Source of the DNA: Pseudalkalibacillus salsuginis
GTDB taxonomy: Bacteria; Bacillota; Bacilli; Bacillales; Fictibacillaceae
Length of the DNA: 64,000 nt
Reading direction: 5' to 3'
Assembly (NCBI RefSeq): GCF_021646685.1
Contig: NZ_JAKJHW010000005.1
Span: forward strand, 124,001-188,000
The notes under the pieces are model-generated. The model saw only the letters and a list, made by a program, of their open reading frames with translations. It was not told the origin of the DNA and made no database searches. Of this stretch, positions 1-64,000 are shown one piece after another; positions within the stretch are counted from its first letter, which is position 1, and the number at the start of each line of letters is the position of its first letter. The position numbers and the translations under genes are program-made.

Positions 1-83
1 TACTCGAGGAAGAGCCGAACCAAAAAGTCCACGATATCGGAATACCTAAACTATTCACCCTTGTTGCGCAAAAGCCGTCCTGA
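1..83 (+). CDS. C-terminal end of an unidentified protein (partial)
   Basis: The third forward frame is open from the window edge to TGA at 81-83 and encodes 26 residues ending in LFTLVAQKPS. The ending resembles the last beta strand of class I SAM-dependent methyltransferases, but this is too short to name. A rho-independent terminator overlaps the stop codon, which supports a real gene end. Confidence 0.5.
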   Translation, partial: LEEEPNQKVHDIGIPKLFTLVAQKPS

Positions 84-128
84 GTATGTGGAGAGATGCC
101 TTTTTTCTCCACATACTCAGGTTTTTCT
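80..128 (+). terminator. Rho-independent terminator of the partial upstream gene
   Basis: The inverted repeat CTGAGTATGTGGAGA / TCTCCACATACTCAG (80-94 with 106-120) is perfect over 15 bp and is followed by GTTTTTCTT. Confidence 0.85.
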
Positions 129-408
129 TATGATTTACGAAATTATCTCAACAACTTTACATTGATCCTAACAACTCAAAAAACAAGGAGAAATGATGAA
201 TAAATATTCATGAATTAGCAAGTGCATATTCATTTTAACCATTCCGAAATTCTTTTCATGATTTTACATGAAAATAGACGAATGGAGTTACCTTAGTTTT
301 ATAAAACGTTTTACTTGCTAATCTTATGCAAATCACTATGATTAGACATAAGAATTTTTTTAGGAAAATAATTCAGAAGGTACAGCCTATATAGCTGGGG
401 GTGTTAAC
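129..408 (+). promoter_or_regulatory. msrAB upstream region with candidate sigma-A promoter
   Basis: No gene is seen in this AT-rich stretch. The best promoter match is TTGCTA at 315-320, a 16-bp spacer and TATGAT at 337-342. A GGGGGT ribosome site lies about 8 bases before the msrAB ATG. Confidence 0.45.
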
Positions 409-1368
409 ATGACTGATAAAAATTTACAACTTGCGACATTTGCAGGCGGTTGTTTCTGGTGTATGGTCAAACCGTTTGATGAAATGCCAGGCATCGAAAA
501 AGTCGTATCGGGTTATACAGGCGGGGATACGGAGAATCCAACGTATCAGGAAGTGGTCACGAATACGACAGGGCATCGAGAAGCTGTCCAAATCACCTTT
601 GATCCAGAAATTTTTCCGTATGAAAAACTCCTTACCCTTTATTGGCAGCAAATCGATCCGACAGATCCCGGCGGACAATTCCATGATCGCGGGGAGTCCT
701 ATAAAACGGCTATCTATTACCATAATGAGGAGCAAAAAGAGATGGCTGAAGCATCCAAGAAGATTTTGGAGGAAAGCGGTCGGTTTTCTAAGCCGATTGT
801 GACGGACATCTTACCTGCAAAGACATTCTATCCTGCAGAAAGCTATCACCAGAAGTATTATGAGAAGAACCCGGACCACTATAATCGCTATTATAAAGGT
901 TCAGGCCGCAAAGGTTTCATAGAGGAAAACTGGGTGATGGAAAAGGACGAGAAAGCACTTCGTCAAGCGTTGAATGACATGCAGTACAACGTAACACAGG
1001 AGAATGGTACAGAGCCACCCTTCCAAAATGAATTTTGGAACAATGAACGGGATGGAATCTATGTTGACATCGTTTCCGGAGAACCTTTATTCAGTTCGAA
1101 GGATCAGTATGATGCGGGTTGCGGATGGCCTAGTTTTACAAAACCCCTTCATTCCACAAGGATCAAGGAAAAGAAAGATCTCAGCCATTATATGGTCCGG
1201 ACAGAAGTGAGAAGCAAGTTCGGTGATTCCCATTTAGGCCATGTCTTTAACGATGGACCTGGCGAAAACGTGCTAAGGTATTGTATCAATTCAGCCGCAC
1301 TACGATTCATCCCTAAAGAAAACCTTGAGGAAGAAGGATACGGCGAATACAAACAATTATTCGATTGA
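409..1368 (+). CDS. msrAB: Fused peptide-methionine (S)/(R)-sulfoxide reductase MsrA/MsrB
   Basis: This cytosolic repair enzyme reduces both diastereomers of methionine sulfoxide. Residues 7-160 form the MsrA domain with the GGCFWC motif (Cys15, Cys18); residues 180-310 form the MsrB domain with [20 protein letters not shown] and RYCIN containing the catalytic Cys292. The 319-residue length fits the two-domain fusion. The zinc CxxC pairs of many MsrB proteins are not visible, so this is probably the zinc-free type. It is monocistronic between two strong terminators and next to hmp/nsrR, which fits an oxidative and nitrosative stress role. Confidence 0.95.
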
Positions 1369-1373
1369 ATACA

Positions 1374-1406
1374 AGAAGGAGGTTGACCGAGTCAGCCTCC
1401 TTTTTC
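1374..1406 (+). terminator. Terminator of msrAB
   Basis: AAGGAGGTTGAC and GTCAGCCTCCTT pair around a CGA loop and are followed by a T run. Confidence 0.85.
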
Positions 1407-1414
1407 ATAATACG

Positions 1415-1537
1415 TTAAGAAAGTATAACTTTTCAGCGATGTAACTAAATGACGTAGCAGAAAAGTTTACGAACGAAGAATAAGTGCAGCTAAGGCTCAG
1501 CCTTCACCAGGGCTTGGCTGACCCAAGTTTTCTTTAT
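1415..1537. repeat. Dispersed repeat family B, copy 1
   Basis: The segment starts TTAAGAAAGTATAACTTTTC, contains GCAGAAAAGTTTA and AAGTGCAGC, and ends near CAAGTTTTCTTTATA. It aligns over its full length with the copy at 8988-9113 and over its first 27 bases with 56267-56293. The ends are roughly inverted (TAAGAAAG at the left, CTTTA at the right) and an internal AACTTTTC/GAAAAGTT hairpin is present, a MITE-like arrangement. Confidence 0.75.
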
Positions 1538-1566
1538 ATGCTCTATAGTAAATTCTGCGTGATTTT

Positions 1567-2790
1567 CTAAGTTTTCAGCTCTGAACAGGGATGGTTTTCT
1601 GCGTCAAGATCGATTGCAGGTCCGAAGAATTCATAATGGATCTGTTCTTCAGGTACATTCAACTGTTTCAAGCTATGGATGACCATTCTCATGAAGCCTT
1701 CAGGTCCGCAAACGTAATAATCTGCGTCGCCGGGTATGATTGATTTTAACCAAGGGAAGTCAATATACCCTTCTTTATCAAAACAGCGATTTCGACGATC
1801 CTTCTCAGTCGGTTTTTCAAAACAAAAATAGGCTTTCAATTGCTCATGGACTTCGGATAATTCCATGATCCGGTCCCCCATCGCCCGATAGTCTCCGTTA
1901 ATCGAAGCCTGGATGTAATGGACGTTGCGTTCAGGAGTTTGGATCACCGTTGTTTCCAGCATACTTACTAGAGGAGTAAGGCCAACACCCGCACCGATCA
2001 GAACAAGTGGACGTTTCGATTCAACATCGATTGTAAAGTCTCCAGCCGGCGCACTCAAGAGGATACGGTCTCCTTCCTTCACATTGTCATGAAGGTGCAT
2101 GGAAACACGGCCTTCACGTTTGATGGAAAGACGGTAATGATTTTTTTCAGGTGTATCTGACAAGCTGTATTGGCGAATATGCGTATGTGGATCATTCGGA
2201 ATCTCTACTTTTACACTTACATATTGACCAGGACTGAAGCCTGCCAGCCCTTTTCCATCAACTGGCTTTAGATAAAAGGAAGTGATGACCTTGCTTTCGA
2301 CCTCCTTTTTCACCAACTCGAATTCCCGATAGTCTTCCCAGCCTCCAGGTTGCCCTGCCACTTCCTTATACATGTCAAGCTCGACTTGGATGAATACATC
2401 GGCGATGACTTGGTAGGCTTTTGCCCACGCCTCCAGGATCTCATCAGTGGCTGCATCCCCCAACACATCTTTAATCGCCTTCAAAAGATTCTCACCGACT
2501 ACAGGATATTGTTCAGGCTTTACACCTAGACTACGGTGTTTATGGGCAATCTGCTTAACGGCAGGAAGGATGGCTTCAAGTCGATCAATATGCACAGCTG
2601 CTGCATACACCGCGTTTGCCAAGGCACCTTGTTGGCGTCCTTTATGCTGATTGGAATGATTGAATTGGTTTAATAATTCCGGATGGTTTGTGAAAAGAAG
2701 TTCATAGAAACGGGATGTGATCGTTGTCCCGTGTTCTTTTAGTACAGGAACAGTCGATTGGATTGTTTGAATGGTCTTCCGATCTAGCAT
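1567..2790 (-). CDS. hmp: Flavohemoglobin (nitric oxide dioxygenase) Hmp
   Basis: This cytosolic enzyme oxidises NO to nitrate using O2, heme, FAD and NAD(P)H. Residues 1-140 are the globin domain, with Tyr29 and Gln53 at the distal positions and His85 as proximal ligand ([10 protein letters not shown]). An FAD-binding barrel follows (RQYSLSD), then an NAD domain ([13 protein letters not shown]) and a C-terminal YEFFGPA stretch. The 407-residue length is typical. An AGGAG site precedes the ATG. It is divergent from nsrR, and two NsrR-type operators lie in the shared intergenic region, so NO-responsive derepression is expected. Confidence 0.96.
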
Positions 2791-2812
2791 CTGAACCAGC
2801 TCCTAATTTTTA

Positions 2813-2835
2813 AAGATATATTACATTAACATCTT
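2813..2835. promoter_or_regulatory. NsrR operator 1 (hmp-proximal)
   Basis: Half-sites AAGATATATTA and ATTAACATCTT are separated by one base, matching the 11-1-11 NsrR consensus closely. The site lies just downstream of a minus-strand TATAAT (+ strand ATTATA at 2837-2842), where a bound repressor would block hmp initiation. Confidence 0.8.
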
Positions 2836-2836
2836 T

Positions 2837-2842
2837 ATTATA
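2837..2842 (-). promoter_or_regulatory. -10 element of the hmp promoter
   Basis: The minus strand reads TATAAT here, about 50 bases before the hmp ATG. No good -35 hexamer is visible at 17-18 bp; that region is occupied by the second NsrR-like site. Confidence 0.55.
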
Positions 2843-2860
2843 AAAAAATGGAGCCTCTTA

Positions 2861-2883
2861 AAGATACATACTAAATACATCAT
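2861..2883. promoter_or_regulatory. NsrR operator 2 (distal)
   Basis: Half-sites AAGATACATAC and AAATACATCAT are separated by one base and match the NsrR consensus. The site covers the expected -35 region of the hmp promoter, 48 bp centre to centre from operator 1. Confidence 0.75.
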
Positions 2884-3006
2884 TCAAAATAATGACACAT
2901 TTGTGTTCATCGAAAAGACACATCATAAGTGTGATTCTTTTACTTTATACACCGAAATGGTAGGATGAAAGAATAAAGACTCCTTTACGAAAGGGGAGAG
3001 CTTACA

Positions 3007-3465
3007 ATGCGGTTAACCCGGTACACGGATTATTCATTGAGGGTGCTAATATACCTGACAGCTCAAGAAGACGGCCAATTAGTCAATATTAAAGAGATTG
3101 CGGAAATCTATAAAATTTCAAAGAACCATCTTATGAAAGTGATCCATGAACTTGGAAAGCTGGGTGTCATCCAAACGGTACGAGGTAGAAATGGCGGATT
3201 CAAGCTTGCTAAGAACCCTGAGGATATCAATATCGGTGAATTGATCCGGAAGACAGAGGAAGACTTTTATTTGGTCGAATGTTTTGATTCCTCAAATAAC
3301 GCTTGTATAATCAGTCCCGTATGTAAACTGAAAGGGATATTGAATGAAGCGATGCAGGCCTATTTCAACGTGTTGGATCAATATACGTTAGCTGATTTGA
3401 CGACGAATACCGACCAATTACAAAAGTTGTTTTCAATACAGCACGTCCCAGAAAAGAAGGCTTAA
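3007..3465 (+). CDS. nsrR: Rrf2-family nitric-oxide-sensing repressor NsrR
   Basis: The N-terminal winged helix (residues 1-70, with RGRNGGFKLAKNPEDINIGE) is followed by three Fe-S ligand cysteines at 92, 100 and 106, the same positions as in B. subtilis NsrR. The [4Fe-4S] cluster reacts with NO and DNA binding is lost. The gene is divergent from hmp with two operator-like sites between them. A GGGGAG site lies 9 bases before the ATG. Confidence 0.93.
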   Translation: MRLTRYTDYSLRVLIYLTAQEDGQLVNIKEIAEIYKISKNHLMKVIHELGKLGVIQTVRGRNGGFKLAKNPEDINIGELIRKTEEDFYLVECFDSSNNACIISPVCKLKGILNEAMQAYFNVLDQYTLADLTTNTDQLQKLFSIQHVPEKKA

Positions 3466-3497
3466 TGTTGACTGAATGTCAGCATTAAGCTTTTTTC
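3458..3497 (+). terminator. Terminator of nsrR
   Basis: GGCTTAATGTTGAC pairs with GTCAGCATTAAGC and is followed by TTTTTT. The stem includes the nsrR stop codon. Confidence 0.85.
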
Positions 3498-3680
3498 GAA
3501 GATATTTTTGTTTCGATAAAGGAATTTCTAGCTCCAACGCCCAACCACTTTTCTTATTTCAGTCCTTCTGCGGCGGCGACACATTGATTTAGTTCGAAGA
3601 GTTTACCCACTCAGAACCGAACTTTGTTTGGTTCGAGCCTCCTCGTCGGACTTCCAGCAGGGCGTTTACGCTTTTCTTAG
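3498..3680. repeat. Dispersed repeat family A, copy 1
   Basis: The copy has the family landmarks in order: TCTAGCTCCAACGCCCAACC, CTGCGGCGGCGACA, CAGAACCGAACTTTG, GCCTCCTCGTCGGACTTCCA and GGGCGTTTACGCTTTTCTTA. Other copies lie at 17683, 19281, 23072, 37819, 42241, 58868 and 61617. Short open frames inside it are translations of the repeat, not genes. Confidence 0.85.
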
Positions 3681-3744
3681 TTTGAAAGTTTGTTTTTACT
3701 GAACGTCCTTTTATATAATTGCGATATAGGCAGGGAGGACGGAA

Positions 3745-5199
3745 ATGGAATTCAGTGTTGAAAATACAATTCTCGTTGTTTCGATATTATTAATCATTGG
3801 GGTGATAACCGCGAAGTTCTCATCCAGGCTCGGGTTGCCATCCTTGGTGTTTTTCATTGTGGTCGGAATGGTTCTCAGCCAATATATCTACTATGATAAC
3901 GCCATACTGACACAATTGATCGGTACGTTTGCGTTGATCGTCATCCTATTTGAGGGTGGTCTTCAAACAGAGTGGCATCACATCAAAAAGGTTTATAAGC
4001 CATCCCTGTCATTAGCGACGATCGGTGTTTTAGTCACAACCTCCGTCACAGGTATCGCAGCTAAATACATATTGGGTGTAACCTGGTTTGAAGGGTTTCT
4101 ATTCGGGGCGATTGTAGGCTCGACAGATGCAGCTGCTGTTTTTGCCGCTCTTGGGAATAAGGATATCAAAAGAAAATTGACCTCTACGTTGGAGGCGGAA
4201 TCCGGTACCAATGATCCGATGGCGATCTTTCTAACCGTTGCTTTCTTAGAGCTGATCCAGGATCCGGAGACTAATCCTTTCCTATTAATGTTCAACTTTT
4301 TCTGGCAGATGGGTATCGGTCTTCTGTTTGGCTTCATACTTGGAAAAATGGCCGTATGGCTGATCAACAACATCAACTTGGATTCTTCTGGCCTTTATCC
4401 TGTCCTTTCGATTGCAATAGCGGTATTTGCTTTCGGTATCACCACCTTATTTGAAGCAAGCGGTTTCCTTGCTGTGTATACGATGGCTGTCTTCTTGGGA
4501 AATCATGATATAACCTATCGTCATTCCATTGTCCGGTTCAATGAGGGATTTGCATGGATGATGCAGATTCTCATGTTTATCCTTTTGGGAATGCTTGTCT
4601 TCCCGGATCAATTGCTTAAGGTATTTTGGCAGGGGATATTGTTATCGTCCATCCTCATGATTGTAGCAAGACCAGTCGGTGTATTCATCAGCCTTGTGTT
4701 TACAAAATTTAATCTGAAAGAAAAACTATTCATTTCCTGGGCTGGATTGAAAGGGGCCGTTCCGATTGTATTGGCGACATATCCATTGGTTGTCGATATT
4801 GAGAACAGCGGACTGATATTCAATGTTGTTTTCTTTGTCGTGTTCACATCAGCCTTGATCCAAGGGGCGACCATATCACCGCTATCAAAATACTTCAAGT
4901 TTTCGAAAGGCGCGAAGGCTGAGATTGCCCATAGTTTAGAGTTGGTTTCGATCGGTAAAACGAAGAACGAAATGATGGAGATTGAAATTGAGGAAGGGGC
5001 ATTGATATTGAATCATGAGATAAAAGACTTGCCTCTTCCAGAAAATACGTTGATCACCGCTGTCATCCGTGGAGAATCATTGATCACTCCGACGGGTAAT
5101 ACGACCCTGCAACCAAGAGATACGCTGTTTATTTTGGTACACAAGGCTAAACGCGGAGAGGTCAAAAACATCATCCGTAAAAAAGAAGAGAGTGAATGA
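3745..5199 (+). CDS. CPA1-family cation/proton antiporter with C-terminal RCK_C domain (NhaP2-like)
   Basis: This is a membrane exchanger of K+ or Na+ for protons. About 12 hydrophobic segments cover residues 5-390, with the family motifs FEGGLQTEW, GSTDAAAVFAAL and ESGTNDPMA, where acidic residues carry ions. A soluble tail (residues 400-480) resembles the TrkA/RCK C-terminal domain, as in K+/H+ antiporters of the NhaP2/CvrA type. A GGGAGG site precedes the ATG. It is probably monocistronic. Ion preference cannot be read from sequence. Confidence 0.85.
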   Translation: MEFSVENTILVVSILLIIGVITAKFSSRLGLPSLVFFIVVGMVLSQYIYYDNAILTQLIGTFALIVILFEGGLQTEWHHIKKVYKPSLSLATIGVLVTTSVTGIAAKYILGVTWFEGFLFGAIVGSTDAAAVFAALGNKDIKRKLTSTLEAESGTNDPMAIFLTVAFLELIQDPETNPFLLMFNFFWQMGIGLLFGFILGKMAVWLINNINLDSSGLYPVLSIAIAVFAFGITTLFEASGFLAVYTMAVFLGNHDITYRHSIVRFNEGFAWMMQILMFILLGMLVFPDQLLKVFWQGILLSSILMIVARPVGVFISLVFTKFNLKEKLFISWAGLKGAVPIVLATYPLVVDIENSGLIFNVVFFVVFTSALIQGATISPLSKYFKFSKGAKAEIAHSLELVSIGKTKNEMMEIEIEEGALILNHEIKDLPLPENTLITAVIRGESLITPTGNTTLQPRDTLFILVHKAKRGEVKNIIRKKEESE

Positions 5200-5240
5200 A
5201 AAGGAGGAGGGCTGAAGAATCGCCTGTTTGGACAGAACGG

Positions 5241-5404
5241 TGCAATTTGGCTGTTCTGTGTACAATTAACCGATCAATAATGCAATTAGTCAACGTCCTG
5301 TGCAATAATTTTTGAATTGATGCAATCCATTGAAGAAATCGTGCAATAAATTTTAAAACGATGCAATTCTGTTTGAAAACCGCGCAATTAAGTTATGTTT
5401 GAGG
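5241..5404. repeat. 20-21 bp period TGCAAT array, 8 units
   Basis: The words TGCAAT, TACAAT or CGCAAT start at 5241, 5261, 5281, 5301, 5321, 5342, 5362 and 5383, a strict 20-21 bp spacing, while the bases between are only loosely AT-rich. The array lies downstream of the antiporter gene. A second array with the same word and period is at 44577-44760. Confidence 0.85.
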
Positions 5405-5483
5405 TGTTAGGCACGATTAAACACATGGATTATGAGCCTGCTGATATAAAAGAATGCCCGAGGACATTGAATTAATCAAAAAA

Positions 5484-5592
5484 TGAGGGGACTGACTCAA
5501 AAGAAAAGGGTCAGACACCTCCAAGACATCATTTCTCAAAATGTTGTTAAGTATGGAGAGACACAGACACTCAGGGTCAGCCCCTCTTCATG
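5484..5592 (-). repeat. Dispersed repeat family C, copy 1; bidirectional hairpin acting as bshB2 terminator
   Basis: GAGGGGACTGAC near 5488 and GTCAGCCCCTC near 5577 form the outer arms; the inner part contains TCTCAAAATGTTGTTAAG and GGGTCAGACACC. On the minus strand the outer stem is followed by ATTTTTTG, so it can terminate bshB2 transcription. The reverse complement of 10537-10602 aligns with part of it. Confidence 0.65.
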
Positions 5593-5596
5593 ATTG

Positions 5597-6259
5597 TCAA
5601 TCGAATTTATATGTCCAGAATTGTTCATATTTAATCCGGTTCATTAATTCCTCTTCATTTGCTTGAAGACGTTTCTTCATACCGGCCATCAGTCCTGCTG
5701 TTTGACTTTTATGTGCTTCGATCGTTGCAATTTTTTTATCCTGAACGCTGCTTACATCTAGGATGACATCCGGTTCTCCCAGCTTTTCGACACAGTCATT
5801 GGAAAATGCCACGCATTCAACTTTCGGTCTTTTAGATGCCGGTATCCGTTTGACAGCTTGAATGACCGCCTCTCCACATGCTTCATGGTCAGGATGCACA
5901 CTGTAACCTGGATAAAAGGTGATGATGAGTGAGGGATCGAGTTCGTCGATCGCTTTCGTGATTTCATTTGCAAGCCATTCTGGATCCTCAAATTCGATGG
6001 TCTTATCCCGTAGCCCCATCATACGTAAATCCTCAATCCCGAGTGCTTTACAAGCTTCCTGGAGTTCCATTTTCCGAACTTCGGGTAAAGATTCACGGTT
6101 TGCGAAGGGAGGGTTTCCCATATTTCTACCCATTTCACCTAGTGTCAAACACATATACGTGACAGGGATTCCATTCTCTATATGTAATGCAATCGACCCT
6201 GAGACTCCAAATGCTTCATCGTCCGGATGAGGGAAGACCACAAGTACTTGTTTTTCCAT
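5597..6259 (-). CDS. bshB2: Bacillithiol biosynthesis deacetylase BshB2
   Basis: This PIG-L/LmbE-type metal-dependent deacetylase removes the acetyl group from GlcNAc-malate during bacillithiol synthesis. The metal motif HPDDE is at residues 11-15, and HPDHE lies near residue 112. The 220-residue length fits YojG/BshB2 proteins. It follows yojF with 15 bases between them, the same pair as in B. subtilis (yojF-yojG). An AAAGGAG site lies 8 bases before the ATG. Confidence 0.92.
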   Translation of the reverse strand: MEKQVLVVFPHPDDEAFGVSGSIALHIENGIPVTYMCLTLGEMGRNMGNPPFANRESLPEVRKMELQEACKALGIEDLRMMGLRDKTIEFEDPEWLANEITKAIDELDPSLIITFYPGYSVHPDHEACGEAVIQAVKRIPASKRPKVECVAFSNDCVEKLGEPDVILDVSSVQDKKIATIEAHKSQTAGLMAGMKKRLQANEEELMNRIKYEQFWTYKFD

Positions 6260-6274
6260 AAGTCCGACTCCTTT

Positions 6275-6622
6275 CTATTCAAACGGTGTTTCGCTGATCT
6301 GAAGTGCTACAGCGAGTTTCCCATCCGTATCATGTCCCGCCATCAGTAAGCGGTTTTTTGCATCAAGCTCCCAATGGGTAAGTCCTTCAGCATAAATCCA
6401 ACCAAGTTCAATTTTCAAACCGGCGCGATAAGGACCATCACCAGTGATTTTTCCGCGTGTATAGTTGATTTTTCCGTTCCGGATATAAGCCCCAGCTGAA
6501 AATACTTTCTCATTAAAGTGGGATGCGTATGCTCCGTTTGTCGTTTCAAGGTGAATGTATACGTCTTTGCCGACAAAACGATCAATAATTGGCTGTACCT
6601 TTGAAATATCAATTGGATCCAA
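6275..6622 (-). CDS. yojF: YojF family protein (DUF1806)
   Basis: This 115-residue cytosolic protein has the YojF signature DVYIHLETTNGAYASHFNEK and no known catalytic motif. It starts at TTG, eight bases after a strong TAGGAGG site; no ATG is available upstream in frame. It is the first gene of the yojF-bshB2 pair, so a role linked to bacillithiol is likely but unproven. Confidence 0.85.
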   Translation of the reverse strand: MDPIDISKVQPIIDRFVGKDVYIHLETTNGAYASHFNEKVFSAGAYIRNGKINYTRGKITGDGPYRAGLKIELGWIYAEGLTHWELDAKNRLLMAGHDTDGKLAVALQISETPFE

Positions 6623-6714
6623 AGCAAAACCCTCCTACGATTCACTACCCTTTACTATACATTTACCAATCGGACTACTTTTTTCGATTATAACAACTTA
6701 ACGTCAAGAAACGA

Positions 6715-6745
6715 AGAAGAAGCGCCTGCAGGAGGCGTTCCAAAT
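6715..6745 (-). terminator. Terminator of the aminopeptidase-GNAT operon
   Basis: Read on the minus strand, GAACGCCT and AGGCGCTTC pair around CCTGC and are followed by TTCTTCG. Confidence 0.6.
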
Positions 6746-6753
6746 TAAAATAT

Positions 6754-7314
6754 TCATTGAAGTTTGTTCTTATCGGCCCATTCGCAGCTCAATATCCCAT
6801 ACATACACATGTCGAACCTTTTTCCATCACGCTGGAGAAATTCACGCTGGGCACCTTCAAACTTAAACCCCAGGCGTTCGTACAACTTGATGGCGCGCTT
6901 GTTGTAACTGAAAACAGTCAATTGGATACGATGCAGATTCAATTCATAAAAGGCGAAATTCAATATGAGCTCCATCGTTTCATATCCAAGTCCCTGGGCC
7001 CAAAGCTCTTTCTCACCGATCCCGATCGCAAGCCACGCATTGCGGTGAGGCCAAAGAATGCTGTCCAGATCGACCCAGCCGACGACCCTGTCATCTTCAT
7101 TCATGCGGATTGCGAATAGGAACGATTTTTGATCGCGAGGTTTCTGTTCCACCCAGTCTTTGAAATCCCGATTCAACAACGGATAACTTGGTGAGGCGTC
7201 CATACAACGCATGTATTCATCATCATGGTACCATTCCGATACCTTGTCTAGATCCTCTTCTGTAAAGCGTCCTAAATAGACGCGTTTCCCTTTGCGGATT
7301 TTTCTGGTAATCAT
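6754..7314 (-). CDS. GNAT family N-acetyltransferase (RimJ/RimL type)
   Basis: The 186 residues form one GNAT domain of the Acetyltransf_3 type, including ELWAQGLGYETMELILNFAF (acetyl-CoA region) and NKRAIKLYERLGFKFEG. The substrate is unknown. It begins 26 bases after the aminopeptidase stop, so the two probably form an operon. An AGGGGGG site precedes the ATG. Confidence 0.88.
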   Translation of the reverse strand: MITRKIRKGKRVYLGRFTEEDLDKVSEWYHDDEYMRCMDASPSYPLLNRDFKDWVEQKPRDQKSFLFAIRMNEDDRVVGWVDLDSILWPHRNAWLAIGIGEKELWAQGLGYETMELILNFAFYELNLHRIQLTVFSYNKRAIKLYERLGFKFEGAQREFLQRDGKRFDMCMYGILSCEWADKNKLQ

Positions 7315-7340
7315 AGTTTACCCCCCTGAGCATAAAAACA

Positions 7341-8585
7341 TTAATTCTTCTTGATCCAGCAGCCGTTTTGAAAAAGCGGTTCACGTCGGCCGTCCGGATG
7401 AATTCCGTCAATGTTCATATCTGGTGAGCCGATCATGAAATCGACATGTGTAATACTCGTATTTAAACCAGCCTCGTTCAATTCCTCACAGGTCATATTC
7501 GTCCCACCTTCTACACAGAGAGGATAAGCTGAACCGATTGCCAGGTGGCATGAGGCGTTTTCATCAAACAACGTATTGTAGAATATCGTATTTCTTTTTG
7601 CGATCGGTGAGTCCTCCGGTACGAGAGCGACTTCACCGAGAAAAGGGGAGCCGTCATCACTATCGATGAGATGTTTCAATGTTTCAAGGCCTTTTGAAGC
7701 ATTCACTTCTGTTATCTTTCCGGCTTTGAATGTCAGCTCGATATCTTCAATGGCAGTACCGCCATAAATCAACGGCATCGTACTTTTTACCGTTCCATTG
7801 ACCCCATTCCGCTTCGGGGCAGTGAACACTTCTTCCGTCGGCAAGTTTGGTGTGAAGAAGAGACCCTCTTGTGTTAAGGCACCTCCGCCAATCCATAAAT
7901 GCTGATCTGGCAGATCGAGGATCAGATCTGTGCCAGGAGCCTCGATATGGAGCTGTTTGAACCGTTTCCCATTCAGTTCAGCCACCTTTGAGAGTAAAGA
8001 TCCAATATGGGATTTCCATTCCTCGACAGGTTCATCACAATCCACCCTTGTCACCTTGAAAATCGATTCCCATAACTTGTCCAATGCTTCTTCAGGTGTT
8101 ACGCGTGGATAGACTTTCTGTGCCCATTTTCCATTCGGGACACAAACGATGCAAAACGCGATTATTCCCGTTTTTCTTGCCAAGGAGATGGGCTGCGATT
8201 CCAGAGCGAAAGCTTTCATGTACGTTCCCACACGCTCTGGGTCAAGTCCTGAAAAGGCTTCCGGAAGAGTACTTCGTATCGAGAGGAATGCAGTCTTCTG
8301 TTGGATTAACTCTTCTGACCGGTGTTTGCTCCAATCCGGGAATTCAGACAGGCTTTTTTCAGGTGCATACATGATTTTCAGCTTCGATATTTCTTGATCC
8401 ATCCAATTGACATATACATTGCGAGCCCCTTTTTTATAAGCAATCTCTGTAACTTTCCGCACGAAAGGGGCTGCGTCCAAGTCAGCATTGATGTTGAGCG
8501 TTTGATTTTTTTGAAGGTTGAGACCAATGGTCAGTGTGACTTCTGCAAGGTTTGTGAGCTTTCGTTCGTGAGACTTTTCATTCAT
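7341..8585 (-). CDS. M29 family metallo-aminopeptidase (AmpS/PepS-like)
   Basis: This cytosolic broad-specificity aminopeptidase of 414 residues matches family M29. Typical features are the N-terminal ADLDAAPFVRKVTEIAYKKG, the metal-site regions around GGTAIEDIELTFKAGKI and LGEVALVPEDSPI, and the C-terminal HVDFMIGS and NIDGIHPDG. An AGGAGGG site lies 7 bases upstream. It is first in a two-gene operon with the GNAT gene. Confidence 0.92.
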   Translation of the reverse strand: MNEKSHERKLTNLAEVTLTIGLNLQKNQTLNINADLDAAPFVRKVTEIAYKKGARNVYVNWMDQEISKLKIMYAPEKSLSEFPDWSKHRSEELIQQKTAFLSIRSTLPEAFSGLDPERVGTYMKAFALESQPISLARKTGIIAFCIVCVPNGKWAQKVYPRVTPEEALDKLWESIFKVTRVDCDEPVEEWKSHIGSLLSKVAELNGKRFKQLHIEAPGTDLILDLPDQHLWIGGGALTQEGLFFTPNLPTEEVFTAPKRNGVNGTVKSTMPLIYGGTAIEDIELTFKAGKITEVNASKGLETLKHLIDSDDGSPFLGEVALVPEDSPIAKRNTIFYNTLFDENASCHLAIGSAYPLCVEGGTNMTCEELNEAGLNTSITHVDFMIGSPDMNIDGIHPDGRREPLFQNGCWIKKN

Positions 8586-8608
8586 TGAAATTCCCTCCTA
8601 AAAACGGT

Positions 8609-9223
8609 TCAAGCAGATGGTTTTCTATGTGCATGGAATAGATCAGTGACAGTATGAATATATGCTGTATCAGAAATGGCCGCTCTTCCAAAGGTGTATA
8701 GCGTTTTATTCGGTACAACTCCCATCAACACAGATGAAAAATCAGAGATGTCCAGCATCAGCTTTTGCATTCTCGCAACCACAAGGCTTCCATTTCGGAC
8801 CAGCAGTTGAATCGTACGGCTGTTAGCAGGTACAAATAAATCTCGGATGTTTTGGCTCCATGATCATAACCCATTTGCTTGTAAAAGTCCGGCCGGAAAG
8901 GATAGAGTGCAGTGAAATAGGTTCCTTACTCATGATCATGATTATGGAAATATTCCAGGAGCGACTTTGCAACACCTTCTTTTTTATAGAATAAGAAAGT
9001 ATAACTTTTCAACGATGTAGTTAACCGACATAGCAGAAAAGTTTATGAACAAAGTATAAGTGCAGCAAAGGTTCAGCCTTCGCCAAGGCTTGGCAAAGCC
9101 CGAGTTTTTTTATGTAAAAGATCAGCAGCTACCATTCCGATCCCGCCTACAGGAACTTTAAAACATCATTTCGAAGTCATGGAATTGCATACCGCCTACA
9201 AGTTCACCAGCTTGGAAGTTGTA
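8609..9223 (-). pseudogene. Decayed Eis-like GNAT acetyltransferase, interrupted by a family B repeat
   Basis: Fragments in the right order remain: ELVGGMQFHDFEMMF, then after a one-base frameshift KVPVGGIGMVAADLLHKK; then the inserted repeat; then EGVAKSLLEYFHNHDHE, an in-frame TAA, and FTALYPFRPDFYKQMGYDHG. The tail has LQLLVRNGSL, LMLDISDFSSVLMGVVP and a normal end HAHRKPSA. These match the GNAT core and SCP2-like tail of Eis-type acetyltransferases. The N-terminus and much of the middle are deleted. It cannot make a functional protein. Confidence 0.8.
8988..9113. mobile_element. Family B repeat (MITE-like) inserted in the eis-like pseudogene
   Basis: This copy runs from AATAAGAAAGTATAAC to AAGCCCGAGTTTTTTTAT and separates two parts of the relic that would join in frame (LLHKK then EGVAK). 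TTTTTTAT occurs at both junctions (8980-8987 and 9106-9113) and may be a target-site duplication, although the run of T makes this uncertain. There is no coding capacity, so movement would need a transposase in trans. Confidence 0.7.
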
Positions 9224-9242
9224 GGGTCATTTTCTTGTATGT

Positions 9243-9350
9243 TTATGAATCTTTCTGCAGTTTTTGTAAATCCTCTTCCGAAACCAGTTTCATTCCAGGG
9301 CAGGAACGGCTGACAATTGATATTTTCAATGGGCAATTTTTAATTTCCAT
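9243..9350 (-). CDS. Small 35-residue protein with two Cys-Pro motifs
   Basis: ATG at 9350 follows an AGGAGGATAACC ribosome site. The product begins MEIKNCPLKISIVSRSC and continues PGMKLVSEEDLQKLQKDS. The repeated CP pairs 11 residues apart and the strong ribosome site suggest a genuine small protein, perhaps metal- or redox-binding. I do not recognise a family. It lies just upstream of the eis relic on the same strand. Confidence 0.55.
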   Translation of the reverse strand: MEIKNCPLKISIVSRSCPGMKLVSEEDLQKLQKDS

Positions 9351-9581
9351 GGTTATCCTCCTGATTCTTCAAAAGCGACTGTCTTAATTATAGCGTATAT
9401 GACAGAGGATTCGGATCAATATGATAAAAACGTAAATTTTTGCCTATTATTCTTCGGGAAATAAAAATGAATATGTCAGATAATAGCGAAACCGGTTTAT
9501 ATTCTGATCGGAATGAAAGATTGTCCTGTGGTATACTATCCTGTAAATCTAGCAATCTTAAAAAAACGGGTGATTAATCGA

Positions 9582-10268
9582 ATGGGAATTTTAAAAAATG
9601 ATTGGTCTGATGTTCTGGAGGAAGAATTTCAAAAGGACTATTATCTTGAGCTCCGCGAGCAATTGAAGCAGGAATACGGAGAGCAGAAAGTTTACCCGCA
9701 AATGAATGATATTTTCAATGCGCTTCATTTTACCTCATATGAGGGAGCAAGGGTTGTTTTGTTAGGGCAGGATCCCTATCATGGTCCAGGTCAAGCTCAT
9801 GGATTGAGTTTCTCCGTACAGCCAGGTGTCCGAAAACCACCATCATTGCAAAACATCTTCAAAGAGCTGGAAGATGACCTCGGCTGTGAACCACCGAATC
9901 ATGGCTCCCTTATCCATTGGGCTAAACAAGGTGTCTTAATGCTGAATACAGTCCTTACCGTCCGGCACAAGCAGCCGAACTCACATAAAGGACTTGGCTG
10001 GGAGAATTTTACGAACTCTGTTATCCGTACTTTGAATGAACGTGAAAAACCTTTAGTTTTCGTATTATGGGGAAAACACGCCCAGCAAAAGGAAGAATTC
10101 ATCACAAATGATCATCACCTGATCATCAAGTCACCACATCCTAGTCCATTTTCAGCAAATCGAGGATTTTTCGGTAGTCGTCCGTTTTCGAGGATAAACC
10201 ATTTTCTTCGCGAAAATGGAATCGAGGAAATCGATTGGAAGATTCCTGACATAAATGAAATGAACTGA
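9582..10268 (+). CDS. ung: Uracil-DNA glycosylase (family 1)
   Basis: This enzyme removes uracil from DNA as the first step of base-excision repair. The catalytic [13 protein letters not shown] motif, the LLNTVLTVR core and the [14 protein letters not shown] loop are all present. ATG at 9582 gives 228 residues starting [12 protein letters not shown], the usual family length. The longer open frame from 9513 adds 23 residues that family members lack. Confidence 0.96.
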
Positions 10269-10305
10269 CTCTGGCCATACTAAAGGCCAAAGAGGAGGTT
10301 GAGGA

Positions 10306-10497
10306 ATGGGAGCCATCCAACGCGGAGACTATACGTTTGAGATCGAATATAGTGTTTCTCATCAAAATGGGGCGGTACATGTGTATGAGAATGGGAAGTT
10401 CAAACAAGAACTGCCATTTGATTTTATCGGTGACAAACCTGATGAAAATGAAATTGAAAAGATTATCGATCAGTACTATGACAACTTCACACAATGA
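10306..10497 (+). CDS. YbxH-like small protein
   Basis: The 63-residue acidic protein begins MGAIQRGDYTFEIEYSV and has VHVYENGKF in the middle, resembling the YbxH (DUF5370) family of Bacillus. Function is unknown. A strong GAGGAGG site precedes the ATG. It is 37 bases after ung, so it may be cotranscribed. Confidence 0.75.
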   Translation: MGAIQRGDYTFEIEYSVSHQNGAVHVYENGKFKQELPFDFIGDKPDENEIEKIIDQYYDNFTQ

Positions 10498-10504
10498 AAC
10501 AGGG

Positions 10505-10536
10505 AAAGGAGGCGACATCAAATCGTCTCCTTTTTA
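10505..10536 (+). terminator. Terminator after the YbxH-like gene
   Basis: AGGAGGCGA and TCGTCTCCT flank CATCAAA, followed by TTTTT. Confidence 0.85.
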
Positions 10537-10602
10537 TATAGGGAATGTCCCAAAAGTGCCTGACTCTCACACTGTATCCTGACAACATTTTTGGGAAAAC
10601 AG
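10537..10602. repeat. Dispersed repeat family C, copy 2 (partial)
   Basis: The reverse complement (CCCAAAAATGTTGTCAGG, then GAGAGTCAGGCAC and TTTGGGACATTCCC) aligns with the inner part of 5484-5592. Confidence 0.55.
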
Positions 10603-10664
10603 TGGCTTTGATGAAAAAATTTGCGGCTTCTTGCATGATTTTTTTGGAATAGCCCTTTACCAGG

Positions 10665-10787
10665 TTATCTCTTTGTTTTCTTTCTTGCCGAATCAACAGA
10701 TGGGCCTTTTTCATACCCTGTTCCTTGCCCCTCAGGCTGGGACGATGGCAGTCCGATCGTAGTAGGGTCCTTTTTCTTCTTCTTCAT
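10665..10787 (-). CDS. Lysine-rich 40-residue protein, possibly YuzL-like
   Basis: The ATG at 10787 lies 7 bases after GGAGGT. The product begins MKKKKKDPTTIGLPSSQPEG and ends in RKKTKR. The order KDP...GL.SSQ.EGQGT resembles the small Bacillus YuzL family, which I recall only loosely. The very basic ends suggest nucleic-acid or spore association, but this is inference. Confidence 0.55.
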   Translation of the reverse strand: MKKKKKDPTTIGLPSSQPEGQGTGYEKGPSVDSARKKTKR

Positions 10788-10892
10788 GATCATCACCTCC
10801 GTATGTATACTTTTTCCGGAAAAAGCAGATTAATGTGTAAATATTTTGTAGGCGGGTATGTATCCTGTACAACGTTGAAGGAGGAATAAGTG

Positions 10893-11108
10893 ATGGAGGA
10901 AACGATTTACCACATTGTATCGAATGACAAAAAGCGGTGGGAAATAAAAATCGAAGGGCGCGATAAGCCCGAAAAGACATTTGAAAGGAAAGAAGACGCT
11001 TATCAAGAGGCTCAGGACCTTGCTGATCAATCCCGTCCAAGTCAGTTGATCATTCACCGAATGGATGGGAAAGTGGAAGATGTAAGCCAATATTCTACAA
11101 ATGGATAA
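10893..11108 (+). CDS. DUF2188 domain-containing protein
   Basis: The 71-residue protein has the DUF2188 pattern: YHIVSNDKKRWEIKIEGRDK, a run of F.RKEDAYQEAQDLA, then QLIIHRMDGKVE. Function is unknown. A GGAGG site lies 8 bases before the ATG at 10893; a GTG three bases upstream is the alternative start. Confidence 0.8.
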   Translation: MEETIYHIVSNDKKRWEIKIEGRDKPEKTFERKEDAYQEAQDLADQSRPSQLIIHRMDGKVEDVSQYSTNG

Positions 11109-11594
11109 AGAACATAGATAAAAGAGGCTGCCATATAAGGGTAAAGGGTTCGGTTTTTGGGGCACATATCTCATAAATGAAATTAGAAATGTCCTGTCAA
11201 TTGACACAGGGCATTTTGTTATAATGTCAAGGTTTACCAAACATTTATTGACCAAATGACATGATAATTTCATCGGACAACAGGTATTGTACGATAAAAA
11301 GATCTTGCCAAAATGAGTACCAATTATGACAACGTTTTTAATGTCATTTTTGCATTTTTCCTTGGTAAAATAAGGATGCATATATGAATTTGGGTAATTC
11401 CGTTAAAGGGCCATATTGTTGAGGAACTTTTTAGTCAATTAGAGTATTCGAGTTTGAATATATCATTAAAATTGTGAAGATTTTACTCAAACTAAGGGCA
11501 GGTTAGTTTAGTAAGAAAACGTTATAATATCGGTGAAAGAATTTCATATATGTGGATTGAATTAATTGAAAGTAGCTTTTTATGGGGGAGAACG
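11109..11594. other. Gene-free stretch with hairpins and an isolated -10
   Basis: No coding region is seen. AAATGTCCTGT and ACAGGGCATTT (11187-11219) form a terminator-like hairpin followed by TGTT. TATAAT at 11523-11528 could be the -10 for the acetyltransferase relic; no good -35 is visible. Confidence 0.5.
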
Positions 11595-12019
11595 ATGTAC
11601 ACATATTCAGAGTTTGAAAATAATATGGTTGATGAATTAGTAGAATTTTTAACATCTGAAACATGGAGTTTCATGGACAGGAGAATCCCACTGAGGAGTC
11701 TATAAGAAAAAATTTAGCCAACGGAAATTATAACAAAAACGAGAACCAAACATTTTGGATCATGGATAATCATACAAAAATTGGTTTAATAAGAATTTTT
11801 GATTTAGAAGATCCTGTATGTTTATTCGATTTGCGATTGAAAGAAAAGGTTAGAGGCAAAGGAATAGCAAAGCATGTCCTTAATTGGTTAAGTACTTATG
11901 TATTCAATAATTACCCTCATATTATTAGAATCGAAGGTCATACCAGATATGATAATTTTGCGATGAGAAAAACGTTTTTTAATAGCGGATTTGTAATAGA
12001 AGATAACTTTCCATACTAA
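11595..12019 (+). pseudogene. GNAT family N-acetyltransferase with a single frameshift
   Basis: ATG at 11595, with a GGGGGAG site, opens MYTYSEFENNMVDELVEFL TSETW, then the frame shifts near 11662. The second frame carries EFHGQENPTEESIRKNL, the acetyl-CoA region RLKEKVRGKGIAKHVLNWL and FFNSGFVIEDNFPY. Restoring one G in the GG run after TSETW joins the halves. This is either a broken gene or a base-call error. Confidence 0.7.
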
Positions 12020-12141
12020 CTTACAGGAAGCATAGGTGAAGAAAGATTCTGAAATGTAATTGGTGGTAATTGATCATGGATATGGCCAGAAGGATCTTAA
12101 TACTGTTAAATGATCTTCCGAAAGAGCGCTTTAATTGAGCA

Positions 12142-12197
12142 ACGAAAAAAAAGCCTAATTCCTCAATTTTAATGTTGTTGAGAAATCAGGCTTTTTT
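12142..12197. terminator. Bidirectional terminator
   Basis: AAAAAAGCCTAATT and AATCAGGCTTTTTT, plus CTCAA/TTGAG inside, form a long hairpin with T runs on both strands, serving the acetyltransferase relic (+) and the AraC-fragment (-). Confidence 0.75.
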
Positions 12198-12208
12198 CTT
12201 AGAGTTTC

Positions 12209-12499
12209 TTAACGTTGTAAATTCACATTGTCCTTCTGTAGCACCTTCGGATTCACTGCCAGCTCCGTGGCCATCTGCTCCATCCCCCCAGCCGCATGTC
12301 CAGTGTGTGTTTGCTCTGGTTCAAAACCGAAATTGGCCTTCTCCGCATCCTCATCCATCACGCTGACCGTTTTATCATAGGCGTACATCCCGATCAGTAC
12401 CGGGATCAGCAAAATGACGAGATAAGAAACCAGAAATCGCAAAAAAGTCGATCTCCCCGCCTTGAACAGCATACTTCGTATACGAAATTTTCTTTCCAT
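12209..12499 (-). pseudogene. N-terminal fragment of a membrane-bound AraC-type regulator
   Basis: The open frame encodes RSMLFKAGRSTFLRFLVSYL, a transmembrane segment VILLIPVLIGMYAYDKT, and MEQMATELAVNPKVLQ. This matches the start of the large (about 750-residue) sensor-AraC regulators common in Paenibacillus. It stops after about 100 residues, and the piece between ANFGF and MEQMA looks scrambled. The sensor loop and DNA-binding domain are missing. It is probably a remnant at the edge of a transferred segment. Confidence 0.6.
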
Positions 12500-12691
12500 G
12501 CCAGGGTACAAATGATTAGGCGGCACACCATTGATGAGATATCACCCTGAATTGCATTTTTATGTAACCGTCTTTACCAGGTGGCTTTCTCCTTCTCACC
12601 CAATTCTAATCGAATTCTAAGCTTCACCCAACCGGTCTCTAATCTGCCTGTGCTATGCTTTTAAGCAATCTAGCACGAGAGGATGAATTAC

Positions 12692-14140
12692 ATGCCGTAT
12701 TGGAGCTTGTCGCATTGGAAGTCAAAGTTACTTGTTCTATTAACAATTATGATTCTTGGTTTTGATTTTTCCCCGTCCAAAGCATACGCAATTACAGCCG
12801 GTTTTACCGAGGAAGATATTACGTTTGAAAGTGGCGATGGGGAATTCAAGGAGGAACTGAGCGGGAAAGTATTTATCCCGGATAATCCCGGTCCTCATCC
12901 CGGGATTATCCTTGTTCACGGGTCCGGCTCTCAAAAAGTACGCCGTTTGGAGGCCGAAGCGTTCGTTAAATCGGGTCTGATTGTGCTTACTTATAATAAA
13001 AGAACCAAAGGATACAGTCAGATGAACCGCTCCTTTTCCTTGTTGGCAGAGGATGTTATATCAGGGGTAAACGTACTGAAATCCAGATCAGACACAGATG
13101 CCGACCGGATCGGCGTATGGGGGGTCAGTGAAGGAGGTTGGGTAGCGCCATTAGCCGCCACATTAACGGACGATATCAAATTCGTGATCACAGTAGGTGC
13201 GCCCGGTATGACGCCTTTGCAACAACAAGAGTGGAATATTGAGAACCGAATGCAACATCATGGAATCAAGTCCGAAGCTATCTACACTTCCGTTCGGAAA
13301 GCGTCTAAAGTGCTAATGTATTCCCTGCTCCAGGCGCTCTCGGAATCGAAAGCTATGCTATATGACCCGATTCCTCCTTTGCAGAAACTTAAACAACCGA
13401 TTCTTGCCATCTGGGGAAGTAATGACCGGCAGGTCCCTCCGGCCGAGAGCGCGCAAATATTCAAGGAAAACCTAGAAATCGGCGGCAATCGACAATATAC
13501 GATTCAATTTCTCGAGGGTGCGGGGCATTCCGGCTACACGACCACGGACGACGGATTTGTACAAAACAATGAACTGTACCCCGGTTATATCGAATCAGTC
13601 AATTCGTGGCTTGAACAAGTATTTGACGGCCATTCGCCAATAGCGCAAATCAAGGGTCAAACTCCGGTACAGTTGAGACACAGCTTACCCGAAATCATGC
13701 AACTGCACTGGTATGAACGGTATCAAGTACAACTATGTCTGGCTCTCATCCTCCTTACCGCTTTTATCGGATACTTAGTCGGAGGACTTTCCCGTTTCTT
13801 TAAAAGGACAGTAAGCACGCCTCCTCCTTTCAAATGGACGGCTCGTACTACGGCTGTCGGCGGCTTGGTGTCCGTCATCGGGTTCTGGTCTTATGAATTC
13901 CATATTATTTCGGGTGGCGGTAGAGACGTCGGACCAGTCATAGCGGGGCAGCCTTTATTCTGGATACTACTTCAACTGCTCGCTTTTGCAACTGTGGGAT
14001 GTACCATTTTCATAGCTGTTAGCTGGTATAGAAAACACAAGCAATTAATGACTCAGCGCCGGTTATGTTTGATGCTGCTGGGTGGTATCTTCTATATTCC
14101 GTGGGCGTTGCAATGGCAACTGTTCTCTCTTTTCTACTGA
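12692..14140 (+). CDS. Secreted or membrane-anchored alpha/beta hydrolase with C-terminal membrane segments
   Basis: Residues 1-30 form a signal or anchor segment. The hydrolase fold follows, with LVHGSGS (oxyanion region), the nucleophile elbow GVSEGG, the acid in GSNDRQVPP and the His in GAGHSGY. The last 130 residues contain three or four hydrophobic segments, an unusual addition. ATG at 12692 is preferred because GAGAGG abuts the ATG at 12683. The gene ends 7 bases into the convergent histidine kinase gene. Substrate is unknown. GC-richer codons suggest transfer together with the kinase. Confidence 0.8.
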   Translation: MPYWSLSHWKSKLLVLLTIMILGFDFSPSKAYAITAGFTEEDITFESGDGEFKEELSGKVFIPDNPGPHPGIILVHGSGSQKVRRLEAEAFVKSGLIVLTYNKRTKGYSQMNRSFSLLAEDVISGVNVLKSRSDTDADRIGVWGVSEGGWVAPLAATLTDDIKFVITVGAPGMTPLQQQEWNIENRMQHHGIKSEAIYTSVRKASKVLMYSLLQALSESKAMLYDPIPPLQKLKQPILAIWGSNDRQVPPAESAQIFKENLEIGGNRQYTIQFLEGAGHSGYTTTDDGFVQNNELYPGYIESVNSWLEQVFDGHSPIAQIKGQTPVQLRHSLPEIMQLHWYERYQVQLCLALILLTAFIGYLVGGLSRFFKRTVSTPPPFKWTARTTAVGGLVSVIGFWSYEFHIISGGGRDVGPVIAGQPLFWILLQLLAFATVGCTIFIAVSWYRKHKQLMTQRRLCLMLLGGIFYIPWALQWQLFSLFY

Positions 14141-15264
14141 TGTGAAGTACGTCCCTGACCGCAAAGCGGCAAATCGATCGTTATCTTTGTCCCTTGATGC
14201 AGTACACTTTCAATTCGGACCCACCCACCATGTTTTTCGATAATTTGTTTTGCGATATAAAGTCCGAGACCGAGGCCCGAGGAGTCTCTTGTCCTGGATT
14301 TATCGCATTTGTAAAAACGGTTGAAAATTCGGGGCAGATCCTCCAGGGGGATACCAATTCCGGTATCCTCCACGACGAGGATAGCCCGCTCTCCAACCAA
14401 ACAGCTCTTTATGGAAATCGATCCGCCGCGAGGGGTGAATTTAATACTATTATCGATGAAGATGCGCAAAACTTGCTTTATAAACCCTCTATCACCAAGA
14501 AGGATGATGTTATCATTCTGGTCGCTGGAAATCGAATGACAGGAATTCATGAGTCTGGTTTCTCGGACCACTTCTTCTAAAAGGTCGTCCAAAGAAAAAG
14601 CGGAACATTCGATTATTTCCTCGTGACCGTCAATTCTGGCAAGCAATAAAAGCTTCTCTGCAAGGACCTTCATGCCGTCCGTTTCGTTTTTAATTGCATC
14701 TATCGACTCTTCAAGCACGGTTTTATCGTCTTTACCCCAGCGTTGCAAGAGAGCAGCATAGCCTTGTATCACCGAAATTGGTGTGCGCAGTTCATGTGAT
14801 GCGTCAGCGACAAATTGGTTCTGTTTCTCGTAGGCTGTCTCAATACGGTCCAGCATGGCGTTGAACGTTTCGGCAAGTTCCTTGAGCTCATTGTAGGTGT
14901 CCTTGGTGTCCAGGCGGGTATGTAGAGCCCCTGCAGAGATAGCATTGACGGTTGCGATTATGCGATGGATAGGATGGAGCATTTTACGGATTGTGAACGA
15001 TCCGATGATAAACGAGATCACGATTACTGCAATAAACGTAAACATAAGAATGCCAACGAATATGGCGAAAAAACCATTATTGTCATCGAATAATCCGACC
15101 GACGCAAACACGGCTGCGGTGACAATCCATACGATAAAGAGCAGCACGGCAAGTATAAGGGCATAGAAGGCGCTGATTTTGTAATAGATTGAGAATTTTA
15201 TGCGTTCAGTTATGATCGAATAGATCGATTTTTTCAGGACTTTTATTCGTTTCGGCTTATTCAT
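14134..15264 (-). CDS. Sensor histidine kinase (HAMP, HisKA, HATPase_c)
   Basis: Two transmembrane segments (residues 31-55 and 65-90) enclose only a short outside loop. A HAMP domain follows (93-145), then the phospho-acceptor His157 in FVADASHELRTP, and an ATPase domain with IDNSIKFTP, DTGIGIP and GLGLGLYIAKQIIEKHGG. The stimulus is unknown; the small loop argues for membrane-level sensing. The start overlaps the end of the response regulator by 8 bases, so the pair is coupled. The stop overlaps the convergent hydrolase gene. Confidence 0.93.
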   Translation of the reverse strand: MNKPKRIKVLKKSIYSIITERIKFSIYYKISAFYALILAVLLFIVWIVTAAVFASVGLFDDNNGFFAIFVGILMFTFIAVIVISFIIGSFTIRKMLHPIHRIIATVNAISAGALHTRLDTKDTYNELKELAETFNAMLDRIETAYEKQNQFVADASHELRTPISVIQGYAALLQRWGKDDKTVLEESIDAIKNETDGMKVLAEKLLLLARIDGHEEIIECSAFSLDDLLEEVVRETRLMNSCHSISSDQNDNIILLGDRGFIKQVLRIFIDNSIKFTPRGGSISIKSCLVGERAILVVEDTGIGIPLEDLPRIFNRFYKCDKSRTRDSSGLGLGLYIAKQIIEKHGGWVRIESVLHQGTKITIDLPLCGQGRTSHQ

Positions 15265-15934
15265 TTTTTAATATATATCCTACCCCTCTAATCGTTTGGA
15301 TTAATTTAACGCCAAACTTTTCGTCAATCTTGGTTCTTACATATCGGATATAAACTTCGACTATATTCGTATCGCCAAAATAATCGTATCCCCATACGCT
15401 TTCAAGTATCTTCTCCCGCGGTTGGACGATGCCGGCATTTTCAGCAAGGTAAACCAGCAAGTCAAATTCTTTTTTCGTCAACTCAATAATTTCTTTGTTA
15501 TATTGAACCTGATGTTGGTCTAGGTTCACCAGCAAACCGCCGACTGTAATCTGATTCTGGCTTACCCGATTTCTTTTCAAGGCGCTTCGTATTCGAGCCA
15601 ACAGTTCTTCAATAGCAAACGGCTTCGTTACGTAGTCGTTAGCGCCAAAATCCAGTCCCATCACCTTGTGGGTCACTTCATCTTTGGCTGTTAACATGAT
15701 AACGGGAATCTGTGAAGACTGGCGTAACCGCCGTAGCACTTCCATACCGCTCAAAGTCGGTAGGTTGATGTCAAGCAAAATGAGGTCAAAGTCCTCCATT
15801 AAGGCTTTATCGAGCCCTAACCTGCCATCGCGTTCTTTTTCTACTTCATATCCCTCATGTTGAAGCTCCAGTTGTACGAATCTGGCGATATGCACTTCGT
15901 CCTCAATGATCAATATTTTACCGGATGTCGGCAT
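15257..15934 (-). CDS. OmpR/PhoB-family response regulator
   Basis: The receiver domain has the acidic pocket IIEDE, phospho-acceptor Asp55 in LLLDINLP and the conserved Lys in MLTAKDE. The C-terminal winged helix includes LTKKEFDLLVYLAENAG and ends VKLIQTIRGVGYILK. The 225-residue length is standard. It is the partner of the kinase directly downstream; the divergent EamA exporter or the hydrolase are possible targets. A GAAGGTAG site lies 7 bases before the ATG. Confidence 0.94.
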   Translation of the reverse strand: MPTSGKILIIEDEVHIARFVQLELQHEGYEVEKERDGRLGLDKALMEDFDLILLDINLPTLSGMEVLRRLRQSSQIPVIMLTAKDEVTHKVMGLDFGANDYVTKPFAIEELLARIRSALKRNRVSQNQITVGGLLVNLDQHQVQYNKEIIELTKKEFDLLVYLAENAGIVQPREKILESVWGYDYFGDTNIVEVYIRYVRTKIDEKFGVKLIQTIRGVGYILKNE

Positions 15935-15941
15935 TATGTAT

Positions 15942-16055
15942 CTACCTTCTTTGTTCGTAACGTTGTACGATCAATTTCTTTCCATTCCTGAACCATTGTT
16001 GCTGAAATTCTTCCTTCAACTTGTTTGCAAATGCTCTAACACCAAATATCTCCAT
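15942..16055 (-). CDS. Possible 37-residue leader peptide upstream of the response regulator
   Basis: ATG at 16055 follows AAAGGG and opens MEIFGVRAFANKLKEEFQQQ, ending in basic QRYEQRR. Its TAG lies inside the regulator's ribosome site, so translation could be coupled. A promoter-like TTGGTT, 17 bp, TACAAT (minus strand, 16127-16099) lies 40-70 bases upstream. There is no known family; it may be chance. Confidence 0.35.
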   Translation of the reverse strand: MEIFGVRAFANKLKEEFQQQWFRNGKKLIVQRYEQRR

Positions 16056-16188
16056 ATTTGTTACCCTTTCGCTACATATTTTGATTAACTAACAAAGTAT
16101 TGTATTTTTCTGCCGTTTTCAAACCAAAATTAACGGTGAATACTACAATTATAGCCAACTGTATGTTTAAAGTCCGCTAGTTGGCTTA

Positions 16189-16350
16189 TTACGTTATAAA
16201 ATTAACAAACTCCGGGGATCGGAGCATTCCGTTCTTTGTCCAGTTCCGAAACCGTACACGTGCTTTTATCCGTGGCTGCACGTACACATAATTCAAACGA
16301 TCTCTACACCAATTATAGCGGTAGTAGCAGTATGGAATCGCCCATTCATT
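16189..16350 (-). pseudogene. C-terminal fragment resembling ATP-dependent DNA ligase (LigD type)
   Basis: On the minus strand the frame encodes LNYVYVQPRIKARVRFRNWT then KNGMLRSPEFVNFIT and a stop. This resembles the OB-fold end of bacterial ATP-dependent ligases such as LigD (pattern RFRNWTKNGLLR.P.FV). No start or upstream ligase sequence follows. It sits where gene order looks disturbed, between the two-component system and the exporter. Confidence 0.45.
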
Positions 16351-16482
16351 AAATTAGTTAGCATTGCAGCATTTCAAGGTTCCAAAAGCAGAAAAGCCAA
16401 TTCGAACAACTTAGCTTTTACCATTTTTAATTTATCTCCATTCGCATTCCATATTTCGATCATAGCTGAAGTATTCAGAAGG

Positions 16483-16488
16483 TATAAT
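16483..16488 (+). promoter_or_regulatory. -10 element upstream of the EamA exporter
   Basis: A perfect TATAAT lies 41 bases before the ATG; the -35 region (TCATAG) is poor. Confidence 0.4.
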
Positions 16489-16528
16489 AGGCACAGATTG
16501 GTAATTATAATATGTAGGGAGATATAAT

Positions 16529-17425
16529 ATGAATACTTTCAAATTTACACTATTAATACTCTTAACAACATTTTTAATGGGTTCTTCTTTTTCTGTAGGT
16601 AAAATAGGTTTGTCTTATTCATCCCCGTTGTTATTAGCAGCATTACGCTTCACACTTGCCGGATTCATAATGGCAGTAATCGTTATCGCTTTAAAAAGAC
16701 AGCACCCAGCATCTAAAGGAAATTGGGTAAAGATGCTTATTATTGGTACTTTCCAAACAGCCGGTGTTATGGGTTGTATTTTCTTGAGTTTAAGAACCAT
16801 TACAGCTAGTGAATCCTCAATTCTTACATTCACTAACCCGTTACTTGTTGTTGTATTCGGTACCATCTTTTTACAAACACGCTATAAATTTTATCAATGG
16901 ATTGGTGTTCTTTTAGGATTAGTAGGTGTTAGCATTACAATGGGGGCGCAAATTGAATTTAAGATTGGAATTATATTTGGAATACTTTCTGCTGTTTTTT
17001 GGGCAATTTCAACATTATTAGTTAAAAAGTGGGGATCCTTTTTCGATACTTGGGTTCTATCCTCTTATCAAATGCTTTTTGGTGGATTACTACTTTTACT
17101 TGGCAGCTTTATTCTTGAAAAACCAGTTTTCATTTTGAACGGTAATTTATTGTTTATTTTATTATGGTTAAGTATTATGTCTTCTATTGTTCAATTTGCC
17201 GTCTGGTATTATCTTTTACAAAAGGGTGATCCAGGAAAAACGAGTGCCTTTTTATTTTTGGCACCTTTCTTCGGTGTATTATCTGGCTGGTTACTATTAG
17301 GGGAGACGTTATACCCTTCAATCATAGTTGGTGGCTTGTTCATTATTATTGGTATCTATCTTGTAAATAGAAATTTTCAACAGAAAAAGAGCCTAGTTAA
17401 AAGAACTTTACAAATAAATGAATAG
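16529..17425 (+). CDS. EamA/DMT family permease
   Basis: The 298 residues carry ten predicted transmembrane helices in two repeated EamA halves. Landmarks are FLMGSSFSVGKIGL at the N-terminus and LFLAPFFGVLSGWLLLGET near residue 250. These proteins export small metabolites or amino acids; the substrate is not readable. GGGAGA lies 7 bases before the ATG. Codons are AT-rich compared with the adjacent two-component system, so it is probably not part of the same transferred piece. Confidence 0.88.
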   Translation: MNTFKFTLLILLTTFLMGSSFSVGKIGLSYSSPLLLAALRFTLAGFIMAVIVIALKRQHPASKGNWVKMLIIGTFQTAGVMGCIFLSLRTITASESSILTFTNPLLVVVFGTIFLQTRYKFYQWIGVLLGLVGVSITMGAQIEFKIGIIFGILSAVFWAISTLLVKKWGSFFDTWVLSSYQMLFGGLLLLLGSFILEKPVFILNGNLLFILLWLSIMSSIVQFAVWYYLLQKGDPGKTSAFLFLAPFFGVLSGWLLLGETLYPSIIVGGLFIIIGIYLVNRNFQQKKSLVKRTLQINE

Positions 17426-17542
17426 GACTGGGACTCTAGATTCAATAATCAAGTTCTCAAAATGTCTTCATTCGTTTTGCACCTGAAACTGTAGTAGTCA
17501 GGATCAATAATATAATGCCAAAAAGTAATATTCAACTATCAG

Positions 17543-17592
17543 GGGGGCTGCCAGAAAGTTAGTGAAAACTGATCTTTCTGGCAGCCCCTTTT
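17543..17592 (+). terminator. Strong terminator after the EamA exporter
   Basis: GGGGCTGCCAGAAAG and CTTTCTGGCAGCCCC pair perfectly over 15 bp and are followed by TTTTC. Confidence 0.88.
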
Positions 17593-17682
17593 CACTATTA
17601 ATTATTGCCATTTACAATATCAAAACGTGTGTCATAACGGAAATCTTTATATATAAGGGTCAGCCTCTTTTAATTGAAAGGC

Positions 17683-17880
17683 AAGAAAGAATAAAAATTT
17701 TGTTTTCGATGAAGGAATGTCTAGCTCCAACGCCCAACCACTTGGTTCACTCCAGTTCTCCTGGGGCGGCGGTACATTGATTTAGGTCGAAGCGTTTGCC
17801 CATGTAGAACCGAACTTTGTTTGGTTCTAGCCTCCTCGTCGGGCTTCCAGTGACCTTCGAGGTTGGTCAGGACGTATCCT
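17683..17880. repeat. Dispersed repeat family A, copy 2
   Basis: Begins AAGAAAGAATAAAAATTTTG and runs through TAGCTCCAACGCCCAACCAC, GAACCGAACTTTGTTTGG and CCTCCTCGTCGGGCTTCC to GGACGTATCC. It ends 18 bases from the stop of the MscS gene. Confidence 0.82.
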
Positions 17881-17897
17881 GCAATGCTGATCGTCAT

Positions 17898-19079
17898 TCA
17901 TTCCCCATCTTCGTTTCCGTAGCCTCGAGTCTTTTCATCCCTGTTATCGATGTTTTTTCCAGGGTTTGTACGGTTGTTATGATCCTGTACAGGATGCATC
18001 GAATGGTCTGGATTTTCCATATAAATGCTTCTGCTAGGAAAGGCGATAGAGACACCCTCTCGATCAAGGATTTCCATGATTCGCAGGTTGATGTCTTGCT
18101 TTACATCCAGGTAATTGATCCAGGCAGTCGTTTTCGTAAAGAAATAGATCATGATATCGAGACTACTGGTGTTGTAATTATCAAAATTGACGATAATCAA
18201 TTCTGGGTGTACTTCTTTATGTTCTTTAAGCATCGTTCTGATCTGTTCAACCACATTTTCAAGCTTTTCTTTTGGAGTTGTATATTCCACACCAAGATTG
18301 AAGCTGATTCTTCGTTTTCTCATACGAGTCCAGTTGGTGATCGGCTCATTTGCGATGTTCGCATTCGGTACCGTTACATGGGCATCCGAAAAAGTCCTGA
18401 CCTGCGTACTCCGGAAACCGATATCTTCTACGATACCCTCAACAGAAGGGGTTTGTATCCAGTCACCGATTGAAAAAGGACGCTCCATGATAATGACGAC
18501 ACCGCCAAAAAGATTACTTAATGCCTCTTTTGCTGCAAATGCAAAGGCCAATCCGCCGATTCCTAAACCAGCCACGAAACCATTGACATTGTATCCCCAT
18601 TCTTGGGCTAACACACTGACTGCAATCGCCCCGATGACGACCTTCAGCACTCTGGAGAGGAATGGTATCAGTATTTGGTCCATTTGCAAATCCAATCGTC
18701 GATGTATACTTCTGAAAAGAATTGAAGAAGACGTAGATAGGTTAATCAATCCCCAGGTCACCAGAATGATTACAGATGAACGGAATAATCGTAAAGGCAA
18801 GTGGATATCCTCAATACGGAACTCTAAGGACCGATAGGCAAGATAAAGACCCAGAAAGATGAAGAAGGCATTCAAAGGTTTTTCAAAAGCCAGTAATATT
18901 TTATGAAGAACTTGAGTTGACGATTTATCAGTCAATCTTGAAATTAAATTGAATATATATTTAGTGAACACTTTTCTGAAAATGACAAAACCGATGAAGA
19001 TGGCTATTGCAATCCCGACATCAATCCAAAGCGATATATCGGTAGCATAGTCCACCATTGTATTATACCAATCCAACAT
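17898..19079 (-). CDS. MscS-family mechanosensitive channel
   Basis: Four or five N-terminal membrane segments lead into the conserved pore helix and beta domain: FVAGLGIGGLAFAFAAKEAL, then NLFGGVVIIMERPFSIGDWI and VPNANIANEPITNWTR. These channels open under membrane tension and protect against osmotic downshock. The chosen ATG at 19079 gives 393 residues starting MLDWYNTMVDY; a longer frame reaches 19166, but AAGGAG sits between the two, 13 bases before 19079. The last 30 residues are hydrophilic and poorly conserved. Confidence 0.9.
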   Translation of the reverse strand: MLDWYNTMVDYATDISLWIDVGIAIAIFIGFVIFRKVFTKYIFNLISRLTDKSSTQVLHKILLAFEKPLNAFFIFLGLYLAYRSLEFRIEDIHLPLRLFRSSVIILVTWGLINLSTSSSILFRSIHRRLDLQMDQILIPFLSRVLKVVIGAIAVSVLAQEWGYNVNGFVAGLGIGGLAFAFAAKEALSNLFGGVVIIMERPFSIGDWIQTPSVEGIVEDIGFRSTQVRTFSDAHVTVPNANIANEPITNWTRMRKRRISFNLGVEYTTPKEKLENVVEQIRTMLKEHKEVHPELIIVNFDNYNTSSLDIMIYFFTKTTAWINYLDVKQDINLRIMEILDREGVSIAFPSRSIYMENPDHSMHPVQDHNNRTNPGKNIDNRDEKTRGYGNEDGE

Positions 19080-19280
19080 GGCTTCAATTGCACTCCTTAT
19101 ATGTAGGCTATAAAGTAAATCTATCAAAAATAGGTGTAAAGGTAAAATATTGAATAGGATGTACATATTGTTCTTTCTATTTTGTCCGGAAATGGGGGTG
19201 CCAGCCTATTATCCGAATTTTTGAGTGATGTCCTTTTTTATTCCGTTGATTTTAATAGAAAATGCTTATTGTGAAAATTG

Positions 19281-19640
19281 CGAGCTAGGCAAGCCCCCAC
19301 ATCGATTTGCAATTTAAGGATCTTCGACTAAATACCACCACGTCCTGTGGTGAACGTCGAATCCAGCACATCCTGTTCAAGTGGGGAGACTTAGGAATTA
19401 GGCTGATTCAGAGAAGTGACGTCTAGTTCAGCGACCAGTCACTTGGGCCACTTCAAACTTCCTGCGGCGGATAGCACATTGAGTTACATCCCATGTGTGA
19501 GCCCACGCAGAACCAAGTCTTTGTTTCGTTCGAGCCTCCTCGTCAGTTTTCCAATGACCTACGTGACTAGGCGGGGAGTTTCCACTTTTCTTTCGCCCGC
19601 AGAAAGGGAGTGAATTTCGCGAGAATCAGCAATTATGTAA
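19281..19640. repeat. Composite repeat: family D head, structured insert, family A body, D tail
   Basis: GCGAGCTAGGCAAGCCCCCACA (D head) is followed by nested hairpins (TTCGAC...GTCGAA around CCACCACGTCCTGTGGTG; CCCCCAC...GTGGGG). A family A body follows (CCTGCGGCGGATAGCACA, GCAGAACCAAGTCTTTG, GCCTCCTCGTCAGTTTTCC), then the D tail GCCCGCAGAAAGGGAGTGAA. No gene lies in 19080-19725; the remaining bases show nothing recognisable. Confidence 0.7.
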
Positions 19641-19725
19641 AAAGGATCATCCTAAAAATAGAGCCCTTATACTCCAAGTAATTTGATATAATTGGAATTG
19701 ATTACCATGATTGGGGAGGACCTAT

Positions 19726-20565
19726 ATGAATTTACTTGAACAAGCTAAAAAGATGTCAATGATATATAAGTCAAATCCGAAACTCGACGTGATTTTTGTT
19801 GGCGGCTCTGTCTCAAGGGGCTGGGATGACCGTTTCTCTGACATTGAACTTTTCTTGATATGGGATGAGCCTCCTGACGATGAGGACCGCATGGACCCGA
19901 TTAAAGCTGTAAATGGTACAATCCTTGATTTTCACCCTTATGAAGAGGGGGAATGGTCTGAGACCTACCTGGCGGATGGTACGAAATTCGAAATCAGCAG
20001 TTTTCTCACTTCTACAATCGAGGCGTACATCCAATCGATGACGAAAGGAGACATTTCCCTTGATAAGCAATGTCTGATCGGGGCGTTTGCTGATGGGTTA
20101 CCTCTTAAGGGAGAAAGACAGTTCGGAAACCATGCTGAATCTCTTTTTCCTTATCCGAAAATTCTTAAAGATAATCTCATTTTGCATTTTTTTAATTTCG
20201 ATGGGAGATGGCAAAACCGTGAAGCACTCATCCATAGGAGAGATTCTCTTTTTCTTCATTCACTGCTTGTCGAAGTCTCTCAGAAGCTGATCATAACCTT
20301 GAGCGCAGTAAATGACATGTATATCCACCACCCGGGACTGAAATGGTTGAGAGAGACATGTGAAAGGATGGGAGCTAGACCTGATCACCTTACTGAAAGG
20401 ATTCATCGTTTGCTTACATATACTGACCCAGCCAGAAGTGTAGAGGAATTGGAAGGGTTGATTGCAGAAACGGGCCAACTCTTACAGGACAGGCTTCCCC
20501 ATTTAGATCTGACAGATCAGCTTGAAAGAGCAAAAGCTGTACGGCCTGGGGTGAAAGGCGACTAA
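19726..20565 (+). CDS. Nucleotidyltransferase-fold protein (DUF4037-like)
   Basis: The N-terminal domain has the polymerase-beta-type motif GGSVSRGWDDRFSDIELFL (residues 27-45), with an Asp pair for metal binding and a third Asp near LDFHPYEEG. A helical C-terminal half follows. It resembles minor nucleotidyltransferases; the target is unknown. ATG at 19726 lies 9 bases after GGGGAGG; an upstream TTG overlaps that site and is unlikely to be the start. The penicillin-acylase gene begins 30 bases later and may be cotranscribed. Confidence 0.75.
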   Translation: MNLLEQAKKMSMIYKSNPKLDVIFVGGSVSRGWDDRFSDIELFLIWDEPPDDEDRMDPIKAVNGTILDFHPYEEGEWSETYLADGTKFEISSFLTSTIEAYIQSMTKGDISLDKQCLIGAFADGLPLKGERQFGNHAESLFPYPKILKDNLILHFFNFDGRWQNREALIHRRDSLFLHSLLVEVSQKLIITLSAVNDMYIHHPGLKWLRETCERMGARPDHLTERIHRLLTYTDPARSVEELEGLIAETGQLLQDRLPHLDLTDQLERAKAVRPGVKGD

Positions 20566-20595
20566 TTTTGTTACACGGAGTTTAGGGGGAGAAAG

Positions 20596-23004
20596 ATGGA
20601 GAAGGGTTTAGAAAGAGAGTATGAAATAAACCGAGGGAGAAAATTGAAAAGGGTGATCATCGGGTTATCCGTGATCCTGATCCCATTACTCATCGCCTCT
20701 TCTGTTGCTATCTATATTCTCCAGAGGAGCCTGCCGGATATTCAAGGTGAAAAGGTCATTTCCGGGATAAATGCACCTGTACTTGTTTATCGAGACAAAG
20801 CTGGGGTTCCACATTTAGAAGCTGCTAATCTGGAGGACCTGTATTTTGCACAAGGTTATGTAACTGCCCAGGACCGCTTATTTCAAATGGATTTAAGCAG
20901 ACGGGTCGCATCAGGACGGTTAAGTGAGGTAGTTGGTGAAGCGACGGTTGGTCGCGATCGCTTTTTCCGGACGCTCGGGTTGAGAAGAGCAGCTGAGGCT
21001 TCGTTAGATGCATACTCTTCAGAAGCGAGAAATGTACTGGATTGGTATGCTGCCGGGGTGAATGCTTTTATTACTGAAGCGACAAAGAATAATACACTTC
21101 CCCCTGAATTCATTTTGCTAGGTTACAAACCGGAAAAATGGGACGCGATCGATTCGTTAGCTATTGCCAAATATATGGCTTTTGACCTGGGCGGCCATTG
21201 GAATGGGCAAGCATTCCGACAATATTTATTGCAGAAATTCCCTGAGGAAAAAGCATTGGAGCTATTTCCTGACTATCCGGAAAATGGAAGGGAAGTCTTA
21301 TCAGCAATCAAACAGCATCCGGTCGACATTGAGAAAAGTTTAACGGAGGCTGTAGTGCCGCCCCCTTTTAATGGGAGTAATAACTGGGTGGTTTCGGGCA
21401 AAAAAACGGAATCCGGCTTACCGCTTCTTGCCAACGACCCTCATTTGGGACTTGGTATACCATCCATTTGGTATGAGACCCACTTGAAGGCCAGGGACAT
21501 GAACGTGAGTGGTGTCATATTTGCTGGGATTCCGGGTATCATCGTCGGTCATAATGAAAAAATCGCATGGGGTGTTACGAATGTCGGTCCGGATGTCCAG
21601 GACCTATATATTGAAAGGCGAAATCCAACGGATCCATCCTCATTTTTATATAAAGGAGAATGGGAGAAAGCAGAAGTCATCATTGAAACGATCAAAGTGA
21701 AAGATGAGGCAGATATCAACCATGAAGTTGTGGTCACAAGGCATGGACCGATTATTTCCGAATTTGCGCATTACGAACAAGAAGGCACAGCATTAGCATT
21801 GAAATGGACTGCACTGGAACCGTCCACCGAACTGGAAGCCGTAATCAGGATGAACCGTGCGGAAAATTGGCTTGAATTTAAAGAAGCACTGTCATATTTC
21901 CATACACCTGCCCAAAATTTTGTCTTTGCCTCGGTTGATGGGGATATTGCATACAGGGCAAATGGTCTAATACCGATCAGAAAAAAAGGGGACAGCATGG
22001 TACCGGTACCGGGTTGGACAGGTGAATATGAATGGGAAGGATACATACCATGGGACGAGTTGCCCACTGTTGTCAACCCGGATAAAGGCTTTATTGCGAC
22101 CGCAAATAATAGGATCATCAATGACGATTATCCTTATCATATTACGCATACATGGGCACAGCCTTATCGTCATAAACGAATCGATCAGAGTCTCTCTAAA
22201 GCCCAGGAATTTTCAGCAGATGATATGAAAGATCTTCAGATGGATCAGTACAACCTTCAAGCGGAAGAGATGATTCCCTTGCTAATTAAGAGGTTAGCTA
22301 GAACAAAATTCAATGAAATAGAAAATGATGCCTTCACCTTACTTGCGAAATGGAACTACGAAGATCATAAAGATCAAGGTGCACCTCTCTTATTCCATTT
22401 ATGGATGGCAGAGATCAGCAATGTTTTATTTAAAGACCAAATCAATTCCAAAATGATGAATCTTTTTGAGGGAAAAGCGCAGGTCGTTGACGAGCTGATC
22501 CGTAAAACCAGCCGTGGTGAGCAGAGTATATGGATTAATGAAGCGGGTGGATTGAATGAAGTGGCTACTGAAGCTTTCCGCCGTGCTGTAAAAAAATCAT
22601 CCGCCTTGCAAGGTAATGATGTCAATGATTGGCGCTGGGGAAAATATCATTCTCTGTTGCTGGAACACCCGCTTGGTTCTGTCAAGCCGCTCAATCTCCT
22701 GTTCAACCCTAAGCAAGCGGAAGTAGGAGGGAGCCGCGTGACTGTGATGGCAGCCGGCTGGAGTCACAAAACCGGAAAAGTGAACCACGGTGCAGCTTGG
22801 CGGACTGTTGTCGATATGGCAGAACCGACTGAATCATATAACGTCGTAGGACCTGGACAATCAGGACACGTCTTAAGCGATTGGTACGATGACCAAATTG
22901 ATAATTGGGTGGAAGGCGGATACCATAAGACGAGCTTAAAGAAAGAAGCTTACCAGGGCAGAGACGGATTGATTCTGGTTCCCGGTAATAAAATAAAAGA
23001 GTGA
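20596..23004 (+). CDS. Penicillin acylase family protein (Ntn hydrolase)
   Basis: The 802-residue protein is made as a precursor. A signal anchor at residues 18-45 is followed by the A chain, a linker and the B chain, which begins at Ser in FNGSNNWVVSGKKT after self-cleavage. Further family motifs are ANDPHLGLGIPSIWYE, GIPGIIVGHNEKIAWG and the late VGPGQSGHVLSDWYDDQ. It acts outside the membrane on N-acyl amides: beta-lactams, acyl-homoserine lactones or others. GGGGGAGA precedes the ATG. Confidence 0.92.
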   Translation: MEKGLEREYEINRGRKLKRVIIGLSVILIPLLIASSVAIYILQRSLPDIQGEKVISGINAPVLVYRDKAGVPHLEAANLEDLYFAQGYVTAQDRLFQMDLSRRVASGRLSEVVGEATVGRDRFFRTLGLRRAAEASLDAYSSEARNVLDWYAAGVNAFITEATKNNTLPPEFILLGYKPEKWDAIDSLAIAKYMAFDLGGHWNGQAFRQYLLQKFPEEKALELFPDYPENGREVLSAIKQHPVDIEKSLTEAVVPPPFNGSNNWVVSGKKTESGLPLLANDPHLGLGIPSIWYETHLKARDMNVSGVIFAGIPGIIVGHNEKIAWGVTNVGPDVQDLYIERRNPTDPSSFLYKGEWEKAEVIIETIKVKDEADINHEVVVTRHGPIISEFAHYEQEGTALALKWTALEPSTELEAVIRMNRAENWLEFKEALSYFHTPAQNFVFASVDGDIAYRANGLIPIRKKGDSMVPVPGWTGEYEWEGYIPWDELPTVVNPDKGFIATANNRIINDDYPYHITHTWAQPYRHKRIDQSLSKAQEFSADDMKDLQMDQYNLQAEEMIPLLIKRLARTKFNEIENDAFTLLAKWNYEDHKDQGAPLLFHLWMAEISNVLFKDQINSKMMNLFEGKAQVVDELIRKTSRGEQSIWINEAGGLNEVATEAFRRAVKKSSALQGNDVNDWRWGKYHSLLLEHPLGSVKPLNLLFNPKQAEVGGSRVTVMAAGWSHKTGKVNHGAAWRTVVDMAEPTESYNVVGPGQSGHVLSDWYDDQIDNWVEGGYHKTSLKKEAYQGRDGLILVPGNKIKE

Positions 23005-23040
23005 CTCTATAGAACCTGAAGTCACTCCCTTATTTTTGAA
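23001..23040 (+). terminator. Terminator of the penicillin-acylase-family gene
   Basis: GAGTGACT pairs with AGTCACTC around CTATAGAACCTGA, followed by CCTTATTTTTG. The stem includes the stop codon. Confidence 0.8.
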
Positions 23041-23071
23041 CTTGTACCAACACTAAAATTCTTTTTTTAAG

Positions 23072-23264
23072 GATAAGAAAGGATGAAGAAATGGCTAGCT
23101 CCAACGCCCAGCCACTTGGTTCACTTCAGTTCTCCTGCGGCGGTCGACACACTGATTCAGTTCGAAGTGTTTGCCCACGCAGAACCGAACTTTGTTTGGT
23201 TCGAGCCTCCTCGTCGGACTTCCAGTGACCTTTGTGGCTGATCAGGGCGTTTGCGCTTTTCTTA
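23072..23264. repeat. Dispersed repeat family A, copy 3
   Basis: Runs from GATAAGAAAGGATG, through GGCTAGCTCCAACGCCCAGC, GCCCACGCAGAACCGAACTT and GCCTCCTCGTCGGACTTCC, to GGGCGTTTGCGCTTTTCTTA. Its last bases abut the stop of the minus-strand flavoprotein gene. Confidence 0.85.
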
Positions 23265-23276
23265 TTGATTCATCCT

Positions 23277-24203
23277 TCAACACAATTTCAGAGAAAGATG
23301 CTTTGAAGCAATCATCCCTTGAGCTGTTGCATTGGAAATGCTCGAAAATAAAGGGTGAGTACAAACATCACCGATTGCATAGATATAGGGATCACTCGTT
23401 CGTTGGCATGAATCTACTTGTACATATTTCCCTTCATCCAGGGTGACGAATTCTTTTACATAGCGGATGTTTGGCTGCACACCGATCCGGATGAACACAC
23501 CCTCTACAGACAAATGGGTGGTTCCGTTGGTCAAACGATTTCGTAAATCGACTCCTATGATGCCATTTTCATCATGTTTGATATTTCGGACGACAGTGTC
23601 ATACAGTATGGTTATTTTTGAATGGTCAATGACAGGCTTCCTGAATTCCTCGCGTGCCCGGAACTCTTTGGAGCGATGGATCAAATAGACGTTTGCGCCA
23701 CATTCAGCTAGTAGTAGAGCACCTTCGAATGCCCGATCACCTCCACCGACTACCACGACCTTTTTTCCTTCGAAACGATGCCGGTCTTTTGTGGCAGAAT
23801 AAATTTCCCCCCGATCGATCATCTCTTGTTCCCCAGGTATGTCAAGCCGTCTTACCGATGTTCCTGTTGCCAAAATCAAATAGTTATAATCGATTTTCTT
23901 TTCATGTTCATTCTGAACAAGAACAGCGGTCTTATTAGCATGATCCAGGTGTTCGATCCTCATTTGTAAATGGAATTGAACGTTCAATTCTCCAATATGA
24001 GCAGCTAAGTGTTCTTTTAGTGCCCTTCCATTTTCGTAGATGTTTCCAGGGTAGTCTATGATACGGTTATGGACGTCTTTCAATTGACCGCCTAATTCCG
24101 CTTGTTCCTCAACTAGGAGATAGTCCAGGCCTAGACGCTGACACCAGATTGCCGCAGATAACCCTGCAGGCCCCCCGCCGATAATGAGAATATCCGTTGT
24201 CAT
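23277..24203 (-). CDS. Thioredoxin-reductase-like FAD/NAD(P) oxidoreductase lacking the CxxC motif
   Basis: The fold is that of low-molecular-weight thioredoxin reductase: FAD motif GGGPAGLSAAI, NAD motif VVVVGGGDRAFEGALLLAE, and terminal YAIGDVCTHP. Where TrxB has CATC, this protein reads YSATKDRH, so it cannot transfer electrons through a disulfide in the usual way. It may reduce ferredoxin, flavodoxin or a small molecule. The start ATG at 24203 overlaps the stop of the upstream nucleotidase by one base (TGATG), so translation is coupled. Confidence 0.82.
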   Translation of the reverse strand: MTTDILIIGGGPAGLSAAIWCQRLGLDYLLVEEQAELGGQLKDVHNRIIDYPGNIYENGRALKEHLAAHIGELNVQFHLQMRIEHLDHANKTAVLVQNEHEKKIDYNYLILATGTSVRRLDIPGEQEMIDRGEIYSATKDRHRFEGKKVVVVGGGDRAFEGALLLAECGANVYLIHRSKEFRAREEFRKPVIDHSKITILYDTVVRNIKHDENGIIGVDLRNRLTNGTTHLSVEGVFIRIGVQPNIRYVKEFVTLDEGKYVQVDSCQRTSDPYIYAIGDVCTHPLFSSISNATAQGMIASKHLSLKLC

Positions 24204-24751
24204 CACGATTGTTCACCCATTTCATAGTTTTTAACCCATTGCTCAAATTCCAGCCAATCTTGTACTCGATCAACATCTACATTCCGATTGTATCGATAAT
24301 CCATTGCCACTGCCTTTCGACCTGACTCTTCGAAAGCGATAAGGTTATGTGGTGCATCGTCAAATAGTACATCTCCACAGACCATGTCCTTTCGATGGGT
24401 AAAAATCAGGTTTTTCGCCCCTATGAATGGGAGATTCTTCTCGATCCATTTCTCCTTTTCGGTATATGCATAGGTTCTGCTGCTTGTCACAATCAAAATA
24501 TCATGTTTCTCTGAAAGCCGTTCCAGGACGTCTATCGCATGTGGCAATGGCTTCAGTCGGATGAATAACCCTGGTTCATCCAAATAATCATAGATCTTGG
24601 TGCCGCATTCCTGTTTGACATAATTTTCGCTTTGCCAACATTCAAGATCCTCTGCACTAAGGTTATCGCCGTAATCCTTGTTATATCGGCGGTGCCATTC
24701 GCTCATCAAATCACAGATCACCGAATCCATATCGATCAATAACGTACTCAT
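24203..24751 (-). CDS. HAD-family 5'-nucleotidase of the NT5C type
   Basis: This 182-residue HAD phosphatase has the nucleophile motif LLIDMDSVICD (Asp7, Asp9), motif II IVTSSR and motif III/IV VLFDDAPHN. It resembles YorS/YqfW-like 5'(3')-deoxyribonucleotidases, which dephosphorylate nucleoside monophosphates. It is coupled to the downstream flavoprotein gene, although no metabolic link is evident. Confidence 0.85.
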   Translation of the reverse strand: MSTLLIDMDSVICDLMSEWHRRYNKDYGDNLSAEDLECWQSENYVKQECGTKIYDYLDEPGLFIRLKPLPHAIDVLERLSEKHDILIVTSSRTYAYTEKEKWIEKNLPFIGAKNLIFTHRKDMVCGDVLFDDAPHNLIAFEESGRKAVAMDYRYNRNVDVDRVQDWLEFEQWVKNYEMGEQS

Positions 24752-24858
24752 TTTCCTTCTCCTTTAAATCCCCTTGGTTATGGTTAAGAGTATAGCAATA
24801 CTTAAGGAAAAGTAAAAATGGCGCAGTAGGGGAAAAAGGCAATTACCAGGCCACAAAA

Positions 24859-24900
24859 GAAAAATGATGCACATCAACTATGGTTGTCTGCATCATTCCT
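24859..24900 (-). terminator. Terminator after the HtrA-like protease gene
   Basis: On the minus strand GAATGATGCA pairs with TGCATCATT and is followed by TTTCTTTTG, just beyond the protease stop. Confidence 0.8.
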
Positions 24901-24912
24901 TTATGAGCTCTC

Positions 24913-26064
24913 CTATTCTATTTCTTCTGCTTTTCCACTTAATAGCTTGGGCTGGTTATTTTCAAATCCAACTTCGTAAGAGCATTTATACAGTACAGTC
25001 TCTGTATTTTTATTTTTATTACGTTCGAGTGCTTCAATAATGACCGTTACAATGATTTTATCTTCTTCCTCAGCAGGTTCGCTGCTGATTTTATTGATGG
25101 TAATGTCTATAGTATGGAGATAGCCTTCCCGGAACTTTTTATAAGGAGTACTCGTCTGCCATTTACTCCCGAGCAAGGAATAGGCTGTTACATAATCTCC
25201 AATAGTTAAATTCCCGAAAAAATAGCCGACCAGATATTCACTCTCCCTAGCATCCAATGTCAAATCAGATGTGTGGCCAAGGTTATCTCCCGGTTCCATT
25301 GGATGTTCATCAGGGTTTTTAGACCAGGAAACAATTTTTTTATAAACATCAGAAAGAGGGATGCTGAATCCGATCGAGCCCTCTTCAGTCCCGGCGGAGT
25401 TGATCGCAAGTACCTGTCCAGTCTGTTTATCGATCAAAGGACCGCCGCTGTTCCCTTTAGCGATTGGCGCGGAAATTTGATAAACGCCTGAATAGGTATA
25501 GTCATCAATAGTGAATTCTCGATTCAAACCACTTATGATCCCGGTTGTCACCGTGTTCTGTAACCCAAGGGGACTTCCTAATGCCACCACTTCATCCCCG
25601 ATTTCAGCCTCATGGGCTTCAGCGATTTTAAGGGGCTGTTCCCCAGCTAGTTCAGGGACGCGGATAACAGCGATATCTGTGGATTCACCAATACCGATCA
25701 GCTGCCCCTCATATTGCTGGGCATTTGCCGTACGGACCAAGATGCTCTTGCCTCCTTTTACAACATGTGCGTTTGTGACCACATCCCCATTTTCATTATA
25801 GATGAAGCCAGAACCGAGACTTTCACCACCATCCTGGGCGACTTCTAACTGGACGACACTTTTTTCACTTTCATGGATGATGGTTTTCAGATCTTTCTCT
25901 TTCGGGCTCTCTATCGTTTCTGTTTCTGCATTTACTTCTCCGATCGAAGAAGTAGCGGATACTTTCAGACTGCTAAAATGATTATGTAAGGAATAACCTC
26001 CAAAAATGCCTGCAATTACGATCAGGGAGGTTATGATGATGGAGAGAATAGCACGGCGTTTCAC
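24913..26064 (-). CDS. Membrane-anchored trypsin-like serine protease (HtrA/DegP type, no PDZ)
   Basis: An N-terminal anchor (residues 5-25) places the protease domain outside the cell membrane. The triad is His100 (TNAHVV), Asp130 (TDIAVI) and Ser206 (KGNSGGPL), preceded by LGSGFIYNENGDVVTN. The 383 residues lack the usual PDZ domain; residues 265-380 form an unrecognised tail like NTF2-type or lipoprotein domains. It follows the zinc-ribbon gene with 18 bases between them, so the pair is probably an operon for envelope quality control. Confidence 0.9.
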   Translation of the reverse strand: MKRRAILSIIITSLIVIAGIFGGYSLHNHFSSLKVSATSSIGEVNAETETIESPKEKDLKTIIHESEKSVVQLEVAQDGGESLGSGFIYNENGDVVTNAHVVKGGKSILVRTANAQQYEGQLIGIGESTDIAVIRVPELAGEQPLKIAEAHEAEIGDEVVALGSPLGLQNTVTTGIISGLNREFTIDDYTYSGVYQISAPIAKGNSGGPLIDKQTGQVLAINSAGTEEGSIGFSIPLSDVYKKIVSWSKNPDEHPMEPGDNLGHTSDLTLDARESEYLVGYFFGNLTIGDYVTAYSLLGSKWQTSTPYKKFREGYLHTIDITINKISSEPAEEEDKIIVTVIIEALERNKNKNTETVLYKCSYEVGFENNQPKLLSGKAEEIE

Positions 26065-26082
26065 TCTAATCCTCCCTTTCCA

Positions 26083-27225
26083 TTATTGTAGGTACCAATT
26101 TGCTTCGTTATATTCCACATTAAACTCTTTATCTATTAAATAATGGGTATATTCAAAAGTTCCTATTTCATCAGGATAGAGAACATCTGGGGAGATATAC
26201 ACCTCATTTTCATCATATACCCGCTTATTTCCATCTATTAAGGAATATGAAATACTTACAGATGTTATAGGAACAGTAGCTTTACTTTTTACAGACCCTT
26301 TGACGATCAAGTCACCCAAATCATTGAACTTGGCCTTAATGGAAATAACCTCGAGGGCATCATTCAAATTATGCTCTTTTTCCTTTGAAGCTGCAATAAG
26401 AGCTTGTTCATACCGTTTCTCTTGAGCTTTTTCGAAAGCGGCTTGTTCATTCTGGATAGTAGATTTCAAGTTGATCAGCTTTTCATTTTTTGGTTTGTGG
26501 TATAGTCCTTTTTTTACAGAGGTGAGTGCTGCGGTGAACTGGTGGTCGGTCAGTAAGTCGTTCGCTTGTGCAAAAGCTATTTCCGCGATCCGATCCCGGA
26601 TTTCCTCTGCTATTTCCTTTGCTTCTTTTAAATCAATTTTTTCTGCTTTTACCAGGATCGGTTCAAGCTCTTCAAGCTTGGATTTACCTTTCATTTCGTG
26701 ACTGATCTCTGTTACTTTGACATTCATCCGGGTATTCCTGATGTCCGTTCCAATCGAATCGGCTACTTTCCCCGAGTATGTTGACAGGATGCCTTCTGCT
26801 TTTTCGAGTTGTTCATAAGACTTGTTGAATTCTTGATCATTTTGATGTTTAGCGGCAATATGTAAGCGTTCCTTTATTTCAATCGCTGAATTGACAAGTT
26901 TCACGTTTTCTTTAGCAGCAGGAAATTTTGAACGTAGGACAAGGGCTTCCTTGAAAAATTTGCGAGCTTCTTTATATTCGCCTTCTAGAGCTGCAGTTTC
27001 CCCCTTTTTGAAAGCTTCCATCGCTGAATTAGTCTTTTTATGTTCTGTAAATAAGTAACCTGATAGGCAGATTGCCGCAAGAAGGAAAGCGATCATCGGC
27101 ATCAGCCAATGCCATCGTTTCATGTTACTTTTAGTAGACTCTACGGTTGACAGGCGTTTTGCTCCACAAGTTTCACAATATTGATCATTCATTTGCAGTT
27201 TGTTGCCACAATTTGAACAAAACAT
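26083..27225 (-). CDS. Zinc-ribbon, single-pass membrane protein with TPR-like helices
   Basis: Residues 1-25 carry a zinc ribbon (MFCSNCGNKL and CETCGAKR), residues 37-58 a transmembrane helix, and residues 65-290 charged helices resembling TPR or coiled coil (FKKGETAALEGEYKEARKFF, FAQANDLLTDHQF). The last 90 residues look like a beta domain of the FxLYD kind. The ribbon would be cytoplasmic and the rest extracellular. It precedes the HtrA-like protease and may act as its adaptor or substrate receptor; that is inference. Confidence 0.75.
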   Translation of the reverse strand: MFCSNCGNKLQMNDQYCETCGAKRLSTVESTKSNMKRWHWLMPMIAFLLAAICLSGYLFTEHKKTNSAMEAFKKGETAALEGEYKEARKFFKEALVLRSKFPAAKENVKLVNSAIEIKERLHIAAKHQNDQEFNKSYEQLEKAEGILSTYSGKVADSIGTDIRNTRMNVKVTEISHEMKGKSKLEELEPILVKAEKIDLKEAKEIAEEIRDRIAEIAFAQANDLLTDHQFTAALTSVKKGLYHKPKNEKLINLKSTIQNEQAAFEKAQEKRYEQALIAASKEKEHNLNDALEVISIKAKFNDLGDLIVKGSVKSKATVPITSVSISYSLIDGNKRVYDENEVYISPDVLYPDEIGTFEYTHYLIDKEFNVEYNEANWYLQ

Positions 27226-27469
27226 CCATCTTCCCTCACTTTTAGTAGACTACTATCTATATTTTGTCATATATTAGCAGTCTTTGGAACGCCTAATCCG
27301 AAAATTTTTAAAGGATTTTCATGATTTAAAAACACCGACAGGCTAAATCATGATCGATTTTTATATACGAAAAAGGTTATGAACAATAAGGGGGATGGAT
27401 GTGCAGTAGAAATACGGAATTTCACTTGATACAATAAGAAGAAATCTAATTTTTTCAGGATGATGGACA

Positions 27470-28498
27470 GTGAAAAAAATCGCTTTAAATAAATGGATTG
27501 GCGGGCGGGTGATCAAGACAGGCCTTGCTGCATTTGTCACGGCATTGATTTGCAATATTTTCAATCTGCCAGCTCTTTTTGCTGTCATTACAGCAATCGT
27601 GACCATTGAGCCGACTGCTTCCGATTCGATTAAAAAAGGAATAATCCGTTTTCCGGCAGCTATGATAGGTGCTGGCTTTGCCATGCTGTTCGAATCTTTT
27701 CTCGGCCAATCCTCACTTGCTTATGCGCTGGCAGCAACATTTACACTTGCAGTCTGCCATAAGCTGAGGCTTGATGCAGGAATGTTGGTTGCGACTTTAA
27801 CTGCTGTAGCTATGATTGCAGAAACCGAGGATCAGTTTTTGAACTCTTTCTTCGTGAGATTAAGCACGACTCTTATCGGGTTGGTCGTCTCTACTGTCAT
27901 CAACTTCATGATCCTTCCACCTCATTTTAATGACATGATCATCAAGAAAGTTGACCAGTTATATTCAGGATCCGGGGAGCTTTTGAAAAAGTTTGTCGAA
28001 GGAAAAAATCCAAAAGGGTTGCGAATTGAATATCAACGTTTGAGTAAAGATTTAGAACGCACATTTGCGCTTGCCCAGTATCAACGTGAGGAATGGAAAT
28101 ATAGGAGACACAACTTGAAGGACATCCAGCAATTTGGGGTTGTTGTTAAAAAATTGGAATATTTCCAAAAGATTCTTTATCATTTCGGGAATTTGTTATA
28201 TCTTAATATAGAGAAGACGAATCTACCTCCAGAACAGTCAAGAACGATTATCAACTCCGCTACTTCAATTGCCGCTGTCTTACAAGATCCCCGTCATAAA
28301 GTGGATGAACAGCATGAAAAGCTGATTGAACAGCTTGAATCATTATTCATCTCTGAGAGGGACCGTCGTGATGGTACCGAAACTTCCAGGGCTAGACGAT
28401 ATATTTCCAAGCGAATTACGGTTATTTATGAATTATTAGCATTAGAAGATGTATTGGAGGATTTGGAAAGAATAAACCACAAAAACCAAAGGGATTAA
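27470..28498 (+). CDS. Aromatic acid exporter family protein (ArAE_1/FUSC-like)
   Basis: Four to six N-terminal membrane helices (residues 12-145, including ITAIVTIEPTASDSIKKGI) are followed by a cytoplasmic helical domain of about 190 residues, the ArAE_1 arrangement of Bacillus YgaE/YqjA-type proteins. The role is presumed efflux or envelope integrity. The start is GTG at 27470; GGATG lies 8 bases before. No ATG fits in frame upstream. Confidence 0.82.
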   Translation: MKKIALNKWIGGRVIKTGLAAFVTALICNIFNLPALFAVITAIVTIEPTASDSIKKGIIRFPAAMIGAGFAMLFESFLGQSSLAYALAATFTLAVCHKLRLDAGMLVATLTAVAMIAETEDQFLNSFFVRLSTTLIGLVVSTVINFMILPPHFNDMIIKKVDQLYSGSGELLKKFVEGKNPKGLRIEYQRLSKDLERTFALAQYQREEWKYRRHNLKDIQQFGVVVKKLEYFQKILYHFGNLLYLNIEKTNLPPEQSRTIINSATSIAAVLQDPRHKVDEQHEKLIEQLESLFISERDRRDGTETSRARRYISKRITVIYELLALEDVLEDLERINHKNQRD

Positions 28499-28618
28499 TT
28501 CGGTTAATTTTCATCGGACTATATTTGAACGTTATGTGGATTCATGGACAAAAAGTTGCCTACAGGTAACACATCTTTTATCCTTGAAGGAGAATCATTG
28601 CTGAATAGGAGAGAACCC

Positions 28619-29158
28619 ATGGATCATAACCAGACTTCCAATAAAAAAAGCTACACAGGAATTGTCGTATTCCTATCGATTTTGATAAATGCTTTAGTCG
28701 TTGTCCTGTTCTTTTTACCAGAATATGAGGGGGAAACAGGCTTCGATATCACCGTATTGCCTTTATTGAACGCTGTTTTCAACAGTTTTACGTTTGTTTT
28801 TTTACTTGCAGCACTTTGGTTCATCCTGCATAAAAATATCAAATTGCATCGTCGTTTCATATTTGCGGCATTCACATCGACAACGTTGTTTCTCATTTCT
28901 TACGTTTCTTATCACTATCTTGCTGAATCAACGTCTTACGGTGGAGAAGGACCATTAAAATACATCTACTATTTCATTTTGATCACTCATATCATTTTGG
29001 CAGCAGCCATTGTTCCATTAGCGCTATTGTCTTTAGTACGTGGTTTGACCATGCAGGTTGAAAAGCACCGTAAAATTGCAAGGTGGACAATGCCTCTTTG
29101 GCTTTATGTCAGCCTGACAGGAGTATTGGTCTATATCCTGATATCGCCTTATTACTAG
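28619..29158 (+). CDS. ctaM: DUF420 membrane protein (CtaM/YozB)
   Basis: The 179-residue protein has five predicted helices and the conserved histidines of DUF420 (LHRRFIFAAFTSTTLFLISY, then YHYLAES and ITHIILA). CtaM is known in firmicutes as a factor for maturation of heme-copper oxidases. ATG at 28619 follows AGGAGA and fits the YozB length; the open frame extends 75 bases further upstream without a ribosome site. Confidence 0.87.
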   Translation: MDHNQTSNKKSYTGIVVFLSILINALVVVLFFLPEYEGETGFDITVLPLLNAVFNSFTFVFLLAALWFILHKNIKLHRRFIFAAFTSTTLFLISYVSYHYLAESTSYGGEGPLKYIYYFILITHIILAAAIVPLALLSLVRGLTMQVEKHRKIARWTMPLWLYVSLTGVLVYILISPYY

Positions 29159-29259
29159 GACTTGCTAAATTCTTATGTTGAATGCTAGCTCGTTTACCGA
29201 TTGCCAGCATAGATATCAACAAAACAGAATAACAGAATCACTAAACCGCGGGGTGGCCC

Positions 29260-30332
29260 ATGAGCCGGATGGAACTTGAAACCCGAAAATTGAATCGCAG
29301 AATTCTGAATGTGTACTGGTTGATCATCGTATTGGCAATTATCATAAAGCTCATCAACTATAACTTCACTAATATCCCATTAGAGGAGTATCTTATCTAT
29401 TATGTTGTTGTACCAAGCATCATCGGAGCTTTGATTGTTGCAGGAGCCGAAGTGGCAGTTCGCTTGGACCATTCATTGAAGGATTTTATCGTCATTACAG
29501 CAGGCCTTTTGCTCGCGCTTAATTTTATTTACAGCCGACCAGATTTACTTATTGTGAAAGCTGCCCTTTTTCTACCAATCCTAGCTTCAGGCGCTTATTT
29601 CAAGAAATGGATCATCTTATATACGACCGGTCTGACCATTATCAGTTATTCAATTCTTTTCATCATCGACCCTATGTTGAGAAGCAGCATCGGGATCATC
29701 GACCATTTCACATTGTTAACGATGTTATGATTGCTGCACTTGCTGTAATAGGGATAACTGAAAGAGGCTTGGAGCTGACAGAGCATTACCGTCAATCCGT
29801 TGAAGACCAACAAGACCTGCTGGTGAAAAATACGCTGATGGAAAAGCTTTCAAAAACGGACTCTTTAACGGGTATGTATAATCAGATTTCGTTCCATCAG
29901 TTTTTGGATGAACTTTTAACGCATCACTCCCAGTATCGTTTTTCCATCCAAATGGCTATATTCGACCTCGATAATTTTAAACAAGTCAATGATACATACG
30001 GTCATCGTGCAGGTGACGAGGTATTGAAACAAATCGCAGAATTGATCAATGAGGAAATTACAAGTGATGATTTCGCTGCACGTTATGGCGGAGAGGAATT
30101 CATCGTTCTTTTCGTCGGCAAACCGATAGAAAAGACGATTGAGTTGGTGGAAGGGATCCGTAGCAAAATCGAACGCATTTCTTTCAGGGTTTTGGAAGGG
30201 TCCCGAGTGACTGTAAGTATAGGGGTCAATGAATACGAAGCAGGAATAGGCAAGGAAGCATTCTTTGAAAAAGCAGATAAGCTGCTTTACTCAGCAAAAC
30301 GGAATGGTAAAAACCAGGTCAAAACAGGGTAA
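29260..30332 (+). pseudogene. Membrane-bound GGEEF diguanylate cyclase split by a frameshift
   Basis: The first frame (29260-29730) encodes five membrane helices and ends HFTLLTML. The second continues at about 29728 with MIAALAVIGITERGLELTE, a coiled coil, and a full GGDEF domain: FDLDNFKQVNDTYGHRAGDE, RYGGEEFIVLF and ADKLLYSAKRNGKNQV. Inserting one A after ATGTTA restores a 357-residue protein. The GGEEF active site is intact, so the lesion may be recent, or a sequencing error. An intact version would make cyclic di-GMP. Confidence 0.8.
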
Positions 30333-30452
30333 AGGAAACACGGCAAGAAGGCTTTGGTTTAGTTGAACTTAGATTTTTGAGAAAGGACCGCATATCATAC
30401 GAGGTTTTTCTTTTTAGGCTTTATTAAATTTTATGTTGAAGATCCAAGCATA

Positions 30453-30512
30453 AATTGCGAACTCCTGCTATTACCCACGGAAATGGTGTGAATTCTGCGA
30501 CAGTCAACGATT
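30453..30512. repeat. Miniature family D remnant
   Basis: AAATTGCGAACTCCTGC joins directly to ACCCACGGAAATGGTGTGAA and GCGACAGTCAACGATT: the head and tail of family D with the middle deleted. Confidence 0.5.
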
Positions 30513-30603
30513 ACGTATACAAAGTTTTTTCAGAAAGCAGGAAGGTTTCTCTCGTTTGTTAGCGAATATAACGAGTCTGCTATTTATACAGGGAGGGGTC
30601 AGT

Positions 30604-31194
30604 ATGACGAAAATTGCATTCATCAGACACGGAGTTACAGATTGGAATCTAGAAGCAAGAGCTCAAGGGCAATCAGATATTCCTCTTAATGAAGAAGGGT
30701 TGCTTCAAGCGAAAGCATTAGGACGGAGGTTTACGGGCGAAGAATGGGATACGGTTTACTCGAGTGATCTAATCCGTGCTAAAGTAACAGCTGAAGCAAT
30801 AGGGAATGTCCTAAACCTGCCTGTTCAAACAGATGAACGACTTCGTGAAATCTATTTCGGTGATATAGAAGGAACGATTGAAGAAGAACGTGTTGAAAGA
30901 TGGGGAGAACACTGGCGGGATCTTGATCTTCATTTTGAAAAGGAAGAAAACATCCTAGTGAGGATCAAATCGTTCATGAATGAAATCACAAATAAACATA
31001 CGGATGGACGGGTCATCGTCGTTAGTCACGGGGCTTTCCTCAACGATATGTTCACGTATCTTCTGGAAGATTATGAGAGATGTCGTTTCGGGAATACGTC
31101 AGTCTCCATTTTCAAATTTGTAGATAAGAAGTGGGAAACCGAGCTATTGAACTGTTCCGCACACCTCCAGACAATGGAGGGTCAAAAAATTTGA
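30604..31194 (+). CDS. Histidine phosphatase family protein (phosphoglycerate-mutase-like)
   Basis: The 196-residue protein has the phospho-histidine motif FIRHGVTDWN (RHG), the conserved Arg in SSDLIRAKVTAEAI, the Glu in LREIYFGDIEG and the second His in VVSHGAFL. The substrate could be a sugar phosphate or cobalamin intermediate; the sequence does not decide. ATG at 30604 lies 7 bases after GGAGGGG; the frame extends 48 bases upstream without support. Confidence 0.88.
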   Translation: MTKIAFIRHGVTDWNLEARAQGQSDIPLNEEGLLQAKALGRRFTGEEWDTVYSSDLIRAKVTAEAIGNVLNLPVQTDERLREIYFGDIEGTIEEERVERWGEHWRDLDLHFEKEENILVRIKSFMNEITNKHTDGRVIVVSHGAFLNDMFTYLLEDYERCRFGNTSVSIFKFVDKKWETELLNCSAHLQTMEGQKI

Positions 31195-31333
31195 GCCAGA
31201 ATGCTAAGGGAGAAAGTCCCTAAATCTACCTTCAATTTTTCAATGGTCAGAATGCGCAATGCAATAATCTGATTCCTTCTTCAAAATAAACGTGGTATGA
31301 TGGATAGATGAATTTTTGGTTGGGGGAGACAGC

Positions 31334-31945
31334 ATGAAATCGATCATCATACGTTTGATCAGTTTTTTAACAGGACTAATTTTGATATCACTTGGTGTCA
31401 GTTTTACAATAAAAGCAGGATTAGGAACAGGAGCCTGGGATGCGCTCAATGTCGGGTTAGCGGAAACAGTCGGTTTGACGGTCGGCAGCTGGGTTTTCAT
31501 TGTCGGAATCATCCTGATTATTTTGAACGCATTTCTTTTGCGCTCTCGCCCGGATTTGCTTGCGGTGATTACGATTTTTCTGGCAGGCCTTTTTATTGAC
31601 AGCTGGCTTCTTCTGGTGTTGGACCAATTCACAGTAAGTGGTTTGCTGCACCAAATTATACTTTTCGTCGTTGGAATGTTGATATTAGCATTTGGGATTG
31701 CGGTTTATCTGCAAGCAAACTTCCCGCTTATCCCGATCGATAAGCTTATGCTAGCGATACAGGAGCGACTGGGTGTAAGTATGGGTATGGCCAAAACGAT
31801 CGGTGAGCTGTCTGCACTTGTGATTGCCTTTCTTTTTAGCGGCCCTATAGGACTCGGGACCCTGATCGTCACGTTTACGATTGGTCCACTTGTACAGTTG
31901 ATTGCACCACGAGTCCATAAGTTTCAACAAAGATTACAATCATGA
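31334..31945 (+). CDS. YczE-like integral membrane protein
   Basis: The 203-residue protein has five or six membrane helices with the YczE/YitT-type openings LGVSFTIKAGLGTGAWDALN and IPIDKLMLAIQERLG. YczE in B. subtilis affects antibiotic production by an unknown route. ATG at 31334 follows GGGGGAGA. Confidence 0.8.
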   Translation: MKSIIIRLISFLTGLILISLGVSFTIKAGLGTGAWDALNVGLAETVGLTVGSWVFIVGIILIILNAFLLRSRPDLLAVITIFLAGLFIDSWLLLVLDQFTVSGLLHQIILFVVGMLILAFGIAVYLQANFPLIPIDKLMLAIQERLGVSMGMAKTIGELSALVIAFLFSGPIGLGTLIVTFTIGPLVQLIAPRVHKFQQRLQS

Positions 31946-32068
31946 TGATCCGGATCAACTTTTTAAAGGTTGGTCCTTTTTCGATAAGGCTGTTTTCTAA
32001 AAGATTGTTGTTTTTCACAAAATACTATCTGTTGTTATAAAAACTGAATATAGTAGGAGTTGAGAAGA

Positions 32069-32620
32069 ATGAAAGTAGAGTATTTCATTGGGATTGTCCC
32101 GCCAGAGGAATATTTAAAACGAATTAAGCATTTTCAAAGAAGGTGGGTAAACAATTTAGGTGTAGAACCACATATAACTTTGAAGGCACAAGGGGGATTG
32201 ACCCCAGATAAAAAGTGGATCGACAAAGTACAAAAAGTATGTCAAAATTTCCAACCTTTTTATGTGTCATTAGATAAACCAACGTATTTTGGAGATAACA
32301 TTTTATATTTAAGCGTTAACTCAAACAATTTACACGATTTCCATAAAAAAATAGTGCAAGTAATTTCACCATCAGAGGACCTAATAAAGCAATATTTTGA
32401 GCTTGATGCCTTTGTACCTCACTTAACGTTAGGGAAAGAACATTACGGGGGAAACATTTCTGCTGGACTATCAAAACAGGAACTAATAGATATGGAAGAA
32501 TTAGCAGAAAAAGAATTGACACCTTATCCCAAATTTGAAGTGAATTTCATTAGAATTTATGAACGAAATGTGGAAAAGCAAAGATATGATAAATATTTAG
32601 ATATCTCTTTAAGCAATTGA
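32069..32620 (+). CDS. 2'-5' RNA ligase family protein (2H phosphoesterase)
   Basis: Two HxT motifs, PHITLKA (near residue 37) and PHLTLGK (near residue 121), define the 2H superfamily, which acts on cyclic phosphodiesters of RNA or nucleotides. The 183 residues fit the YjcG-like size. ATG at 32069 lies 8 bases after AGGAG. Confidence 0.85.
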   Translation: MKVEYFIGIVPPEEYLKRIKHFQRRWVNNLGVEPHITLKAQGGLTPDKKWIDKVQKVCQNFQPFYVSLDKPTYFGDNILYLSVNSNNLHDFHKKIVQVISPSEDLIKQYFELDAFVPHLTLGKEHYGGNISAGLSKQELIDMEELAEKELTPYPKFEVNFIRIYERNVEKQRYDKYLDISLSN

Positions 32621-32644
32621 CCTCACGAAACTGAGGTTTTTTCT
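32619..32644 (+). terminator. Terminator of the 2H phosphoesterase gene
   Basis: CCTCA and TGAGG around CGAAAC, followed by TTTTTTC. Confidence 0.75.
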
Positions 32645-32925
32645 TTTGAACTTCTCAACATTTCAATTGATGTATGATGAGACTTTTCCTAATACGTTAA
32701 AAATTTAAAGCCTACAATAAAAGACAGTAGAAATGTGTATACGATTTTCCATTATGTTTGGATGTACTTCCACAAACAGAATTCAAGCCATACTTGAAGC
32801 AAATCGTACTTCAACCTTTATTCAAGAAAGGCAACTATATATACGAAAACAGCCATCGGTAGGAAGGGAATGGCCAGGTTGTTCCGAATATTTATCAAAA
32901 GGAAAAAAATCGGAGGTAATGGAAT
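32645..32925. other. Gap with a possible coding relic
   Basis: No gene with start and ribosome site is seen. One forward frame around 32746-32850 reads DFPLCLDVLPQTEFKPYLKQ then IVLQPLFKKGNYIYENSHR and a stop, which looks protein-like. It may be the tail of a lost gene; I do not recognise it. Confidence 0.3.
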
Positions 32926-33627
32926 ATGAATGTAGGCAAAGTTACAGAAGTGATCCGATATCCGGTCAAATCCATGCAAGGTGAGTATTTATCAGCTGCT
33001 TCAGTCCATGATTATGGTGTTGAAGGAGATCGGTTTTTTGCATGGGAAAGAAGTAAAAGGCCAGGGAAGCATCTAACTATCCCTGAATCACCCTTTCTAT
33101 TGGATTATGATGTGAAATTAGAGGAGAAAGGTTCTCTTGTTTTTATAAAAGAAGGGAAGCGTTATAAACAGGGGGATAAAGAGATCTATATGGATCTTGA
33201 GAGTAAGGCTGGTACGGACATCAATCTTGTTCATACTGACCCCGCTGGAACAGGACCAGCTTACTGGGATTCTCCATTATTGCTGACTAGCAAAGCCTCG
33301 TTAAAAGAACTCACACGCTTAAGTGGCCGTGAAGAAATGGATATGCTCAGATTCAGGCCGAACATCGTCATGGCCCTGGGGGATGCTGAACCTTTTTTAG
33401 AAGAGGCCTGGATCGGTAAGAACCTCAAAATCAATGATGTCATCCTGCATATAGAAAAAGGTTGTGAACGTTGTGCTTATATCAATTTTGATTCCAAGAC
33501 ACAAGAAGTGGATTCCAATGTGTTGAAAACGGTGGTCAAGGAAAATAAACAGATTTTCGGCATTTATGCATCTGTTAAAAAGCCTGGGACGATCAATATC
33601 GACGATTCGATCGAGGTATTAGGTTAG
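32926..33627 (+). CDS. MOSC domain-containing protein
   Basis: The 233-residue protein has the MOSC N-terminal beta barrel (VIRYPVKSMQGEYLSAASV, GVEGDRFFAW) and the MOSC core with RFRPNIVM and the conserved Cys in GCERCAYIN. MOSC proteins handle sulfur or molybdenum-cofactor chemistry, such as YiiM- and mARC-type N-hydroxylated compound reduction. The molybdopterin oxidoreductase gene 1.7 kb downstream is a possible functional neighbour. CGGAGG precedes the ATG. Confidence 0.88.
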   Translation: MNVGKVTEVIRYPVKSMQGEYLSAASVHDYGVEGDRFFAWERSKRPGKHLTIPESPFLLDYDVKLEEKGSLVFIKEGKRYKQGDKEIYMDLESKAGTDINLVHTDPAGTGPAYWDSPLLLTSKASLKELTRLSGREEMDMLRFRPNIVMALGDAEPFLEEAWIGKNLKINDVILHIEKGCERCAYINFDSKTQEVDSNVLKTVVKENKQIFGIYASVKKPGTINIDDSIEVLG

Positions 33628-33651
33628 AGGTAGTGATCTTCAAAACCATTT

Positions 33652-33680
33652 AAAAGAGACTTCATTCTGAAGTCTCAATT
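33652..33680 (-). terminator. Terminator between the MOSC gene and the convergent amidase gene
   Basis: GAGACTTCA and TGAAGTCTC pair perfectly; the minus strand continues with TTTTAAATGG, so it serves the amidase gene. Confidence 0.75.
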
Positions 33681-35150
33681 CAATACTGGAAGCTTACGGT
33701 GTTTCGTCGCTTGCTCATAAGCGTAGGCCAAGCCGACCAAGGAAGATTCGCTATAGGCAAGGCCCGAGAATACTATTCCTACTGGCTGCCCCTCTCCTGT
33801 AAACCCGCCCGGAACTGCGATGGATGGGTAGCCTGCTTTTGCTGCTACTCCGGCACCGTTTGAATTAGGAAAGAGCAGTGCATCCAACTGATGCTCAGCC
33901 ATGATGACATCGATCCCTCTTGTTCTGGACAGCTGAAGGTCACGTAAGCGGCTCTCAAGGTAGGCAGGTTCAGTCATCGTTCCGGATGTCTTATCTGATT
34001 CAATCAGGATGTCTTGTCCATATTTCAATGTCTGCTCTGGATGATCTTCATTGAACCGGATCACATCCGCCAATGAATGCACTGGAGAAGTGGATGGCAG
34101 TTTACCCAGGTATGCATTCAGATCAGATTTGAATTCATACAACAAGACATTGTAGTCCCATGTAGAATCTGACTCCATCGGTGAGATCGATTCAAGTTCA
34201 ACTATGGTTGCACCGGCTTCCTTGATATCCTCGATCGCTTTTTCCATCACCAGTCGTTTGTCTTCGGGTAAAATATCAATATACAAAGAGCGCGCTACAC
34301 CGATCCTCGCACCGTAAAGCGCATTTGCATTCAGGTTGGATGTGTAATCCCGGTAACTTCTTTCTATGCTCCTTTGTGTGGTAAAGTCCTTTTCATCCTG
34401 CCCTGTCAAAGCCCCCAGTAAAATTGCTGCATCGGTTACAGATCGAGCAATCGGCCCTGCCGTATCTTGACTGTGGGAAAGCGGGATGATCCCTGCACGG
34501 CTGATGAGGCCGACCGTCGGTTTGATTCCTACTACATTATTCTGACTGGCGGGGCTTAGAATCGATCCGGATGTTTCCGTTCCGATTGAAAGTGTAGAGA
34601 AGTGTGCAGCAACAGCAACAGCAGAGCCTGAACTGGAACCTCCAACATCAAAATGGGCACCATAAGGGTTCAGGACTTGGCCGCCTCTGGAACTGTAGCC
34701 GTTTTTCATCGACATGCTCATGAAATTCGCCCACTCTGTCATGTTTGCTTTTCCTAGAATGACTGCACCCGCTTTCCGCAATTTCCGAGTGGTCGTGGCA
34801 TCTTCCTTGGCATAATTGTTTTTTAATGCGAGAGAACCCGCACTCGTATGCATCAAGTCTGCAGTCTCGATATTATCTTTCAAAACAATCGGGATACCGT
34901 GAAGCGGCCCTCTCATCCCTCTAAGCTTTCGTTCTGCGTCAAGTGACTCTGCAATCTGCAATGCCTCCGGATTCACTTCGATTATGGCGTTCAAGCGGGC
35001 TCCGGAATGGTTGTTTTTAGTAATATTTTCTAAATAACGGCTGACAAGCTGTAGTGAAGACAACTCCCCATTATTCATCGTTTTCTGGATATCAAGGATC
35101 GTTGCATGTTCCAGCCAATCCTCATTTCGCAGTTTATAACTTTCTCTCAT
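33675..35150 (-). CDS. Amidase-signature family amidase
   Basis: The 491-residue enzyme has the catalytic triad regions: Lys in PIVLKDNIET, the cis-Ser in the glycine/serine-rich VGGSSSGSAVAVAAHFS, and the nucleophile Ser in GTETSGSILSPAS. It hydrolyses an unknown amide; the sequence resembles generic Bacillus amidases rather than GatA, since no GatB or GatC is nearby. AAGGAG lies 9 bases before the ATG. Confidence 0.92.
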   Translation of the reverse strand: MRESYKLRNEDWLEHATILDIQKTMNNGELSSLQLVSRYLENITKNNHSGARLNAIIEVNPEALQIAESLDAERKLRGMRGPLHGIPIVLKDNIETADLMHTSAGSLALKNNYAKEDATTTRKLRKAGAVILGKANMTEWANFMSMSMKNGYSSRGGQVLNPYGAHFDVGGSSSGSAVAVAAHFSTLSIGTETSGSILSPASQNNVVGIKPTVGLISRAGIIPLSHSQDTAGPIARSVTDAAILLGALTGQDEKDFTTQRSIERSYRDYTSNLNANALYGARIGVARSLYIDILPEDKRLVMEKAIEDIKEAGATIVELESISPMESDSTWDYNVLLYEFKSDLNAYLGKLPSTSPVHSLADVIRFNEDHPEQTLKYGQDILIESDKTSGTMTEPAYLESRLRDLQLSRTRGIDVIMAEHQLDALLFPNSNGAGVAAKAGYPSIAVPGGFTGEGQPVGIVFSGLAYSESSLVGLAYAYEQATKHRKLPVLN

Positions 35151-35278
35151 TCACCAGGCTCCTTCTATCTTTGCTAAGAACATTATTTCAACAACAAGAA
35201 ACAAAACTCCTTTAACAATTCTATCCATACTGACAATTTTCTCCGGGATTCTGTTAAGATAAACAAGCATATAAATTG

Positions 35279-35373
35279 GCGGATAGGGAGGATGTTGAAC
35301 TGAATCCGCTTTCATAATACTATTAGATTATAAAAATCAGTCACCTTTGGCTGATCAGGGAAGGTGAATTGAG
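35279..35373 (+). promoter_or_regulatory. Structured leader of the FdhF/YdeP gene with possible ribosome-site sequestration
   Basis: GCGGAT/ATCCGC forms one stem (35279-35309). Downstream, ATCAG (35336-35340) can pair with CTGAT (35351-35355), or TCACCTT (35341-35347) can pair with AAGGTGA (35361-35367). The second pairing hides the ribosome site 7 bases before the ATG, so the two folds are alternatives. Confidence 0.45.
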
Positions 35374-37725
35374 ATGGGGAAGACGAAACATTCTGGCCCG
35401 ATGAAACTGAATAAAAATCCTGATCCGTCCTTGTGGGTGAGCAAGGTTCCCTTTGGATTAGGCAAAATAAAGCCGCATCATATTCGAGATACAGTAAAAG
35501 TAGCATGGGAAAATAAAGACAATCTGCCATATGCAACACGGATTTTGACTCAGGGTGTATGTGACGGCTGTGCCCTTGGAGTTGCTGGTTTGCAAGACCA
35601 GACATTACAAGGGCCGCATCTATGCACGACCCGATTGAATGTTCTTCGCTTGAACACAATGCCTGAAATGAAGCCTGAAGTCATTCATGCCGATATTGAT
35701 GAACTCCGTAGAAAGAGCAGTACAGAATTAAGAAAGCTGGGAAGGATTCCATATCCACTGATCCGTAAACCTGGGGAAAGGACATTCAGTCGGCTTACTT
35801 GGGATGAAGCACTTGATCTCATTGCTGGGAAAATGAAAAGGCTGGACCCTAAGCAATACGGGTTTTATTTGACATCGCGCGGAATTACAAATGAATCGTA
35901 TTACACTGCAGCAAAGGTTGCACGGTTTTTAGGCACGAACAACATCGACAATGCATCCCGCATCTGTCACTCACCTTCAAAAACTGCATTGAGCAGGTCG
36001 CTTGGGATCGGCGCTTCCAGCTGTAATTATAAAGATTGGATCGGCACAGATGTCCTTGTGTTCTGGGGGTCGGTTGCAGCAAACAATCAGCCTGTATCAA
36101 CCAAGTACATGTATGCTGCAAAACGTAAAGGCACGAAAATCATCATCATCAACCCATATTACGAACCGTCAATGGAAAAATATTGGATCCCTTCAATTGC
36201 TGAATCAGCTTTATTCGGGACGAAGATTGCCGATGATGTGTATCAAGTGAACATCGGAGGTGACATCGCCTTCATGCATGGGATCATGAAACACTGGTTC
36301 GAAATGGAGGAGAAGGCCCCAGGATCGGCAATCAATCATGAATTCATCCAAGATCATGTCAAAGGGTTAGCCGCATTGAAAGAGAAGGTCCAGTCCTATG
36401 AATGGGAAACGCTTGAAAAATCATCTGGATTATCGAAGGAAAGGGTGGAAGAGCTTGCGGTATTACTCGCAAAATCAAAATCTGCCGTGTTCGTCTGGTC
36501 AATGGGCTTGACACAGCATCGATTTGGCACCGACAATGTCTCCCAGGTAGCGAACCTTGCGCTTTTACAAGGATTTATAGGAAGGGAACACTGTGGCGTC
36601 ATGCCAATTCGTGGCCACTCTGGTGTCCAAGGTTCGGGTGAGATGGGTGCAGATCCTTTCGTCCTTCCAGGTGGCGGATTTGATGATAAGAACGTTGAAC
36701 GCGTTGAAAAAGTATGGGGATTTGAGATTCCTAGATGGCAGGGTGATATCGTCGGGGTTTCCCTTGAAAATGCGCTGCTCCCAGAGGAACATGAGCGTCA
36801 ATTGAAGCTTTACTATATGTCAGGCGGTAATTTCCTCGAAACGATGCCTGACCCTCCATTTGTGAAAAGGTGTCTTGAAAGTGTGGACATCAGAGTTCAT
36901 CAAGACATCATCTTCAATACGTCCACTTTTGTCGATGCGAAGGAAGCTGTAGTCGTACTGCCAGCGATGACACGTTATGAACAGCCTGGCGGGGGTACTT
37001 CCACTTCAACGGAACGGATGGTGTATTTTTCACCCGAAATCAAAGGGCCAAGAATTGCAGAAGCACGTTCGGAATGGGAAATTTACATCGATTTGGCGAA
37101 ACGTGTGAAGCCTGAACAGGCAAACCTTATTGATGTTAAAGATGCACAGTCGATTCGAGAGGAAATTGCAAATGCTGCTCCGAATTATGATGGCATCCAG
37201 CATTTGAAGGAAAAAGGGGATGTATTCCAGTGGGGAGGGGCATGGCTTTGTGAGGATGGCGTATGCCCGACTCCAGATGGAAAAGGAAATCTGATCGTAA
37301 CGGATATTCCGGAGGTGCGTAAAGCAGAGGGCCTCTTTTATGTGACGACACGACGCGGTAAACAATTCAATTCGATGATCTATTCAGACCACGATCCGTT
37401 CAACCAGGCAGAGCGATATGATGTTTTGATGAATGAGGAGGACGGCAAGAAATATGGTATCAGGCAAGGGGAAGCGATCGTCGTCTATAACAAGTTTGGC
37501 TTGTTCCATGGGAAAGCACGTTTTGTAGAGATTAAGCCTGGGAACATCCAGGTACACTGGCCTGAAGGCAATGTCCTTATTCCGAAAGGGGTCTATGAGC
37601 AATATGCAGGGATTCCTGAATATAATACAGCCGCCATTGTCGAGAAAGCTGAAACCTTCCATGCCCAAAAAGATACGAAATATCTTGAAAAACGGATTGA
37701 AGAGCTTGAAATGGAAGTAGGATAA
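35374..37725 (+). CDS. FdhF/YdeP-family molybdopterin oxidoreductase
   Basis: This 783-residue cytosolic protein matches the formate-dehydrogenase-alpha-like YdeP family: ILTQGVCDGCALGVAGL near the N-terminus, the molybdopterin core with RICHSPSKTALSRSLG and VFWGSVAANNQP, MPIRGHSGVQGSGEMG, and a C-terminal molydop-binding domain (FNSMIYSDHDPFNQAERYDV). The ligand position is cysteine (codon TGT), not selenocysteine. YdeP in E. coli is linked to acid resistance; the reaction is unknown. The gene is monocistronic with a structured leader. Confidence 0.9.
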   Translation: MGKTKHSGPMKLNKNPDPSLWVSKVPFGLGKIKPHHIRDTVKVAWENKDNLPYATRILTQGVCDGCALGVAGLQDQTLQGPHLCTTRLNVLRLNTMPEMKPEVIHADIDELRRKSSTELRKLGRIPYPLIRKPGERTFSRLTWDEALDLIAGKMKRLDPKQYGFYLTSRGITNESYYTAAKVARFLGTNNIDNASRICHSPSKTALSRSLGIGASSCNYKDWIGTDVLVFWGSVAANNQPVSTKYMYAAKRKGTKIIIINPYYEPSMEKYWIPSIAESALFGTKIADDVYQVNIGGDIAFMHGIMKHWFEMEEKAPGSAINHEFIQDHVKGLAALKEKVQSYEWETLEKSSGLSKERVEELAVLLAKSKSAVFVWSMGLTQHRFGTDNVSQVANLALLQGFIGREHCGVMPIRGHSGVQGSGEMGADPFVLPGGGFDDKNVERVEKVWGFEIPRWQGDIVGVSLENALLPEEHERQLKLYYMSGGNFLETMPDPPFVKRCLESVDIRVHQDIIFNTSTFVDAKEAVVVLPAMTRYEQPGGGTSTSTERMVYFSPEIKGPRIAEARSEWEIYIDLAKRVKPEQANLIDVKDAQSIREEIANAAPNYDGIQHLKEKGDVFQWGGAWLCEDGVCPTPDGKGNLIVTDIPEVRKAEGLFYVTTRRGKQFNSMIYSDHDPFNQAERYDVLMNEEDGKKYGIRQGEAIVVYNKFGLFHGKARFVEIKPGNIQVHWPEGNVLIPKGVYEQYAGIPEYNTAAIVEKAETFHAQKDTKYLEKRIEELEMEVG

Positions 37726-37735
37726 GATCAGTATA

Positions 37736-37766
37736 AGAAAAAGGGGATTGCTTTCCCCTTTCTGTT
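37736..37766 (+). terminator. Terminator of the FdhF/YdeP gene
   Basis: AAAGGGGA and TCCCCTTT around TTGCT, followed by CTGTTC. The T run is weak. Confidence 0.65.
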
Positions 37767-37818
37767 CTAACTATTGCTTTGTTAAAGAGTAATGTTGATT
37801 CTTGCGGGACATTTTCTA

Positions 37819-38073
37819 AAGCGAAATTCGACACTCCTGCGGGAGAAGCGAGCCAGGCGAGACCCCGCAGTGAGGGTGCAGAGAACCAACCACTTGGGGC
37901 CTCCCGTGGCGGTCGACACAGTGGGTTACATCCTGAGTGTGAGTCTACGCAGAACCAAGTCTTTGTTTGGTTCGAGCCTCCTCGTCAGTCTTCCAGTGAC
38001 CTTCGTGACTAGGTGGGTCGCTTCCGCTTTTCTTTTGCCCGCGGAAAGGGAGTGAATTTTACGAATGTCAACA
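37819..38073. repeat. Composite repeat: family A body inside a family D frame
   Basis: The D head (CGACACTCCTGCGGGAGAAG, GCGAGCCAGGCGAGACCCCG) precedes a family A body (CCAACCACTTGGGGCCTCCC, GCAGAACCAAGTCTTTG, GCCTCCTCGTCAGTCTTCC, CGCTTTTCTTTTG) and is closed by the D tail (GCCCGCGGAAAGGGAGTGAA). Open frames inside are artefacts. Confidence 0.8.
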
Positions 38074-38111
38074 ATGGATTTTTATGAAAACGGGAAGGAT
38101 AAAATACTTAC

Positions 38112-38507
38112 ATGGCGGACAGATTGATATTCGAACCATCTTGGGAAAAAGCGATCGCAAAACAGGATCGTAAGGCAATCGAGCAATTACATAAAGCGTC
38201 TCCCCTCCAGAAAGGTAAACTGACATGGACCCCGATCCGTGCGGCAATGAACCACCAAGGCTCACTACTAGCGATGGTGCTCATCCAAAACGGCAAAGAA
38301 GAAACCTTCCGAGCAGAAGGGATATTCCTCGACTATTATGAAAACAAGAGAGGAAAGGTAGCCTCATTCCGATTTTATGTGCCCCAGGTTGTTGTTCCAC
38401 CGAATAGCTCGATGCCCTGGACCTTCGTTTTTCCGAAAATCAGCCTTCACCAACGTCCCTCATTAGTACAATGGGAAATCCAACTATCAAAATATTCATA
38501 TGATTGA
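38112..38507 (+). CDS. SLAP-domain protein
   Basis: The 131-residue protein has the SLAP pattern: LIFEPSWEKAIAKQDRKAIE at the N-terminus, AAMNHQGSLLAMVLIQNGKE in the middle, and PPNSSMPWTFVFPK near the end. The domain was named from accessory-Sec/S-layer assembly proteins of Bacillus, but here it stands alone with no secY2/secA2 nearby. No signal peptide is seen. AAGGAT lies 13 bases before the ATG, which is weak. Confidence 0.8.
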   Translation: MADRLIFEPSWEKAIAKQDRKAIEQLHKASPLQKGKLTWTPIRAAMNHQGSLLAMVLIQNGKEETFRAEGIFLDYYENKRGKVASFRFYVPQVVVPPNSSMPWTFVFPKISLHQRPSLVQWEIQLSKYSYD

Positions 38508-38590
38508 TAAAAATTAAATTTTTTCCTACTCTTGTACTATTTACTATGGTAAAATAAGTATGATTATATTCGAAAAGGGGGATGTTACAT

Positions 38591-39556
38591 ATGAAGTCTA
38601 AAAAACTCTCACTTGCATTTGTCAGTCTGCTAGTCGTAGCAATGGTATTGACAGGATGTGGTTCACTTGGCGGCGGAGCAGACGCTGATCCAGAAGAAAT
38701 CAGCATGCTGACAGGTGGTACGGGTGGAACTTATTACCCACTTGGTGGGGAAATAGCAACGATCATGTCTAATAACACAGAGAAAACCGTTTCTGCTCAA
38801 GCCTCAGGAGCTTCTGTCGAAAATATGCAGACCCTTCAAGATGGGGAGGCAGATCTAGCATTCACCCAGACTGATATTGCAAGTTATGCAGTGGAAGGAA
38901 AATTGATGTTCAAGGATGCCGCAACTGATAATGTACAAGCTATTGGTACCTTGTATCCTGAAACGATTCAGATTGTTGTATTGAAAGACAGTGATATTCA
39001 GTCTGTAGAAGATTTAAAGGGTAAAAAGGTATCAATCGGTGATGTCGGAAGTGGGACTGCTGAAAATGCGAAACAGATTTTGGAGATCCATGGACTTACA
39101 TTAGATGATATCGAAGTAGAAAACCTTGCGTTTGATGAATCAACTGAACTTATGCAGGATGGCGATATCGATGCTGCATTCATTACATCTGGTGCACCGA
39201 CTGGGGCAGTTGAAGCGTTATCCGCCCAAAAACCTGTCCGAATCGTACCAGTAGCAGCTGACAAAGCAAAAGAGCTTAGCGGTAAGTACCCGTACTATGC
39301 TGAGGACACGATTCCAGCCGGAACATACGGTCTTGAAGAAGACGTTGAAACAGTTGCAGTGTTGGCAATGCTTGTAGCCCGTGCGGACTTGAGCGAAGAC
39401 GCTGTCTACAATTTGACAAAAGCGTTCTTTGATAACGTTGACAATGTCAAGCATGCAAAAGGCGAATTGATCAACCCAGAGAAAGCACTTGATGGTGTGG
39501 GAATCGATCTTCACCCAGGTGCGGAGAAATATTTTAAAGAAAAAGGCTTGAAATAA
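38591..39556 (+). CDS. TAXI-family TRAP transporter solute-binding lipoprotein
   Basis: The lipobox LTGC (Cys near residue 22) follows a signal peptide, so the protein is lipid-anchored outside the membrane. The mature part carries the TAXI motif GGTGGTYYPLGG and later GDVGSGTAENAKQIL and ENMQTLQDGEADLAFTQTD. It captures a solute (glutamate or other carboxylate in known cases) for the TRAP permease downstream. ATG at 38591 is 9 bases after GGGGG; the ATG at 38582 abuts that site. Confidence 0.93.
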   Translation: MKSKKLSLAFVSLLVVAMVLTGCGSLGGGADADPEEISMLTGGTGGTYYPLGGEIATIMSNNTEKTVSAQASGASVENMQTLQDGEADLAFTQTDIASYAVEGKLMFKDAATDNVQAIGTLYPETIQIVVLKDSDIQSVEDLKGKKVSIGDVGSGTAENAKQILEIHGLTLDDIEVENLAFDESTELMQDGDIDAAFITSGAPTGAVEALSAQKPVRIVPVAADKAKELSGKYPYYAEDTIPAGTYGLEEDVETVAVLAMLVARADLSEDAVYNLTKAFFDNVDNVKHAKGELINPEKALDGVGIDLHPGAEKYFKEKGLK

Positions 39557-39565
39557 ATTTAATGA

Positions 39566-39652
39566 GTGAATGAGGCTGGCTCAAAACTGAAGTGACAGAC
39601 TTTCCCTGTCTAACGGAGGAAGTCAGTTGCTTATGAGTCAGCCTTCCTAATA
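39566..39652 (+). terminator. Large hairpin between the TAXI gene and the permease genes
   Basis: GAGGCTGGCTCA pairs with TGAGTCAGCCTTC around an inner GACAG/CTGTC hairpin. It is followed by CTAATATA rather than a T run, so it may give partial termination or mRNA stabilisation, allowing more binding protein than permease. Confidence 0.55.
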
Positions 39653-39678
39653 TAACCGGCTCGTATGGATGTGTGTGT

Positions 39679-40194
39679 ATGAAAAAAAATACGAAGGTCT
39701 TGGCCAGCCTGATTATTTTGATCGGGCTTATTTTAATAGTGTTCATCCCCTTTGGAAAAGTATTAGCGATCACATTCGAAAATAGCGGAAATATCATTGC
39801 ATATGTGAATGTGGATAAGGAAACCGAGTTTCATATTCACTATATCCATTCCGTTCATAGGACACCTGTAAAGGAAACTTATGAAATTAGCGATAATGAC
39901 GAAATCGTCCAAACGGCGTTAGCCTATAAAAACTTCGCCATCGGCATGCCGTCCAATGCAACCGGTGATGAAAAATTCATTGAAAAGGACGGAACCTATT
40001 ACATTACGAATATGAACCGGGTCTTTCCATACATCGACATTCGAGTTGGACAAGTAATCGCAAATCATACATTGATCATTGATCAGAAAGAATTCCCTTT
40101 GGATGAAGCAGTGGCACCAGGAAGCTGGGCCCGGTTGGATGTACAACCTATCAATCTATGGCAGCGGCTGAAAGGAGATGAGATTTTTGGATGA
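39679..40194 (+). CDS. DUF1850 protein of the TAXI-TRAP system
   Basis: The protein has one N-terminal membrane segment (VLASLIILIGLILIVFIPFG) and an extracellular domain with HIHYIHSVHRTPVKETYEI, the DUF1850 hallmark. It occurs next to TAXI-TRAP permeases and probably assists substrate handling; the biochemical role is unknown. The 3' end overlaps the permease gene by 17 bases. Confidence 0.85.
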   Translation: MKKNTKVLASLIILIGLILIVFIPFGKVLAITFENSGNIIAYVNVDKETEFHIHYIHSVHRTPVKETYEISDNDEIVQTALAYKNFAIGMPSNATGDEKFIEKDGTYYITNMNRVFPYIDIRVGQVIANHTLIIDQKEFPLDEAVAPGSWARLDVQPINLWQRLKGDEIFG

Positions 40195-42175
40195 GAAAGG
40201 TTTGAAACAAAATCAGCAGATAACGGATGAAGAAATGGAACAAATGATGGCGAAATATGATCCTGAAGCGGGATTTCGTAGATTAACGGGAATTTTGGGC
40301 TGGATTGTCACGATCCTGCTGCTGGGTTTTTCTTTGTATCAATTATATACGTCAACGTTGGATCGATTTTCACCACAGGTACATCGTTCCATCCATCTTG
40401 GATTTGCTTTGTCTTTAGCCTTTTTACTTTTTCCAGCATCAAAAAAGAGAAGGGCGAAAGATACAAAAAGGAAGTTCCAGATTACGTGGATTGATGGATT
40501 GTTGGCATCGTTAAGTGTTGTGGTCGGACTTTACTGGCCATTCAACATCAGTGACCTTGTACAACGGGTCGGGCGTCTTGAAACAATGGATCTTCTAATC
40601 GGTGTACTTGCGATTGTTCTTGTACTTGAAGCAACACGAAGGGTAGTAGGGATACCGATTACAATCATTGCAACAGTGTTTTTGCTTTATGCCTATTTAG
40701 GGCCGATCATGCCAGGGTTCCTGCAGCATCGCGGGATTGGAATCGAACGGATCATCCGTACGATGTTCTTTACGACAGAAGGGATTCTCGGAACCCCATT
40801 GAAAGTATCGTCCACCTTTATCTTCCTGTTCTTATTATTTGGTGCATTTTTAGTGAAGACGGGGGTCGGCCAATACTTCAATGATCTGGCGGTCGCCTTG
40901 ACCGGAAGGCGTACTGGCGGACCAGCGAAGGTAGCCATTTTCTCAAGTGCTCTACAAGGGACAATTTCTGGAAGTTCTGTCGCAAACGTTGTTACTTCAG
41001 GTTCTTTCACGATCCCGATGATGAAAAAACTCGGCTATCGTAAGGAGTTTGCCGGTGCTGTGGAAGCAGCTGCATCTACAGGAGGCCAATTGATGCCCCC
41101 GATCATGGGGGCTGCAGCATTCCTGATGGTTGAATTCATCGGCGGCATTACCTACTGGGAAATTGCAAAGGCTGCTGCGATTCCAGCGTTGCTCTATTTT
41201 ACAGGAATTTGGATCATGACTCATTTCCAAGCAAAGAAAATTGGCTTAAAAGGGCTCAGTAAAGAGGAAATGCCAGATCGGAAAGAGGTATTAAAAAAGA
41301 TTTATTTGCTGGCACCTATTTTCGTGGTTGTCATTCTGCTGATGTCAGGAATGAGTGTTACACGTGCAGCCCTCTGGTCGATCGTATCTTGTATCGTTGT
41401 GGGAGCGATCAGCAAGGATACAAGGATGGGACCAAAGGATTTTGCGGAAGCGTTGATGAATGGTGCCCGGACAGCAATCGGTGTTGCAACAGCTACTGCT
41501 TGTGCTGGGATCATTGTCGGTGTCGTAACGTTGACAGGTCTCGGGCTTAAAATGGCTGGGGGCTTGATTGACTTATCAAATGGAATCCTTTTCTTTACGC
41601 TGTTCTTTACGATGGTAGCTTCCATCATATTAGGAATGGGGTCACCAACGACAGCGAACTATGTTATTACAGCGACGATTGCTGCACCAGCTTTATTAGC
41701 ATTGGACATACCTGATTTGTCTGCGCACATGTTCGTATTTTACTTTGGGATCATTGCTGATATAACACCGCCTGTAGCTCTTGCAGCATTTGCGGCCGCA
41801 GGGGTTTCGGGAGGAGAACCGCTCAAGACCGGGGTGAATTCAGCCAAGCTGGCGATAGCCGCCTTCATCATCCCGTATATTTTCGTGTATTCTCCTGAAC
41901 TGATGATGATTAATACGACATGGGATCAAACCCTCTGGATCGTCTTTACCTCTGTTACAGGTATGATTGCGATCGGAGCGGCAATGATCGGATATTGGAT
42001 GAGAAAAACGCATTGGTTAGAACGTATCATTTGCCTTGCTGCAGGAATCATGTTGATTTACCCAGAAGGTTCGACTGATTTATTTGGTCTTGCTGTATTT
42101 ATCGGACTTTTCGCATTACAGTTTTTCATCAAGCGTAATGAATCCGAACAAAGACCTCACTCAGCAGGTGCATAA
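40178..42175 (+). CDS. TRAP transporter permease, fused 4TM/12TM subunits
   Basis: The 665-residue membrane protein joins the small DctQ-like and large DctM-like subunits, as is usual for TAXI systems. Motifs include GTISGSSVANVVTSGSFTIP, EAAASTGGQLMPPIMGAAAF and GMGSPTTANYVI. It couples Na+ or H+ entry to solute uptake. The upstream ATG abuts the AAAGGAG site; TTG at 40187, nine bases after it, is an alternative start. The operon order is TAXI lipoprotein, DUF1850, permease. Confidence 0.93.
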   Translation: MRFLDEKGLKQNQQITDEEMEQMMAKYDPEAGFRRLTGILGWIVTILLLGFSLYQLYTSTLDRFSPQVHRSIHLGFALSLAFLLFPASKKRRAKDTKRKFQITWIDGLLASLSVVVGLYWPFNISDLVQRVGRLETMDLLIGVLAIVLVLEATRRVVGIPITIIATVFLLYAYLGPIMPGFLQHRGIGIERIIRTMFFTTEGILGTPLKVSSTFIFLFLLFGAFLVKTGVGQYFNDLAVALTGRRTGGPAKVAIFSSALQGTISGSSVANVVTSGSFTIPMMKKLGYRKEFAGAVEAAASTGGQLMPPIMGAAAFLMVEFIGGITYWEIAKAAAIPALLYFTGIWIMTHFQAKKIGLKGLSKEEMPDRKEVLKKIYLLAPIFVVVILLMSGMSVTRAALWSIVSCIVVGAISKDTRMGPKDFAEALMNGARTAIGVATATACAGIIVGVVTLTGLGLKMAGGLIDLSNGILFFTLFFTMVASIILGMGSPTTANYVITATIAAPALLALDIPDLSAHMFVFYFGIIADITPPVALAAFAAAGVSGGEPLKTGVNSAKLAIAAFIIPYIFVYSPELMMINTTWDQTLWIVFTSVTGMIAIGAAMIGYWMRKTHWLERIICLAAGIMLIYPEGSTDLFGLAVFIGLFALQFFIKRNESEQRPHSAGA

Positions 42176-42177
42176 GA

Positions 42178-42218
42178 ATGAAAGGGAGAGGGCTTTTTTG
42201 AAGCTCTCTCTTTATTGT
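42178..42218 (+). terminator. Terminator of the TRAP operon
   Basis: AAAGGGAGAGGGCTT pairs with AAGCTCTCTCTTTA around TTTTG. Confidence 0.8.
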
Positions 42219-42240
42219 GGATCAGAAGGGTTATTTGAGC

Positions 42241-42516
42241 AAAAATTGCGACACTCCTGCAGGAAAGCGAGCCAGGCGAGACCCCAAGCCAGGGAGAGGC
42301 TTTCGGAAGCCAGAAAAAATGCAAAGCAAGTGATGTTTAGCTCCACCGCCCAACCACTCGGATCACCTCAGTCCTCCTGCGGCGGTCGACATATTGATTT
42401 AGATCGAAGTGTTTGCCCATGCAGAACCGAACTTTTCAAGCCTCCTCGTTGGACTTCCATTGGCCTTCGTAGCTTTTAGAGCTTTTCGCAAGCCTATGGA
42501 AAGGGTTGAATTTCAC
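42241..42516. repeat. Composite repeat: family D head, extra hairpin, family A body
   Basis: GCGACACTCCTGCAGGAAAG and GCGAGCCAGGCGAGACCCC are followed by GGCTTTCGGAAGCC, then TTTAGCTCCACCGCCCAACC, CCTGCGGCGGTCGACATA, GCAGAACCGAACTT and a shortened tail GCCTATGGAAAGGGTTGAA. Confidence 0.78.
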
Positions 42517-42528
42517 ATTTTATATGTT

Positions 42529-42558
42529 TTGACACAGCAAAACCTTTAAAGATATAAT
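42529..42558 (+). promoter_or_regulatory. mhqR promoter
   Basis: Perfect hexamers TTGACA (42529-42534) and TATAAT (42553-42558) are separated by 18 bp. The MhqR palindrome begins inside the -10. Confidence 0.85.
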
Positions 42559-42579
42559 TATCTCGAATTCGAGATAATT
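42556..42579. promoter_or_regulatory. MhqR operator upstream of mhqR (perfect palindrome)
   Basis: The 12-mer AATTATCTCGAA is followed at once by its exact complement-reverse. The core ATCTCGAATTCGAGAT is the MhqR box known from B. subtilis. Its overlap with the -10 predicts autorepression. Confidence 0.88.
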
Positions 42580-42599
42580 TCCAAAGGAGATCTACTAGC

Positions 42600-43031
42600 A
42601 TGAAGGACTCATCATTAGAATTATTCGTAGTGCTTTCCCGTGCCTATCAATCCATTATGGAGGTGGCGAAAAAAGATACCCAGAGGTTTGGCCTGAACTT
42701 GACAGAATTTGGGGTACTTGAACTTCTTTACCATAAAGGGCCACATCCTTTACAAAAAATAGGCGGGAAGATTTTATTGGCAAGTGGAAGTATTACGTAT
42801 GTTGTCGATAGATTAGAGGAAAAAGGTTTTTTGGAAAGAAAGGCGTGTGAAAGGGATCGTCGCATCACTTACGCTTTTTTAACAGAAAAAGGGAAAACGT
42901 TGATGGAGGACATTTTCCCATCACATGCAGAAGTGTTGCAGCAGGCTTTAAATGGTATTACCGAATCGGAAAAGACTGAAGCGATACAGATGCTTAAGAA
43001 GCTCGGGAAGTACGCTGCGGCGAGGAAGTAA
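42600..43031 (+). CDS. mhqR: MarR-family repressor MhqR
   Basis: The 143-residue winged-helix protein has the MarR core: NLTEFGVLELLYHKGPHPLQ, KILLASGSITYVVDRLEEKG and the wing RDRRITYAFLTEKG. MhqR represses quinone- and azo-detoxification genes and is relieved by quinones and catechols. Assignment rests on MarR similarity plus the characteristic MhqR palindromes before this gene and before the quinone reductase gene downstream. AAAGGAG precedes the ATG. Confidence 0.88.
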   Translation: MKDSSLELFVVLSRAYQSIMEVAKKDTQRFGLNLTEFGVLELLYHKGPHPLQKIGGKILLASGSITYVVDRLEEKGFLERKACERDRRITYAFLTEKGKTLMEDIFPSHAEVLQQALNGITESEKTEAIQMLKKLGKYAAARK

Positions 43032-43037
43032 TTTATC

Positions 43038-43067
43038 CTAAAACTTGGCAAAAGCCAAGTTTCTTTC
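43038..43067 (+). terminator. Terminator of mhqR
   Basis: AAACTTGGC and GCCAAGTTT flank AAAA; CTTTC follows. Confidence 0.75.
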
Positions 43068-43072
43068 AGACC

Positions 43073-43096
43073 ATATATCTCGAATTCGAAATATAT
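43073..43096. promoter_or_regulatory. MhqR operator upstream of wrbA
   Basis: ATATATCTCGAA followed by TTCGAAATATAT is a 24-bp palindrome with one mismatch and shares the TCTCGAATTCGA core with the mhqR site. Confidence 0.83.
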
Positions 43097-43189
43097 GAAA
43101 CTAGGATATTTTTAAGAGAAAAGGGATTTAAAAAATTCAGGTATGGGAACTTATAAAACAGATTACATTTTAGAGGAGTGATTTAGAAA

Positions 43190-43819
43190 ATGGCAACAAA
43201 CATATTGATTCCTTATTACAGTGCATATGGACATATTTATCAAATGGCACAGGCGGTTGCAGAAGGAGCAGGACGCGTTGAAGATACGGAAGTGAAACTT
43301 GTTCGTGTAAAGGAATTTGAAGAAGTGAAAGCGGCGATGTCTTCCCAGGAGTATTATGTAAAAGCGCAAGAAATGCAGTCTGATATTCAAGAAGCAACAC
43401 ATGATGATTTACGTTGGGCTGATGGAATCATCTGGGGGATTCCAACCCGTTATGGTTCAATGCCAGCCCAAATGAAACAATATCTCGATTCTGCAGGCTC
43501 ATTATGGCTGAACGGGGAGCTTGAAGGTAAAGCGACGGCTGTATTTACAAGCACAGGGTCTGTCCACGGGGGGCAAGAAGCCACAGCCCTTACGTCCTTC
43601 GTGCCATTCATGCACTTTGGTTTGATCTATGTTGGTCTTCCATACGGTGAGAATCCTGAACAGTTGACTGCAGAGTCAAATGGGGGATCACCATATTCGG
43701 CGTCTACGATTGCTGGGCCACAAGGCGGAGAACAGCCGAAGGAAGTTGATCTTGTTATGGCTGGAAGACTCGGAGAACGTGTATCAAAAGTCTCCAAAGC
43801 GTTGAAACCGCTGCGATAG
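43190..43819 (+). CDS. wrbA: NAD(P)H:quinone oxidoreductase, WrbA-like flavoprotein
   Basis: The 209-residue flavodoxin-fold enzyme has the FMN loop PYYSAYGHIYQMAQAVAEG, the WrbA insert GIIWGIPTRYGSMPAQMKQY and GSVHGGQEATALT. It reduces quinones by two electrons and avoids redox cycling. The MhqR palindrome upstream predicts induction by quinones together with mhqR. A GAGGAGTG site precedes the ATG. Confidence 0.93.
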   Translation: MATNILIPYYSAYGHIYQMAQAVAEGAGRVEDTEVKLVRVKEFEEVKAAMSSQEYYVKAQEMQSDIQEATHDDLRWADGIIWGIPTRYGSMPAQMKQYLDSAGSLWLNGELEGKATAVFTSTGSVHGGQEATALTSFVPFMHFGLIYVGLPYGENPEQLTAESNGGSPYSASTIAGPQGGEQPKEVDLVMAGRLGERVSKVSKALKPLR

Positions 43820-43826
43820 AAGGGAT

Positions 43827-43855
43827 ACGGGATGGGTTAGCCCTTTTTATCTTTT
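43827..43855 (+). terminator. Likely terminator of wrbA
   Basis: AAGGGAT...GGGTTAGCCCTT forms a short imperfect hairpin followed by TTTATC. Confidence 0.5.
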
Positions 43856-43903
43856 TGCTCAGCGCTTTTACTCTGTTGACCAACATGTAAGGAGGATCAT
43901 TTT

Positions 43904-44545
43904 GTGACATTAAAAATTAAAATCTACTCAGATTACGTGTGACCATTCTGTTATTTAGCGGAGGTTCCGCTAGGAGAGGCAATAGAAGGAAAAGATGTTG
44001 AAGTTGAATGGATGCCGTTCGAACTGAGGCCTGAACCAGTTCCTACCCTTGATCCAAACTCTGATTATATACAGCATGCATGGCACGAGTCTGTCAAGCC
44101 GATTTCCCAAAAACTAGGGGTCGAAATGAACCTGCCCCCGGTCCAGCCGAGAACATACCTGGCTTTTGAGGGATTTCAATATGCGAAAGAACATGGTAAA
44201 GCTAACGATTATAACCACCGAATTTCTCAAGCCTTTTTTGAAGAGGGAAGAGATATCGGTCAACTTGATGTTCTTGTCGATCTTGCTGAAGAAATTGGCT
44301 TGAATGGGACGGAATATCGTGCAGCGCTTGAATCGAGAAAGTATAAGGAGCGTCATCAAGCAGCGTTACGGAACTCAACAGAACAAGGTATCAAAGCGGT
44401 TCCGACCTACATGATCGGAGAGAGGAAACTACAAGGTCTATACCCGGCTGACCGTCTTTCGGAAATCATTGATAAAGAACTGAATAAACAACCCGGCAAC
44501 GGCAAGACCGATGACCTTGAAGGATCATCAGGCGAAAACTACTGA
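43904..44545 (+). CDS. FrnE-like DsbA-family oxidoreductase with an in-frame UGA at the CxxC motif
   Basis: GTG at 43904, 8 bases after AAGGAGG, opens MTLKIKIYSDYV, then TGA (43940-43942), then PFCYLAEVPLGEA, all in the frame of the remaining protein. FrnE proteins read SDYVCPFC here, so the stop replaces the first active-site cysteine. The rest is intact: VEWMPFELRPEP, LAFEGFQYAKEHGKANDYNH, and the cis-Pro region AVPTYMIG. If UGA is read as selenocysteine, the product is a 213-residue thiol/selenol oxidoreductase; if not, it is a pseudogene. A hairpin at 43956-43972 fits a bacterial SECIS. Confidence 0.7.
43956..43972 (+). promoter_or_regulatory. SECIS-like hairpin 13 bases after the UGA
   Basis: TAGCGG and CCGCTA form a 6-bp stem closed by AGGTT. 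The loop begins 19 bases after the UGA and has G at positions 2 and 3. Bacterial SECIS elements such as E. coli fdhF have an AGGUCU loop beginning 17 bases after UGA. Confidence 0.45.
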
Positions 44546-44568
44546 AACCCTCAGTAGTTTTTTCCGTT
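44538..44568 (+). terminator. Terminator of the FrnE-like gene
   Basis: AACTACTGA pairs with TCAGTAGTT around AACCC, followed by TTTTTCC. The intact terminator argues that the unit is still transcribed as a gene. Confidence 0.8.
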
Positions 44569-44576
44569 TGTACCGA

Positions 44577-44760
44577 TGCAATAACACTCAGTTGATGCAA
44601 ATGACGACTGCTCTGATCCAATAAATGTAATAAGTGTGCAATCAAATTTTGGTATCGCGCAATTATTTTTATTTCGATGCGATTATTTCATGGAATCGCG
44701 CAATTATTTTTGAAATCGTGAAATTCTCTCGTGAAATCGCGCAATTATCGTAGATCTGAG
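44577..44760. repeat. 20-21 bp period TGCAAT array, 9 units
   Basis: TGCAAT-like words (TGCAAT, TGCAAA, TCCAAT, TGCGAT, CGCAAT, TGAAAT) start at 44577, 44596, 44617, 44637, 44658, 44678, 44699, 44719 and 44740. The spacing is 19, then 21/20 alternating. Later units approach the consensus CGCAATTATTTTTGAAAT. Confidence 0.87.
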
Positions 44761-44837
44761 AAACGGAACCTAAACAGAGAAGGGATCTAGGCTCTTCCTG
44801 GAGAATACCCTTGTAAAAGAATAGAGGAGATGATCCG

Positions 44838-45796
44838 ATGATCCTAAAAGAACGCAAAATGCCCATCAAAATCAAGAAATTACAGGCATTACTAAGACGG
44901 TTGCCAGCTAACCATCAAAAAAGAATCCAGATTGAATAGGAACTTGCTAAATCGATGGCGGGATACCGTGGTGAAAAATCTATTGATTACTACCTGGGTC
45001 TCTTATCTGAAAAACAATTTGGTATTTTTCATGATTTAAGGCTGAAAAACGGAAGAGGTTGCTTTCAAATAGACACGCTGGTTATATCACCATCTTTTTT
45101 TCTCATCATAGAAGTGAAGAACATTGCAGGCACTCTCTATTTCAATAATAAAAAGGACCAGCTGATAAGGACAATTGAGGACAAGGTAGAAGGTCTCCCT
45201 GATCCATTTTTACAGGTATTCAATCAAAAGATTCAGCTTGAGAAATGGCTGCTTCAAAATAAATTTCCCCGGATGCCCCTTGAACACCTCGTTGTAATCA
45301 GTAATCCCTCCACAATCATCAAAACGACACAATACATCCCAGAACTCATCCATAATGGGAACATCCCGCAAAAAGTTCAACAGCTTACCCAGAGATATAA
45401 ATTTGAACACCTTCCGACAAAAGAACTTAAGAAACGGTCCTCTCGATTATTAAAAAAACACACGCCCGCTGATCCGGATATACTTAAACTCCTTCCATCA
45501 ATCAAAGTGAACTGCTTAGAGGAGTATTTTGTTATCAATGTTCAACTGTGGGAATGAAAAGGCTATCTGCAAAATGGGAATGCCCTTCTTGTCATTTTTC
45601 TTCGAAAGATGCTCATCTGGAAACTCTGCAAGATTATGCCCTCCTCATCGATCGTTTCATAACGAATCAAAAGTTGAGAAACTTCTTACACATTTCCTCC
45701 AGATCGACCTCTACAAGACTATTAAAATCCATGCAAATGAAGCATTCAGGCTTTACAAAAGGCCGAGTTTATGAGCTGCCTTTGGAGATTCAATAG
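44838..45796 (+). pseudogene. NERD-domain protein broken by an amber stop and a frameshift
   Basis: ATG at 44838 (GAGGAG, 7 bases) opens MILKERKMPIKIKKLQALLR, then TAG at 44937-44939, then in frame ELAKSMAGYRGEKSIDYYLG. The NERD core follows (FHDLRLKNGRGCFQIDTLVI, FFLIIEVKNIAGTL). Near 45545 the frame shifts into a C-terminal zinc-ribbon piece (WECPSCHFSSKDAHLETLQD). Two lesions make this a clear pseudogene. NERD proteins are nuclease-related and often act on DNA. Confidence 0.82.
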
Positions 45797-45863
45797 TATT
45801 TCTTTAACTTTGAGGAATAAAGCCGATATAAAAGGAAATCATCCGCTTGTGGAGGTTCAGTCA

Positions 45864-46319
45864 ATGGCAATTGCTGCAGCAGAACATATTACAAATTTAT
45901 TGAATGGGACAATCAATGTCATAAAAACAGTCATACCGATAGAATTCCAAATGGGGAAGCCCCAAAGCGAAGTCGATCTTCACCTGAAGGAAGAGGAACA
46001 AGTCGGTGTCATCATAGGTCTTGAAAAAGAAATCAATGGATCTCTTCTTTTCCTGGCGTCCAGGGCGTTTTTTGGAGAATGCGGGAATAAGATGTACGGC
46101 ATGCCCTTTGAAGGTGAAATGCTTGAATCCTTTGTTAGAGAGTTAGGCAATATCTTAGCAGGCAATATTGCGACCCAGTTATCAAATGAGGATATTACAG
46201 TTGATATCACAACGCCACGGATTGTAAGCGAAGTATCCATAACAGATGCTGAGAAACAATTATCTATACCATTGAAATTTGGGTCAGAAGAACTGACGAT
46301 TGTGTTTGCTGTCTATTAA
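45864..46319 (+). CDS. cheX: Chemotaxis protein CheX (CheY-P phosphatase family)
   Basis: The 151-residue protein has the CheC/CheX/FliY-family motif ExxN in SFVRELGNILAGNIATQL, with VGVIIGLEKEINGSLLFLAS before it. CheX dephosphorylates CheY-P and acts as a dimer. There are no other chemotaxis genes in this window. ATG at 45864 is 9 bases after GGAGG; the open frame extends upstream into the NERD relic. Confidence 0.8.
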   Translation: MAIAAAEHITNLLNGTINVIKTVIPIEFQMGKPQSEVDLHLKEEEQVGVIIGLEKEINGSLLFLASRAFFGECGNKMYGMPFEGEMLESFVRELGNILAGNIATQLSNEDITVDITTPRIVSEVSITDAEKQLSIPLKFGSEELTIVFAVY

Positions 46320-46321
46320 AT

Positions 46322-46362
46322 GAAAAAGGAACTGCCACCCATTGGTGCAGTCCCTTTTATGA
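46322..46362. terminator. Bidirectional terminator between cheX and the yflT-like gene
   Basis: AAAAGGAACTGC and GCAGTCCCTTTT pair around CACCCATTGGT, giving T runs on both strands between two convergent genes. Confidence 0.82.
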
Positions 46363-46367
46363 AATGT

Positions 46368-46718
46368 TCATACCCAGTCTTGCACTTTATCGTGATCAGT
46401 AACCAACATAAGGATTCGTCCTTCATCCAATCTTTCCTCATATTGATCAGCCTCTTGTTGGGATAAGCCCATTTCTTTAAATTTAGCTCTTAATTCGTCA
46501 CCTTTTTTATTAAAGATGTTTCCGACTGCTGTGTCGAGGCCCATTTCTTTGACACCGACCGTGTTGGCGTCTGCATTTCTAGCTACTCTGTTCGTCCGAT
46601 CTTCATCATGGGAGATCACATACACATCGTCTTTATCAAGTCCTCGGTTTTGCAACTCTTTCACATCGTTTTTCAATTCTTCATCATTAACATACTCTCG
46701 TACGATAGGTTTTGCCAT
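46368..46718 (-). CDS. YflT-family general stress protein
   Basis: The 116-residue acidic protein matches the heat-induced stress family YflT: VREYVNDEELKNDVKELQNR, DVYVISHDEDRTNRVA and EGRILMLVTD. In B. subtilis such proteins belong to the SigB regulon. No convincing SigB promoter (GTTTAA, GGGTAT) was found; the nearest is GTTTAT followed by GTGATA. AAAAGGAGG precedes the ATG. Confidence 0.85.
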   Translation of the reverse strand: MAKPIVREYVNDEELKNDVKELQNRGLDKDDVYVISHDEDRTNRVARNADANTVGVKEMGLDTAVGNIFNKKGDELRAKFKEMGLSQQEADQYEERLDEGRILMLVTDHDKVQDWV

Positions 46719-46921
46719 TTTAAAAAACCTCCTTTTGTTAATGTATTACTGTAATATCACATTTAAAGGGGGAATAAACGTATCTCACCCGAAAAACCTA
46801 TTAAATGTTTTTTACGTCGAAATAACAATTGTTGCGAAGATTAAATTCACAGCTTAGAAGGTTAAGTGTAAAGGAAATGGGAAAAGGGTAAGATGAATAC
46901 AACCTGAAGGAGGAGCTAGAA

Positions 46922-47287
46922 TTGCCAAATAAAAACAGCTTAGAAAATTGTACATCCTCTGTAAATTGTGTGTCCTCTGTAAGTGATAATCAAAAACATA
47001 ACATTGCACCGATTTCATATAACGGTTCCAGCGAACATGCTTACGAGACATTGCTCAAGGTGTTAAACAGTATGAAAAACACAGATATTACGGAAATGGA
47101 AAAGAATTATATCCGTGCTGAATGTAAATCGAATTGGTTGAAGTTAACCGCTGAGCTTGAGTTTTTAATTGATGAACAGACGAAAATCATTGACGTACGT
47201 TCAGCGTCCAGGAAAGGGGTTCCAGACTTCGGTGCAAATCGAAAAAGGGTTGAACGAATCAGGCAAAAGTTCATCCAGAAAGTCTAA
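46922..47287 (+). CDS. DUF1499 protein
   Basis: The 121-residue protein carries the DUF1499 pattern: EHAYETLLKVLNSMKNTDIT, YIRAECKSNWLKLTAELEFL and RSASRKGVPDFGANRKRVE. Function is unknown. It starts at TTG (46922), eight bases after AAGGAGG, since no ATG fits. Confidence 0.82.
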   Translation: MPNKNSLENCTSSVNCVSSVSDNQKHNIAPISYNGSSEHAYETLLKVLNSMKNTDITEMEKNYIRAECKSNWLKLTAELEFLIDEQTKIIDVRSASRKGVPDFGANRKRVERIRQKFIQKV

Positions 47288-47303
47288 AAGGGTGGAGATG
47301 ATA

Positions 47304-47405
47304 ATGGCAAAAGCAGTTGAAAAGCCCTTGTCAATTCCATTCTTTTTGTTTTTTTATCGTAATTATCAGCAAGGAAAAAGTTTCATAACCGATATTACGT
47401 CCTAA
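47304..47405 (+). CDS. Possible 33-residue hydrophobic small protein
   Basis: ATG lies 7 bases after GGTGGAG, 16 bases after the DUF1499 stop. The product reads MAKAVEKPLSIPFFLFFYRN, followed by YQQGKSFITDITS. Its aromatic hydrophobic core suggests membrane contact. No family was recognised. Confidence 0.4.
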   Translation: MAKAVEKPLSIPFFLFFYRNYQQGKSFITDITS

Positions 47406-47450
47406 CTTGTGCTAATCCGATTGAATTTTAATAGAAGAAGGTAAGATTGA

Positions 47451-47496
47451 TAGAAGACTTTGGCTTGCCATAGCAAATACCAAAGTTTTTTGTAGA
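47451..47496 (+). terminator. Terminator after the DUF1499 unit
   Basis: ACTTTGG and CCAAAGT flank an 18-base loop and are followed by TTTTTG. Confidence 0.7.
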
Positions 47497-47655
47497 TAAT
47501 TTCTTTGCTCTGGCATTCAGATTGTGACAAACATTGAGTCAACTCATTAGGTATACTTGGACACATAACCGAATAAGATGATAAGTTCCGGGCATGAGGA
47601 GGTGTATGGCAGCTTCGGAACAAATGATGAAAGAGAAAGGGGCTTAGGTTTCATT

Positions 47656-47868
47656 ATGAGCGAATTCGTTACGTATATTTTGGTGGTATGGCTTTCCATA
47701 ATGAGTATTGTCCGGATTAAACACCAAGACTTGAACGATAAGCAAAATGGATATCTTCCCGATCGTGTTCCGTTCGTCGGAGTCAGAGAGTTTGAAGCGA
47801 ACATCCTGAATCGAAGTGTGTATGTCTTTTACCGACTGAAGAGGCATGTGGTTTGGGATACCTCATAA
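47656..47868 (+). CDS. Small single-pass membrane protein
   Basis: ATG at 47656 opens MSEFVTYILVVWLSIMSIVR, one transmembrane helix followed by a basic, aromatic tail. The frame is open from 47578, but that stretch lacks a ribosome site; AAAGGGG lies 14 bases before 47656, so the start is uncertain. The family is not recognised. Confidence 0.5.
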   Translation: MSEFVTYILVVWLSIMSIVRIKHQDLNDKQNGYLPDRVPFVGVREFEANILNRSVYVFYRLKRHVVWDTS

Positions 47869-47890
47869 AATAGAACGATTCTACCGAAAG

Positions 47891-47919
47891 TTGTACGTAC
47901 AGGAGAAGCCCTTTATAAT
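47891..47919 (+). promoter_or_regulatory. Sigma-A-type promoter of the ywdI-like gene
   Basis: TTGTAC (47891-47896), 17 bp, TATAAT (47914-47919), 34 bases before the start codon. Confidence 0.7.
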
Positions 47920-47953
47920 GAGGAAAGAATGATGTGAAGAAAGAGGGATTCTC

Positions 47954-48232
47954 TTGAGTATACAATCCAGTTTAGTCGTACAGAAAATGATTGATCGCCT
48001 TGAATCTATAAAAGGAGAGGTTGATGAAAACTCATCTTCGCGCCAGGTTCGCAATGAACTGAGCGCAATAAAAGCTTATTGTGACTTGTTGATGGAGGCG
48101 ACCGACCATAAGCCGTCAGCGCCTAGTACGGTAGAAGTTAAAAAAACGAGTCCAGCGCCTGTCCGGGACGTGTCCGCTAAGCGTTCAAAAGAAGATGAAG
48201 ATGTGAACGGGGATTCAATATTTGATTTTTAA
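47954..48232 (+). CDS. YwdI-family protein
   Basis: The 92-residue protein starts at TTG, 6 bases after GAGGG: MSIQSSLVVQKMIDRLESIK, then a helical stretch with RNELSAIKAYCDLLM, a Pro/Lys linker and a terminal DSIFDF. This matches YwdI, a conserved Bacillus protein of unknown function whose gene lies near ywdK, gerQ and cwlJ in B. subtilis, as here. Confidence 0.75.
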   Translation: MSIQSSLVVQKMIDRLESIKGEVDENSSSRQVRNELSAIKAYCDLLMEATDHKPSAPSTVEVKKTSPAPVRDVSAKRSKEDEDVNGDSIFDF

Positions 48233-48276
48233 TCCTGGTTAAATTTAATGTGCTTTTTGTGAAAAAATGGATTTAA

Positions 48277-48396
48277 GCAAAATTCGCGACAGTCCTTGGG
48301 GAAAGCGAGCCAGGCGATGCCCCCACAGATAGCGAGGGAGAAGGGTTTTCTGGTTGCCCTCTGAAAGGGAGAGGGTTTTGCAAAATCAACAATGAA
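48277..48396. repeat. Family D repeat without a family A body
   Basis: AATTCGCGACAGTCCTTGGGG, AAGCGAGCCAGGCGATGCCC and CCCACAGATAGCGAGGGAG are followed by CTGAAAGGGAGAGGG and AAATCAACAATGAAG. It is the simplest D copy here and shows where A bodies sit in the composite copies. Confidence 0.65.
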
Positions 48397-48621
48397 GTAT
48401 ACAAGCGTATTTTTAAAAGACTAAAATGTTTCAAAGGACACTCATTTGTAGCCTTTGGAACATCCCTCATAAGGAAAAAGGGAGTACTCCTCCATGCTAC
48501 CATTACCGCAAAAAAACCTGTGATCAGCATTGTCATTGCTGATTATATTGAAGTGCGGAAGAATGAGCATGGTTTGCGAGTCGCTCCCTTATTGAAGTTG
48601 TATTATTTGATGTATGAGTAG
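48397..48621 (+). pseudogene. Possible coding relic beside the family D repeat
   Basis: A forward frame without a start codon encodes FKGHSFVAFGTSLIRKKGVL, then LHATITAKKPVISIVIADYI, then EVRKNEHGLRVAPLLKLYYL and stops at 48621, overlapping the convergent alpha-glucosidase end by 19 bases. The composition looks protein-like. I do not recognise it. Confidence 0.3.
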
Positions 48622-50240
48622 ATTCTTGCCTCATGAGGACGTAATGTCATGTACCGGTTCGATACCGTTCCCGGTACGTCTTGGTAGTTTGAAATCTTTA
48701 ATTCAGCATTGATGCTTTCTTCAGGTAAAGTCAGTTCGTAATTTTCATCCGAATGGTTCAGGACAATCAGCCAAGTATGATCCTCCAAGTTCCTTGTATA
48801 CATATAAAGCCGTTCGTCCTCTTCGGACAGATCAGCATAATCACCATAGACCATTACGTCATTCTCTTTTCGGAGAGCAATCAACTTTTGATAGTAGTAA
48901 AAAATCGAATGGGGATCGTCTAATGCCTTTTCTACATTGATTTCTTCATAATTCGGATTTACCGCTATCCAAGCTTCTCCGTCTGTGAAACCTGCATTTT
49001 CAGAAGCGTCCCATTGAACGGGTGTCCGGGAGTTATCACGGCTTAAAGGTTTCAGTTCTTTAAACACCTCTTGTGGATCCCGTTCTTTACCCACTTCTTC
49101 TTCATATTTGTTTTTCATGGCGATATCTTGATAATCGTCAATTGAATCGAAATCCACACCTGTCATGCCGATTTCTTCACCTTGAAAAATATAGGGTGTC
49201 CCTGGGAGTGTATGCACCATTGTTGCGAGCAGTTTGGCAGATTCTTCACGATACGTTCCGTCGTTTCCGTATCTTGTCACTTGTCTCGTGTGGTCATGAT
49301 TATTGAGGAATTGAGAGTTCCACCCTTTACCGAACATGCCTTCAAACCATTCCCTTTGTATGTCCTTGAATTGGAGCATATTCCATTCCGGCATATCGTC
49401 TGCTACCTGGAAATGAAAGAGAGTATCAAGCTCACCTCTGTCTTCTCCAACGTATTTCAATCCATCTTCAGGGGTGACAAAAGGGATTTCCCCGACTGTC
49501 ATAATATCGTAATGGCGAAGTACTTTCTCATTCATTTCCTGTAGATATTGATGGATCCCCGGATTATTTCCCAGATAATTGATTTTTTCCGGCTTTTCAG
49601 CATCAGGAAAGCCTTCTATTTTCGCCAGGAGGTTGATGACATCCATCCGGAACCCATTAATCCCTTTATCAAGCCAAAACTTCATCATATCGAAAATTGA
49701 TTCCCTCACTTTTGGGTTCCGCCAATTGAGGTCAGGCTGCTCGACAGCAAACGAATGGAAGTAATACTGTCCTGTTTTGTCATCATATTCCCATGTGGAC
49801 GGTGTAAAATACGAACGCCAATTATTCGGCGGTCCTCCATCCGGTTTGGGGTCTCTCCAGATATACCAGTCTCTTTTAGGATTATCTATAGATGACCGTG
49901 ACTCCTGGAACCAATTGTGTTGATCAGATGTATGGTTGACGACAAGGTCCATGATCAGTTTCATATCCCGTTTATGGGCCTCTTCTAAAAGCCTCTCCCA
50001 ATCTTCAATTGTCCCAGCCTTATCCATGATCGCTCGATAATCAGAAATATCGTATCCATTGTCTTTATCAGGAGACTCATAGACAGGATTCAACCAGATG
50101 ACATCCACACCAAGCTTTTTGATGTAGTCCAACTTCTGTATGACACCGTTTATATCTCCGTATCCGTCCCCGTCTGTATCATAAAAACTCCTCCAGTAAA
50201 CTTGATAGACGACTGCTTCTTTCCACCATTTTCGTTTCAA
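48603..50240 (-). CDS. malL: GH13 alpha-glucosidase (oligo-1,6-glucosidase/MalL type)
   Basis: This cytosolic 545-residue enzyme hydrolyses alpha-1,4/1,6 oligosaccharides. The GH13 regions are DLVVNHTSDQH, GFRMDVINLL (nucleophile Asp), TVGEIPFV (acid/base Glu) and NNHDHTRQ (stabilising Asp). The chosen TTG at 50240 lies 9 bases after AAGGAGG and gives KRKWWKEAVVYQVYWRSFYD, the normal N-terminus. The open frame extends 27 bases further. It stands alone without sugar transport genes. Confidence 0.9.
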   Translation of the reverse strand: MKRKWWKEAVVYQVYWRSFYDTDGDGYGDINGVIQKLDYIKKLGVDVIWLNPVYESPDKDNGYDISDYRAIMDKAGTIEDWERLLEEAHKRDMKLIMDLVVNHTSDQHNWFQESRSSIDNPKRDWYIWRDPKPDGGPPNNWRSYFTPSTWEYDDKTGQYYFHSFAVEQPDLNWRNPKVRESIFDMMKFWLDKGINGFRMDVINLLAKIEGFPDAEKPEKINYLGNNPGIHQYLQEMNEKVLRHYDIMTVGEIPFVTPEDGLKYVGEDRGELDTLFHFQVADDMPEWNMLQFKDIQREWFEGMFGKGWNSQFLNNHDHTRQVTRYGNDGTYREESAKLLATMVHTLPGTPYIFQGEEIGMTGVDFDSIDDYQDIAMKNKYEEEVGKERDPQEVFKELKPLSRDNSRTPVQWDASENAGFTDGEAWIAVNPNYEEINVEKALDDPHSIFYYYQKLIALRKENDVMVYGDYADLSEEDERLYMYTRNLEDHTWLIVLNHSDENYELTLPEESINAELKISNYQDVPGTVSNRYMTLRPHEARIYSYIK

Positions 50241-50727
50241 CGAACAGGACCTCCTTATAGGAATCACATGTATATGCAGGATGCTTTACTATCATTATCC
50301 AATGGATAAAAGGAAGTGTAAAGTAAGAGGAAAGATGAAGAAGGTAGGATTGGAGAGGTTTTCATTTTCCAGCACACGTCCTTTTCTTATCCTGTGGTTA
50401 AGCGTCCTGAGGTACTTAAATCACGAAAAATAGATTGTGAGGGTCTCAGGATGTATACATTTAAACGTCTTCACTATCGGCATTTTCTGGTGGTATGGAA
50501 GGGATCACGGAAAAAGATATCGGACTCGATTCAGTGAATCCTGTCTGGTCGTTTTCATATTCCAGTAAAGAAATAAATGGGACGATAGGCACGAACATAG
50601 AATACCCGAAAAGCCTCATGGTCAAAGGGTGTTCTCTTTTTTATACTAGAAATAAGAACAAACGTTCGTATTTTGTTTGTTTTTTTACGAATTTATTTTG
50701 CTTTACTTATAAAGGGAGGGATGCAGA
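50241..50727. other. Intergenic region ahead of the split-sigma cassette
   Basis: The region carries the LexA-like box (50655-50668). ATG at 50451 opens a 28-residue frame MYTFKRLHYRHFLVVWKGSR with weak GAGGG support; a longer open frame at 50495-50731 has no ribosome site. Neither is convincing. Confidence 0.4.
50655..50668. promoter_or_regulatory. LexA-like (SOS) box
   Basis: AGAACAAACGTTCG differs from the Bacillus LexA consensus CGAAC-N4-GTTCG only at the first base. It lies 60 bases before the sigO-like gene. Confidence 0.6.
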
Positions 50728-51252
50728 ATGAGAGATGCGCAGCGTATATTACACCAGTTAGAAAGACAAGGAAATCTCTTATCAGCATTTATAAGTCACC
50801 AAGATAATCGGAGTGAGATGCTGCAATTCATCATGTCACCATCGGCGGATCAATATAGGGAATTAAATCATCGCTTCCAACAATTTTGTTTTGAATGCCG
50901 ATTCATCCATTACATGTCCAAATTTATTTATTATCAATCGATTAATTATATACGCAAGGTTCGGAAAATCCAGTCTCGTGCCCTATCTGATCGGTATAAC
51001 GAGAAGTATATGACAGAGGATGAACCATCAAAAAAGTTTATCCAGACTGAATTCGAATGCCCAATATTGGACCAGGCCATCATGAAGCTGACGGTTCACC
51101 AAAGGAAGGTCATCCATCTTCATTACCAGAAAGATTGGAAGTTAAGGGAGATTGCAGATTCGTTGAATGTAAGTCCACAATCCATATCGAAGACACATAG
51201 ACGTGCACTTGATCATCTGAAAAAATGGATGGAGGGTGAAAAATATGCTTGA
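50728..51252 (+). CDS. SigO-like sigma factor subunit (sigma-4 type)
   Basis: The 174-residue protein ends in a sigma region 4 helix-turn-helix: QAIMKLTVHQRKVIHLHYQK then WKLREIADSLNVSPQSISKT HRRALDHL. The N-terminal part is helical and not a normal region 2. With the YvrJ-like and RsoA-like genes behind it, this resembles the B. subtilis SigO-RsoA two-subunit sigma factor, in which SigO supplies region 4 and RsoA region 2. GGGAGG lies 8 bases before the ATG. A LexA-like box is upstream. Confidence 0.75.
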   Translation: MRDAQRILHQLERQGNLLSAFISHQDNRSEMLQFIMSPSADQYRELNHRFQQFCFECRFIHYMSKFIYYQSINYIRKVRKIQSRALSDRYNEKYMTEDEPSKKFIQTEFECPILDQAIMKLTVHQRKVIHLHYQKDWKLREIADSLNVSPQSISKTHRRALDHLKKWMEGEKYA

Positions 51253-51454
51253 AGGTACGAATGTCGTAGGCTGGTTCAATCTGATTTCAAATATCGGCTT
51301 TCCCACAGTCGTAGCCCTTTATCTTCTGTTTCAATTCGAAAAAAGGCTCGCCAATCTGGAGAGCTCCATTCATAGAATCGGAGAGTATTTGGAAGAGAGG
51401 AATGAAAAACATGGATTTATACGGAAGCGTTCAAAAGGCAAAGAAAAGCAATGA
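51245..51454 (+). CDS. YvrJ-family small membrane protein
   Basis: The 69-residue protein has one membrane helix (ISNIGFPTVVALYLLFQFEK) and a short coiled tail, matching YvrJ, whose gene lies near sigO in B. subtilis. ATG at 51245, 8 bases after GGAGGG, overlaps the sigO-like stop by 8 bases. Confidence 0.75.
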   Translation: MLEGTNVVGWFNLISNIGFPTVVALYLLFQFEKRLANLESSIHRIGEYLEERNEKHGFIRKRSKGKEKQ

Positions 51455-51683
51455 CGAATCATCCATACAATATATATTGGGGTGTCTTGAGCCGAAAATC
51501 AAACAGACGATCTTTTCAATGGAAAAACAGTATCAGGAAGATATTGAGCAAGAGGTAAAACTTCGGATCATCGAAGCGGTCCGGGTTTATGATACGGATC
51601 ATTTGCTAAGTTTAAAAGAAGTATTGGGAAAATCAGAACATGGACAGGCTATTCTTAAAAGAATAAATAATGACAATTTTTAG
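51411..51683 (+). CDS. RsoA-like co-sigma subunit (sigma-2 type)
   Basis: The 90-residue protein MDLYGSVQKAKKSNDESSIQ...YQEDIEQEVKLRIIEAVRVY matches region 2.1-2.2 of sigma factors, the part that binds core RNA polymerase, as in RsoA. It overlaps the yvrJ-like gene by 44 bases. ATG at 51411 is 10 bases after GAGAGG; an earlier ATG at 51402 is too close to that site. Confidence 0.68.
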   Translation: MDLYGSVQKAKKSNDESSIQYILGCLEPKIKQTIFSMEKQYQEDIEQEVKLRIIEAVRVYDTDHLLSLKEVLGKSEHGQAILKRINNDNF

Positions 51684-51766
51684 ACCTCTGTTGGCAAGTG
51701 AATCGATTTTCATTACACTTGAAGAAGCAATATATCGATAATCTATGATACCAAAGGAGTAGGATC

Positions 51767-52138
51767 ATGTTTAAATTATTTATTCTTTTAGGTGCATTGA
51801 ATGCAGGGCTTTCGGTTGTCCTGGGAGCTTTCGGAGCTCATGGCCTTGAATCGAAGTTATCTGCCAAGATGATGGATGTGTATAAAACAGGGGTTCAGTA
51901 TCATATCTTTCACGCACTGGGGCTTTTCGTCGTTGCATTTTTAGCTGATAAGTTCCCGAATTCCTCATTGATTGGGGCTGCAGGCTGGATCATGTTCTTA
52001 GGAATCATCTTATTCTCCGGTAGTCTTTATGTATTGAGTGTTACCGATATTTCGAAGTTAGGGATCATAACACCATTTGGTGGACTAGCTTTCATCATCA
52101 GCTGGGTCCTGATCATCATTGCTATATTGAAAGTTTAG
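51767..52138 (+). CDS. ywdK: DUF423 membrane protein YwdK
   Basis: The 123 residues form four membrane helices with the DUF423 signature LGALNAGLSVVLGAFGAHGL and YHIFHALGL. Function is unknown. AAAGGAG lies 8 bases before the ATG. Its position next to gerQ-cwlJ matches B. subtilis. Confidence 0.9.
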   Translation: MFKLFILLGALNAGLSVVLGAFGAHGLESKLSAKMMDVYKTGVQYHIFHALGLFVVAFLADKFPNSSLIGAAGWIMFLGIILFSGSLYVLSVTDISKLGIITPFGGLAFIISWVLIIIAILKV

Positions 52139-52143
52139 GTGTC

Positions 52144-52178
52144 TAAGGTGGCTCGTATTCTTCCAGGCCACTTTTCAA
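52144..52178 (+). terminator. Terminator of ywdK
   Basis: AAGGTGGC and GGCCACTTTT flank CTCGTATTCTTCCA, with one G-T pair. Confidence 0.7.
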
Positions 52179-52245
52179 GTTGTCGAATACATGAAAAAAG
52201 GGCTTCCCAGCACCCTTCGATGCGTAGTCCGCCCCTTTCAAAAAC

Positions 52246-52689
52246 CTACCTTGGAGAGTAAGTAGCCATTTGTCCTGCTGTTTGATTGTTGAACGGGTAA
52301 GTATACTCGATTTCTTCATCAAAGGTTACATAATCTAAATAAACCATCAACAATAGATAGCGTTTCCCTGTCTCTGGATCACTGATAATGATGTGATCTC
52401 TCCCGGCTGCTTCTATAACACCTTTGAAAATCTTAGCGGGCCATTTCGGGTTGCCCTCGAATGTCATATAAAACGTTCCAACCTTTCCCCGGTTCAATCG
52501 AAGTATATTTTCGATATACGACTGTTCAACCGGGAGTTGGCCGTTCATTTGTGCTGCACCAGGAAATCCGGAAGGGAAACTGCCAGGCATGCCCTGCATT
52601 CCCTGAGTTCCAGGCATTCCCTGAGTTCCCGGCATCCCCTGCATCCCCGGCATGTTGTTTTGGTTTTGACGATAATTTGGATAGTTCAT
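52246..52689 (-). CDS. gerQ: Spore coat protein GerQ
   Basis: The 147-residue protein is needed for CwlJ localisation and function in germination. The N-terminus holds NYRQNQNNMPGMQG followed by imperfect GMPGTQ repeats; the conserved part is LPVEQSYIENILRLNRGKVG TFYMTFEGNP. Known GerQ is cross-linked in the coat by transglutaminase, and the Gln-rich repeats fit that. ATG at 52689 is 7 bases after GGGAGG. It lies 72 bases after cwlJ, in the same order as in B. subtilis. Confidence 0.94.
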   Translation of the reverse strand: MNYPNYRQNQNNMPGMQGMPGTQGMPGTQGMQGMPGSFPSGFPGAAQMNGQLPVEQSYIENILRLNRGKVGTFYMTFEGNPKWPAKIFKGVIEAAGRDHIIISDPETGKRYLLLMVYLDYVTFDEEIEYTYPFNNQTAGQMATYSPR

Positions 52690-52761
52690 AACAAACCTCC
52701 CCATCTTCAATGTTACTCCCTATTAAACAGGTATACTCGACGCTCGGATAAGTTATGACTA

Positions 52762-53193
52762 TTAAAACGTTGAATAGACCTCAGAACAGTCTGCCTCACT
52801 AGGTTGGTAGAAACAATGGGATTTGAAACGGCCTGCATTCGCCTGGTTGAACCACTGGGCTGGACAGGCTCCTGGTGGCTTGAAGAACCATAAGGAAAAT
52901 TCAGCTGGATTGAATCTTTGTCCGGCAATCACTTTTTTCGCCAATTTGATTTCGCTTTGCCTGGCTCCCTGATAAAAATATCCTTTCTGAGTTGCTTCGA
53001 ATCCACCCGGAGATTGGAAAACCATTCTTGGGATGGTATTGATGTCTTTAAAGTCCAGACAGCGGACTCTTACACGGTTGACGCCGACATTCCCGACCAT
53101 GAGCATCCCTAGCTTCCCTTCACCTTCTGCTTCAGCTCTCATCAATCTGGCAAGCATCTCGATATCTTTTTGAACGGCCCTTACTACTGCCAT
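52762..53193 (-). CDS. cwlJ: Spore cortex-lytic enzyme CwlJ
   Basis: The 143-residue protein is a SleB/CwlJ-type hydrolase without a signal peptide, as is typical for CwlJ. LARLMRAEAEGEGKLGMLMV contains the catalytic Glu, followed by VGVNRVRVRC and the late FSLWFFKPPGACPAQWFNQA. It degrades cortex peptidoglycan upon Ca-dipicolinate release. gerQ follows downstream. Confidence 0.95.
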   Translation of the reverse strand: MAVVRAVQKDIEMLARLMRAEAEGEGKLGMLMVGNVGVNRVRVRCLDFKDINTIPRMVFQSPGGFEATQKGYFYQGARQSEIKLAKKVIAGQRFNPAEFSLWFFKPPGACPAQWFNQANAGRFKSHCFYQPSEADCSEVYSTF

Positions 53194-53295
53194 ATGTCAC
53201 CCCCATGAAGTAGGCTTTCACTTACTATAGGTATGACAGGTAAGCTGGAAAATGTTGATGGACAAAGAGAAAATTTCAGAGGACCAGCCTCAATA

Positions 53296-53335
53296 AAGGA
53301 ATAAAAAGACAGCCCTATCAAGGACTGTCCTCTAT
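53296..53335 (-). terminator. Terminator of hemQ
   Basis: On the minus strand GGACAGTCC and GGCTGTC pair around TTGATA, followed by TTTTTATTCC. Confidence 0.75.
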
Positions 53336-53344
53336 ATAGTTCTG

Positions 53345-54091
53345 TTATACAGCTAAGAATGAGCTGACTTTTTCTTTTGGAAGGATATTTCCTACGTAAA
53401 ATGAACCGAATTCACCGAAACGTGCACTTACTTCATCAAAACGCATTTCATAAACAAGCTTTTTAAACTGAAGGACATCGTTGGCGAATAAGGTAACACC
53501 CCACTCCCAATCGTCGAAACCGACAGAACCGGTAATGATTTGCTTCACTTTTCCTGCATAACCACGACCGATCATGCCGTGGCTCCGCATCATCTCTCGA
53601 CGCTCATCCATGGAAAGCATATACCAGTTGTCATTGCCTTCACGACGCTTGTCCATCGGATAGAAGCACACATGCTCCCACTTCGGAAGAGTTGGTTTCA
53701 AACGTCCTTGAATCATTGGATCTGTTTCAGGGTCCACATCTTTTGAAGCCATATAGTTACTCAATTCTACAACTGAAACATACGAATAAACAGGAACCGT
53801 ATATTCTGCAAATGTCGTTTTGTTGAATGCTGTTTCAATTTCGTTAAGCTCTTGCATCGTCGGACGGAGAAGCATCATCATGAAGTCTGCTTTTTGTCCA
53901 ACGATGGAGTAAAATGCGTGACTTCCTTTTTGTTGTGCTTCTGTCACTTCCCACTTTTCAAGAAATGTAAGTAGTTCTTGGATGGCATGCTCTCGTTCGT
54001 CACTTGAGATGGACTTCCATGCTGCCCAGTTCATCGTGCGAAAATCATGTAAGCAATACCAGCCATCCAAGGTTTTAGCCGCTTCATTCAT
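53345..54091 (-). CDS. hemQ: Coproheme decarboxylase HemQ (ChdC)
   Basis: The 248-residue enzyme converts coproheme III to heme b using hydrogen peroxide, the last step of the gram-positive heme pathway. Conserved stretches are [46 protein letters not shown] and [20 protein letters not shown], with [13 protein letters not shown] near the end. ATG at 54091 follows AAAGGAG by 8 bases; a GTG at 54100 is less likely. Confidence 0.95.
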
Positions 54092-54162
54092 TGAAGACAC
54101 TCCTTTATCACATTACTATCAGGTTTTTTTCCGTTTCCATCATATCACAAATCCTTTCAAAC

Positions 54163-54210
54163 CAAAAAAGAGGGGTTCAACTTTAACAAAAAAGTCAAAC
54201 CTCCCTTTGA
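54163..54210 (-). terminator. Terminator of spo0M
   Basis: On the minus strand AGGTTTGACTTT pairs with AAAGTTGAACC and is followed by CCTCTTTTTTGG. Confidence 0.75.
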
Positions 54211-54214
54211 ATGA

Positions 54215-54991
54215 TTATATGAAACTGCGAATATGGTTTTCGACAATTCGTTTCAACTTTCCAACATCTTCCGTTTCTTTTCGAGATATGTCCAGCATCG
54301 ATTTCCGTTCATCCATATCAAGTGCTTCTTCCAAGAAACCAAATAAACCTTTACCGCGTTTATCCACCTCGATCAAAAGTTGTGCATGGTCCTTTTCTGG
54401 ATAAAGGACGAGTTCGATTTCGTCGAGCTCTCCCCGGAATGGTCCTGAATAGGGAACAAATTCGAATTCCTGTACAAACGGATGGTTCCTTTGCATATGC
54501 CTTTTTACATGAATACATTCAGACTTTCGAAGACGGAAACCGAGCTCTTCAATCGCCTTAAAAATACGATCGACTATATCACTTGGGACAACTTTAATGA
54601 AATCATTGTCTGTAGGGTCAATAGCTTGCTTGATGTCTAAAGCCGTCTTCAGCCATATCGGCGTTTTCCCCATCGATAAAGGTGTATCGGAGGGTAGAGG
54701 GAATGTAAAAGGAATTTCCTTTCTTTCACTGGCGGCAACCGTAAAGCTTTCAGCCACTTTGTATTTTCCAAGGACATGTGTTTCCTTCACTTTTCGATCC
54801 TCCACTTTCCGATAATACTCTGTCATCAGATAGATGAAAATATCATCAATATGCTGGTCGACCCTCCCTCCTGTGATGTCAATGACACCTTCAATCGTTC
54901 CTCCAGCCTTGAACCAACTCTCTGTAAGCTTCGTATCCACCACTGCAGCGCCGATTCCAACACTTGCGAGCATACGATTTACCATAGACAT
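54215..54991 (-). CDS. spo0M: Sporulation-control protein Spo0M
   Basis: The 258-residue protein is an arrestin-like beta-sandwich protein of the Spo0M family. It opens MSMVNRMLASVGIGAAVVDT, contains FKAGGTIEGVIDITGGRVDQ, and has SECIHVKRHMQRNHPFVQEF midway. It modulates entry into sporulation and cell morphology. ATG at 54991 is 7 bases after GGGG; the ATG at 54997 is too close to that site. Confidence 0.92.
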   Translation of the reverse strand: MSMVNRMLASVGIGAAVVDTKLTESWFKAGGTIEGVIDITGGRVDQHIDDIFIYLMTEYYRKVEDRKVKETHVLGKYKVAESFTVAASERKEIPFTFPLPSDTPLSMGKTPIWLKTALDIKQAIDPTDNDFIKVVPSDIVDRIFKAIEELGFRLRKSECIHVKRHMQRNHPFVQEFEFVPYSGPFRGELDEIELVLYPEKDHAQLLIEVDKRGKGLFGFLEEALDMDERKSMLDISRKETEDVGKLKRIVENHIRSFI

Positions 54992-55108
54992 GTCCATACC
55001 CCTTTTCAGATCGCATATTTCAAATCTTTTCTTTTTACGGATATCGAGGAATAAAGTTTCAATGAATGATAAAAGGTTATGAGAATTATGAAATGCAAAA
55101 CTACTTTT

Positions 55109-55122
55109 GGTAAGCGATTACA
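55109..55122. promoter_or_regulatory. Catabolite-responsive element (cre) upstream of pta
   Basis: GGTAAGCGATTACA matches the CcpA consensus TGWAANCGNTNWCA at 13 of 14 positions and lies 130 bases before the pta start, which fits activation of overflow metabolism. Confidence 0.65.
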
Positions 55123-55251
55123 TAAAGGTTTTTGGTTTCGTCAGGGGATAAAAAGGAGTATTGTAGGAAATGAAAAAGATAGAGTCATTTAATGTAATGC
55201 AAAAAAATTTAAATGAACGAATGTGATACAGTGGAAAAAGGAGGAGTTAAT

Positions 55252-56229
55252 ATGAGCAACATGTTTACGGTGATGGAGCAGAAGCTGAGGGCGACTTATC
55301 CTTCCATCGTTTTTCCAGAAGGCGAGGATTCCAGGATCATTGATGCAGCTGTCCGGTTGGCTGAAGAGAAGATTCTGAGACCAATTTTGATCGGTGACCA
55401 GGCTCTTATCAGAGCGATCCTTGAAAGGAAAGGACTTGATCTTGACCTTGTCGATATCCTCTCTCCTGAAAACTATGAAGGTTTCGATGAAATGGTGAAA
55501 CAGTTTGTGGAACGACGGAAAGGGAAAGTCAATGAGCCTGAAGCGAGGGAAATTTTACAAGATGTCAATTATTTCGGAACCATGCTCGTCTACATGGATA
55601 AAGCCGCAGGGCTCGTCAGCGGTGCAGCCCATTCTACTGCGGATACAGTACGTCCGGCGCTTCAGATCATCAAGACGAAAGAAGGCATCAAACGTACTTC
55701 AGGCGCTTTCTTGATGGTGAAGGAAGATGAGCGCTACATTTTTGCCGATTGTGCCATCAACATCAATCCTACAGCAACCGATTTAGCCGAAATCGCAGCG
55801 ACAAGTGCAGATACTGCGCGGGTTTTCGGACTCAATCCAAGAGTTGCGATGCTTAGCTTTTCAACAAAAGGATCTGCAAAATCAGATGAAACACAGAAAG
55901 TGATCGATGCAGTCACACTATTGGATGAAGTCGGCACGGATTTCCCTGTAGACGGTGAACTGCAATTTGATGCCGCATTCGTGCCAGAGGTGGCAGCTAA
56001 GAAAGCCCCTGATTCACCGCTTGAAGGAAGATCGAATGTGTTCGTCTTCCCAGGATTGGAATCAGGAAATATCGGCTATAAAATGGTACAGCGCCTAGGC
56101 GGTTATGAAGCGATCGGTCCAGTTCTTCAAGGGTTGAACAGGCCAGTAAACGATCTATCTAGAGGCTGTAACAGTGAGGATGTATATAAATTATCCTTGA
56201 TCACAGCCATGCAAGCACGGCATAAATAA
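55252..56229 (+). CDS. pta: Phosphate acetyltransferase
   Basis: The 325-residue enzyme interconverts acetyl-CoA and acetyl phosphate in the overflow pathway to acetate. Landmarks are IVFPEGEDSRIIDAAVRLAE, VSGAAHSTADTVRPALQI, TSGAFLMVK, FPGLESGNIGYKMVQRLGG and the ending RGCNSEDVYKLSLITAMQA. ATG at 55252 is 6 bases after GGAGG. An upstream cre supports CcpA control. Confidence 0.96.
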   Translation: MSNMFTVMEQKLRATYPSIVFPEGEDSRIIDAAVRLAEEKILRPILIGDQALIRAILERKGLDLDLVDILSPENYEGFDEMVKQFVERRKGKVNEPEAREILQDVNYFGTMLVYMDKAAGLVSGAAHSTADTVRPALQIIKTKEGIKRTSGAFLMVKEDERYIFADCAININPTATDLAEIAATSADTARVFGLNPRVAMLSFSTKGSAKSDETQKVIDAVTLLDEVGTDFPVDGELQFDAAFVPEVAAKKAPDSPLEGRSNVFVFPGLESGNIGYKMVQRLGGYEAIGPVLQGLNRPVNDLSRGCNSEDVYKLSLITAMQARHK

Positions 56230-56264
56230 AAAATCGAGTGGATTTTCCACTCGATTTTTTTATA
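56230..56264 (+). terminator. Terminator of pta
   Basis: AAAATCGAGTGG and CCACTCGATTTT pair perfectly around ATTTT, followed by TTT. Confidence 0.9.
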
Positions 56265-56266
56265 TG

Positions 56267-56293
56267 GTAAGAAAGTATAACTTTTCAGTGATG
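56267..56293. repeat. Family B repeat fragment
   Basis: GTAAGAAAGTATAACTTTTC and AGTGATGTAC match the left end of family B; the rest is missing. Confidence 0.6.
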
Positions 56294-56318
56294 TACAATG
56301 TCCTCTAAAATCTTTTTG

Positions 56319-57158
56319 TCATCGAACCAATGCTTTCCTGTTTCTTTCAACCACACGTTTCAAATAAAAATCATATTGATTGATCTCCGAAATGGATAAG
56401 TAGGAGGAGAGCAGATCCGAGCCTTGATTCTTCAGAAAAAGCAATAAAACTTCCATGAGATCAGTTACGTCAATTGGAGTATCTGCAAGCTCAGATAAAG
56501 AAGCCATTACTTTCGGATCGATTGATGGGTAGGTGAATTTCGTCTCAGCGCCGCCCTTTGCCCGTTCGTAAAATTGCCGGACAACCTTTGCACGCTCTGA
56601 GCCGGATCCATTTACACACAAATAGATTTGGACTGCAATGCCGCCGCGTAATCGGCGTTGCGATATTCCAGCAAACTTTTTCCCGCCAATACTTAAATCA
56701 TACTTTCCTGGACAGTAAGACGTGGGGATTTCTTTTCTCTCAAACGTTAGTCCATAAGGCTTCAACAACGCCTTGGTAAGGTGTACCATTGCCTCGTATC
56801 CTAAGTCGATGTCGATTCTCTGTTCTTTTTCAGAGAGGATGAGTGAAAGGTTCAAGATCCCTTCATCCAACACGACGGCTAATCCCCCTGAATTTCGGAC
56901 AATGACTTCATATCCTTGTTCTTCAAGGTATTTGACGCCTTCGTTAAGGTTCGGCAACCGGCTGTCCTGAATCCCTAATACGATTGTTTTTGGATGTACC
57001 CATGTGCGGACCGTAGGAGGGGCGTCCTCACTGCCGATTGTGCTGCATAATGTATCGTCCATGGCGAATGATTGAAGTGCGTGGAAGGATTCGCCCAATG
57101 TGGTTTGGTCTATGATACGCCATTCAGGCTGTGCCAATATACGTTTCAATATTTCTTT
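56319..57158 (-). CDS. lipL: Octanoyl-[GcvH]:protein N-octanoyltransferase LipL
   Basis: The 279-residue enzyme moves octanoyl from GcvH to E2 subunits in lipoate assembly through a thioester on Cys150, which is present in [10 protein letters not shown] at exactly that position. Other landmarks are [20 protein letters not shown] and [23 protein letters not shown] at 57158 is 8 bases after AAAGGAG. Confidence 0.94.
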
Positions 57159-57374
57159 CATTCTTAAAGCTCCTTTAAATAACCTCAACCGTTTTATTAT
57201 AGCATGTCCTGTAAAATTCGTTCACCTGCGAATACTTTTTTGTCGGACTTTCTTCGGTTAACAACTGCTCGAATAGGGAATGGGTTGAAATGAATGGGGC
57301 CTGGTGATTTTATTCATTAACTACATGGAGGAGGGATAAAGGAATATTACGATTTTTCCAGCAAGGAATAATAT

Positions 57375-57443
57375 TACAAACGCTTACATATCAATGGTCA
57401 TGATTAGAAGAGCTTTGCATAAACATGCGAAATGTTTTATATT
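57375..57443 (+). promoter_or_regulatory. Promoter and possible cre of the symporter gene
   Basis: TTGCAT (57415-57420), 17 bp, TATATT (57438-57443) is the best promoter. TACAAACGCTTACA at 57375-57388 matches the cre consensus at 12 of 14 positions. The rest of 57159-57514 shows nothing. Confidence 0.5.
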
Positions 57444-57514
57444 ACCATTTGACAACATTCATCAAGCATTAGAAAATAGCCAATAGCGTATTTCATTAGA
57501 TAGGAGGATAAAAT

Positions 57515-58762
57515 ATGAAGTTAAGCGTCCAAATCATAATCGGTCTGATCTTAGGTATTGTCGTCGGAATCGTGCTTAATTTATTTGCAGCCGATTTATT
57601 TACTGTACTCGATAAATATGTTTTCGGCCCTGTCGGAACAATTTTCTTGAATCTAATTAAAATGCTTGTCGTACCAATTGTCTTTTTCTCGATTGCACTC
57701 GGTGCAGCAGGAATTGGAGATCCGAAAAAGCTCGGTCGTATCGGAGGGAAAACGATTGGGTACTTCCTTATCACTACAACAATCGCACTTGTCATCGGAC
57801 TTGGATTGGCGTATTTGATCCAGCCAGGTACAGGCGGAGGTTTTGACACAGAAGGCCAGGCTAATTTCAAAGCCGAAGAAGCACCACCAGTGGTTGATAC
57901 ATTATTGAACATCATTCCGACAAACCCAATTGATGCCATGGCGAAAGGTGATATGCTCCAGATCATCGCCTTCTCCATCTTTGTCGGTTTTGCGGTTGCA
58001 ATGTTAGGTGAAAAAACAAAAGGTGTACGAAAGTTACTTGAAGAAGGTAATGAAATATTGATGTACCTTGTCAACATCGTTATGATCCTGGCTCCATATG
58101 GTGCGTTTGCATTGATCGCATCTGCTGTCGGGAGCTTCGGTTTAGATGCGCTGCAAGCGATGGGCCTTTATTTCGGAACGGTGTTACTTGCATTGCTCTT
58201 GCATGCACTCATCACCTATGGAACAGCCGTTTCGACACTCGGAAAGATGAATCCGGTCAAATTTTTCAAGAGTTTCGCGCCAGCGATGTCTGTTGCCTTC
58301 AGTACATCGAGCAGTAGCGGTACACTTCCTGTATCAATGAAGACAGCACAGGAAAACTTGAATGTGCCGAAACAGGTCAGCAGCTTCGTGCAGCCACTCG
58401 GTGCGACGATCAATATGGACGGTACAGCGATCATGCAGGGGGTCGCAACGGTATTTATCGCCCAAGTTTACGCGGTTGATCTTTCAATAACGCAGCTTAT
58501 CACTGTTGTGCTTACAGCGGTGCTTGCAAGTATCGGTACAGCAGGTGTTCCTGGAGTAGGTTTGATCATGCTAGCGATGGTCTTGAAACAGGTTGGCCTT
58601 CCGGTCGAAGCGATTGGTCTTGTCCTTGGTGTAGACCGCCTATTGGATATGACCCGTACTGCTGTTAACATTACAGGTGACGCATCTTGTGCCGTGATCG
58701 TTGCAAAGTCTGAAGAAAAGCATGGCGGTGCACCGCAAAAGACACCTGATCTAGATATATAG
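57515..58762 (+). CDS. Dicarboxylate/amino acid:cation symporter (DAACS, GltT/GltP-like)
   Basis: The 415-residue membrane transporter has eight helices and two hairpins, with the hallmarks MLVVPIVFFSIALGA, SVAFSTSSSSGTLPVSM (serine-rich tip), LGATINMDGTAIMQGVA (NMDGT) and the substrate-site region DRLLDMTRTAVNITGDA. Arg in MTRTAVN and Asp in TGDAS favour glutamate or aspartate. A TAGGAGG site precedes the ATG. Confidence 0.92.
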   Translation: MKLSVQIIIGLILGIVVGIVLNLFAADLFTVLDKYVFGPVGTIFLNLIKMLVVPIVFFSIALGAAGIGDPKKLGRIGGKTIGYFLITTTIALVIGLGLAYLIQPGTGGGFDTEGQANFKAEEAPPVVDTLLNIIPTNPIDAMAKGDMLQIIAFSIFVGFAVAMLGEKTKGVRKLLEEGNEILMYLVNIVMILAPYGAFALIASAVGSFGLDALQAMGLYFGTVLLALLLHALITYGTAVSTLGKMNPVKFFKSFAPAMSVAFSTSSSSGTLPVSMKTAQENLNVPKQVSSFVQPLGATINMDGTAIMQGVATVFIAQVYAVDLSITQLITVVLTAVLASIGTAGVPGVGLIMLAMVLKQVGLPVEAIGLVLGVDRLLDMTRTAVNITGDASCAVIVAKSEEKHGGAPQKTPDLDI

Positions 58763-59035
58763 GCACACTCCTGTGGGAGAAGCGGGCCAGGCTATACCAG
58801 CCGTGAGAAACGTGATATCCAGATGAAGAACTGACTTGAAGACTATCTCAAGTCAGTTTTTTTTATTTAAGGATAAGAAAGCATTCATTTAGGAAAGGAT
58901 GAAAATTTTGGTTGCGGTGGAGAAATGTCTAGCTCCACTGCCCAACCACTTGGATCACTTCAGACCTCCTGCAGAGCAGTACAATTGAATGATGACCAAT
59001 GCAATCATTTTTAAAGCCGCGTAATCCGAAAAAAA
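58763..59035. repeat. Repeat cluster: D head, terminator, truncated family A, short 20-bp array
   Basis: CACTCCTGTGGGAGAAGCGG (58767) is a D head. A terminator (58826-58866) follows, then a family A left half (58868-58975) from GATAAGAAAG through GTCTAGCTCCACTGCCCAACC to CAGACCTCCTGCAG. It stops and a three-unit array follows: TACAAT at 58980, TGCAAT at 59000, CGTAAT at 59020, exactly 20 bp apart. Confidence 0.7.
58826..58866 (+). terminator. Terminator of the symporter gene
   Basis: AACTGACTTGA and TCAAGTCAGTT flank AGACTATC, followed by TTTTTT. Confidence 0.85.
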
Positions 59036-59224
59036 TTTTTCTGTGACTGTATGTCAGGTCATGTAATGGAACCCGGCTTTTCACATTTTCGGAGAGGTTT
59101 TCATTTCATTTTGAAGAATATATAATTAAAACAATGGTCGAAAAAAACATGAACATGAAGTTCAATTCACTAATATAGACGCAGCTTCTCCAGGTGTAAG
59201 AAGAAAGGGGTATCAAGTCAGGCG

Positions 59225-60517
59225 ATGAGCTATATGCTGCAACAATTAAACGAAGAAAAAGTATTTAAAGATCCTGTACACAGATATATCCATGTGCGTG
59301 ACAGCATTATTTGGGATTTGATTGGAACGAAGGAATTCCAGAGATTGAGAAGGATCCGGCAGCTCGGAACGACATTTTTAACCTTCCATGGGGCAGAACA
59401 CAGCCGTTTCAGCCATTCATTAGGGGTGTATGAAATTGTCCGACGGATCATTAAAATCTTTCAGGGCAGGCCGCATTGGAACAATGAAGAGCGCATCCTT
59501 TGTTTAGCAGCTGCACTTTTACACGACATCGGACATGGACCCTATTCACATTCCTTTGAAAAAGTATTCAATCTGGACCACGAGGATTTCACGCAATCGA
59601 TTATTCTTGGTGATACTGAAGTGAACAGCATCTTAAAAAAGGCAGATAGTGACTTTCCGCGTAAAGTTTCGGAAGTTATTGCGAAAACCTATGAAAACAA
59701 GCTTATCGTCAGTATGATCTCAAGTCAGATTGATGCAGACCGGATGGATTACTTGCTCCGTGATGCTTATTTCACAGGAGTAAGTTACGGCCAGTTCGAT
59801 ATTGAGAGGATTTTGAGAGTCATGCGCCCGAAGGAAGATCAAGTCGTCATCAAACATAGCGGAATGCATGCTGTAGAGGACTACATAATGAGCCGATATC
59901 AAATGTATTGGCAAGTATATTTTCATCCAGTAACTCGCAGTGCAGAGGTCATTCTATCAAAGATTCTCCATCGAGCGAAAGCTCTCCATGAAGAAGGCTA
60001 TACCTTTAAATTGGAGCCGATCCATTTCGTTTCATTATTCAACGATGATGTCGATCTGGATGATTATATCAAGCTTGACGAAGGGATCATCCAGTTTTAT
60101 TTCCAGGCATGGCAGGAAGAGGAGGATGACATACTAAGTGATCTTTGTGAGCGGTTTTTGAATCGCCGCCTTTTCAAGTACATGGAATTTAATCCAAACG
60201 TCCATATGGAGCATTGGCATAGACTGTACACTTATTTTGTCAGAGCGAAGATCGATCCGGATTACTATTTGATCGTCGATTCATCGTCAGACTTGCCTTA
60301 TGATTTTTATCGCCCGGGTGAGGAGGAAGAACGCCTTCCGATCCACTTGTTGATGAAGAGCGGAGAATATCGGGAGTTGTCCAGGGAATCTACGGTTGTC
60401 GAAGCGATTTCCGGTAAAAAACGGACCGATCATAAGTTGTATTATCCATCGGACCTGGTAGAGAGAATAGAAGATCAGGACTTAAAAAGAAAAATCAGTG
60501 AAATATTAGAATTATAG
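59225..60517 (+). CDS. ywfO: HD-domain phosphohydrolase YwfO
   Basis: The 430-residue protein is a dNTP-triphosphohydrolase-like HD enzyme. The metal motif is H...HD...D, seen as GAEHSRFSHSLGVYE, LLHDIGHGPYSHSFE and QIDADRMDYLLRDAYFTG. YwfO homologues hydrolyse nucleotides; the physiological substrate is not settled. ATG at 59225 or 59234 could be the start; ribosome-site support is weak for both. ywgA follows after 12 bases, as in B. subtilis. Confidence 0.88.
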   Translation: MSYMLQQLNEEKVFKDPVHRYIHVRDSIIWDLIGTKEFQRLRRIRQLGTTFLTFHGAEHSRFSHSLGVYEIVRRIIKIFQGRPHWNNEERILCLAAALLHDIGHGPYSHSFEKVFNLDHEDFTQSIILGDTEVNSILKKADSDFPRKVSEVIAKTYENKLIVSMISSQIDADRMDYLLRDAYFTGVSYGQFDIERILRVMRPKEDQVVIKHSGMHAVEDYIMSRYQMYWQVYFHPVTRSAEVILSKILHRAKALHEEGYTFKLEPIHFVSLFNDDVDLDDYIKLDEGIIQFYFQAWQEEEDDILSDLCERFLNRRLFKYMEFNPNVHMEHWHRLYTYFVRAKIDPDYYLIVDSSSDLPYDFYRPGEEEERLPIHLLMKSGEYRELSRESTVVEAISGKKRTDHKLYYPSDLVERIEDQDLKRKISEILEL

Positions 60518-60529
60518 GAGGGGATCCTA

Positions 60530-61030
60530 ATGCTTGAGCATCATGCTCGGTTGGTGGCATTGTTCGATTATGCCAGGGAGGTCGTAGGAAGAAAGAAGCT
60601 TCAGAAAATGGTTTATATTGCAAAAAAGTTGAACTTTCCTTTCGGAGAAAAATATCAATTTCATTTTTACGGACCCTATTCTGAGGAACTGACGCTTCGT
60701 GTCGAAGAACTTTGTAACCTAGGATTTATCGAAGAGACGAAAGAAAAGGTATCAGGTTATTATCAGTACCGTTACACACTGACAGGTGAGGGAGAGCAAT
60801 TCTTGAATCATTATGATCTGGACCTGGAACCACTCAAGGACTGTGTAACGTCTATGAATGAAAAGCCTTCACGCATGCTGGAGCTTATTTCGACCATCCT
60901 TTACTTCGATCATCTTTCTAATGAGGAGATAGTAGAAAAGATTCAAGTCGTCAAGCAAAAACAGAAATACACTGAAGAAGAGATAGAAGAAGCATTCCGA
61001 TATATCGAGGATCTCAAAAGCCAACAGTAG
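60530..61030 (+). CDS. ywgA: YwgA-family protein
   Basis: The 166-residue protein has a winged-helix-like N-terminal half (LVALFDYAREVVGRKKLQKM VYIAKKLNFPF, FHFYGPYSEELT, LTGEGEQFL) similar to the Panacea/SocA-type antitoxin-associated fold, and a charged helical C-terminus. Function is unknown. AGGAGGGG lies 6 bases before the ATG. It is in an operon with ywfO. Confidence 0.85.
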   Translation: MLEHHARLVALFDYAREVVGRKKLQKMVYIAKKLNFPFGEKYQFHFYGPYSEELTLRVEELCNLGFIEETKEKVSGYYQYRYTLTGEGEQFLNHYDLDLEPLKDCVTSMNEKPSRMLELISTILYFDHLSNEEIVEKIQVVKQKQKYTEEEIEEAFRYIEDLKSQQ

Positions 61031-61129
61031 TATTGTAAAGAAAAATCAGCTTTCAAACGACTTAGGCACTTTTGTGAAGGATTTCGTTCTTCGCTGGGTG
61101 CCTTTAATGCAGGGGTCTTTTGTACTATT

Positions 61130-61213
61130 TTCTAGGAATATGATCAAAATTTCTAGGATTAACAGTCATTTTTCTAGGATTAACAGAAAAATTTCTAGGA
61201 TTAATACTTCACC
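61130..61213. repeat. 21-bp array TTCTAGGATTAACAG, 4 units
   Basis: TTCTAGGA starts at 61130, 61151, 61172 and 61193, exactly 21 bp apart; units 2 and 3 share TTCTAGGATTAACAG. The core differs from the TGCAAT arrays but the period is the same. It ends 24 bases before the TTGACA of the riboswitch transcript. Confidence 0.88.
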
Positions 61214-61236
61214 TATGTAACTATTCTAAAAACATA

Positions 61237-61266
61237 TTGACAAACACTATATTTAGTGAGATTGTA
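61237..61266 (+). promoter_or_regulatory. Candidate promoter of the riboswitch-nrd transcript
   Basis: Perfect TTGACA (61237-61242) with only a poor -10 (ATTGTA at 61261-61266, 18-bp spacer). Confidence 0.5.
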
Positions 61267-61299
61267 AGGTTAATAATACAATATATTGATTTTATTGAA

Positions 61300-61482
61300 C
61301 GATAGGTGTCTTTTAAGAAGACTTAATAGGGAATTTGGTGAGAAGCCAGGACTGTCCCCGCAACTGTAATTGTGGACGAACGGAATGATCCACTGTATAA
61401 GAGAGTCTAGCAATAGGTGCTTATATGGGAAGGGTTCCTAGTAGGGAGAAGCAAAAGTCAGTAGACCTGCCTGAGTTTGGTG
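61300..61482 (+). ncRNA. Adenosylcobalamin (B12) riboswitch
   Basis: Conserved cobalamin-riboswitch blocks are in order: ATAGGTG, TAATAGGGAA, TGGTGAGAAGCCAGGACTGT, CCCCGCAACTGTAA (the B12 box) and GTCAGTAGACCTGCCTGA. It precedes the class I ribonucleotide reductase gene and ends in a terminator region, so B12 is expected to switch expression off at transcription. A class II (B12-dependent) reductase elsewhere would explain this logic. Confidence 0.93.
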
Positions 61483-61576
61483 TTTCAATTCTTCGGGGAT
61501 TGAGGGTTGAAGCGTGGACGTTCTTTTCAATTCGGTCCGGGTCTTTTATATAGGTCTGGTCCGATTTCAAACCGTC

Positions 61577-61614
61577 TTCGTTTCAACCACTCGAAATACG
61601 GGTGGTTTTTTTAA
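61577..61614 (+). terminator. Riboswitch expression-platform terminator
   Basis: AACCACTCG and CGGGTGGTT pair around AAATA, followed by TTTTT, about 100 bases after the aptamer. Confidence 0.8.
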
Positions 61615-61616
61615 TG

Positions 61617-61858
61617 GATAAGAAAGTATAAAAATTTTGGTTGCGGTGAAGAACTGTCTAGCTCCACCGCCCAACCACTTAGATCACTTCAGACCTCCTG
61701 CGGCGGCGACAGCCTCCTCGTCGGACTTCCAGTGACCTTCGTGGCTGACCAGGGCGTTTGCGCTTTTCTTGATGTCTAGCTCCACCGCCCAACCACTTGG
61801 ATCACTTCAGACCTCCTGCGGCGGCGAATGCCACGACGTTGGTCTTCCCGGTGACCTG
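61617..61858. repeat. Two tandem truncated family A repeats inside the nrd leader
   Basis: The first copy (61617-61772) runs from GATAAGAAAGTATAAAAATT through GTCTAGCTCCACCGCCCAACC to GGGCGTTTGCGCTTTTCTT, lacking the central ACCGAACTTTG part. The second (61773-61858) restarts at TGTCTAGCTCCACCGCCCAA and ends GTGACCTGTATAGG. They lie between the terminator and the coding region. Confidence 0.8.
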
Positions 61859-61898
61859 TATAGGTTAACTCTCTAAATCAGAAATGGAGGACTAAAAA

Positions 61899-64000
61899 AT
61901 GACTACCGTACTGAATAAAAAGCATTTTCCGATAAAACTCATTAAACTTACTGAAAAACTGGAAAAGAAATTCCCTCATCTGGATGTATCAGACTTAATC
62001 GAGAAAGCAACGACTCAATCGGACCATGCCAATGAGGAAGCGTACATCAATTTGATGCTATTGGAAGGGTTGGCAAGAATTACACAGGAAGAGCCGGATT
62101 GGACGTATGTCTGTGCCCAAATCCATCTTTATTCTCTTTACCGTGAAACCGCTCGAAATCGTGACCAGGTACCTGGTTATCGAAACTTCCATGGGCTTCT
62201 CCAATTACTTAACAAAAAAGGTCTCTTTGACAAAGAGCTGCTTACACATTACACGAAAGAAGAGGTGGACGAGCTTGAAGCAGAATTGGTGCCGGAACGG
62301 GATGAACTGTTCACATATGCAGGCATCCGGATGCTGGCGGACCGTTATCTAGCGCGGGATCATGATCGCCAATTATACGAGCTGCCTCAAGAGAGATGGA
62401 TGGTCATTTCAATGACGTTGATGATTCCTGAACCGAAGGAACAACGTCTCCAACTTGTAAAAGAGGCCTATTGGGTCCTTTCAAACCTCTATATGACGGT
62501 GGCTACCCCGACCCTTGCCAATGCAGGGAAAGCGCATGGCCAGCTAAGCTCATGCTTCATCGATACAGTAGATGACAGCTTGCGGGGAATCTATGATTCG
62601 AACACGGATATCGCGATGCTCAGTAAAGCAGGGGGAGGAATCGGTGTCTATCTCGGAAAGATCCGCAGTAAAGGCTCGGACATCAAAGGGTACAAAAATA
62701 CATCTTCAGGTGTAATCGCCTGGATGAAACAGCTCAACACGACCGCAGTAAATGTCGATCAACTCGGACAGCGCAATGGTGCTGTTGCGGTCTATTACCC
62801 GGTATTCGGAAAAGACATTTTCGCCTTCCTCGATGCGAAGCTGAACAATGGGGACGAGCGGCAGAGGACACATGATCTGTTCACAGGAGTCGTCATCCCT
62901 GATCTATTCATGGAAAAAGTCGAAAACCGTGAAGAGTGGTATCTGTTCGACCCGCATGAGGTGAAAAAGCTGATGGGATTTGAGCTTGATGATTTTTACG
63001 ATGAAGAGAAGGGTAGCGGAAGCTTCCGGGAGAAATACGAACAATGCGTCGATCATCCCTTCCTTTCCCGCGAGACCGTGCCTGCGATCGAAATCATGAA
63101 ACGGATCATGATCAGTCAGCTTGAGACCGGCGGCCCGTTCATGTTTTATAAGGATACAGTCAATCGGTTGAATAACAACCGTCACGAAGGAATCATCTAT
63201 TGTACCAACCTATGTACGGAAATCACACAAAATCAGTCAGCTACGACGGTTGAAGAGGAAACGACCAAGGACGGGAAAATTATTATCACAAAAACTCCTG
63301 GTGATTTTGTCGTTTGTAATTTATCAAGCCTCTCTCTTGCAAAAGTGATGAAAGACGATGTGTTGGAGCGTGTCATTCCGACTCAAGTACGGATGCTCGA
63401 TAACGTTATTGAACTTAATAAAGATAAAATTGAAGTGAAACAAGCGTTCCTGACGAATGAAAAGTACCGGGCGATCGGACTGGGAACGTTCGGGTGGCAT
63501 CATCTGCTCGCTCAGAAAGGGATCCGCTGGGAGTCGGAGGAAGCGGTCACCTTTGCAGATCAGCTTTATGAAAAAATTAACTTCCTGACGATTCAAGCAA
63601 GTAATGCCCTGGCAAAAGAAAAAGGGACTTATCCAACATTTGAAGGCAGCGAATGGAGTACAGGGGCTTATTTTGAAAAAAGAGGCTACGAAAGTCCGGA
63701 GTGGCGTGAATTAGCGGACAATGTCCAAAATGAAGGGATCCGGAACGGTTGGCTGCTTGCGGTTGCACCGAATGCGTCAACGAGTATTATTGCCGGCTCT
63801 ACAGCGAGCATCGATCCGATTTTCAAAAAGCAATATGCCGAAGAGAAGAAAAACTCAAAAATACCAGTGACCGCCCCTGACTTGTCACCTGAAACAACAT
63901 GGTTTTATAAGAGTGCATATGATATCGACCAAAAATGGAGCATCCGCCAAAATGCAGCAAGGCAGCGCCATGTCGATCAATCGATTTCCTTCAACCTATA
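61899..64000 (+). CDS. Class I ribonucleoside-diphosphate reductase, alpha subunit (3' end outside window)
   Basis: The first 700 residues are present and the frame is uninterrupted. The enzyme reduces ribonucleotides to deoxyribonucleotides with a beta subunit. Active-site residues are visible: Cys in GQLSSCFIDTV, NLCTEI with Asn, Cys and Glu, and the partner Cys in VVCNLSSLSL; PNASTSIIAGSTASIDP is the late motif. GGAGG lies 9 bases before the ATG. The B12 riboswitch upstream suggests this B12-independent enzyme is made when cobalamin is scarce. Confidence 0.93.
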   Translation, partial: MTTVLNKKHFPIKLIKLTEKLEKKFPHLDVSDLIEKATTQSDHANEEAYINLMLLEGLARITQEEPDWTYVCAQIHLYSLYRETARNRDQVPGYRNFHGLLQLLNKKGLFDKELLTHYTKEEVDELEAELVPERDELFTYAGIRMLADRYLARDHDRQLYELPQERWMVISMTLMIPEPKEQRLQLVKEAYWVLSNLYMTVATPTLANAGKAHGQLSSCFIDTVDDSLRGIYDSNTDIAMLSKAGGGIGVYLGKIRSKGSDIKGYKNTSSGVIAWMKQLNTTAVNVDQLGQRNGAVAVYYPVFGKDIFAFLDAKLNNGDERQRTHDLFTGVVIPDLFMEKVENREEWYLFDPHEVKKLMGFELDDFYDEEKGSGSFREKYEQCVDHPFLSRETVPAIEIMKRIMISQLETGGPFMFYKDTVNRLNNNRHEGIIYCTNLCTEITQNQSATTVEEETTKDGKIIITKTPGDFVVCNLSSLSLAKVMKDDVLERVIPTQVRMLDNVIELNKDKIEVKQAFLTNEKYRAIGLGTFGWHHLLAQKGIRWESEEAVTFADQLYEKINFLTIQASNALAKEKGTYPTFEGSEWSTGAYFEKRGYESPEWRELADNVQNEGIRNGWLLAVAPNASTSIIAGSTASIDPIFKKQYAEEKKNSKIPVTAPDLSPETTWFYKSAYDIDQKWSIRQNAARQRHVDQSISFNL

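Follow-up and report, generated by a model that had tools for sequence, protein, structure and literature searches.

Does the TGA inside a DsbA/FrnE-type gene of Pseudalkalibacillus salsuginis encode selenocysteine (Sec), or does it mark a broken gene? The gene lies on the plus strand at positions 43904 to 44545 of the 64,000-nucleotide stretch of DNA analyzed here (the window) and would encode a UxxC selenoprotein of 213 residues with Sec at position 13. The TGA (43940 to 43942) occupies the first Cys position of a CPFC redox motif. Translation of 43904 to 44545 gives VTLKIKIYSDYV-TGA-PFCYLAE..., with this one internal stop only; in our open reading frame (ORF) reading of the window, 200 codons stay open after it until the terminal TGA at 44543 to 44545. 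With C placed at the stop, the protein matches the Pfam domain DSBA (PF01323) at 100.6 bits against a curated cut-off of 25.6 (E = 1.2e-28), and the PDB matches of the family profile are FrnE structures (best E, 1.1e-24). Both matches support the first-pass annotation, which had placed a UGA at the first cysteine of a FrnE-like CxxC with a frame of about 200 codons beyond it. Membership in the DSBA family is also seen in an alignment of 20 rows, where position 13 (C or U), Pro14, Cys16, and Val166-Pro167 are invariant. No signal peptide is apparent by eye, which makes a cytosolic location probable. The ribosome binding site is intact, as had been claimed: AAGGAGG and its spacer (43889 to 43903, plus strand, by sequence reading) precede the GTG at 43904. 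The parallel claim of an intact terminator stood in part: a perfect 11-bp inverted repeat with a 5-nt loop and a short T run (44535 to 44561, plus strand) overlaps the stop codon and is a probable intrinsic terminator, but it is not among the sites listed by a terminator pattern scan. We propose, with a probability of roughly 0.7, that this is a genuine selenoprotein gene and that the genes for SelA, SelB, SelD, and tRNA-Sec most probably sit in a chromosomal block that the assembly lacks but the organism has. The selenoprotein may still be made in this strain.

A SECIS-like hairpin, TAGCGG-AGGTT-CCGCTA, follows the TGA on the plus strand at 43956 to 43972, with stem arms at 43956 to 43961 and 43967 to 43972 and the loop at 43962 to 43966; these coordinates confirm the perfect 6-bp stem and the AGGTT loop starting 19 bases past the UGA that had been noticed from the sequence. 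The bSECIS model, as given in the accessible part of its source (PMC13188914), has a stem of 4 to 16 bp, a loop of 3 to 9 nt with G in the first two positions, a spacing of 16 to 37 nt from the UGA, and an MFE of −7.5 kcal/mol or lower. The window hairpin satisfies these rules (stem, 6 bp; loop, 5 nt; spacing, 19 nt; −10.1 kcal/mol). Under a simplified version of the same rules, 54 of the 2,852 TGAs in the window (about 2%; both strands, the TGA at 43940 included) have a SECIS-like hairpin at −7.5 kcal/mol or lower, and 17 of the 2,852 have one as stable as that at 43940. The single-sequence fold is not exceptional either (z = −1.79; 11 of 200 shuffles fold equally well). Given the number of qualifying TGAs and this unremarkable fold, the hairpin alone would prove little; its conservation is what lifts it above chance.

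Conservation also decides the case of an ordinary nonsense mutation, an alternative that the first-pass annotation had itself raised. Under that explanation, a Cys codon became a stop in a decaying copy and the hairpin is fortuitous. The roughly 2% of window TGAs with such a hairpin are consistent with it, as is the decay nearby: a NERD-domain gene (44838 to 45557), which had been described as decayed and some 300 bases away, indeed carries an in-frame TAG (44937 to 44939) and begins 292 bases downstream. However, the same UGA and hairpin core recur in six congeneric genomes as well as in other families. This cross-species conservation refutes a simple Cys-to-stop mutation, whose probability we regard as almost negligible.

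A protein search of 80 genomes, including the window's own (G000), found relatives of the UGA-containing protein (UGA-DsbA) in 75. Within the genus, the gene is present in seven of eight genomes, always with a single in-frame TGA, whose codon position does not differ between them; beyond it, UGA genes occur in G035, G050, G052, and a further genus (five genomes). Thirty-four loci of the subfamily were read, and 33 were compared after a decayed one (L256) was set aside. The codon at the site is TGA in 15 and TGT or TGC in 18. The core GCGG-N5-CCGC is present in 15/15 UGA genes versus 2/18 Cys genes (L025 and L035), and the core with its outer A-T pair (AGCGG/CCGCT) is present in 15/15 versus 1/18. 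By energy, 12 of the 15 UGA genes reach −7.5 kcal/mol and three only −7.2, compared with two of the 18 Cys genes at −7.5. Loops in the 15 UGA genes are AGGCT, AGGTT, AGGTA, AGTTT, and AGTCT. The hairpin codons GCG, GAG, and CCG (in Ala-Glu-x-Pro) are fixed in these genes, whereas the Cys genes encode the same residues with mixed codons, which indicates that the constraint on the hairpin acts at the RNA level. We found no compensatory covariation in the stem; the core is invariant in UGA genes, which makes covariation uninformative as support, and changes in the outer pair are one-sided. In a tree from which L256 was left out, TGA and Cys forms are intermixed, with at least four changes between U and C, three of them forced by well-supported branches.

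A second set comprised the best 80 of 580 genome-contig loci, partly picked by a pattern holding the Cys codon; TGA is found in 16 of these 80 and TGT or TGC in 64, a share that is not to be read as a frequency. Among these best 80, the core is present in 16/16 TGA loci versus 4/64 Cys loci. The two sets overlap (by at least three loci, L186, L192, and L217), and their counts are not summed. The alternation of UGA with TGT/TGC that the first-pass annotation had proposed to look for in homologues is thus seen in both sets (15 versus 18 and 16 versus 64). The TGA loci of the second set have the loops AGGCT, AGGTT, or AGTTT, and the pair next to the core is A-T in seven, G-T in eight, and unpaired in one. 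Every UGA-gene loop in both sets has the form AG(G/T)NN, in agreement with the model as set out in the accessible part of PMC13188914.

The hosts of the second-set TGA loci are mostly labelled as Bacillus-type bacteria (Aneurinibacillus terranovensis, Bacillus dakarensis, B. pinisoli, B. timonensis, Salinibacillus xinjiangensis, Mesobacillus zeae, and three other Bacillus); one genome is labelled Pseudomonas sp. ISL-84. There are also metagenome bins, labelled as Bacillota (one), Planctomycetota or subgroups (four), and Acidobacteria (one). The loci L156, L168, L172, L174, and L169 (match from 2501) are from the Planctomycetota (or subgroups) and Acidobacteria bins and have the same UGA gene and hairpin; horizontal transfer or a binning error is possible for these. 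The locus set aside, L256 (1507 to 2100), belongs to G052, where it is an additional copy of the UGA gene that has decayed; it has a further TGA at a position occupied by Trp in its relatives, and other changes.

The distribution of the UGA gene follows that of the Sec machinery. Full-length SelA (E = 1e-136 or better) was found in 54 of the 80 genomes and tRNA-Sec in 53; weak SelA matches (G054, G055, G059, G070, and G073) were scored as no SelA and G002, which has no such gene, as no UGA. A UGA-DsbA gene of the short or a longer subfamily occurs in 32/54 SelA-positive versus 1/26 SelA-negative genomes (Fisher P = 7e-7, which is optimistic, near relatives not being independent). The UGA codon was checked in each positive genome, and genomes without it were scored from the stop listing of the protein search. 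The sole SelA-negative genome with the gene is the window's own; without it, the count is 0/25. With UGA and hairpin conserved within and beyond the genus, UGA alternating with Cys, and the UGA copies tracking SelA, the claim of a selenoprotein gene held up.

These data also bear on whether the UGA might be read by a tRNA other than tRNA-Sec, e.g., one for Cys or Trp. The codons of both amino acids are near-cognate to UGA, and the assembly lacks the machinery although the frame is unbroken, as such decoding would have it. Against it stand the tracking of SelA by UGA over the 80 genomes, the fit of the hairpin to the SECIS rules, and the anticodons, UCA being found in none of 28 tRNAs in the 1.5 Mb sampled of 4.29 Mb. 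We consider non-Sec decoding very improbable. By analogy with established bacterial Sec biology, SelB carrying Sec-tRNA-Sec would instead bind the hairpin at 43956 to 43972, and the UGA at 43940 to 43942 would be decoded as Sec in place of the first redox cysteine. The resulting UPFC active site of a thioredoxin-fold protein would then carry out thiol-disulfide or related redox exchange.

All seven congeners have SelA and tRNA-Sec. In the four whose sel locus was read (G004, G005, G006, and G007), selA, selB, selD, and tRNA-Sec form one block with acnA; selB, selD, acnA, and mnmH were model-tested in G005 only (selB with an NCBIfam model), and selB in the other three was identified by eye. In the same four, lexA lies on the contig of the sel block, at most 20 to 25 kb away from tRNA-Sec. 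The selD gene itself has an in-frame UGA (motif GG-UGA-GCK) in all of four congeners read. In G004 and G005, where the interval was read, tkt lies between the sel block and lexA. In the G005 block (L072, 14145 to 17582) there are also genes for a PhnCDE-like ABC transporter and for a glycosyltransferase of family 4, which the GPMC-system and SenB models score below their cut-offs; the same genes are seen by eye in G004, G006, and G007, and a role in selenium uptake or a selenium side pathway is possible. A second selA-selB-tRNA-Sec set is present on another G005 contig (L078; G005:C89:1-20000) and may be foreign, G005 being rated 5% contaminated.

The window's own assembly (4.29 Mb in 19 contigs, 99.63% complete) yielded no selA, selB, or tRNA-Sec. 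A protein search of it returned no match for SelA and none for the SelB C-terminal domain (PF09106), and tRNA-Sec gave nine weak matches only, all below cut-off; these were rejected as ordinary tRNA-Ser, Gly, Arg, Met, Phe, His, and Tyr. SelA, SelB, and tRNA-Sec were thus not found together with the UGA gene in its own genome, which speaks for the assembly and not surely for the organism. The first-pass annotation had proposed a search for the sel genes. It came out divided, with selA, selB, and tRNA-Sec missing here but SelA and tRNA-Sec found in all seven congeners. The same annotation had held that a genome without selB and tRNA-Sec would count against a selenoprotein. That is literally the state of the assembly; yet the sel block is missing together with acnA and lexA, so the absence of the machinery does not refute the nature of the gene. 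No AcnA scored over cut-off in G000, where a distant aconitase-family protein is present, and LexA gave no match, versus matches in 19 of the 19 other genomes in the same search. Compared with G000, the 56 kb that surround the sel genes in G005 gave short, paralogue, or repeat matches only; one match of G005 DNA was traced to a dispersed repeat and does not reflect orthology.

The edges of the missing stretch were located by collinearity between sampled stretches of G000 (1.5 Mb) and the single-contig genome G004. No edges showed when only the contig ends of G000 were set against 237 kb of G004 and 67 kb of G005; sampling inside contigs and more of G004 revealed them. Collinearity of contig C16 with G004 extends to 1709054, and C3 matches from G004 position 1894329 onward, 2.3 kb from the C3 end. 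Within the sampled parts of G000, matches to the 185 kb of G004 between these points all stay below 300 bases, except one of 549 bases at 68%; by eye, this stretch of G004 also holds tkt, thyA, dfrA, gltB, gltD, galU, and proC. C16 does not stop where collinearity ends but continues for another 31 kb with other genes, and the break is therefore not at a contig end. Because acnA, lexA, the 56 kb, and the 185-kb stretch are missing alongside the sel genes, a missing contig is more likely than a true loss of the machinery. The high completeness and the continuation of C16 count against a missing contig.

Mildly relaxed evolution of the gene gives some probability to a true loss. It would mean that the gene is a selenoprotein gene by descent, that a large deletion recently removed the machinery, and that translation now stops after 12 residues of a decaying copy. 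We regard this as unlikely, although it is a serious alternative. The assembly, for all its completeness, has no selA, selB, or tRNA-Sec, and the C16 and C3 ends resemble insertion-sequence fragments by eye. Such a deletion would have taken AcnA and LexA together with tkt, thyA, dfrA, gltB, and gltD (seen by eye in G004; the absence of the last four from G000 refers to sampled stretches, not to a search), a joint loss that is improbable, and both frame and hairpin are perfect, with no further stops or frameshifts. Substitution counts bear on decay as well. The dN/dS of the gene is 0.53 or 0.59 between G000 and its sister G005, compared with 0.09 between G005 and G006. With G006 to polarise the changes, the G000 branch accounts for 5 synonymous changes and 12 nonsynonymous ones (4 and 11 in a second computation) and the G005 branch 4 and 3; at the protein level, the branch lengths are 0.071 for G000 and 0.02 for G005. 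For 28 neighbouring ORFs, the counts on the G000 branch are 206 synonymous and 157 nonsynonymous changes, so that 12/17 in the gene compares with 157/363 (one-sided Fisher P = 0.025, chosen post hoc). Some neighbours nevertheless have a similar or higher nonsynonymous share (8/9 at 39673 to 40194). These values give a hint of relaxed constraint on the G000 copy. There is also a slim prospect that the machinery is truly lost but that translation of the intact UGA gene goes on in some other way, e.g., by low-level reading of UGA as Cys, in which case a selenoprotein gene would have outlived its own code in nature. Under the favored reading of a gap in the assembly, the genome is a warning about such gaps; under true loss, it captures the rare moment at which a selenoprotein gene has only just lost its machinery.

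DsbA-like UxxC selenoproteins with the PF01323 domain are a published predicted family, as far as the accessible parts of the sources go (PMC9312934, PMC2398784, PMC5029168, PMC1794560, and PMC13188914), and by its sequence features the window gene is a further member of this already known family. The available text of PMC2398784 lists the family as DsbA 1 and 2, and a table in PMC5029168 gives counts of 41 and 45 for DsbA-like proteins. In the part seen of PMC1794560, Bacillales with three selenoproteins were counted in 2006. Likened by description in the accessible parts of PMC9312934 and PMC13188914, DsbA-like protein form 1 has the same Pfam domain and UxxC as the window protein; it differs in that the Sec machinery is absent from the assembly here. 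The term FrnE did not appear in the accessible portions of the selenoprotein literature in which it was looked for, and a literature search on FrnE and selenoproteins listed no title on bacterial FrnE. Searches returned nothing on selenocysteine in Fictibacillus or on UGA/cysteine readthrough in Bacillales.

By sequence profile, the best structural relatives of the window protein are FrnE structures, PDB 5cnw and others (E = 1.1e-24). FrnE 5cnw, which we take to be from Deinococcus radiodurans and to have a CxxC, contains Cys and at 260 residues is longer than the window protein. YwbO of Bacillus subtilis is presumably a Cys homologue of the same length as the window protein. A relative at 50% identity occurs in B. 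tequilensis (L183), and orthology is putative. The B. subtilis gene is listed as ywbN-ywbO and Fur-regulated in the accessible part of PMC3498285; the window gene differs in having MarR and WrbA genes as its neighbours. In a long FrnE-type subfamily of about 240 residues, with UGA members in Fictibacillus and other genera, 24 of the 26 loci read carry UGA at the same position of CPFC (24 loci had been fetched as TGA-flagged and two as others). This subfamily is distinct, being about 25 to 32% identical to the window protein and having a hairpin of its own, of the AGCGTC-TGGAG-GACGCT type, in 23 of the 24 UGA loci, with 28 nt from UGA to loop. The present gene adds a well-supported Sec-encoded DsbA/FrnE branch, mostly from Bacillaceae-like bacteria, that automatic annotation would render as a pseudogene or start 24 codons past the UGA. 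Its alternating Sec and Cys forms, with the hairpin kept or lost accordingly, are natural pairs for testing the benefit of Sec to an oxidoreductase.

Upstream of the UGA-DsbA gene on the plus strand are a gene for a WrbA-like flavodoxin/NADPH-dependent FMN reductase (43190 to 43819), a probable operon partner, and a gene for a MarR-family regulator (42600 to 43031), the probable operon regulator. Both are present upstream in six of seven own-genus loci (1.5 kb per locus). A perfect sigma-70/sigma-A type promoter, TTGACA-18-TATAAT (42529 to 42558, plus strand; 12/12 matches), precedes the MarR gene; the promoter scan returned 6 promoter-like sites, versus 3.7 expected. Gene order and promoter suggest that UGA-DsbA is probably coexpressed with the reductase under the MarR regulator, and the MarR and WrbA neighbours point to a possible role in quinone or electrophile stress. 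On the downstream side, the sister genome G005 is without the window stretch 44588 to 45110, and the front of the NERD gene is thus gone there.

The window holds several other elements. A dispersed repeat of about 170 to 210 bases occurs at 23091 to 23263, 17717 to 17874, 42331 to 42474, and 3524 to 3657, with further copies at 61655 to 61824, 19417 to 19592, 37891 to 38034, and 58925 to 58972. Forty-seven matches to it are listed in the window's own genome, mostly 80 to 90% alike, and it is also found in G005 and at several contig ends. Its RNA fold has an energy of −68.6 kcal/mol, a raw, uncontrolled value. One copy adjoins a Bacillaceae-1 RNA (RF01690; 19312 to 19379, plus strand), and a cobalamin riboswitch (RF00174; 98.9 bits) is located at 61286 to 61488 on the plus strand.
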